Below, one piece after another: positions 1-39,015 of a DNA stretch of 39,015 nucleotides. Below the pieces are notes generated by a model. The model saw only the letters and a list, made by a program, of their open reading frames with translations, searched no databases and was not told where the DNA came from. The DNA comes from Victivallales bacterium (GTDB lineage Bacteria; Verrucomicrobiota; Lentisphaeria; Victivallales; Victivallaceae). Made by a program: the position numbers and the translations under genes. How positions within the stretch are numbered: position 1 is the first letter of the stretch; each line of letters starts with the position of its first letter. The stretch covers positions 1 to 39,015 of the forward strand of contig JAISIP010000150.1 in NCBI GenBank assembly GCA_031261965.1, written 5' to 3'.

Positions 1-119
1 TTTGGAGGTGAGATTTTGCAAGTTACTGGCTAACAAAAAGTTAACCAGTTACGCGCAAGGTCGCGCAAACGAATGCGATATGCAATTTTTAACCAAGTTT
101 CCAGTTTTTAGAGGTAGCC
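1..119 (-). mobile_element. MITE-like repeat family 1, copy A (truncated by window start)
   Basis: Ends ...AACCAAGTTTCCAGTTTTTAGAGGTAGCC. Reverse complement aligns with copies at 6317, 19646, 28072 and 31030, including the GGTTAAC...GTTAGCC core. Confidence 0.85.
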
Positions 120-411
120 ATAAGGGAAAAAGGCGAAAAACTTATTAAGGACGGCTCGCCCTTGGCGATGATACAAGCTCGCGGCACGTTAAAAGAAGGG
201 AGAAAATCCGACGGGGAATTTCTCCTCTTTTGGCCGTGGGGCGTATCGCTTGAAGTCAGGAAAGAAAAGTACTCCAATGGTGAACGTTTTGAGATGTCAC
301 CTGCCCGGCATTACCCCATCCCCACTATTGTCAACCAAAATGGCGCGACGGACGCCACTTTGTGGTAGCCGGTTCGTGCGATACCGGCGCAGTAGCCTGA
401 CTTTTTTGCGG

Positions 412-1023
412 TTAGCGAACCCAGACGCCGATGATTTCGCCGATATACGCGTTGTGGATTTGTTCTTTCATATTTTCCGGCTTCACGCCGGGAAGCAAAA
501 TATTGTCGGTCAATTTCACCGTCGCTATTTTTTTACAAACGATAACAGTCCGCGCTTGCATATAACTCACCCCGCCGCCCGGAGTCGAAACCGGGAGAAA
601 CAGCGAGGCTTTCTCTTTGTCGATGTCTCGACCCGATTTTGAGCCAAAAACGCTGTAAAGCTTCTCGCGGTCTTTGCCTTCGTAAAACGAGAGGGTGAAG
701 AAATTGCTCGACTTGAGAAATTCGTCAGTGTAACGGTTCTCGTTTACGTAAATAGTGGCGACCGGCTTACTGTAGAGAATGCCGAATCCGCCCCACCCGG
801 CGGTCATGCTGTTGTAGCCTTGCGCCGTTCCGGCAGTGATGAGATAATTGTCTTTGATAATGCGCTTGAACACATTGCCGGAGAGGTCAAACGGGCTGAT
901 TTGCCGAAATTCCTTGGTAAAACGCTCCTGCGGCAATGGCGGAGTTTTTGTCGCAGGCAATTTTTCGGCGGCGAATCCGGCAACGGCGTACAGCACACAC
1001 AGAGCAACGGCTAATTTTTTCAT
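412..1023 (-). CDS. Secreted flavin reductase-like (FMN-binding split-barrel) protein
   Basis: 203 aa ORF; signal peptide MKKLAVALCVLYAVAGFAA; flavin-reductase-like segment NSMTAGWGGFGILYSKPVATIYVNENRYTDEFLKSSNFFTLSF. Confidence 0.75.
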   Translation of the reverse strand: MKKLAVALCVLYAVAGFAAEKLPATKTPPLPQERFTKEFRQISPFDLSGNVFKRIIKDNYLITAGTAQGYNSMTAGWGGFGILYSKPVATIYVNENRYTDEFLKSSNFFTLSFYEGKDREKLYSVFGSKSGRDIDKEKASLFLPVSTPGGGVSYMQARTVIVCKKIATVKLTDNILLPGVKPENMKEQIHNAYIGEIIGVWVR

Positions 1024-1381
1024 AAAATACGAACTCCCTATTTTGACGGTTGCTTTTTGAGAATCTGTGATACGTTAACACAATTCCCGGTTTTTGTCAA
1101 GGTTTTTGAGCCTAAAGTTATAAATATTTGAAAAATAATAAGAATTTCGTTTGTATTAGTAAAAAACGGCGATATATTCATGTAGTAGTTGTGGAGTCCC
1201 CGAACGAACAATTTGCCGACGTCGGCACTTTGATGAAGTAGCGTTCACTCCAGTGACAGTTTTAGAAAGAACTTGATTTGCATTATTCTTACCGACAGCC
1301 GGCGTTAGAAATAACGCACGCGCCCATGGTCTACCGGTCATAACGGCCGATCGATATTCCGCAGGATCATTCCAGATGGTT

Positions 1382-1491
1382 GCAGATTTGTTTCTCTCCC
1401 CCTCTGTCCGGTGATTTCAATGCGGAAGTATAAATCATTTCATTATTAAATGTGTTTAATACGGGGAGAGAAAAAAATGCGTGCAATCTGC
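1382..1491 (+). promoter_or_regulatory. Long inverted repeat upstream of RRM protein gene
   Basis: TTTCTCTCCCC (1391-1401) is complementary to GGGGAGAGAAA (1463-1473); outer GCAGATT (1382-1388) pairs with AATCTGC (1485-1491). Confidence 0.5.
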
Positions 1492-1508
1492 CGCGGAAAA
1501 GGAAAAAA

Positions 1509-1811
1509 ATGAATATCTATGTGGGAAACATGCCGTACGCGATGACCGAAGACGATCTTCGTAACCTCTTTGGCACTTACGGTGCCGTCTCCAGCGCCCG
1601 TCTGGTCACCGATCGCGACACCGGTCGCGCCAAAGGTTTCGGCTTTGTCGAAATGGACAACGCTTCTGAAGCCCAGGCGGCGATCGAAGCGATCAACGGC
1701 ACCAAACAGGGCGGTCGTGAACTCGTGGTCAACGAAGCGCGTCCGCGTGAAGAGCGTCCGCGTCGTGACAATGGCGGTCGCGGCGGATTCGGCGGCGGTC
1801 GTCGTTTCTAA
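1509..1811 (+). CDS. RNA-binding protein with a single RRM domain and Gly/Arg-rich tail
   Basis: MNIYVGNMPYAMTEDDLRNLF...GRAKGFGFVEM: RNP2 and RNP1 motifs; C-term RGGFGGGRRF. Start chosen at the internal ATG behind an A/G-rich RBS. Confidence 0.92.
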   Translation: MNIYVGNMPYAMTEDDLRNLFGTYGAVSSARLVTDRDTGRAKGFGFVEMDNASEAQAAIEAINGTKQGGRELVVNEARPREERPRRDNGGRGGFGGGRRF

Positions 1812-1827
1812 GTTAAATTGCCTGCAC

Positions 1828-1866
1828 GATAGAGCTGATTGCGTTTCGCAATCAGCTCTATTTTTG
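1828..1866 (+). terminator. Rho-independent terminator of RRM gene
   Basis: AGAGCTGATTGCG-TTT-CGCAATCAGCTCT followed by ATTTTTG. Confidence 0.9.
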
Positions 1867-1871
1867 CTTTA

Positions 1872-1902
1872 GGCTACCTTAACATTGTTTTTAGAGGTAG
1901 CC
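1872..1902. mobile_element. Family 1 minimal form (31 bp, both termini only)
   Basis: GGCTACCTTAACATTGTTTTTAGAGGTAGCC flanked by direct repeat TTTA (1868-1871 and 1903-1906). Confidence 0.7.
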
Positions 1903-1903
1903 T

Positions 1904-3457
1904 TTATGCGTCGGATTTCGGTTGACCGGGCAAGAGCAAATTAAGCATCTTCTCGGTCGCCGAAATCGCCGCGACAATCTGATCCGAATCGATTCCGGTT
2001 GTGGCGATGTTTTTCCCGGGAAGTGCCCAGGTGATGGTGGCTTCCACTAAAGCATCGGTCTTGCCGCCAGGCGGAATTCGCACTTCATAATCGAGCAGTT
2101 TGGGCAACGTCAGCTGAAAAGTCTTCATGCACTTGCGCAACGCCCGCATAAACGCGTCGTACCCTCCGTCGCCGGGGGAGGTCGCTTCAGCTTTTACCTT
2201 GTCCATTTCGACAGTCACCCGCGCCTTGGGCGTGCGGTTGGAGCGGGTGTTGATTTCATAATCGACGATCTTCAGTCGGGATTCGAGCGGAGAACTCAGC
2301 ACACCGGCGATGATAAACGGCAAATCCGAGGGCGAGACACTTTTCTTCTTGTCACCGAGACGAATCACCTCCTGCAAGACTTTTTGGCGTACTTCGGGGG
2401 CGAGTTCGAGGTTCATCGCTTCGAGATTTTGGTCGATGGACGCTTTGCCCGAAAGCTTGCCAAGCGCGTAATTCCGTTTGCGGCCGAACCGCTCCGGCAA
2501 GAGCAAATTAGCGTATAAATTCCCCTTTTTGTCGCCATCGGCGTGGACTCCGCAAGTCTGGGTGAACACATCTGATCCGACCACCGGGTAGTTCCAGGCG
2601 CAACGTTTGCCGGAGATGCTTTGCACTAATTCCGATGCGTGTTGCAACTCCTTTTCGACCACCCGGACTTTGCGGTCACTTAGATCGTTGATCGCCACGA
2701 CCAATTGTGAGAGTGCCTGATTGCCGGTCCGCTCACCCAGTCCGTTGACGGTGGAGTGAATACCGTTCACTCCCATCTGAACCGCGGCGAGACTGTTCGC
2801 CGTAACCATGCCATAATCGTTATGACCGTGAAAGTCGAGGCGCAAATTCGGGAACGCCTGATATATCCATTCCAGATAGGTCGTTACCTCGGTCGGCTCA
2901 AGAATGCCGAGTGTGTCGGGCAACATAATCCGCTCAATCGGCAAATCCTGCAAGCGGGTCAGAAATTCATGGACATAAGCGAAACTGTGGCGCATTCCGT
3001 TCGACCAGTCTTCCAAATACAAGTTGACCGCAACGCCTTGAGTTTTGGCGTAGAGAATCTCGTTGGCAACTTCCTCAAAATGGCGCGCCGGAGACTTGCG
3101 CAACTGTACCCGGCAATGGTTCTCCGAACCTTTGGTCAGCAAATTTACCACCTTGCCCCCGGTGGAGGCAATCCAGTCGATCGACTTACCGCCATCGACA
3201 AAACCGAGAATCTCCATAGCGTTGAGGCAACCGCGATGCTCCGCCCATTTTAAAATCGCCGAAACCGCATCGCGTTCGCCGTCGGAGACGCGGGCGGAGC
3301 CAATCTCCAGCCGATCAACTTTCAGCCGGAGCAGCAACATTTTGGCGAGTTCTAACTTTTCCGCCGGAGTGAACGCCACGCCGGGAGTTTGCTCTCCGTC
3401 GCGCAGCGTGGTATCGAGAATTTCCACGTAAGTGTCGGGGCAATATTTCGATTTCAT
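1904..3457 (-). CDS. Alpha-isopropylmalate/citramalate synthase family protein (LeuA2/CimA-like)
   Basis: EILDTTLRDGEQTPGVAFTPAEKLELAKML; HGHNDYGMVTANSLAA; NGLGERTGNQAL; C-terminal LeuA dimer-like region. Confidence 0.88.
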   Translation of the reverse strand: MKSKYCPDTYVEILDTTLRDGEQTPGVAFTPAEKLELAKMLLLRLKVDRLEIGSARVSDGERDAVSAILKWAEHRGCLNAMEILGFVDGGKSIDWIASTGGKVVNLLTKGSENHCRVQLRKSPARHFEEVANEILYAKTQGVAVNLYLEDWSNGMRHSFAYVHEFLTRLQDLPIERIMLPDTLGILEPTEVTTYLEWIYQAFPNLRLDFHGHNDYGMVTANSLAAVQMGVNGIHSTVNGLGERTGNQALSQLVVAINDLSDRKVRVVEKELQHASELVQSISGKRCAWNYPVVGSDVFTQTCGVHADGDKKGNLYANLLLPERFGRKRNYALGKLSGKASIDQNLEAMNLELAPEVRQKVLQEVIRLGDKKKSVSPSDLPFIIAGVLSSPLESRLKIVDYEINTRSNRTPKARVTVEMDKVKAEATSPGDGGYDAFMRALRKCMKTFQLTLPKLLDYEVRIPPGGKTDALVEATITWALPGKNIATTGIDSDQIVAAISATEKMLNLLLPGQPKSDA

Positions 3458-3513
3458 CTATTTAAACCTTTATTCATAAATTCGGACTTCAGGTACAATA
3501 TACAATTATTCGA

Positions 3514-3680
3514 GCTAATTGCAAAACTATTTTGGTTCGCTTTTGAGTCCTATTGATTCTTTTTGCTTCTTTGACGCGCTTTTTTTGCGTAGCGCTGCTA
3601 CGCTTTGAAGCTTGTCAAATAACAAAAATTTCTCAATAGAACCGTCAAAATTATGTCAAAAAGGTAGTTTTGCAATTAGC
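3514..3680. repeat. 167-bp palindromic (MITE-like) element, family 2
   Basis: 16-bp perfect terminal inverted repeats GCTAATTGCAAAACTA / TAGTTTTGCAATTAGC with further imperfect internal complementarity (CTATTGA/TCAATAG; GCGTAGC-GCT-GCTACGC). Confidence 0.65.
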
Positions 3681-3687
3681 ACCCTAA

Positions 3688-3727
3688 ATAAAAAACGCCG
3701 TCAACTCTGTAAGTCGGCGGCGTTTTA
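3688..3727 (-). terminator. Rho-independent terminator of pnp
   Basis: On minus strand: TAAAACGCCG...CGGCGTTTTTTATTT just after the pnp stop. Confidence 0.85.
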
Positions 3728-3741
3728 GGATCGGGTATTGG

Positions 3742-5856
3742 TTATTCACCCATTTCTTTCAGTGCCGCCTTGCGCGAGAGACTAATCTTGCCGTTGGCGG
3801 GGTCAATGTCCAGAACTTTCACCGAGACGTAATCGCCCTCGTTGCAAATATCAGTCACTTTGTTGACCCGGTAATCCGCCAACGCCGAGATATGCAGCAA
3901 TCCTTCCACGCCCGGAAGAATTTCGACGAAAGCACCGAAATCACGCACCGTCACGACTTTGCCGCGATAGATTTTACCGATCTCCGGCTCGGCGGTACAA
4001 CCCAAAATCCGCAATTTTGCAGCTTCGAGATGTTCGCGGTCGGAAGCCATGATCTTGACCGAGCCGTCTTCTTCGATGTCGATCGAAGTGCCGGTTTCTT
4101 CGGTAATCGCCCGGATATTCTTGCCTCCGGGACCGATCAACGCGCCGATTTTATCCGGATTGATCTTAACGACTTCGAGGCGCGGGGCACGAGGCGAAAT
4201 ATCCGCACGCGGAGCGGCGATACAGCCTTCCATCACATCGAGAATCTTCATTCTGGCGATGCGGTTGCGTTCCATGCCTTCGCAGAGCAGATCAATCGGA
4301 ATGCCCGGCAACTTCAAGTCGAGCTGGAACCCGGTAATTCCGTCGCGGGTGCCGCACACCTTGAAGTCCATGTCGCCAAAGTGATCTTCTGCACCGATAA
4401 TATCAGTGAGCAGCAATCTTTTGCCGTCTTTGCCGGTCACTAAACCGCAGCTGATTCCGGCAACCGGCGCGACAATCGGCACGCCGGCGTCCATCAACGC
4501 GAGCGTCGCACCGCAGACCGATGCCATTGAGGTCGAACCGTTGGAACTCATAATCTCCGAGACGCAACGGACAACGTAGGGGAAATCCGCCGGAACAACT
4601 TTGGCGACTGACCGTTCCGCCAGGTTGCCGTGACCGATTTCGCGCCGACCCGGTCCGGCGATCCGCCCGACTTCGCCGACGCTGAAGTTCGGGAAGTTGT
4701 AGTGCAAATAGAAACGCTTTTTGACAATTCCGCTTTCACTGGTGAGATCATCGGACTCTTGCGCGTCCTTTTCATTGCCGAGAGTTGCCAGCACCAGCGC
4801 CTGAGTCTCGCCACGTGAAAACAACGCGCTGCCGTGAACCACCGGCAACACCCCGACTTCGGCCGAAAGCGGGCGAATATCAAAGGTGGAGCGGCCGTCG
4901 GGACGGAACTGTTTCTCTAAAATCACGTTGCGGGTAGTTTCGCAAACTAAATTGTCAAACCCGATCGCGGTCATAAATCCGTAATCCGCATCGCTCATAT
5001 CGGCGAATTCACCGCGCAAACTTTCGCGGACACGGCAACGCAACTCATCGAGCGCGACCATGCGATCCTCTTTGCCCGGAATCGTGCAAACGCTTTCGAT
5101 ACTATCCGCGCAGAATTTTTGCATCGCGCTTGAGAGAGCTTCCGGCACGAGGAAGAGCTTGTACTCTTTTTTGGCGCGTCCGGCGCGTTTTGCCAACTCG
5201 ATTTGGGCATCGCACTGCTTTTTGACCGCCTCATTGGCGAGGTACATAGCTTCTTTCATCTGAGCTTCGGAGACGAAATCGGCTTCACCCTCGATCATAA
5301 TAACTTGATCGGGGCGACCGGAGTAGATAAGTTCAAGCCGGCTTTTAGCCATCTCTTCGCGGGTCGGGTTAACGATAAATTTATCGTTAACCAAGGCGAT
5401 ACGCACCGCTCCGATCGGACCGTCGAACGGCAGATCGGAAAGCATAAGAGATGCGGACGCTCCGACCATTGCCAAGACATCCGGCTCGTTCACTCCGTCG
5501 GCGGAGAGCAACGTACAGGAGACTTGCACTTCGTGGAAGAACCCTTCCGGGAAGAGCGGACGGATCGGCCGATCGATCATGCGGCAAGTCAAGATTTCCT
5601 TAGTGGACGGGCGACCTTCGCGCTTGATATAACCGCCGGGAAATTTGCCCGCTGCGGAGTATTTTTCGCGATAATCTACCTGAAGCGGAAAGAAGTCCGT
5701 GCCTTCGCGCGGAGTGCCGGAGCAAGCCGCCACCAGGACGATAGTGTCGCCGAGGCGGACGAGGCAGGAGCCGTTGGCGAGCCCGGCGACTTTGCCGGTG
5801 GAGATTTCCATTTCGCGCTCGCCGTCAAATTGGAATACGATTTTTTCTTCAGCCAT
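3742..5856 (-). CDS. pnp: Polyribonucleotide nucleotidyltransferase (PNPase)
   Basis: MAEEKIVFQFDGEREMEISTGKVA...; RNase PH repeats, KH (IGPGGKNIRAITEETG) and S1 (GKVVTVRDFGAFVEILPGVEGLLHIS) domains. Confidence 0.97.
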   Translation of the reverse strand: MAEEKIVFQFDGEREMEISTGKVAGLANGSCLVRLGDTIVLVAACSGTPREGTDFFPLQVDYREKYSAAGKFPGGYIKREGRPSTKEILTCRMIDRPIRPLFPEGFFHEVQVSCTLLSADGVNEPDVLAMVGASASLMLSDLPFDGPIGAVRIALVNDKFIVNPTREEMAKSRLELIYSGRPDQVIMIEGEADFVSEAQMKEAMYLANEAVKKQCDAQIELAKRAGRAKKEYKLFLVPEALSSAMQKFCADSIESVCTIPGKEDRMVALDELRCRVRESLRGEFADMSDADYGFMTAIGFDNLVCETTRNVILEKQFRPDGRSTFDIRPLSAEVGVLPVVHGSALFSRGETQALVLATLGNEKDAQESDDLTSESGIVKKRFYLHYNFPNFSVGEVGRIAGPGRREIGHGNLAERSVAKVVPADFPYVVRCVSEIMSSNGSTSMASVCGATLALMDAGVPIVAPVAGISCGLVTGKDGKRLLLTDIIGAEDHFGDMDFKVCGTRDGITGFQLDLKLPGIPIDLLCEGMERNRIARMKILDVMEGCIAAPRADISPRAPRLEVVKINPDKIGALIGPGGKNIRAITEETGTSIDIEEDGSVKIMASDREHLEAAKLRILGCTAEPEIGKIYRGKVVTVRDFGAFVEILPGVEGLLHISALADYRVNKVTDICNEGDYVSVKVLDIDPANGKISLSRKAALKEMGE

Positions 5857-5947
5857 GTTTAATTTCCTTTTCACATGTTTGAGGAAAGGCGTACTCCGAA
5901 CCATCTGAGTTAAGCATAGACCCAAAACTCTTCGACTCGCGGAATCC

Positions 5948-5988
5948 CGTTATCAGCTCCCAAATTCCTGTTTTGGACGCTGATAACG
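5948..5988 (-). promoter_or_regulatory. Stem-loop in pnp upstream region
   Basis: Perfect 10-bp inverted repeat CGTTATCAGC / GCTGATAACG with a 21-nt loop. Confidence 0.5.
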
Positions 5989-6045
5989 ACCGAATTCCAC
6001 AAAATCAAGCCGATGCCGGAGACCCTGTCCTCTTTTTGCAATATA

Positions 6046-6126
6046 GGGTATCTCTAAAAACTATGTTGAGTTAAAAATTGGCAGATTCGCAATTTTTAAC
6101 CAAGTTTCCAGTTTTTAGCGGTAGCC
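6046..6126 (-). mobile_element. Family 1 copy B, 81-bp internal-deletion derivative
   Basis: GGGTATCTCTAAAAACT...GTTGAGTTAAAAATTGGCAGATTCGCAATTTTTAACCAAGTTTCCAGTTTTTAGCGGTAGCC: both ends intact, central ~90 bp absent. Flanks TATA / TTTA. Confidence 0.85.
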
Positions 6127-6161
6127 TTTAATAATATACCATCACTTTGCAGAAAAACAAG

Positions 6162-6503
6162 TTAGAGCTTATCAACTAATAAACGAGAACGCTCTGACTT
6201 GCCCCGAAGAGCCATTCACTTGTCGAAAAAAACGTAAATATTTCTTCCAATATCCCCGATTTTTTTCAACTGCGCGACTGGTTGTCCGGTGCATCGTCAT
6301 AACATTTCCATTATTAGGGTATCTCTAAAAACTGGAAACTTGGCTAAAAATTGCATCTCGCATTCGTATGTACGACCTTGCGCACATCTGGTTAACTTCA
6401 TGTTAGCCAGATGCTTGCAAAATCGCGCTTCCAAATTGCGAATCCGGCAATTTTGTAACTCAAGGTGAGTTTTTAGAGATACCCATTAGTTGATAAGCTC
6501 TTA
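6162..6503. mobile_element. Older inverted-repeat element (family 3) interrupted by family 1 copy C
   Basis: AGAGCTTATCAACTAAT (6164-6180) is the exact reverse complement of ATTAGTTGATAAGCTCT (6485-6501). Removing copy C plus one ATTA extends the match to 19 bp. Possible TTA duplications at 6162-6164 and 6501-6503. Confidence 0.6.
6317..6484 (+). mobile_element. Family 1 copy C, full length (168 bp)
   Basis: GGGTATCTCTAAAAACT...AGTTTTTAGAGATACCC terminal inverted repeats; 4-bp direct repeat ATTA at 6313-6316 and 6485-6488. Confidence 0.92.
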
Positions 6504-6547
6504 GAGGTATTCTTAAGTTATTTGAAAGAACACTTTGCGGTGCGGCT

Positions 6548-7729
6548 TTACCGTAAAGTGCCTTGGTTGCCGAGGGAGCAATATAGCCGGAACAACTCCT
6601 CTTCTATCTGCGCAACGGGTATCTTGCGGATGCACTCATAGCTGTTTTCGCCGCTAAAACGACAGTTGAAGTTACACCCCGAGTATTGGCATGAACGGTT
6701 TACGACAATCGGCGGAGTAATTCCAAGCAGTTCCGATGCGCTGTCGGGGTAAGGCAAGAATATTCTCGGCTGTCCGCCGCCGACAACTGCGAGCGTCGGG
6801 ACTTTCGACATCGCTCCGATGTGAATGCCCCCGGTGTCATTCCCGACAATCATTGTCGCGTTAGCCAAGGTCGCGGCAAACTCAGTGATGTTTTGCTCCC
6901 CGGTTAAATCGTACTGGGGTGATCGGCAAGCCCGCAACAGAGTCGCTGATAGGGGCGACTCGTCGGCAGTACCGCAAACGACGATGCTAAAACCCCGGTC
7001 TTCTAATTTTTGGGCGAGTTCGCCGAAATTTTCCGGCGGATAAATTAGCTCTTTGCCTTTGCCGCTACCGGGCAAAAAGACCACATAAGGCGAGGCTTTG
7101 GAGAGTAACGGCGGTGTCGGAGAATGCGTTTTCCAGGGGTTTTCAATTCGGCTAAGTTCAGGGGCAAGATATTTTAGAAAAACCAAATTGCGAATCAATT
7201 CGTGCGTGTTCAATAGTTCGCCGGAATCGAGCAACTCAGTATAAATCCGATCCGAATAGCGCATCAAATGCGGTTGCAAATGGCGCGTTGTTGAGGCAAA
7301 CGCGACGCTTCGGGGTGCATCGGCGACCAGCGCGATCAGGTCTTCAACTAAAATTTCCCGATAAAACCGGGGCTGCAACAAAAGATCGAATTTTTGAGCC
7401 GCGACCCATTTTAATTTCCCTGAGCGATAATTGGAGTCGGCGAGAAATTTGTCGGGATCAAGCTCTTCATAAGAGTCAAAATCCAACGTCCGCGCCAGAT
7501 CCAGCCAAAGCGAACGCCCCAGCAACGTAAGCGTATAACGTTCTTTGGGGTAAATTTTGCGCAATCCCTTGGCAAACGGGGCGTAAAGCGCAAAGTCCCC
7601 GATCCGATCCAGACGGACGACCAAAATTCGTTCTTTATGTGCTTTTTCCACTCTGGGTCGGCGAAAAAAAGCACGCGATTTGTAATAGACAAAATCTCGA
7701 AACAACCCGATTTTATCTCTTAATTGCAT
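6548..7729 (-). CDS. Glycosyltransferase family 9 (heptosyltransferase-like)
   Basis: RILVVRLDRIGDFALYAPFAKGLRKIYP; VVFLPGSGKGKELIYPPENFGELAQKL; VGNDTGGIHIGAMSKVPTLAVVGGG. Confidence 0.88.
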   Translation of the reverse strand: MQLRDKIGLFRDFVYYKSRAFFRRPRVEKAHKERILVVRLDRIGDFALYAPFAKGLRKIYPKERYTLTLLGRSLWLDLARTLDFDSYEELDPDKFLADSNYRSGKLKWVAAQKFDLLLQPRFYREILVEDLIALVADAPRSVAFASTTRHLQPHLMRYSDRIYTELLDSGELLNTHELIRNLVFLKYLAPELSRIENPWKTHSPTPPLLSKASPYVVFLPGSGKGKELIYPPENFGELAQKLEDRGFSIVVCGTADESPLSATLLRACRSPQYDLTGEQNITEFAATLANATMIVGNDTGGIHIGAMSKVPTLAVVGGGQPRIFLPYPDSASELLGITPPIVVNRSCQYSGCNFNCRFSGENSYECIRKIPVAQIEEELFRLYCSLGNQGTLR

Positions 7730-8649
7730 GATTTTCGCCGCTTTCTTGCCAGGTATCTACCGACCCGTTTGCTCAGCGGATTGGCAAAATCATGCTTAAA
7801 AGTGAAATGGTCGGCTTGGGGGTGCGGATACAAAAACTCCGGGTGAATCAGCGGGAACGGCATCTCCTCCGACTCCGCGTCGGCAAACGCGTTTCCTGCG
7901 GTATGCAGCGATTCGGCGGTACAACCGAGATTTTGCACCAAATTGTGGTTGGGGGTCACAGAAAGCGCGTTGCGTTTAAACCCCACATAGTTCCATTGAA
8001 AATCCCAGGTGTTGAAGTGCGGCGATTTGGCGTAAACCAAATCGAGAATCTCAAGCCATCTTTTGCGTTCTTTGGGGTCGGGGAACAGTGCTTCGGGGGC
8101 GTTGCCTGAGCGAAAGTCCGGGTAATCCGGCATATCCACACGGTAATGTTGCCACGCCCGGCGGTAAGATGCCCAACCCCAGATATGGACGTAGCGCGAG
8201 AAGTAGTAGCTCTCCTTTACCGGGTGGCGACCGAGCTGCATATTGCAGCCGCTGATGTTAATTATGCGTTCGTCGAGGCGAAAATACGCCAACATCTCTT
8301 GGCAATACCTGAAAAACGAGGGTGAGGGAAGGCAGTCGTCTTCTAAAATTATCCCCTCTTCCACCTGCGAAAAAAACCAGTCGATCGCCGAACTCATCGC
8401 GACCCGGCAGCCGTGATTGGTGTCGAGAAAGCGGGTTTGCACTTCGCAATCCCAATCGACGGAATGGACAATTTCGCGAGTCTTTTCGGTCAGCTCCGCT
8501 TCGCCGGGGCGATCGGGACGCGGTCCGTCCGCCGCGATGAACAGTTTGGGAGGACGCGCAAGTCGAATTGCGTCAAAAACCCGACTCGTCGTATCCGGGC
8601 GATTGAATATGGTAAATAAGATCGGTGTATTTAATACAAAATCGCTCAT
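7720..8649 (-). CDS. Nucleotide-diphospho-sugar transferase-like protein (GT-A fold, HlpA-like)
   Basis: TPILFTIFNRPDTTSRVFDAIR...KLFIAADGPRPDRPGE; IILEDDCLPSPSFFRYC; ISGCNMQ; HIWGWASYRRAW. Overlaps the GT9 start by 10 bp. Confidence 0.75.
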   Translation of the reverse strand: MSDFVLNTPILFTIFNRPDTTSRVFDAIRLARPPKLFIAADGPRPDRPGEAELTEKTREIVHSVDWDCEVQTRFLDTNHGCRVAMSSAIDWFFSQVEEGIILEDDCLPSPSFFRYCQEMLAYFRLDERIINISGCNMQLGRHPVKESYYFSRYVHIWGWASYRRAWQHYRVDMPDYPDFRSGNAPEALFPDPKERKRWLEILDLVYAKSPHFNTWDFQWNYVGFKRNALSVTPNHNLVQNLGCTAESLHTAGNAFADAESEEMPFPLIHPEFLYPHPQADHFTFKHDFANPLSKRVGRYLARKRRKSCN

Positions 8650-8792
8650 TTAGAAATATCCTTTGGTGACCAATTAGGGCTAATATATCGTAATGTAAGA
8701 AAAAAACAAGTTTTAAATGCGGTAAATCTGCAATCCCATCGCTTGAAACTCCCAGCCAACGGCGGTATCTTACGAAAAGGGATATACATCTA

Positions 8793-10109
8793 ATGCGGGA
8801 ACAAATTAAAAAATGGCTCGCTTACGCCGTTGAGCATCAAGGCTTGCGCCGTTATGGCTCTAACGTTTTATGGTTGATGGGCGAAAAGTCCGTGCGGTTG
8901 CTCCTGGGGCTTTTGGTCGGCATTTATGTGGCGCGACAACTCGGTCCGGCTCAATACGGATTGTTGAATTACGCGATCAGTTTTGTGGCGATTTTTTCGG
9001 TGATCGGCTCTTTGGGTATGGATGCGATTACGGTTCGGGAGTTGGTTCGTCATCCCGAAAAGAGCGATTCTTTGCTCGGCACGGCATTTTGCCTGAAACT
9101 TTGCGGTTTTGCCGGAATGGTCGTAATTCTTGCCGGAATCTTGCTCTTTTCCCCCATGGATTTTGCCGCTAAACTGTTAATCGGCGTGATTCTTAGCGGA
9201 TACGCTTTTCAAACGTTGCAGATTCTTGACAGCTATTTTCAGTCGCGGGTTTTGAGTCGATACACCGTAATTTCACAGCTTGGGGCTTTGCTGATAATCT
9301 CCGCTTTCCGGCTTTATTTGGCGTGGAAACAAGCTCCGCTCTGGACGTTTGCGGTGGCGGAAGCGGGGTATATGGGGCTGTCCGCCGCCGGATATGCGGC
9401 CTCCTATCTCTTTTTGGGCGGACGATTTCGCCGATGGAATTATGACGCGCCAACGGCAAAATTTTTATTCCGAGAATCTCTGCCGCTGCTGTTCTCCGGC
9501 GCGGCAAGTATGATTTATATTCGTATCGATCAGGTGATGGTCACCTGGATGCTCGGTGATGCGGCGAACGGGCAGTACGCCGTCGCCGTCAGAATCGTGG
9601 AAATTTTGTATCTTGTGCCGTTGGCGGTTGAGAGTTCATTTTTCCCCTCGTTGATCGGCACGCGGGGAACTTCTTTACGCCGTTATTATCGTCGAACCGA
9701 GCAACTTATGCGATCGATGTTTTATTTTGCGTTGCTGCTGGTGATTCCGGCATCGCTCGGAGGACGTTGGGCGATTGAGTGGCTTTACGGACCGGCGTAC
9801 TATACGGGTGCTTTGCTTTACAGCGTGTTTGCGTTCAAGATTTTGCTGGTCTACCCGGGGTTGATTTGCGGGAAATGGTATATTGCCGAGAACTTGCAAA
9901 GCTTGTCGATGTGGATATCGATCGCCGGAGCCGGATTCAATATCGCGGCTAATTACTTTTTGATTTTGCGTTACGGGGTTTTTGGGGCGGTTTACGCCAC
10001 GATATTAACCTCGTTTTGCGTTAATTTCATTTTTCCGTTGCCGTTTCGCAAAGGACGGCAGGCTGTTCGGTTGCTTTTGCGCGCACTCTTGCCCGCATTT
10101 AGCATTTAG
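8793..10109 (+). CDS. Oligosaccharide flippase (Wzx/MATE-type)
   Basis: Polytopic membrane protein with LLGLLVGIYVARQLGPAQYGLLNYAISFVAIFSVIGSLGMDAITVREL, typical of polysaccharide flippases. Confidence 0.88.
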   Translation: MREQIKKWLAYAVEHQGLRRYGSNVLWLMGEKSVRLLLGLLVGIYVARQLGPAQYGLLNYAISFVAIFSVIGSLGMDAITVRELVRHPEKSDSLLGTAFCLKLCGFAGMVVILAGILLFSPMDFAAKLLIGVILSGYAFQTLQILDSYFQSRVLSRYTVISQLGALLIISAFRLYLAWKQAPLWTFAVAEAGYMGLSAAGYAASYLFLGGRFRRWNYDAPTAKFLFRESLPLLFSGAASMIYIRIDQVMVTWMLGDAANGQYAVAVRIVEILYLVPLAVESSFFPSLIGTRGTSLRRYYRRTEQLMRSMFYFALLLVIPASLGGRWAIEWLYGPAYYTGALLYSVFAFKILLVYPGLICGKWYIAENLQSLSMWISIAGAGFNIAANYFLILRYGVFGAVYATILTSFCVNFIFPLPFRKGRQAVRLLLRALLPAFSI

Positions 10110-10118
10110 AGATACTTT

Positions 10119-10772
10119 TTAACGCGCTTTGACCGCATCGGCGAAGACTTTTGAATACAAATCATACGCTTTTTGATAACGTGACGCGTAGGGTTTGCTG
10201 AAGCTTTTGGCGGTATACTCCCGGTAACGGGTGATTTTTGGCAAGGATCTGGCGCAATAGAGCCGCAACTGGTTGACCGTGGAAATTTCTATTTCACTGA
10301 CGATCTGTTCCCCGCGTACGCGTTCGGTGTCAGAAAGGACAATTCCAAAGTGTTTCAACGTCGGATTCTCGTCGGGCAAAACCGTTCCGCCGAGTTTGGT
10401 AAAATCCCTCAGCACCTCGACGATGTTTTGCAACAGCAAAATAAGCTCGTAAAATCCCTTTTCGCGGGAAGCTGTGTCGGGACTTGACAGCATCATTAGG
10501 ATTGACTTCGTGTCGTCCGCCGCGATTGCAAACAATCCGGCGATGGTTTCATAATGCGTCTGGCGATAGGCTTCGTCGTGGGCAAAAAGCTCCTGATTTT
10601 CGACGAGGCGACTGGCTTGATCGTAAGCCGCGTCCCGCCGCCCCAGCAACGGCGGCAGGTTTATTTTGATCAGCGGATCCGCATTGCGCAACACCCGATG
10701 GGGAGTCGACACCGGGCGGATCAGCTCCCAAGTCCGTTTGACCCGGTTCAAAAGTTCGTTATGCAAATTCAT
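10119..10772 (-). CDS. Hypothetical protein
   Basis: 217 aa ORF, predicted helical, convergent with the flippase gene; no family recognised. Confidence 0.65.
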   Translation of the reverse strand: MNLHNELLNRVKRTWELIRPVSTPHRVLRNADPLIKINLPPLLGRRDAAYDQASRLVENQELFAHDEAYRQTHYETIAGLFAIAADDTKSILMMLSSPDTASREKGFYELILLLQNIVEVLRDFTKLGGTVLPDENPTLKHFGIVLSDTERVRGEQIVSEIEISTVNQLRLYCARSLPKITRYREYTAKSFSKPYASRYQKAYDLYSKVFADAVKAR

Positions 10773-10798
10773 AACAAAAATGTTCGTTTGGGGTTAAA

Positions 10799-12370
10799 TT
10801 ACGGCTGATAAGAGAATTGAAACGCCTTACTCGCGTTGACCGCTTCACGGATTTTGTCGATCAACATCTCAGGAACAGCGACATTGGTTTTGACTACCGT
10901 GAGTGACAGCCCGGATTTCAAATCCTGCGGGGCGCGGATATCGACGATATTGATGTTCTTTTCGCCGAGGATTCCGGCGATTCGACCGATCACGCCAGGG
11001 GCATCCTTGTATTCGACAAAGAGGTGATTGCCGGTCGGCTCAAGGTAAAGCTGGTCGAAGTCGTTCAGGCGCGAAATCATCAGATTGTTTTCGGTGATAG
11101 TGCCGCGGGCACCGGCTTTGTAGATTAAATTGCCGCCGACAAAGAGGTCGATGCTCATCGCTTCGCCGTAGTGCTTGCTGTTGTCCACTTCGCGGTTAAC
11201 CAGATCAATGCCGGTGTCGGTGAGGAACTGTTCCGCATCGGAGGGAGCTTTGTCCAGCGCGAATTCCGCCGCGATTCCCGCCGCGATCGGGGGGGTCAGC
11301 CACTTGGCGTATTTCGCCAGATCCCCGTAAAAACTCGTTTCAATTCGGGTCGGATTCTCTTTGCCGAGATAGGCGTTGGTTAAACTGGTCAACACGTAGG
11401 CGAGCTTCTGATATTTGCCGTCAAGCCCGTCGGGGAGCGCTTTGTTCACCACGCAGTTGGTAATTCCCTGCTCAAAATATTCGATCGTCTGCTCGGCGGC
11501 ACGCTTAGCGGCGACGAAATTCGCCTCAAACGTGTTTGCGCCGAGGTGAGGCAGCATAAGATCGCAAATATCGGCGATCGGTTTTTCGCCGGCGACGTCC
11601 TTGGGGTAGACATCGTTGCAAAAGAGCAGTTTCTTTTCGGCTTTGACCGCACGCAGATCTTCTTCATTTAAGATTCCGGCGCGGGCGCAGTTGACCAACA
11701 TTGCGCCAGGTTTCATCATCTCGAATAAGCGGCGGTTGATCATGCCGCGAGTTTCGTCATTTTCGGGAATATGCAACGAGACAAAGTCCGACTCGGTAAA
11801 GATCTGTTCGACGCTGCTTAACTCCACTCCGAGTTTCTCAGCGAGGGCGGGGGACATCATCGGGTCGTAGCCGAGAATTCTCATCTCAAACCCGGCGAGC
11901 CTTTTAAGTAAAAGTTGCCCGATGTGACCGAGACCGAGAATACCGATGGTTTTGCCAGTCAACTCGCGACCCATAAATTTGCTCTTTTCCCAATCGCCTT
12001 TGCGGGTCGAAATATCGGCGGCAACCAGATGCCGACACGCGGCGAGCATCATCGCAACGACCTCTTCGGCAACGGCGTTGGAGTTGGCACCCGGAGTGTT
12101 CATCACGTCCACCCCGCGTTTGCGGGCATATTTAGTGTCGATGGTGTTGTATCCTGCGCCGGCGCGGACGACTACTTTCAAATTCGGCAAAGCGTCGATG
12201 ATTTCGGGGGTGATTTTTTCACTGCGGACGATCAGCACTTCGGCATCGGAATTCGCCTTGACCAATTCATCGATCGGGGTACTTGCGTCAAGCACAACGT
12301 TATAGCCCCGGTCAGAGAGCAAGTTTGCCGCAAATTTATCCAGTTTGGTCGGAATTAGAACTTTACGCAT
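10799..12370 (-). CDS. serA: D-3-phosphoglycerate dehydrogenase
   Basis: MRKVLIPTKLDKFAANLL; TPGANSNAVAEEVVAMMLAACRH; GKTIGILGLGHIGQLLLKRL; C-terminal ACT domain (FVEYKDAPGVIGRIAGILGEKNINI). Confidence 0.93.
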   Translation of the reverse strand: MRKVLIPTKLDKFAANLLSDRGYNVVLDASTPIDELVKANSDAEVLIVRSEKITPEIIDALPNLKVVVRAGAGYNTIDTKYARKRGVDVMNTPGANSNAVAEEVVAMMLAACRHLVAADISTRKGDWEKSKFMGRELTGKTIGILGLGHIGQLLLKRLAGFEMRILGYDPMMSPALAEKLGVELSSVEQIFTESDFVSLHIPENDETRGMINRRLFEMMKPGAMLVNCARAGILNEEDLRAVKAEKKLLFCNDVYPKDVAGEKPIADICDLMLPHLGANTFEANFVAAKRAAEQTIEYFEQGITNCVVNKALPDGLDGKYQKLAYVLTSLTNAYLGKENPTRIETSFYGDLAKYAKWLTPPIAAGIAAEFALDKAPSDAEQFLTDTGIDLVNREVDNSKHYGEAMSIDLFVGGNLIYKAGARGTITENNLMISRLNDFDQLYLEPTGNHLFVEYKDAPGVIGRIAGILGEKNINIVDIRAPQDLKSGLSLTVVKTNVAVPEMLIDKIREAVNASKAFQFSYQP

Positions 12371-12465
12371 AATAACATCTCCAATCTGAACGATAATCCG
12401 TTGCTGTAAAACATTGTTTTGAGAGCTATTTTTACAATAGGCTCTTTTAAAAAATAGAATCCGAT

Positions 12466-12493
12466 AATATACCACAGATTCGGTTTTTTGCAA
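12466..12493 (-). promoter_or_regulatory. Candidate serA promoter
   Basis: Minus strand TTGCAA-16 bp-TATATT, about 100 nt upstream of the serA ATG. Confidence 0.35.
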
Positions 12494-12511
12494 GGTTTTG
12501 CCGGAGATGAA

Positions 12512-13363
12512 TCAGGCGAATTCGATAAAAACGACTTCGCGCCGGCAGTTGAAACGCCAGTTGAATGAACGGCTGCTGATGCCGGAGCTGACAATCATTT
12601 GAGGCGACCCGCCGATGCGTTCAAACAGACCGTAATCCAAAGCGCAGCCGTATTTGCTTGAGGCATATACCGGACCGAAAAACGGGAAACGTACCTGCCC
12701 GCCGTGAGTATGCCCGCAAAGAATCAAGTTTGCCGATTCCAGCGCGTAAAACAAGTCCAGCGCAATTACCGTATCGGGACGATGAATGAGCAGAATTCGG
12801 GGAAGTCCCGTTGACCAGTGATCCGGCAGTTTGGGTTCTCCGTTGGTCAGTTCATCGCATCCGTAAAAGTAAATTTTATCGTTTTCCATTCCGGCGTTGC
12901 AAAGGTAATGTATACCTGCCTTGGCGTAAAGTTCCTGCCAAAACTCTGTCGGCAACCAAGTCTTGCCACGCTCCCAGTTGCCCGGAATTGCGAGGCAACA
13001 TTTTGCCGAGTCGCGGAGAAGCTTGAGCAATTCCGGCAATGTATCCAGATCGGTGGCATCCGCCGCGAGGTCGCCGCCCAGGCAGAGCGTATCGGGCTTG
13101 AACTCTTTAATCGCCCTGGCGGCAGCTTTAGCCAATCGCCGGTCGAGTTCCGTGCCGCGATAGTGGAAGTCGGTCGCAAATGCGATGCGATGCCCGACTG
13201 TCTCCGGGGATGGTGCCGTTAGTCTATACCGTATTGCGGCAACTTCGCCTGAAGTTACTACTTGAGCTTTGCGGTAGTCAATTTTGTGAATCCACTTTTG
13301 TACCCGCTCCGGGTGGGAAACGGTCAAGGGATAATAAATTGAACTGACTTTTCGGACTTTCAA
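12512..13363 (-). CDS. Calcineurin-like metallophosphoesterase (YaeI-like)
   Basis: IAFATDFHYRG; LCLGGDLAADATD; IPGNWERG; ILLIHRPD; ILCGHTHGGQVRFPFFGPVY. Confidence 0.9.
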   Translation of the reverse strand: MKVRKVSSIYYPLTVSHPERVQKWIHKIDYRKAQVVTSGEVAAIRYRLTAPSPETVGHRIAFATDFHYRGTELDRRLAKAAARAIKEFKPDTLCLGGDLAADATDLDTLPELLKLLRDSAKCCLAIPGNWERGKTWLPTEFWQELYAKAGIHYLCNAGMENDKIYFYGCDELTNGEPKLPDHWSTGLPRILLIHRPDTVIALDLFYALESANLILCGHTHGGQVRFPFFGPVYASSKYGCALDYGLFERIGGSPQMIVSSGISSRSFNWRFNCRREVVFIEFA

Positions 13364-15477
13364 ACATCCAACTCCGCAATAATAGCTTCAGAAAGCGGTC
13401 GTACCGCAACGAGAACGCATGTTCTCCCGTCGGGAATTTCAATCGCGTCGCCGATGTTGCGGTGAAGTACCGCTTGACCCAGGCGCGTCCGATAAGCGAG
13501 GAAGCGGCGTTCAGGGTCGCCGTCCCATGCTCCGAGCAGTTGGTGGACTTCAATTTTACCGTCTTCGTACTTAAGCTCGATCTCCGAGCCGATTACCGCG
13601 GTGTCGGAGACTTGTACCGAACGCAGGTTTATCGGCTGAATCCGGGAAAGTTCACGCTCCAACTCGGAGCGGCGGCGGCTGAGGAAATTGCGTCGCTCCT
13701 TGGCGGCGTCGAATTCCGAATTTTCGCGGAAGTCGCCGTGGGCACGGGCAATTTTCAGTGCTTCGCGGTTTTCCGGGATATGGATGTTGACAATATCGTC
13801 CAACTCCTGAATCAGGCGTTTGTGCGATTCTACACTGGTGTAGTTGGGTTCCACTCCGACCGGCGCGTCGATCTCGACTTTTCCGATACCGGCTTTGAGA
13901 ATTCTCTGACCGGCACCGTCCTCGAGGTGGTCGCGCAGTTGCGATGAAATGCGCGAGAGTTTGACCATCAGACTCTGCCGTTCGCCGGAATTTAGGAACA
14001 ACGCACCTTGCAGCACGGCGGCGAACATCAAAACGTCATCACCGGCAGCGTGAATGAGCTGTTTTTGAAATTCGGCGTTGTCCAGCAGCAAGGTTCTTAG
14101 CTCACGCGATGCAGCACCCCACGCTTTGGGCAGATTGTCTTGAGCGAGAGCCCGCGAAACATTGTCCACGTTGAGCAATCCGACAAGTTCCGGGTTGTCG
14201 CGCTTTTTTCGATTTTTCCAGATCCAGAGCAAGAAGTCCGCGGTGCAGGATTTTTGTTCGATAAAGAGTTCGTAAAGCGCGTCATCGGAGACCGCCGCAC
14301 AGAGTGCGTTCAACGCTTTCAGCGGTACGCGCATGGCACATGCCGCAAGGTATTCTTCGGGGAAAATTGCCGCCGTAACCCGGGCAAGTTGCTCGGTATC
14401 TTTCGCGGGAAGCTCTCCCCAAACCCCGAGTGAAACGATCTTTGCCGTCGCCGGGTCGGCCGGCCAGAACGGTGCTTTATTTTGCAACGCAGCAAGCATC
14501 TCTTTGAGCTGTTGCGCGTCGGAACGGGGAAACAACCGCGCTATAATTGATGCGAGCAATTTCGCGTCGCGATTGGCGGTGTCGGGCTTTAAATTTGTGA
14601 AGAAACGGTGAAATCCGGCAACTTCATCGTCGGAAAATTTAGTTGTGTTATTTTTTTCTTCGGCGGACAACAGAAGATCGACCTCTTTTAGACTGCGACC
14701 ATCGCAGGAACGGCGGGATGTTGCCGCCGCCGAGTTCCCGGAGCTGTTGTTCCAGTAAGCCTCAAACGCGTCCGCATCGAGTGCTTTTGCACAACCGCTT
14801 TTTGCCATTTGGCGCATGACATCGGAACTCACCGGTACGAGTGCTTTGCGATTTACCAATGTACGGAATTCGGCGGCCGAAATCACTCCCCGGGTGGAGT
14901 CGATAAGTTTAATCAGCTCCGGTCCGGGAGTCAGCAAAGCAGCCTCCTGCAAAACCGTACTTAACGGTATTGCCGCGCTACCGCCGTTACCACCCCAGGT
15001 GTTGACCGCCACGAGTGCGCCGATGTTGTCGATTGCCCCGGTGATTCCCCAACGGTTTGAACTCGGCAAAAAGATAATCAGCCCGTTTTTCAGTGTGCGC
15101 AGACGCTGCAATCGCGCCGCGAAATCGTTTAATGCGACCGCCTCGTCGCGTACTCCGAGAGCTTTCATTATCGGTGAACGCGAGAGATAGTTCGGCAGTA
15201 TCGCTTTGACCGCCTGCGCCAAAAGTTTGCGAAAAATCGGACTGTCGGTCATCGGCAACGCCGCTAATCCGATGCAAAACGCGCCTTGCGCGTCATCCAA
15301 CTCGTCTTCGCCCCACGCCTCCCATAGTAAATTCAGTTCTTCGATAATTGGGGCGGGAATCGGGTTTCCGGCACTGCCGAGTGCGGCGAGAAGTGATTCG
15401 AGGGTTTTCTTGTCGGGGGAAGAAATTGCAGTTACAAGAAGGTCTTCAAAAACGGCTGAGTCCATCGTTGTCTCCAT
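13360..15477 (-). CDS. GreA/GreB-family elongation factor domain fused to a long (~500 aa) N-terminal region
   Basis: C-term: KRLIQELDDIVNIHIPENREALKIARAHGDFRENSEFDAAKERRNFLSRRRSELERELSRI then a GreA/B C-terminal-like domain (VSDTAVIGSEIELKYEDGKIEVHQLLG). The N-terminal ~500 aa match nothing I recognise. Confidence 0.85.
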   Translation of the reverse strand: METTMDSAVFEDLLVTAISSPDKKTLESLLAALGSAGNPIPAPIIEELNLLWEAWGEDELDDAQGAFCIGLAALPMTDSPIFRKLLAQAVKAILPNYLSRSPIMKALGVRDEAVALNDFAARLQRLRTLKNGLIIFLPSSNRWGITGAIDNIGALVAVNTWGGNGGSAAIPLSTVLQEAALLTPGPELIKLIDSTRGVISAAEFRTLVNRKALVPVSSDVMRQMAKSGCAKALDADAFEAYWNNSSGNSAAATSRRSCDGRSLKEVDLLLSAEEKNNTTKFSDDEVAGFHRFFTNLKPDTANRDAKLLASIIARLFPRSDAQQLKEMLAALQNKAPFWPADPATAKIVSLGVWGELPAKDTEQLARVTAAIFPEEYLAACAMRVPLKALNALCAAVSDDALYELFIEQKSCTADFLLWIWKNRKKRDNPELVGLLNVDNVSRALAQDNLPKAWGAASRELRTLLLDNAEFQKQLIHAAGDDVLMFAAVLQGALFLNSGERQSLMVKLSRISSQLRDHLEDGAGQRILKAGIGKVEIDAPVGVEPNYTSVESHKRLIQELDDIVNIHIPENREALKIARAHGDFRENSEFDAAKERRNFLSRRRSELERELSRIQPINLRSVQVSDTAVIGSEIELKYEDGKIEVHQLLGAWDGDPERRFLAYRTRLGQAVLHRNIGDAIEIPDGRTCVLVAVRPLSEAIIAELDV

Positions 15478-15662
15478 AATGAGCTATTTATCTTAGTCTA
15501 TTAATATAGTCCTTGATAGCGTTTTTTCAATAGCCTTTAGAGATACTCGGAAAATAGTTACATTATTTTCTAAGTGAAATGTTGCATTTATGCCGCCGAA
15601 TAAGTACATTATCTATGGGATGCCTACAGATATTGATATGATACTTATCCAGAAGAGGTGAC

Positions 15663-17201
15663 ATGAATCAGAAATTTCGGGCGAAAATGCAATGCCCCTG
15701 CTTTTATTTTTTATTAGCTGTGGTTTTGGCGTTGCCACCGATATTCATAACTATGTTGCCGGCGTACGACACCGCCGCAAGGTACGCCCCCATGGCGCAG
15801 GCTTTCGCGGCGGGGGATTGGGCATACGCTTTTCATCCCCGGATTCCACCTTTGTTCCCCATTCTCGGCGGCGGACTTGTTTGGTTGTTGCGGTGCGACG
15901 CTTTCATGGGGGTAAGACTTGCGTCACTCTTGCTTTTTGCGCTCTCGGTGTTTCCGCTTTTCGCGCTTTTTCGGAGGTTTCTCCCGCTTAAGGCAACCTG
16001 TTTCGGGATGCTTTTTTATCTGTTTTGTCACCCTTTGTTGCAGTATGTCTATGAGGGTTTGCGCGACAATGGCAAGACTCTTGCGTTCGCACTTGCCGCA
16101 TGGGCGTTATTGTCGCTTTGGGAATCGCCGCGGCGTTGGCGATATTACCTTATTCTCGGATGTGCAGTCGCCTTGGGAGCTTTATTCCGCGCCGAATTAT
16201 TGGTAATTCTCGGAGCGTTGTTTATTGTCTCCGCCGTTAGGGAGTGCTGTAAAAAACAGATTCCCTACCGAACGATACTTGGTGGAATAGTCGCCTTGTT
16301 ACTCCTGACCCCGGTGGCGGCAATAAACTATCATTTTACCAAAATTCCCGTTGTAGACGTACGTTTAATTGGATTTTTACCGGATATGGCACAACGCGCC
16401 ACCGAAAATATTCAGCGCAACAAGAGCCTTTCGGTTCCGGCAGAGGCACCGCCGCCGATCGAACATAGAGATCTCACTACAGGTGAATATTTAAACGCTC
16501 TGTTCGCCGGATTTTATCCCCCCTATTTAGCGGCGATTTTGCTCGGTGCGGCGTGGCGGCTTAAACGCAAAGAGTGGCAAACTCAAGAGACTGTGCTTGC
16601 CGGGATTGTTTTGGGCAACGCGATAATCACGGCACTTTTGATTTTATTGGGTGAGCGGTATCTTTATTTGTCAAAGCGTTATCTGCTCCCGGCACTGCCT
16701 TTGGCGTTCGGTTGGGGTGGATATTTTGCAGTTTCGCTATGGAATTTTTGCCGGGAACATTATCGGAAGTGGTTTCCCGTCACAGTTGCGGTGTTGATTT
16801 TTGTAGTCTGTGCAGGTCTCCTTTACGGGGCGGCGCTGGGTGCGTTGGTTCGCAATGTTACTTCCAAAAAAGCCTATGCCAAGAATCGCGCCGTGTTTGA
16901 GTGTGCCGAGTCGATAAAACAGGATTATCAAGGATCGCGTCGCGGGGAACGGGTATTTTTGCTGAACAGTTATCGTTCCAACTTGCGTCCGTTTGTGGTA
17001 GCTCCGCCGGCGCTTGACCTGTCACCTGCGCTTGCCGGGGGCAGTCGGGTCTTTAGCAACCATTTGGCGGATTATATTGTGATGTCTTCGCAGGAGAATC
17101 CGCCGTCGTCCAGGTGGAGGAGAGTCGCTGAAATTGTCAGATTTCGCCATGAAACATTTGTAATTTGGGGTCGTTCCCATACCAGAGGCAAAGAGAAATA
17201 A
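15663..17201 (+). CDS. GT39/ArnT-like polytopic membrane glycosyltransferase
   Basis: Multiple TM segments; N-term luminal YDTAARYAPMAQAFAAGDWAYAFHPRIPPLFPILGG typical of the PMT/ArnT superfamily. Confidence 0.75.
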   Translation: MNQKFRAKMQCPCFYFLLAVVLALPPIFITMLPAYDTAARYAPMAQAFAAGDWAYAFHPRIPPLFPILGGGLVWLLRCDAFMGVRLASLLLFALSVFPLFALFRRFLPLKATCFGMLFYLFCHPLLQYVYEGLRDNGKTLAFALAAWALLSLWESPRRWRYYLILGCAVALGALFRAELLVILGALFIVSAVRECCKKQIPYRTILGGIVALLLLTPVAAINYHFTKIPVVDVRLIGFLPDMAQRATENIQRNKSLSVPAEAPPPIEHRDLTTGEYLNALFAGFYPPYLAAILLGAAWRLKRKEWQTQETVLAGIVLGNAIITALLILLGERYLYLSKRYLLPALPLAFGWGGYFAVSLWNFCREHYRKWFPVTVAVLIFVVCAGLLYGAALGALVRNVTSKKAYAKNRAVFECAESIKQDYQGSRRGERVFLLNSYRSNLRPFVVAPPALDLSPALAGGSRVFSNHLADYIVMSSQENPPSSRWRRVAEIVRFRHETFVIWGRSHTRGKEK

Positions 17202-18619
17202 TGCGTTCTGCCCGGTTGCGAATTTTTATTTTGATGATTGCGGATGTCGTGTGCTTCACGTTTTTCCCGCTGGCATTGTTGTGGATTGCCGACAATTTTA
17301 TGCAGGAGAGCATGATCATCACCTGGAAATATTACTGGCGTATGTGGCCGATTATCGGGGCGTTTGTCGGGTGTAACATCTTTATCAGGCTCTACCACGG
17401 CGATGTGGCGTATCCCGGCGCGGCATTGGGGGCGGTGGAGGAATTGCGAAGAATTTTCTTTTCGGTATCGTTGATCTACATTTTATTGCTTGCATATTTG
17501 GCGTTTACGCACCGGGTGCAGGAGATTTCGCGCTTGGTGTTGATTTTCAGCTGGTTGTTCACCTTTATTTGGCTGCCGATTTTCCGTTGGTGGGCAAGGA
17601 GCTTGATGAAACGCTTTTGCATCGGTCAAATCAATGTGCTGATCGCCGGAGCCGGCGTCACCGGGAAAATGGTCGCGCAGGAGTTGCGCCGGGACAAATA
17701 TTTCGGCTTCAACGTTGTGGGCTTTCTCGACGACTCTCCGGTATTGCAGGACAGTTGCCCGGTGGATGATATTCCGGTACTGGGAAATTTGCGATATGCG
17801 CGAAAGATCGCCGACAAATACAATACCAGCTATATGATCTGTTGCATACCCATTACGCTTGTATCCGAGGTGCTTGAGGGGTATTTGAAATATTTCAAGC
17901 ATGTGATGATTATTCCCGACAATCGGGTTTTTCCGATTTCCTGGGCGTATCCGATTTATTTGTCGGGGTTCAGCGGCATGGAAATACGCAACCAGCTTTT
18001 ATTATTTATGCCGCGCATGGCAAAAGGATTGCTGGAGTTGTTTATTTCGCTTTTTGCCTTTATCACGCTTTTGCCGCTCTTCTTGGTTTTGGCGTTGCTG
18101 ATAAAAGTGACCAGTCGCGGACCGATCTTCTATCGGGCAAGACGGCTTGGGGTAAACCACAAAACCATCAAGGTGTTGAAATTTCGCACCATGTATTCCG
18201 ATGCCGATCAGCGGCTGGAGACGCTGTTGGCGGAAGACCCCGAAATGGAACGGCAGTGGCGCGAAAAATTCAAGTTGGAGAACGACCCCAGAGTAACGCC
18301 CCTGGGGCGATTTTTGCGCAAAACCAGCTTAGACGAGTTGCCGCAATTTTGGAACGTGCTGACCGGCGAAATGGCGGTTATCGGTCCGCGTCCCATTGTA
18401 GAGGCGGAGGTGAAATATTACGACGACCGTTACGCGCTATTAAGCCGGGTCAAACCCGGAATCACCGGGTTGTGGCAAGTTTCGGGGCGGTGTGAATTGG
18501 ACTATCCGCAACGGGTAAACCTCGACATCAGCTACATTATGAACTGGTCGATCTGGATGGACTATTACATCTTTCTCAAGACCGTAAAAGAGGTGATTCT
18601 CTGCCGCGGCGCCCGCTAA
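17201..18619 (+). CDS. Polyprenyl-phosphate sugar-1-phosphate transferase (exopolysaccharide initiating enzyme)
   Basis: CoA-binding-like domain ([20 protein letters not shown]) and bacterial sugar transferase domain (LRFRT-like [59 protein letters not shown]). TAATG overlap with the previous ORF. Confidence 0.93.
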
Positions 18620-18628
18620 AAAATCCGC

Positions 18629-18664
18629 GATTTTTAGCCAAGCTTCCAGTTTTTACAGGTAGCC
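18629..18664 (-). repeat. Family 1 solo end
   Basis: GATTTTTAGCCAAGCTTCCAGTTTTTACAGGTAGCC; matches the GGTAGCC terminus of full copies and abuts the stop codon of the downstream gene. Confidence 0.75.
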
Positions 18665-19129
18665 TTATAATTTCAGATTGTCCAACGCGCCCCAGCGATC
18701 ATCGGGTTCTTCGTTGTCACAACAGGCGCATTTGTCCATGTTCTGATTTTTGCCGCAGCGGGGGCAAAGTCCCCGGCAGTTTTCGGAGCAGAGCAAATTC
18801 ATGGGTATTTCAAGCAGGATTTCGCCGCGAATGTCTTCGGAAATATCCAATTCGTCCGCCTTGGGCAACTCAAAAAAAAGATGAAGACCGGAATTTTCGA
18901 TTTTTTGCGTAATTGGCTCAAGGCAACGCCCGCAAACTCCCGATAGCACAGTGCTTACCTTGCCCTCGACTAACGCTCCGCCGGAAACCGCCTTGGCGAG
19001 CAAGTCGTAATGTACCGACTCCGATACTTTTAAAAGGTCGGTCGGCTCGATTTCAAGCCATTGGGGAGGCTCTTCGCCGACAAGCTCAATCGGCTCTTTT
19101 TCCAGGCGGGAAACCGAAAATTTAATCAT
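18665..19129 (-). CDS. DUF177/YceD family protein
   Basis: 154 aa; CGRCLEPITQKIENSGLHLFFEL...DISEDIRGEILLEIPMNLLCSENCRGLCPRCGKNQN. Confidence 0.88.
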   Translation of the reverse strand: MIKFSVSRLEKEPIELVGEEPPQWLEIEPTDLLKVSESVHYDLLAKAVSGGALVEGKVSTVLSGVCGRCLEPITQKIENSGLHLFFELPKADELDISEDIRGEILLEIPMNLLCSENCRGLCPRCGKNQNMDKCACCDNEEPDDRWGALDNLKL

Positions 19130-19623
19130 TTCTGTTCCATTTTTAGCTCTTTGATTTTAGCTTCGATCGCCGGAATCATCGCCGGGGGAACGTATGGTCT
19201 GAAGTCCGCTCCGAGCATGGCAACCTCTTTGACCATATGCGAGCTGACAAAGGAGTTTTCCTGGGTCGGGGTCATGAAAATCGTTTCGCACGAATTGCGC
19301 AAACTGCGATTCATCAACGCCATCTGGAGTTCGTATTCAAAATCCGAAAAGGCGCGTAATCCGCGCAGCACAGCCTGAGCTTCAAAGCGTTCAATCGCTT
19401 CGACGAGCAAGCCGCGAAACATCACGACTTTTACGTTGACGATGTCTTCGCAACAACGTTCAATCAACGATTTGCGTTCTTCCATGGAGAACATCGGGGA
19501 CTTCTGGTAGTTGACCGCGATCGCCACGATCACCTGATCAAACAAAAGCCCGGCGCGACGCACCAAATCAAGATGACCGTTGGTGAACGGATCGAAAGAA
19601 CCTGGGTATAATACCGTTTTCAT
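19126..19623 (-). CDS. coaD: Pantetheine-phosphate adenylyltransferase
   Basis: MKTVLYPGSFDPFTNGHLDLVRRA; VLRGLRAFSDFEYELQMALMNR; FMTPTQENSFVSSHMVKEVA. ATGA overlap with the DUF177 gene. Confidence 0.97.
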   Translation of the reverse strand: MKTVLYPGSFDPFTNGHLDLVRRAGLLFDQVIVAIAVNYQKSPMFSMEERKSLIERCCEDIVNVKVVMFRGLLVEAIERFEAQAVLRGLRAFSDFEYELQMALMNRSLRNSCETIFMTPTQENSFVSSHMVKEVAMLGADFRPYVPPAMIPAIEAKIKELKMEQK

Positions 19624-19645
19624 CGGAATTCCTGCTATAAATTAT

Positions 19646-19814
19646 GGCTACCTCTAAAAACTGGAAACGTGAATTGAAAATGGCATCTCGCTTTTGTATG
19701 AGCGGTCTTGCGCATATCCGGTTAACTCGTTTGTTAGCCAGATATTTGCAAAACTGCACCTCCAAATTGCGAATAGTGCTCATTTTCAATTCAAACCAGT
19801 TTTTATAGGTATCC
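19646..19814 (+). mobile_element. Family 1 copy F, full length (169 bp)
   Basis: GGCTACCTCTAAAAACTGG...CCAGTTTTTATAGGTATCC; 4-bp direct repeat TTAT at 19642-19645 and 19815-19818. Confidence 0.92.
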
Positions 19815-19817
19815 TTA

Positions 19818-19846
19818 TTGACGAGTACTTATAATCAGTGTATTTT
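19818..19846 (+). promoter_or_regulatory. Candidate ribF promoter
   Basis: TTGACG-17 bp-TATTTT, abutting the right edge of repeat copy F. Confidence 0.45.
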
Positions 19847-19888
19847 AATATACGTTACAATTCAACATTATGCAAGGGGAATGCCGGA

Positions 19889-20860
19889 ATGGCTTATTCC
19901 ATATTCAATCGCGAAATATTGAGGGTATCTACAAAAACCGGATCGGCAAGGAGTGGAAAAAACGCCAAACTTACGCTCGGAATTGGAGTCTTTGACGGAG
20001 TCCATCTCGGTCATCGCCTGATTATGGACAAAGTTCTTGAACTGTCAAAAGCGACCGGTTCAACCCCGGCGGCGGTGACTTTTGACCCCCACCCCCGCTC
20101 GGTGTTGCGGCCGCACGAGTCCCCGACCTTGCTTTGCTCGCTTGAGGAACGTGTGCGATTGCTCAAAGAGGCGGGGGCAAAGTTGGTCCGGGTGTTGCCG
20201 TTCACTCCGGAATTCGCCCGACTTGAGCCGAAGCAATTTCTCGATCAATTGCTTTGCTCGGCCGAGTTTGAAGTCGCCGGAATCTGCGTCGGCGAACATT
20301 GGCATTTCGGTCGCAACGGCATGGGAGACAGTCAAGGTTTGGCAAAGTACGCCGCCATGCATAATATCGGCTTTTGCGGTTGCCCGGAGCTTGAACTTAA
20401 CGGGGAAATTGTCAGCTCAAGCGCAATTCGTCGCGCCATCGCGTCCGGCAAGCTAAATTTGGCATCGGCGATGCTCGGTCGGGTCTATCGCCTGATTGGC
20501 ACAGTGGAACACGGCTACAGTGTCGGAGGCAAAGAATTATCCAGACCGACCGCAAACTTGGCTTTTTCCGCCGGAGTTTTACCGCCGGACGGAATCTATG
20601 CGGCAAAGGCCTATTGCCAAGACAAGGCGTATCCGGCGGCGGTCAATATCGGGTTTGCCCCGACGTTTCACCGGGAACACGCGAAGCGGCGAGTAGAAGT
20701 GCATTTGTTAGACTTTGCCGGGAACTTGTACGACAGCGAGCTCGGGGTGGAGTTTTTGCAATTTTTGCGCGAAGAACGCACATTTGCCGACCCGGCGGCG
20801 TTAAAAGCGCAAATCAATCAGGATATTATTCAAATACGCCGTTTTTTTGAAGAAAGGTGA
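19889..20860 (+). CDS. ribF: Bifunctional riboflavin kinase / FMN adenylyltransferase
   Basis: LGIGVFDGVHLGHRLIMDKV; VTFDPHPRSVL; SSSAIRRAIASGKL; GYSVGGKELSRPTANLAF. Confidence 0.95.
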   Translation: MAYSIFNREILRVSTKTGSARSGKNAKLTLGIGVFDGVHLGHRLIMDKVLELSKATGSTPAAVTFDPHPRSVLRPHESPTLLCSLEERVRLLKEAGAKLVRVLPFTPEFARLEPKQFLDQLLCSAEFEVAGICVGEHWHFGRNGMGDSQGLAKYAAMHNIGFCGCPELELNGEIVSSSAIRRAIASGKLNLASAMLGRVYRLIGTVEHGYSVGGKELSRPTANLAFSAGVLPPDGIYAAKAYCQDKAYPAAVNIGFAPTFHREHAKRRVEVHLLDFAGNLYDSELGVEFLQFLREERTFADPAALKAQINQDIIQIRRFFEER

Positions 20861-20868
20861 TTTTTAAT

Positions 20869-22065
20869 ATGGAAAGCAAAGTTTATTTGGCCAGCGATTT
20901 GACTGCGGAACTCGGAGTGCCGCGTAGCACCGTCAACGATTGGCTGGTGCGTTACGCCGACTATCTGGAAGTTGAGAATCGAGGCAAGCGCAAGGTCTAT
21001 CCGGCGAAATCGTTGCGTATTCTCAAAGAGATTTCAGAAATGCGCAACAGCGGCAAAAGTTCGTTTGAAATCGAAGAACTGCTCGCCGCCCGCTATGGGA
21101 TTCGCCCGGAATTAGCCCAACCCAATGCCGGTAACGAAACTCCCCAAAAAGCGGGAGAAAACCTCCCGGCGACACGTTCGACTTATGAAAAAGTTAGCTT
21201 GCAAATCAACGCCGAATTTTTGAAGCTCGCCAATCAATTAGAAGAGGCGGAGAGCTATCGTAAGCGGCTCGTGCAGCGTATGCGCATAATCACCACGGGA
21301 ATATTGCTTGGAATAGTGGCATTGATTCTCATTTTAGCCTTTTTTGCGTATCTGGCGTTTGACCGTATCGAACGGAAAAGCCGTGAAAGTTCCTTGGAGG
21401 CGACTCGGGAATCCGGCGCAAAAATCGATCAAATCGGCGTGATTCTCGACAAGTCGCGAGAGGATTTTAAAGAAAATTTAACCAAACTCAAGTCGGAGAT
21501 GGGCAAACAGCGCGAAAGCTTTGAGAATCGTATTCGCGAAATGGAAAGTCAAGCAGCCACCCGCTCCGCGGCGGAGATTATCCGCCTCAAAGAGGAGTTT
21601 GCCCGCAAACAACAGGACGAATTGCGCAAATTAGTCGATACCCACGAAAAACAACTTCAAGCCGCACAGGCTGCCAACGCGAAATCGGACAACTTAAGGG
21701 AACAGGCGCAAAACGAAGCGAAAAATGCCAAACAGCAGTTGGAACAAGGGCAACGCGATCTTGAGGAATTGCGTAAACTCCTCCGCGAACTCTCGGCAAG
21801 AGAGTCCAAGCCGGTTGTCGAAACAGCGCCAACCCCGGCAACTCCGCCGACCCCGGCAACTCCGGCAACGGTGCCGACCCCGACCTCCCCGGTTGTCCCG
21901 ACTCGGCCGGAAGATGCCCCGGCAACGGTGCCGACCCCGGCAACGGTTTCGACTCCGGCGACTCCGGCTGGTTCGGCTCAGTTGGAGGATAAAATGGCAA
22001 TTCCGGCGAACCCGAAAAAGCCCCCAATCGAAATTGTTCCGATTATACTGGAGGAAGACAGATGA
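20869..22065 (+). CDS. MerR-like HTH / transmembrane / coiled-coil / Pro-Thr-rich protein
   Basis: N-term HTH (VYLASDLTAELGVPRSTVNDWLVRYADYLEVENRGKRKVYP); TM ITTGILLGIVALILILAFFAYLAF; coiled coil; PTPATP repeats. Confidence 0.82.
   Translation: MESKVYLASDLTAELGVPRSTVNDWLVRYADYLEVENRGKRKVYPAKSLRILKEISEMRNSGKSSFEIEELLAARYGIRPELAQPNAGNETPQKAGENLPATRSTYEKVSLQINAEFLKLANQLEEAESYRKRLVQRMRIITTGILLGIVALILILAFFAYLAFDRIERKSRESSLEATRESGAKIDQIGVILDKSREDFKENLTKLKSEMGKQRESFENRIREMESQAATRSAAEIIRLKEEFARKQQDELRKLVDTHEKQLQAAQAANAKSDNLREQAQNEAKNAKQQLEQGQRDLEELRKLLRELSARESKPVVETAPTPATPPTPATPATVPTPTSPVVPTRPEDAPATVPTPATVSTPATPAGSAQLEDKMAIPANPKKPPIEIVPIILEEDR
21828..21975 (+). repeat. Degenerate Pro-Thr-Ala-coding repeat tract
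   Basis: Repeated CCGACCCCGGCAACTCCG-type units; 21-bp exact direct repeat CCGGCAACGGTGCCGACCCCG at 21862-21882 and 21919-21939 (57 bp apart, in frame). Confidence 0.75.
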
Positions 22066-22442
22066 TTGCCGGAGTGGGTACTGACATCGTTGAGATCGGG
22101 CGGATTGAGCGTATGCTCGCAAAATTCGGCGACTCGTTTCGCGAAAGGATTTGCACTCTTTCCGAGCTGTCCGAGGGCGATCGACGCAAACACGCCTCTA
22201 CCTATTATGCCGGGCGTTGGGCGGTCAAGGAGGCGACGGCAAAGGCGCTGGGTTGCGGAATCGGGGCAAATTGCAACTTCACCGATGTCGAGCTCGGCAA
22301 CGATGAGTCGGGTGCGCCGTTCCTCAAATTGTGCGGTCAGGCCGCTGAATTTGCGGCAAAGCGCGGTGGCGGCAAATTCCATGTTTCGCTGAGTCACGAA
22401 GCGACCTACGCCACGGCGGTGGTTATCTGGGAGATCGCCTAA
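22062..22442 (+). CDS. acpS: Holo-[acyl-carrier-protein] synthase
   Basis: MIAGVGTDIVEIGRIERMLAKFG; YYAGRWAVKEATAKALG; KFHVSLSHEATYATAVVIWE. Confidence 0.95.
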   Translation: MIAGVGTDIVEIGRIERMLAKFGDSFRERICTLSELSEGDRRKHASTYYAGRWAVKEATAKALGCGIGANCNFTDVELGNDESGAPFLKLCGQAAEFAAKRGGGKFHVSLSHEATYATAVVIWEIA

Positions 22443-22474
22443 AACGACCTCTCCCAAATTAGCAATCTACTTTA

Positions 22475-22486
22475 GGCTACCTCTAA
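22475..22486 (+). repeat. Family 1 solo left end
   Basis: TTTA-GGCTACCTCTAA directly preceding a terminator hairpin. Confidence 0.5.
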
Positions 22487-22513
22487 CAGCACGTGGACAA
22501 ACGTGCTGTTTTT
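22487..22513 (+). terminator. Rho-independent terminator after acpS
   Basis: CAGCACGT-GGACAA-ACGTGCTG-TTTTT. Confidence 0.88.
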
Positions 22514-22555
22514 CGCTCTGCAATAATTTTTTTTGACTTTTTTTTGGTTTGCCTA

Positions 22556-22600
22556 TTGACAAACGTAAAATTTTTTGTCATAATTATGTTAAACGTTTAA
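22556..22600 (+). promoter_or_regulatory. Promoter with LacI-type operator
   Basis: TTGACA (22556-22561)-17 bp-CATAAT (22579-22584), followed by perfect palindrome TTAAACGTTTAA (22589-22600) near the expected start site. Confidence 0.75.
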
Positions 22601-22629
22601 ATAAGCTGTTTTTTGGAGATTTTTCGACA

Positions 22630-23634
22630 ATGGGCGTTACTTTGAAAGATTTGGCATCTCGACTCGGCGTCTCCGGCGCCACTGTAAGCATGGCTTTGCG
22701 CAATTCACCACGCGTTTCGGAAGAAATGAGGCATCGCGTCCAGCAGTTGGCAAAGGAACTGTACTATGTGCCGAACAATTTCGGGCGCGGTCTGCAATCG
22801 AACCGCAGCCATTTGCTGGGATATATGTTAGGTTCGGTTACTAATTCGTTTCTTAATGAACTCTTGGAAACTGTCGGATACGCCTCCATGCCGGACGGCT
22901 ATGGTTTGCTGACCGGCTGGGTGCCGGATACACCGGAGGTGTTTAAGTCGCAATTGGCATTGATGCTGGAAAAGAACGTCGATGCGCTGATTTTTACTTT
23001 AACCAGCGAACTTACCTACCCGTATTTACATATGCTTCAGGCACATCAAAAGCCGTTTATTTTTTGCTCCTGCTATTGTCCGGCGGAATATAACTCGGTG
23101 GTGGGCGACCATTATCTCGGCGGCAAATTAGCGGTCGAACATTTAGCCGGATACGGACACCGGGCAATTTTAGTCAGTGAATGCCGTCACCTGGAAGAGC
23201 GGCGGCGCGGTTATACCGACGCGGCACTTGATGCCGGCATGGTCATGTACATCTATGGCGATCAAGCCGAGATTCCGGAAATTCTGAAGGCACACCCGGA
23301 AATTACCGCCATTGCGGCGTTCAGTGACCGTGAGGCGCTTGACATCCGGCATATGCTTGAGGATCTCGGGAAACGTGTGCCGGAAGATATTTCCCTGATC
23401 GGCTACGACGATTTATGGTTTTCACACGAACGGGAATTTAATTTGACCACTGTGGCGCAACCGATACGGGAAATCGGGCTGTGTACCTACCAACGGCTCA
23501 AAGAAATCCTGTCAGGGGACGACTGTCCGCGCCGGATTCTGTTACCCCCGACTTTGAAATCCCGCAAAAGCGTAACTATAGCAGCAATAAAGGAATCCAA
23601 GCACCAACCCAAACATAAAGGGAACGCAAAATGA
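22630..23634 (+). CDS. LacI-family transcriptional regulator
   Basis: [44 protein letters not shown] plus a periplasmic-binding-like sensor domain. Confidence 0.93.
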
Positions 23635-24299
23635 GTACCAACTTAACCAACAAAGTCAAAAGAACCAATCGTTTCACCCTCATCGAACTTCTGGTGGTGA
23701 TCGCGATTATCGCGATTTTAGCCGGAATGCTGCTGCCCGCCTTGAATCAGGCTCGTGACAGAGCCAAAACCATCTCCTGCACGAACAATCTTAAAGGTCT
23801 TGGACTCGCTTTCGGGTTTTACCAGCAGAACTATCAGGATTATTTCCCGAATTACGAAACCACGGATACTTTTTGGGCGCGGGCGGTTATGGAGTCGATG
23901 AATACGGTGAACACTACCAATACCGTCACCGGGATTTTGCTTTGCCCTTCGGCGGGTCAGAAACCGAACGGCTCAGCCAGAGCATGGAATGTCCATGATG
24001 CCTCCTACGGCTACAACTTTACCGGGTTGGGCGACTGGGGCGGAAATGTGGTCGTGAAATTAAATCAAATTCGCCGACCGAGCATTATGATCGTCGCCGC
24101 CGACAGCCGAGACGACTGGGCCAACGACGCTTTTCACGGTCTGATCGCCGCAAAAACCACGCCTTATTTGATTTCCGAACGCCACAATAAAGGCTCAAAC
24201 GTACTCTTTGCCGACGGCAGCGTTCGCGGATATGGCTATAAGGCGTTCTACGACGACATCGATGCCGATAAAATTCTTTTGCTCAACAAAACTATGTGA
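23631..24299 (+). CDS. Prepilin-type N-terminal cleavage/methylation protein (pseudopilin with H-X9-DG motif)
   Basis: [45 protein letters not shown] near C-term. ATGA overlap with the LacI gene. Confidence 0.93.
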
Positions 24300-24321
24300 T
24301 GAATTTCAAGGAAATAAAACC

Positions 24322-25728
24322 ATGTTTAAACAGATATTTTTTGTCTTTTCCCTGGGCTTCGGTGTACTTTTTGCCGCAGATTACAATGTCTTGTCGCACG
24401 GACTCAAAGCCGACGGCAAAAGCGATAACACCGCCGCGATGAGTGCGTTGCTGCAAAAAACCGTTCCCGGCGACAAAATCAGCTTCCCCGCCGGAACGTA
24501 CTTTTTCGACGGGGATATTAAGCTCGCCGGCACCGACTTGGTGCTTGAGGGCGAGGGAACTTTGCTCTTTAAGCACAAGGACAATGATCCCGCCTACAAC
24601 GACAATCGCAAGATCAATATCACCGGCAAAAAAATCACCGTAAGAAACCTGAAGGTGACTTCGACCGCCAATTCCCGCAGCGCGGTTTACGGGCTGGTCA
24701 GCTGTTTTGATGCCGATAATATTCGGATTGAGAATCTGGAAATCTACAATTCACCCTCTACTGCCGTTTACACCATCCACTCGTCCCGGCTGTGGATTAT
24801 GAACAATTACGTACACGACCAGTGGGCGGACGGAATTCACATTTCGCGTGGTTCCGACCAGGTGGTCATCCATGGCAACATTATCGAACATAACGGCGAT
24901 GACGGCATCGGGGTAGTTTCCTATCACGGTCCGGAACCATGGAACCAGCACCCGCGCAACAACCGCGTGATTATGACCGACAACATTATCAGTCGCACTC
25001 CCGCCCGGGGAATTTGCGCCAGCGGCGGCAATTTGATTATCAAGGGCAACGTCATTTCCGAAACCGGCAAAGCCGGCATCATTTGCACCGCCGAGGGGTG
25101 GATTTCCGGCTATACGCTGATTGAGGGAAACACCATTTTTGACGTGGGAACCGCGCAAAAATACGGTTTTGACTTCTACGATACGAACGGCACACGCTCA
25201 GGAATTCACGTCCAGTACAATCGCGACATGCAAATTCGTGGCAACTTCATTTACAATGCGCGTCAGGGGTATGGCATTTCCGTTACTTCTTCGCCCGACA
25301 TCACGATTTCCGACAACCAGATTTCGCATTGTATTCGCGGCATTTACGCCGATATTCCTGCCGTGTTTGAAAACGGAGAAAAATTCCGCGCCGACTGGAT
25401 GCAGGAGTTGTACGGCAAAGGGAACGCCTTGGCAGCTTCGGGAATTCCCGGTTGTGATAATATCACTATTTCGGGCAATACCGTCCGCAACTGCCAGGCT
25501 GATGGAATTTGGGTTTCCGGCTTGAAATCCCGTCTGAATGAAAATGTGGCGTTGCTGAATAATATTTTAAGCGGCAACAACCAGTCCGGGCAACCCGGGA
25601 TTCGCGACGTTTGGGCAGCCTATTGCCGAAATTTGTCCATGAGCGGCAATATTTCGCAAGGCGGCAACAAAGCTCCGCTTTCACCCGCCCAAGGTTCAGC
25701 TGAATGCACGCCCGTCGCCACCCGTTAA
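24322..25728 (+). CDS. Secreted right-handed parallel beta-helix (pectate lyase-like) protein
   Basis: Signal peptide MFKQIFFVFSLGFGVLFA; YNVLSHGLKADGKSDNTAAMSALL; repeated N-x-I beta-helix coils (ITGNTVRNCQADGIWV-type). Confidence 0.9.
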   Translation: MFKQIFFVFSLGFGVLFAADYNVLSHGLKADGKSDNTAAMSALLQKTVPGDKISFPAGTYFFDGDIKLAGTDLVLEGEGTLLFKHKDNDPAYNDNRKINITGKKITVRNLKVTSTANSRSAVYGLVSCFDADNIRIENLEIYNSPSTAVYTIHSSRLWIMNNYVHDQWADGIHISRGSDQVVIHGNIIEHNGDDGIGVVSYHGPEPWNQHPRNNRVIMTDNIISRTPARGICASGGNLIIKGNVISETGKAGIICTAEGWISGYTLIEGNTIFDVGTAQKYGFDFYDTNGTRSGIHVQYNRDMQIRGNFIYNARQGYGISVTSSPDITISDNQISHCIRGIYADIPAVFENGEKFRADWMQELYGKGNALAASGIPGCDNITISGNTVRNCQADGIWVSGLKSRLNENVALLNNILSGNNQSGQPGIRDVWAAYCRNLSMSGNISQGGNKAPLSPAQGSAECTPVATR

Positions 25729-25753
25729 CCTCGAAAGAGAGAATTTTGACATT

Positions 25754-26752
25754 ATGCTTTGTCTCCCTTTGATCAACGGGGTCATGCTGAGCATGGGACC
25801 GCACAGTTTTGCCGACAGCGAGTACCTTTATACGATGAACGCGGCGCAATGGCGTCGGGAACTCGACGATATGCAGCGTTTCGGCATTCAATGGCTCGGT
25901 TGTTGGTCGGGCATGGAAGACTGCCTTACCCGAACTGCGGCGATTCCCGACGGTGATTTGCTGCTGTTTCTGCTTCGGGAAGCGGAACAGCGAAAAATGA
26001 CCTTGAGTTTGTCGGTCGGTTTCTGCCCCGGCTGGTGGCAAGAATGGGATTTGCCCAAAGCAATCGATTTCACCGGGCGGCGGATCGAGGAAATTTACCG
26101 ACGCTACGGTCGCTTCAACGCCTTCAATTCCTGGTATTTGGACTACGAAATTTACCTGCGTTGGGGTCACGAAGCCGAGCAAATGGCGGAGCTTTATCGG
26201 CAAATTACCGCCCGGTGTCACGAGATTAACGGTTTGCCGGTTATCGTATCGCCCTTTTTTCAGCCGGATACGTCGGGACGTTGCGGAGTCTTTCGTTACG
26301 GTGAGCCCGAGGAGTACTATCATTTCTGGCACAAGATTCTCAACTACTCTAAAATCGATATTCTGTCTCTTCAGGACAATGGCGGTCAGCACCTCGGCTG
26401 CTTCGGCGATGCCGACCGACTGCCGTTCATCGGCGAAATTGTCCGCGCCTGTCGTGGCAGTAACACGCATTATTGGGGCAATGTGGAAACCGGGGAGTTG
26501 CCGGTGTCGAGCGTTGACGACTTTGTCCGTCGCTATGGCGCGGGAGCCGATGTCAACGATCGGCGAATCCGCCCGGATTGGCGCGCAGTGCCGATTTCGA
26601 GGCTGGAAAAGAAACTCAACCAATCGGCATTTGATGCCGAAAATATCATGACCTGGGGATATATGGAGTTTTTCCGCCCCTCCGGCGGGGAGTTGAATCG
26701 GAAGAACTACGAGCATTATCTCAATTATCGGGAAAGAATACTGAATTCATGA
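25754..26752 (+). CDS. DUF4434-like TIM-barrel putative glycosyl hydrolase
   Basis: MNAAQWRRELDDMQRFGIQWLGCWSG...; FNSWYLDYEIYLRWG; GLPVIVSPFFQ; DILSLQDNGG. Confidence 0.75.
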   Translation: MLCLPLINGVMLSMGPHSFADSEYLYTMNAAQWRRELDDMQRFGIQWLGCWSGMEDCLTRTAAIPDGDLLLFLLREAEQRKMTLSLSVGFCPGWWQEWDLPKAIDFTGRRIEEIYRRYGRFNAFNSWYLDYEIYLRWGHEAEQMAELYRQITARCHEINGLPVIVSPFFQPDTSGRCGVFRYGEPEEYYHFWHKILNYSKIDILSLQDNGGQHLGCFGDADRLPFIGEIVRACRGSNTHYWGNVETGELPVSSVDDFVRRYGAGADVNDRRIRPDWRAVPISRLEKKLNQSAFDAENIMTWGYMEFFRPSGGELNRKNYEHYLNYRERILNS

Positions 26753-28062
26753 CTTTTTCATTGAAGAACTGGAGTCTGTTGCCGGTTGGGGTAGGATTGC
26801 TTTTTTTCTGGTTGTTCGTCGGTGCTGCCGGGTATCATTTCTTAATGGCGATGATCGGACCGGTGGTGCCTGCTAAGTTGGAGGAATTAGGCGCGGACAA
26901 TGCGCTTATCGGACTGTTGGCGGGCAGTTTTCCATCGTTGTTAGCGGGGATCGTAAATCCGTTTTCCAGTTATTACAGCGATCGGACGCGAAGCCGTTAC
27001 GGTCGCCGGATTCCCTATATTTTTGTCAGCGCGATCTTAATGACGGCGTTTTTGCTGCTGATGGCGTGGGCGAGTACGCTGGGTAAATCCCTGTCGGAAT
27101 TTTTCGGAGTTTCGACTCCGCGCCAGGTGGCACTGATTTTGTTCGCCGGTGGATCTTTGCTCTACGGCACTGCCAATGTGATCGGCGGATCGATCATGTA
27201 CTATCTCTTCCCCGATGTAATTCCGCAAAAATATTTGGGACGTTTTATGGCACTGTTTGCCATGTTGGGGGCGGCAATGGGTTTTGTCTTTTCAAAATTC
27301 TTTCTGCAATACGCAGAACATCAGCTTTCATTGTTGTTTACTCTATCGGCGATTGCTAATCTGTTGCTTACTTTGTTGATGTGTTTTGCGGTCAAGGAGA
27401 AGGAGTATCCGCCGCCTGAACCGAGGAATTCGGTTTTGGACGATGTCAAAACTTACTTCCGGGAATGCTTCAAAGTGCCGTTTTATTGGTTCTTTTTTAT
27501 CGGAAACGGCTTGACCGGGGCGTCGATGATGTGTCGCTGGCTGTTTAATCTGTTGTTTGCGCAAAAGAACCTCGATATGAGTTACGCCCAATACGGTAAT
27601 GTTACCGGCTGGAGTTTGCTTTTGGCGTTCGTTTTGGCATACCCGATCGGCATGTTGGTGGACAAGCTTCATCCGCTGAGGGTTTATATGGCGGGTGTCG
27701 TTCTGATTATCGTGGCGAATCTTTTCGGCTTTTTCCTGATAGAAGACACCGCCACATTTTGGGTTTTTTCGCTATTGATCGCGGCGGTGTACGCGATCCA
27801 AAATACCAGCGATTTGCCGTTGACGGCGGCGATTTTTCCGCAAGATAAATACGGGCAATACTGTTCAGCATCCGCCATGGTGCGTTCGCTGACGCTGGCG
27901 GGAGCCGGATACTTGGGCGGATTGTTCATTGATTTGACCGGCGATTATCGATATTTGTTCGTCTGGGATGCGTTTTTTACCGGATTGTCGTTGATCGCCA
28001 TGATAATCGTCTATATCCAATGGAAAAAATTGGGCGGAGTTACCTCTTACCGCGCACCGTAA
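26749..28062 (+). CDS. Major facilitator superfamily transporter
   Basis: 12-TM-like; SSYYSDRTRSRYGRRIPYIFVSA motif; ATGA overlap with the DUF4434 gene. Confidence 0.88.
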   Translation: MTFSLKNWSLLPVGVGLLFFWLFVGAAGYHFLMAMIGPVVPAKLEELGADNALIGLLAGSFPSLLAGIVNPFSSYYSDRTRSRYGRRIPYIFVSAILMTAFLLLMAWASTLGKSLSEFFGVSTPRQVALILFAGGSLLYGTANVIGGSIMYYLFPDVIPQKYLGRFMALFAMLGAAMGFVFSKFFLQYAEHQLSLLFTLSAIANLLLTLLMCFAVKEKEYPPPEPRNSVLDDVKTYFRECFKVPFYWFFFIGNGLTGASMMCRWLFNLLFAQKNLDMSYAQYGNVTGWSLLLAFVLAYPIGMLVDKLHPLRVYMAGVVLIIVANLFGFFLIEDTATFWVFSLLIAAVYAIQNTSDLPLTAAIFPQDKYGQYCSASAMVRSLTLAGAGYLGGLFIDLTGDYRYLFVWDAFFTGLSLIAMIIVYIQWKKLGGVTSYRAP

Positions 28063-28071
28063 ATTTGTAAT

Positions 28072-28239
28072 GGGTATCTCTAAAAACTCACGTTGTGTTG
28101 AAAATTAGCAGATTCATAATTTGGAGGTGCGATTTCGCAAATTCCTGGCTAACATAGAGTTAACCAGGCATGCGCAAGCAGTACGCATACGAATATGAGC
28201 TGCAATTTTCAACCAAGTTTCCAGTTTTTAGAGGTACCC
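28072..28239 (-). mobile_element. Family 1 copy G, full length (168 bp, reverse orientation)
   Basis: GGGTATCTCTAAAAACTCACGTTGTG...AACCAAGTTTCCAGTTTTTAGAGGTACCC; no exact target duplication (TAAT / TTTA). Confidence 0.9.
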
Positions 28240-28425
28240 TTTATGCGATGGCTTTTAGAGGTCGTCTCAATAAATTTCGGAAAAAAGCGTATATCACCTT
28301 GATTTTTAAAAAACGGGCGTTATTTTATAAAGAGCATTGCTATAAGGCACGACAAGCAACTTGAGTTGCCGAAATAGCGTGTTGTACTCATAGCCGATCA
28401 GGGGGCATATAGTTCTCCCGTATGT

Positions 28426-28509
28426 GCCGGGGTGGCGGAATGGCAGACGCACTTGACTCAAAATCAAGCGGTTAACACCATAAGGGTTCAAGTCCCTTCC
28501 TCGGTACCA
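28426..28509 (+). tRNA. tRNA-Leu (anticodon CAA)
   Basis: GCCGGGG acceptor pairs with CCTCGGT; anticodon arm CTTGA-CTCAAAA-TCAAG; long variable arm; T arm GGGTTCAAGTCCC; encoded CCA. Confidence 0.95.
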
Positions 28510-28567
28510 TTTTTTATTTTGATTTCTTCCCGATTAAGTTTGTAAAACTTCCAAAAGTCGATATATT

Positions 28568-28595
28568 TTAGAGGTATCCTATAGAGATACCTATA
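28568..28595. repeat. Tandem family 1 solo ends
   Basis: TTTAGAGGTATCC-TATA-GAGATACC-TATA: two right-end motifs, the second flanked by TATA on both sides. Confidence 0.5.
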
Positions 28596-28631
28596 ATTCA
28601 CCGTTATTCAGAGAAAGAGACCAGTTTTCTT

Positions 28632-29381
28632 ATGACACGCATCGACGGCCGCGCTCCCGATGAACTTCGCAAGATCATCATTCACCCCAACTATCTAACT
28701 CACCCGCTGTCCTCGGTTTTAATCGAGTGCGGCGATACAAGGGTGATCTGCGCGGTCAGTATCGAATCTAAGGTTCCGCCGTGGATGAAAGCGCAAAAGC
28801 TCCCCGGCGGTTGGCTTACTTGCGAATATGGCATGCTTCCCGCTTCTACTCACGAGCGTATGAAACGCGAATCCTCTTCGGGCAAGCAGGGCGGACGCAC
28901 CATGGAAATTCAGCGGCTGATCGGTCGATCACTCCGTGCCGCGGTCGATTTGAATTTACTTGGCGAAAATACCGTGAGCATCGATTGCGATGTCATCAAC
29001 GCCGATGGCGGCACGCGTACCGCGAGCGTTACCGGCGCGGCAGTTGCGCTTAACCTCGCCTGTCGTTGTGCCGCAAGTCGAGATATGTTTGCCGATTATC
29101 CGATTAAAGAGAACGTGGCGGGCATCAGTGTCGGTATTGTCGGAGGCGTGCCGATGCTCGACCTTTGCTATGCCGAGGATTCCATTGCCGAGGTCGATAT
29201 GAACGTAATTATGACCGAATCCGGCAAACTCGTAGAAGTGCAGGGTACCGCCGAAGGCACGCCGTTTTCGCGCAGGCAACTCAATGAGTTGATCGATCTT
29301 GCCGAACACGGGCTAAAGCAGATTTTTCAGAAGCAAAACGCACTTGCCGATGCAGTTGCAAGAGGGATTACAAGTTTATGA
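28632..29381 (+). CDS. rph: Ribonuclease PH
   Basis: [91 protein letters not shown]. Confidence 0.96.
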
Positions 29382-31030
29382 GTGAATATCAGGTTATCGC
29401 CAGAAAATGGCGCCCGCAGTGTTTTGCCGATGTGGTCGGGCAAGAACATGTGGTGCGGACGCTGAAAAACGCGATTCGGCAGCAACGGACCGCTCATGCC
29501 TATTTGTTTGTCGGGCAGCGCGGAATCGGCAAAACCACATTGGCGCGTATTTTCGCCAAGGCGATGAATTGTCTTGACCCGCAAGACGGTGAGCCGTGTT
29601 GCAAATGCGCATCCTGTCTGGCGATCGCCGAAGAGAATAACTTAGATGTCGTTGAAATCGATGCCGCCAGCCGCAACACCGTCGGCGATATGCGTGAATT
29701 GGCAGAAGATGTTATGTATCAGCCGGTCACCGGTCGCTACAAGATTTATATTATCGATGAAGTGCATATGCTTTCGTCACAGGCGTGGAATGCGTTGCTT
29801 AAGACGGTCGAAGAACCTCCGGCGCATGTGAAATTCATCTTTGCCACGACTGAAGTGCACAAGGTGCTGAAAACCATTATATCGCGTTGCCAGCGTTTCG
29901 ATTTGCTGCCGATTCCGACTCGGCTGATAGCCGAACGGTTGCGGCTGATAGCCGATCGCGAGGGGGTGGCGATCAATGATGATGCGGTAAACGCGATTGC
30001 CCGCGCCGCCGAGGGCGGTATGCGAGACGCGCAATCGCTGTTAGACCAGATGATCGCATTTTTTGCCCAAGGCGACAGCAGCGCGATTACGGGCGAGCAA
30101 GTGTTGTCGCTGTTCGGGCTGACTGACCGTGGCGATCTTGACGCGATTTTGCTCTCAATGTTGCGCAATCAGCCGGGGGAAGTGGTAAAAGTAATCGCAA
30201 CTTTGGCGAAAAAAGGCAAAAATCTGGAAACTTTGTTCGATGATTTATTGGACGCATTAAGGGCGGTTCAACTTTGCGCGATTTTGCCTAATCCCGGCGA
30301 AGTTTTGAACGAAACTCCCGAAACAATTGAGCGTTGCGTCAAATTTGCAAAAATAGTGCGTCCTGATTCGCTTCAGATTTTGCTTGAGACGATTGCGCCG
30401 GTTGGGCGGGTGTTGCATGACGCACTCAATAAGCAGGTTTATCTGGAGACGATTTTACTTAAGGCGATGCGTGAAGCCCATGCGGTGCGTATCGATGATG
30501 TGTTGGCGCGTTTAAACCAGTTGCGTACGGCTGATGAACTTAAGTTCCTCGAATTATTGCCTCATGAAATCAAACTGGCGACTTCGGAAGTTGTGGTGAT
30601 TGAAGTTCCGAAAACGGCAGAGAGTTCGGAAGAACCTCCCCCGGAGGAGAACTCGATTGTGGAATCGGCAATCGCTCAAGACCCGATTCACGAAAAAAGC
30701 ACAGTTGATGTGAACGAAAATCCGACTGTAGAAGAACCGGCAGAGCCAATAGCTTTTGAGGAAGAGTCAGCAATAGTAGACTCCGACCCGGTAGTTGAAG
30801 AAGAAATCGCCCGACCTGCGCCGGAAGTCATTGCGCCGGAAATTTTGCCCGAAAACAACACTCCGGATCTAAGCCCGGAGTCGAAATCCGGTCGCCGCAA
30901 GCGGCATAGCGTGATAAACGACGACCCCAAAGCGACAACCGAAGCGTTGAAAAACCCCATTGTCCACGAAATTGTCGATTTGTTTGACGGCAACGTGGTA
31001 GATGTGCATCGTCCCGAAAAAGAGCGTTAG
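29378..31030 (+). CDS. dnaX: DNA polymerase III subunit gamma/tau
   Basis: [72 protein letters not shown]; zinc site CCKCASC. Confidence 0.95.
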
Positions 31031-31196
31031 GCTACCTCTAAAAACTGGAAGATTGGCTAAAAATCGCATCTCGTATTCGTATGTACGACCTTGCATGTAT
31101 CTGGTTAACTCTATGTTAGCCAGATACTTACAAAATCACACCTCCAAATTACGACTCTATCGATTTTTTAACTCAAGCCAGTTTTTAGAGATACCC
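31030..31196 (+). mobile_element. Family 1 copy E, full length (167 bp)
   Basis: GGCTACCTCTAAAAACTGG...AGTTTTTAGAGATACCC; 4-bp direct repeat GTTA at 31026-31029 and 31197-31200, overlapping the dnaX stop codon. Confidence 0.93.
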
Positions 31197-31229
31197 GTTA
31201 GAGATCCCCGCAATGCATATCGGGGTTTC

Positions 31230-33938
31230 TCAGAATTCCAACTTGTAGGTCGCCAGATGCCACGGATCGTCTTCGACCTCAAAACGGGTGATCGCGTCCC
31301 CCGTCTTCCCGATGGGACGTTCCGATAGATCGACCGGGGTGATCCGAGCCGGGCGAGTTAGCTCGACTACCGCCTTGCCAGGTTTGTCCGACAAATTTAT
31401 GAAGCGCAGAATCACCGTTTTGTCCATAGCCGACTGTGCCGGTTTCAGAGCTGCAAGCGCAAGATCGCCGAAAATCCGAATCCAGCCGACATTTTTTTTG
31501 CCGCCCAGACCCGGCACCATGTGCGACGGCAGTTTGGCGCGGTATTCCTGCGCCGTCCGCCACAGGTCGGAATAACGGACATTTTCATCCATCAATTTGA
31601 AGGCGTATTCATAGGTCAATTGCCGTTGCAGCTGTCCCTCGACTTCGCCGTTGGTTGCCACAGTGCGGCGGAAAGCACGCAGCAAAGTCACATAGAGTTC
31701 GCCGTCGCCGGTCGGCGCGGCACTTACTTCGTGCAGACCGTAACGGGCGATGAATGCCAGCCCGGCTTTGGCATCACGCTTGCCGACGATGCCGGAGAAG
31801 TTCTTTTCCAGCGGTTCGGACTCCATATAATTCCGGGAATCCTTGCCGGTGGCACGACCCGGTTCGCGTTCGATGAAGGCGAAGTTCTGGTAAGCGAAAT
31901 ATTTGCCCGTGACTCCGGTCGGGATTACCAGACGCAGACGGTAATCCTTGATGTTGTTATCGATGACGGTCTTGACCTTGACCATGTCGCCGTCTTTATC
32001 CAAAGTCACCGTACTTGTCAGCGACAGCACCGCAGTATCCTCGCTTTCGAAGATGCCGCCGTAAGCTTGACCGAGCGTCCCTCTGAACTCGATTTCGCGT
32101 GGAAGCTCATAGCAAGTGACGATCTCGAACACCGTCCGCGCCGGGCCGTCGGAACGCACCGAAATGGAAGTTGCGGTGCCTGATACCAGAGTCGAGGCGC
32201 CCTGCGGCTTGACGTGATTCCAGCCATCTCCGATCTCGCGATCCAGAATCATGGCGTTGATTCCGGCATAGGTGCGTTTGGTCTTGAGATCGACGATGTT
32301 GAAGCTGCCGTCGGCGTTGACCGAGAGTTCGATGCGACCGTTGGCGGCAGATTTACGCCCGGTCAATTGCCCGTCGAAATAGCGCACCGGCGTATCTGAT
32401 GGCTTCAGGTGCAAAGTGGTCCAGCCGGAGGCAGATAGCTTCACCGTAGCCGCGACCGAATAAAGGTCGAAGACGCGGCTGTCGTGACGGTAGAAACGCT
32501 TCAATTGGTTGCGTCTGATCGTGCCTAATTGGTAAGGTATTTCCCTGCCGTCCAGATCGTAGATACGGAAACCGTTGATCGACTCGTATCCGAACGGTTC
32601 GCTCCAGATATAAGGATACTTGACCGAGGTCGGGAAGGCGATGTCGATATCCACCACGCCTTCGCGTTCATATGGCAACGGGTTGTAGATGCGGAAAGTG
32701 TAGTTGCCGTCGTTGTCGGCTTCCAGTCCCGCCCGGCTCTCGTATTCGCCGACGTGGGTAAAGAATTCGATCGATTTACCGGTAAGCCGCTCGCGGTCTG
32801 CCAGCACCAAATCGTCGATAATTGTCTCGCCGATCTCTTGCACCTCCTCTAAACGGGTCAGCACCTGGCGGTGTACCGCGTCGATGGAACAGCCGCAGAT
32901 CGAGTCGTGGGTCTGATTTTTGACCAGTTGCTTCCATGCGAACTTCCAGAACGGGGTCATTTCGGAAGCCCCGACTGCCACTCGATCCGCAAGGAGCATA
33001 TCGACGATGCCTTCCAGCAAGTTCTGGCATTTGTCGTTGGTGGACTTAACATCGTAGCGCGAACTCAGAGTGTGGGGAATCATCCATGTATTGTTCCACG
33101 GCAGATCGGCAGTGGCGATCAGTTCGCCGGAGATCACCGGAGCGTCGTTGGAGAATTCCCGTTTTATCTCCCGGAAATCGGTATGGATGACTTCGGCATC
33201 AGGGTAGACCTCCTTGATCCACTTGAGGTACTCGGGCGCTTGTGAATGCACTTCAATATGGTCGAGGGCATCGGTAAGGACCACGGCATCGCCGTAATAG
33301 GGGCGAATCCAGTCAACATATTTTTGCAAACGCTCCTTGAACTGCTCTTCCTTATGCGGTTTGTCCCACCAGCCGGATACTTTGAGCGAAAATGCAGCGT
33401 AGCCGGAATAGCTGTGGTACTTCACGGTCTCACACTTGGTGCCGTCAGGAGCTTCCCACATGAAATAGGGAGGGAAGGTTGAATCGGTACCGCGCCACAA
33501 CACCGCCGGTTCGAGACCGAAACCTTTGAAAATCTGCGGAGTCTGGGCGCAATGACCGAAGATGTCGCAGATATAGGCGGTCTGCCACGGCTTGCCGCCG
33601 TAGCCGCGGACCACTTCATCTCCGATCAGGAGGTTGCGAATGGTTGCTTCGCCGGAGATTAGGAACTCATCCGGCATGACGTACCATGGACCTACGTTGA
33701 GCCGTCCCGAAGCGATCTGCTTCTCCAGCCGTTCGCGCCACTCCGGGCGGATTTCGACGATGTCTTCAAGCACGACGCTCTGACCGTCAAAGGTATATTT
33801 GCTGAAGTTCGGATCATTTTCCAGAGCCTTGAGAATACCGTCGGCGGTCGTTACCAGATAACGTCGGTAGACCTGGAAGGTCTGATACCATTCGCGATCC
33901 CAATGGGTCGAGTTGAAGTAGTAGAAGCGCAGTCCCAT
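31230..33938 (-). CDS. Glycoside hydrolase family 38 alpha-mannosidase
   Basis: FYYFNSTHWDREWYQTFQVYR; ICDIFGHCAQTPQIFKGFGLEPAVLWRG (GH38 nucleophile region); QTHDSICGCSIDAVH. Start behind AAAGGAGG/AAAGGAA. Confidence 0.9.
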   Translation of the reverse strand: MGLRFYYFNSTHWDREWYQTFQVYRRYLVTTADGILKALENDPNFSKYTFDGQSVVLEDIVEIRPEWRERLEKQIASGRLNVGPWYVMPDEFLISGEATIRNLLIGDEVVRGYGGKPWQTAYICDIFGHCAQTPQIFKGFGLEPAVLWRGTDSTFPPYFMWEAPDGTKCETVKYHSYSGYAAFSLKVSGWWDKPHKEEQFKERLQKYVDWIRPYYGDAVVLTDALDHIEVHSQAPEYLKWIKEVYPDAEVIHTDFREIKREFSNDAPVISGELIATADLPWNNTWMIPHTLSSRYDVKSTNDKCQNLLEGIVDMLLADRVAVGASEMTPFWKFAWKQLVKNQTHDSICGCSIDAVHRQVLTRLEEVQEIGETIIDDLVLADRERLTGKSIEFFTHVGEYESRAGLEADNDGNYTFRIYNPLPYEREGVVDIDIAFPTSVKYPYIWSEPFGYESINGFRIYDLDGREIPYQLGTIRRNQLKRFYRHDSRVFDLYSVAATVKLSASGWTTLHLKPSDTPVRYFDGQLTGRKSAANGRIELSVNADGSFNIVDLKTKRTYAGINAMILDREIGDGWNHVKPQGASTLVSGTATSISVRSDGPARTVFEIVTCYELPREIEFRGTLGQAYGGIFESEDTAVLSLTSTVTLDKDGDMVKVKTVIDNNIKDYRLRLVIPTGVTGKYFAYQNFAFIEREPGRATGKDSRNYMESEPLEKNFSGIVGKRDAKAGLAFIARYGLHEVSAAPTGDGELYVTLLRAFRRTVATNGEVEGQLQRQLTYEYAFKLMDENVRYSDLWRTAQEYRAKLPSHMVPGLGGKKNVGWIRIFGDLALAALKPAQSAMDKTVILRFINLSDKPGKAVVELTRPARITPVDLSERPIGKTGDAITRFEVEDDPWHLATYKLEF

Positions 33939-33955
33939 TTCCTTTCGATCCTCCT

Positions 33956-33969
33956 TTTTAGAGATACCT
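33956..33969 (-). repeat. Family 1 solo end between pseudopilin and GH38 genes
   Basis: TTTTTAGAGATACC. Confidence 0.45.
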
Positions 33970-33979
33970 TTTAAGTGAT

Positions 33980-34630
33980 TCACTTTCTGAAATATTGGTG
34001 GAAATCGCTGTTCGCGTTACCGTTCTGGAACGGATAGGCGGTAAACGGATTATTTTTATTTACCGGTCTGACTCCGGCGGCGTGAAAGTCCAGAAACAGC
34101 ACGTTTAACATATCATTGTGGCGGGGTGCAGGTTTGCCCAGCGAGCTGTCTCCGGTGGCGTAGCGCCAGGTTCCCAGTTCGGGATTTGTGGCATTGGCGA
34201 TGTCGATTACTATATACTTCGCCGAAGCGTTTCGGACGGCTGACAGTTTTGGGGCGCGTGTATTCCAGCCGGTGGAGTAGTCGCCGTTGACGATCATATT
34301 CTGATTGATGGCGTAATGCGGTTCTTCCGGGCGGGTAAGGGAGGGGCAGTAGAGGAATTTCTCACGCGGATACATATTGATATTCGACATCAGGTGATGA
34401 TACCAGTAAGGATAGCTGTAGCTTGAGCTGAACATGGGCGGCAGAAAACCCGAGTAGGTATCGCAGTACAGCGCAAGTTTCATGCCGATTTGTTTCTGGT
34501 TATTGAGACATTGGCTGGTTTTGGCACTTTCACGCGCCTTGTTGAGTGCCGGAAGCAGCATTCCCGCTAAGATCGCGATTATCGCGATTACGACCAGCAG
34601 TTCAATGAGTGTGAATGTTTGTCTTTTCAT
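33980..34630 (-). CDS. Prepilin-type N-terminal cleavage/methylation protein (pseudopilin)
   Basis: [61 protein letters not shown] at the H-X9-DG position. Confidence 0.93.
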
Positions 34631-34661
34631 TTCAGAGTCCCTTTCATTTTTTGTTGTTGTG

Positions 34662-37586
34662 TTAACGGGGAGAAAATGAGAAATTTCGGATTTCAAAATA
34701 GTGTTTCAGCTGATCCCATGCGAAGAAAGTGACCGCGCAATCTTTCGCGTCGCGTGGAAGACTCACAGGAATTTCCATCTTCTGCCATGCATCTTCAAGC
34801 TGGAGCGGGGATAAAATGTCGATTCGCGATAGCGTTTTGCCACTCAACATCGCCTGAAGCCGCAGATTGCCGCGTGCCTCGAAGCGCAGGAGGTAGTTGC
34901 CGCCGCCGACTATCGGCACGGGGGAGGTTCCCAGCGTGGCAAATTTTTCGTCGCCGGTTTCGACTCGGATTACGCCTTCTTGTTGCGCAATTCGATATTT
35001 TGCGTTTTTAGGCGTTCTTGCGATGAGCGATTTCATGGTCAGCGCGGGAACTGTTCTGGCCGAGACGGACAAGGTTCCGAATTTGGAGGGATCCTTTATT
35101 CCGCCGATTCCCGTACTCCATTCCAGATAGACCGCACGCCCTTTTCCGTCATTGTTGTTGACCAAAACCGAGAAGCGCAGCGGAGTTCCGCGTTCGGGAA
35201 CCAACGGCAACAGCTCGCTTGATGATAGGCGGATGCGGTAAACGGTACTCCCCTGTTTGCGTTCAAACTTGCAGACGGCGTTGCGGACGGGGTTTCCGGC
35301 GGCGGTATAGCGACCGGGAAGATCGCCCTCCAGATTGGGAGCGACCACTTTCCAGAGGTGCGGTTTGCCGTCCGTGCCGAGTGCCGCGGCGAATTCCACC
35401 CTGTCTCCGGCGATTCCGCGTCCGCGGGTATCGAATGCGAATTGCAGGCTGTCTCCCTCCCAAACCGCCATATCGGCGGTTTCGGGGTGATGGACCGCAT
35501 CAACGACTTCGGCGTAAAGGTCGAATGCATCGTCACCGAGTCCGGCGGCGAAACAAGCGGAGATTTCCCCGACTTTGATGGCTGGGTTGCAGGAACGTTT
35601 TTGCGAAAGCTGTAAAAGATCGAACGATCCGAGATTGTTCATCGCCTTATCGAAGAGTAAGCCGTCGCGATAGACACCCTGATACTTGTTTTCGAGTGCG
35701 TTCTTGCCTTCTGCGCGGCTGAGAACGTCGCCTTTGCCGGTCCACCGGGCGATCGATTGTTGATTAGGATTGCGAAGAATATAATAGGTCTCTGGCTCCA
35801 GCTTGAGTTCGGCGGAACGCGGCAGGACGGCACCGTCGGCGGTTTGGAGAATGGAATCAGTGCCGAACGCCCGAAGTAGTTCCGGATGGATTTTTTCCGC
35901 AACGCCGGATTCGTTCCAGAAGATCAGCATAAGCCCGGCATCGCTGGAGATCAGTTGCGCCTTTTGATTGCTGGAGTCGGTGAAAAAGTACCCGTCAAGA
36001 ACCTTGATCTCGCCCTTGATCAGCGCGACAAAGTTGTGCCATGCCGCCGCCGGATAGCGCGGCTGCGGATAGGGGGAACGCCGGAATAGCCCGGAGACAT
36101 GGGTGATCGGCTGGTTGTATTCCCGGTAGAACGACAGGCTTTCCCGTTCGGAATGCTGAAGGTTGATGATGCTGAAGAAATCAATCTCGTGTGCGCCGTC
36201 GCGTACCATGTCAAGAAAGTTGATCAGCATATTGCGCGATAGCAACCTGTCGCTCGGGAATTCCTCCTGAAGGGGATTCATCAACATTGCGTGCCATTCG
36301 GAGTTGACCCACGGTTTTTCCTTGATTCCCGCCGCTTTGTCATATTCGCGGAACGGTTCGGCGGAGGTTTTCACTCCGTGCAAAGCCAGTACATCGAACC
36401 ACGGACCACCTCCCAATTTCAGGTATGTGCGGTAAAACGGCAAATAACGCATTCCCATTCCGCCGATCCATACCGGCGCGTCGGGTCGTTCCTTTTTTAT
36501 CGCTTCGTAACCGCTTTTCATCAGGCGGACGAAATTTTCCGGGGAGTCGTTCCAGAAGCAGGAAAATCCCGGTATGTGCGGTTCATTCCACAATTCGTAT
36601 CCGCGGACTTTAGGGTAGCGGCGAACCAGCTCCCGCAGTACGGCAGTCCAATCGTCCATGTTTTTGGGTGCATAGGTGGCATATTGCCTAATGCAGACGT
36701 TGATCCAGTCTTCTTCAGGATGGGGAGATGCCCAACGCGGAGTTACGAAGATATTGAACAGGATGCTTTCATCCGAAAAGCCGCTTGCCCGGGCGACGCG
36801 CATGAACTCATCTACAAAGTCCCATTTGTAGACTCCGGGAGCCGGATTCACGCCTTCCCAGGAAATGTTGTGAACCCGGATTCCGTGAAAGCCGACCAGA
36901 GCAGCCAGCGGCAGTGCTTCGCGGTAGAAGTGCATGTGCGGCGACGCGCCGAAAACGGGTGCGATTTCCGTTGCTTGCCGGGTTTTCGCCGGGGCGACTA
37001 CAAATCCGTGCCGAATGATCGGAAAGGAGCGCTTCGCCACTGGAATATGGCGGCGTTTGTCTTTGGGATCCTGCTTGCGGATTTCCACCTCGAACGCTTC
37101 CGCAATCGGACCGTTTAACGCGGAGCGGAACTCGGCTTCATAATAGCCGGATCGATCAAAACGGTGTTTCCAGCCATTTTTCGAGAATTCTCCGGCGGGA
37201 ACGGTTTCCTTCCATACCGAGCGGTTTGAGGAGTCGAAAACTTCAACTTCGATTCGGTCTTCCGACGCGATTTTGCAGGAGGAACTGAAGTGAACTTCTT
37301 CATTCAGGATGAACCAGTTGCCAAATTTGCCTCCACGGATCTCCAGTGCTTCGACCCGGCAGATGGTGATCGCCACAGCGATAACCGACAGCATGTACCT
37401 GAATCCGTGAATAAAATTATGGCAATCGATATTATCCATTGTTTGCCATGCACTTGCAAAAAATCCTCTCTTCACCTGGCAGGTGAAGTTACGTTTTTTT
37501 ACAAGCACCTGACAAATCAAGCGATAGCATCGCTTATCCAAATTTTCTTTCACGGATTCAGGTATGTATTTAAGAAAACGATCCAT
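34662..37586 (-). CDS. Clan GH-A (GH39/GH5-like) glycosidase with C-terminal CBM9/DOMON-like domain
   Basis: [14 protein letters not shown] (acid/base), [12 protein letters not shown] (candidate nucleophile), [18 protein letters not shown] (CBM9-like). The start may instead be an internal Met preceding [16 protein letters not shown]. Confidence 0.82.
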
Positions 37587-37603
37587 TTATTTTCCTTTCA
37601 TGG

Positions 37604-38704
37604 CTAATAGGATTTTCTTTCGATAACTTTTGCCGTAAGCAGCATATGTTGCGGTGCACTCAATTCGCGGCGAATCAGGCGGTCGAGCAACCAGACCGCC
37701 TGGTAGCCCATGTTGAACACATCGACCCGAACGGTGCTCAATGCCGGTTTCAGCCGGCACGCGAACGGCATGTCATCGAATCCGGCGACCGCGAGATCTT
37801 TGCCGATTTTCAACCCCAATTCCGTTGCTGCCTCATAGACTCCGTAGGCGATATAATCGTTGGCGCAGACGACGCTGGCCGGAAATTTCTGCCGGGAAAG
37901 GAAGGGACGCGCCAATCGGGCCGGGAGCATCATTTTGTCTTGCATGTCCCAGTGGTCGGGTTCGTCCAGTGTTTGTTTGAGTATTAAAATGCGTTCTTCG
38001 AGACCGTCCAGATAGCCGGCATCCGTCATTGCCTGCCGGAAGGCGCGGAAACGCTCTTCCGCGTTGCCCGGCGGACCGATGAAACAGGCGGGGCGGTTGT
38101 ATTTGCGGATCATCATGCTGGTGATGGAGAAAATTCCGCTGAAATCATCGCCGCTTACCGAACTGCACCGGCACTGTCCCCGTTCTCCGATGAGGACGAC
38201 CGGCACTCCCGCGTTGACCAGACGGTTGACTGCTTCTGTGTATCCGGGAATCGGGTGTCCGACGACCAGAACTCCACTGATTTCGTCAGGGAGCGGCGAT
38301 TGGAGTATTTTCAGGATCGAGTCGTGACCGTGATGATCGGCAAACATGCACAGTTTGAGTTCCCGCTCTGCCACATATGCTTCGATGCCGCGGGTCAGCC
38401 GCACGATGTTGCTGTCGGAACTGCCGGAGTAGAGGAATGCGATCGTGGTGTCCTGGTTTTCGGAACTTTTTTGCTTCGGAACAAGCGATGCACGGCTGGC
38501 AATTATCCGCCGGTTTTCCCGACGTTCCAAGAAGCCGTCGTTTTCCAGCTCGGAAAGCATCCGGCGGATGGTGTTGCGACTTGCGGAATAGAGTTCGGCC
38601 AGCCGTTCGGCGGACGGCAGAAATTCTTCGTCCTTGAAACGTTCTCCGGCAAGATCGGCCAAAAAGATCTCAATTAGCCTTGATGTTTTGCAATGGTAAG
38701 CCAT
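37604..38704 (-). CDS. GntR-HTH / LacI-sensor hybrid transcriptional regulator (AraR-like architecture)
   Basis: FLPSAERLAELYSASRNTIRRMLSELENDGFLERRENRR plus TIAFLYSGSSDSNIVRLTRGIEAYV...VVCANDYIAYGVYEAATELGLKIGKDLAVAGFDDMPF. Confidence 0.92.
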   Translation of the reverse strand: MAYHCKTSRLIEIFLADLAGERFKDEEFLPSAERLAELYSASRNTIRRMLSELENDGFLERRENRRIIASRASLVPKQKSSENQDTTIAFLYSGSSDSNIVRLTRGIEAYVAERELKLCMFADHHGHDSILKILQSPLPDEISGVLVVGHPIPGYTEAVNRLVNAGVPVVLIGERGQCRCSSVSGDDFSGIFSITSMMIRKYNRPACFIGPPGNAEERFRAFRQAMTDAGYLDGLEERILILKQTLDEPDHWDMQDKMMLPARLARPFLSRQKFPASVVCANDYIAYGVYEAATELGLKIGKDLAVAGFDDMPFACRLKPALSTVRVDVFNMGYQAVWLLDRLIRRELSAPQHMLLTAKVIERKSY

Positions 38705-38733
38705 CTGGGATATTCCTTATGTTTCTTACTAAC

Positions 38734-38762
38734 ATTATACCAGATTATTTTCGTCACGACAA
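38734..38762 (-). promoter_or_regulatory. Promoter of the regulator/GH operon
   Basis: Minus strand TTGTCG-17 bp-TATAAT; imperfect palindrome TTATGTT-7-AACATTA overlaps and follows the -10. Confidence 0.6.
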
Positions 38763-38848
38763 TAGAGAAGGTCGGCTATTTTTTCTCTTTTTGAAATTTT
38801 GACCCTAATTTTGACCTGAGTTCTTGTCAAAAAGGAGCAATTCTGCCC

Positions 38849-38936
38849 CAAAAATCACACCTCCAAAATGCGAAGAGCGCAAATTTTTGCAATTAGCTTT
38901 AGGCAACCTCTAAAAACCATTTTTTAGAGGTTTTGT
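38849..38936. repeat. Mosaic repeat fragment (family 1 interior, family 2-like end, family 1 mini-hairpin)
   Basis: AAAATCACACCTCCAAAATGCGAA (family 1 interior), TTTTGCAATTAGC (family 2 end), GGCAACCTCTAAAAACCATTTTTTAGAGGTT (paired family 1 ends). Confidence 0.55.
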
Positions 38937-39015
38937 ATTAAACATAGTTCCGTTTTTTTGAATTTTACCAGTTTTTTGTCGCGTTTTTTCTGTTTTATAC
39001 CCGGTTATTTTGGGG

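Follow-up and report, generated by a model that had tools for sequence, protein, structure and literature searches.

A 164-bp miniature transposon split by a second miniature transposon upstream of pnp in a Victivallales genome

The nested element and its surroundings

The window, a stretch of 39,015 nucleotides from a Victivallales bacterium, carried a nested repeat at 6162-6503, between a heptosyltransferase-like gene (6548-7729, minus strand) and pnp (polynucleotide phosphorylase; minus strand, ATG at 5856). In the pnp direction, the element ended just before a promoter-like pair, CTTGTTTTT...TATATTATT, and the same pair was present upstream of pnp in congeners. Two 17-bp arms, AGAGCTTATCAACTAAT (6164-6180) and ATTAGTTGATAAGCTCT (6485-6501), flanked copy C, a member of a repeat family termed family 1, and were perfect complements, as a first-pass annotation made from the sequence had described. 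When copy C (6317-6484) and one ATTA were removed in silico, a 164-bp element of a second family, GAGCTTATCAACTAATAA...TTATTAGTTGATAAGCTC, was reconstituted, with 18-bp perfect terminal repeats (GAGCTTATCAACTAATAA) and a TTA on either border. The first-pass annotation was right that excision lengthens the repeat, but its figures of 19 bp for the repeat and 166 bp for the element were too high because one base (A/T) of the TTA duplication had been counted on each side. The features of the locus were as follows.

6162..6164, no strand: left TTA target duplication of family 2 (TTA/TAA on both sides in 28 of 32 scored copies)
6165..6182, plus: left terminal inverted repeat of family 2, GAGCTTATCAACTAATAA (window sequence; recurs genome-wide)
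6183..6310, plus: interior of the family-2 MITE; intact copies fold as one long imperfect hairpin with the arms (intact copies, fold, pairs)
6311..6316, minus: TTATTA, inner part of the family-2 right terminal repeat, left of copy C
6313..6316, within the preceding TTATTA: ATTA, left copy of the 4-bp target duplication of copy C
6317..6484, no strand: copy C, 168-bp family-1 MITE with GGGTATCTCTAAAAACT ends, within the family-2 right terminal repeat (query 154, window 6317, is exactly where family-2 matches end)
6485..6488, no strand: ATTA, right copy of the target duplication of copy C
6489..6500, minus: GTTGATAAGCTC, outer part of the family-2 right terminal repeat (window sequence)
6501..6503, no strand: right TTA target duplication of family 2

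We read 6162-6503 as a 164-bp family-2 MITE that was later split by the 168-bp family-1 MITE copy C, with a probability of about 0.95. Both elements, both target duplications and intact copies of both families were observed directly. In this reading the family-2 MITE went in first, at a TTA lying upstream of the pnp promoter, and copy C entered an ATTA inside the family-2 right terminal repeat at a later time. Family 2 probably owes its movement to an IS5-family transposase that recognised GAGCTTATCAACTAATAA and acted in trans.

Copies of the two families

The host draft genome comprised 2.38 Mb in 209 contigs and was 89% complete; copy counts rest on searches of this genome and of retrieved stretches. 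When 6164-6503 was used as the query, 79 matches were obtained. Many of these covered query positions 1-154 only and others covered copy C only, showing that the alignments broke exactly at the copy-C junction. This break in the alignments, together with the ATTA duplication, bore out the earlier claim that copy C had truly inserted. The 16-bp arm, with up to two mismatches, was found 72 times in the genome (39 + 33) as against 4 times (2 + 2) for the reversed control pattern, so chance is excluded for the arms. The arm matches were mostly inward-facing pairs about 164 bp apart. The search for uninterrupted repeat pairs proposed in the first-pass annotation thus recovered approximately 20 intact family-2 elements of 163-166 bp in the same genome, nearly identical in sequence. 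The median divergence of the intact copies from their consensus was 2.1%, and that of the window copy was 3.7%.

A 3-bp flanking duplication was seen in 29 of the 32 family-2 copies scored (21/23 in the host genome and 8/9 in relatives). The triplet was TAA in 15 copies, TTA in 13 and TTT in one, so that 28 of the 29 duplications were TTA or TAA. The copies thus bore out the TNA-type duplication that the first-pass annotation had put forward. Family 2 had no match in plasmids. Viral contigs (L229, L230) and a KSB1 genome (L100) contained the exact arm, but element sequence did not follow it there, and these matches looked like chance.

The family-1 end pattern gave 436 genome matches and its reversed control gave none, indicating that family 1 is present in the order of 200 copies in the 2.4-Mb draft. 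Young copies were found along with copies diverged by about 15%, and the family was absent from all 60 related genomes searched. Further family-1 sequences were located in the window at 1-119, 19646-19814, 28072-28239 and 31030-31196. Among the distinct family-1 candidates in the retrieved stretches, 34 of 46 had a 4-bp flanking duplication, which was mostly AT-rich (TTTA, TTAA, ATTA and TTCA).

Class assignment and IS5-family relatives

The family-2 element is a MITE. It is too short for a transposase gene and is bounded by perfect terminal repeats, its target duplication has a fixed length of 3 bp, and similar copies are dispersed through the genome. Genomes of Victivallaceae and Victivallales carried the exact 18-mer GAGCTTATCAACTAATAA, that of Victivallis vadensis DSM 14823 among them, and family-2 homologues of 73-83% identity occurred within the same genus and family. 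The 18-bp ends were identical to sequence beside N- and C-terminal transposase parts in relatives. In two genomes (G095 and G079) the arm preceded a promoter-like stretch, GGAGGTAAAC and MATTRLRTWEITDEFWAKVE (transposase start). At the opposite IS end the arm was one base different, GAACTTATC..., and adjoined the C-terminus of a DDE transposase in a genome of the same genus (L163 in G005). This transposase matched NF033580 (IS5 family transposase) at 1.4e-28, just below the curated cut-off, and PF13586/PF01609 above the cut-off. Full-length cousin ISs of 897-907 bp (G026 and G058) had GAATATATCCCTAAATAA-type ends, 3-bp TTA/TAA duplications and two overlapping frames, the N- and C-termini being homologous (MAMNSWEVSDAFWSKVE...). 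The check for IS5-like elements proposed in the first-pass annotation thus turned up IS5-family transposase ends bearing the same repeat in relatives. A second, different transposase ORF abutted the IS5-type remnant in the same-genus genome (L163:82-1591), probably as an insertion into the parent-like IS.

Judged by its ends and its duplication, family 2 is an IS5-derived MITE. The MITE and the IS ends have only about 18-20 bp in common, and the case for a parent IS is therefore built on the repeat and on how long the duplication is. A complete IS with exactly GAGCTTATCAACTAATAA ends was found in no single contig, and short-read contigs stopped inside such elements. The host draft, 89% complete, yielded no matching transposase at E<=1e-20; the gene may be lost, unassembled or diverged. 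Several parent candidates in the host genome were rejected: a PF01609 candidate on C196 had unrelated ends (TACTACTGATGCACTAAA), those on C35 and C166 were fragments near family-1 copies without family-2 ends, and the informative contig ends carrying the arm proved to be MITE sequence.

The IS1031 group, which duplicates three target nucleotides (PMC2516522), and the IS427 subgroup of IS5 resemble the present system in their GAG/GAA ends, 3-bp TNA-type duplication, NF033580/PF13586-type DDE transposase and length of about 0.9 kb. Unlike full IS5 ISs, the window element is without a transposase. The cousin ISs have two overlapping frames where IS1031 elements have a single-ORF transposase, and in this they are more like IS427; the assignment is therefore made at the level of the IS5 family and not of a subgroup. 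A close parallel is a 140-bp MITE of the archaeon Methanosarcina acetivorans, with inverted repeats of 16 and direct repeats of 3, present in 24 copies and linked to the IS5-family element ISMma12 (PMC3852290). Both are short and gene-less, with repeats of about 16-18 bp, a 3-bp duplication, tens of copies and an IS5-family partner. However, the sequence and the host phylum differ, and the partner IS of family 2 was seen only in relatives.

Our literature search found no description of small repeats in Victivallales. The family-2 element is newly documented, and IS5-derived MITEs as a kind were already known. Intact copies and duplications now document the insertion order, and a likely parent has been added to them, which would be of use in annotating Victivallales genomes and in dating events. 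The nested miniature transposons are a clean but ordinary case and leave the knowledge of transposition unchanged.

Nesting, folding and the pnp upstream region

Elements nested in this way are known as 'Russian dolls' in prokaryotic MITE pipelines (PMC3852290). The present case is alike in that one small element lies in another with both duplications legible; it differs in the reciprocal nesting of two MITE families and in the use of one terminal-repeat ATTA in two separate copies. The second of these copies, a separate family-2 element on contig C36 (L004), was also interrupted at this ATTA, by a family-1 derivative of 82 bp. This second composite could mean that family 2 with family 1 inside it reached the pnp site as one unit with copy C as a passenger, and a nested element might still move if its outer ends are intact, but we judge such a transfer quite unlikely. 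The inserts differed, that of the window being 168 bp with one ...CTCA end, whereas the 82-bp insert of C36 had ...CTGG on either side; the family-2 hosts differed at several bases, and all flanks differed. In a third nested case (C187, L005), family 1 lay in the opposite, left repeat of a family-2 copy at another target, TAAA. Two independent insertions at an AT-rich hotspot, one in the window and one in C36, are a simpler account than transfer of a composite.

The reverse order was found on C12 (L003:1501-1833), where family 2 with its TTA duplication lay inside a family-1 copy and its removal restored a 166-bp family-1 element. MITE families in this lineage can thus be both insert and target of one another. 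The first-pass annotation had called the split element older; because of this reciprocal nesting, that holds for which insertion came first at this locus and not for the families as wholes. The family-2 copy on C187 also held, in its right part, a palindromic element of a third family with CCTGAATCCGTGA ends (L005:1831-1996), and a chimera of family 2 and this third family was present on C47 (L046:1338-1517).

An intact family-2 copy folded end to end into a single imperfect hairpin of 164 bp (-59.5 kcal/mol, z -9.1). For 42 pairs compared in 17 copies from several genomes, 97.7% of cells were paired, and two-sided changes occurred at 8 of the 42, exceeding all 500 shuffles; the Victivallis-group genomes compared for pairing were about 25% diverged. 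Since pairing was kept over the whole 164 bp with these two-sided changes, a structured role or copying through a hairpin intermediate may apply. Selection on the hairpin over its full length, whether as RNA or as single-stranded DNA, beyond the terminal repeats is a tentative and rather doubtful proposal, because the sequences are related, the events are few and arm-to-arm conversion would look identical. The fold, its preservation across Victivallales copies and the position directly upstream of a conserved promoter would also suit a palindrome belonging to the pnp upstream region, with a regulatory or structured-RNA role (a terminator or leader), in place of transposon ends. That reading is very improbable given that about 20 unrelated loci have identical elements with target duplications. 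The search for terminator-like sites found none, and no Rfam family matched. The search for an empty site identified congeners without the element upstream of pnp; this comparison was promoter-anchored and not base-exact because upstream gene order differs among congeners. Chance or an assembly artefact is extremely unlikely: the draft is fragmented and many contigs end in these repeats, but the nested element lies well within a contig of 39 kb, dozens of further copies of either family show clean junctions and duplications, and three further nested cases lie on other contigs.

An internally deleted family-1 copy of 81 bp, in which a clear 4-bp duplication was not visible, was located at 6046-6126. 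It separates the conserved leader from the conserved -10-like box of pnp, which places a MITE insertion on each side of the pnp promoter. The leader itself contains CTTGATTTTGTGGAATTCGGTCGTTATCAGC...GCTGATAACGGGATTCCGCGAGTC (5935-6035, minus strand), which is hairpin-like, gave no Rfam match and is strongly conserved ahead of pnp in eight genomes of the genus; it is possibly a cis-regulatory RNA.
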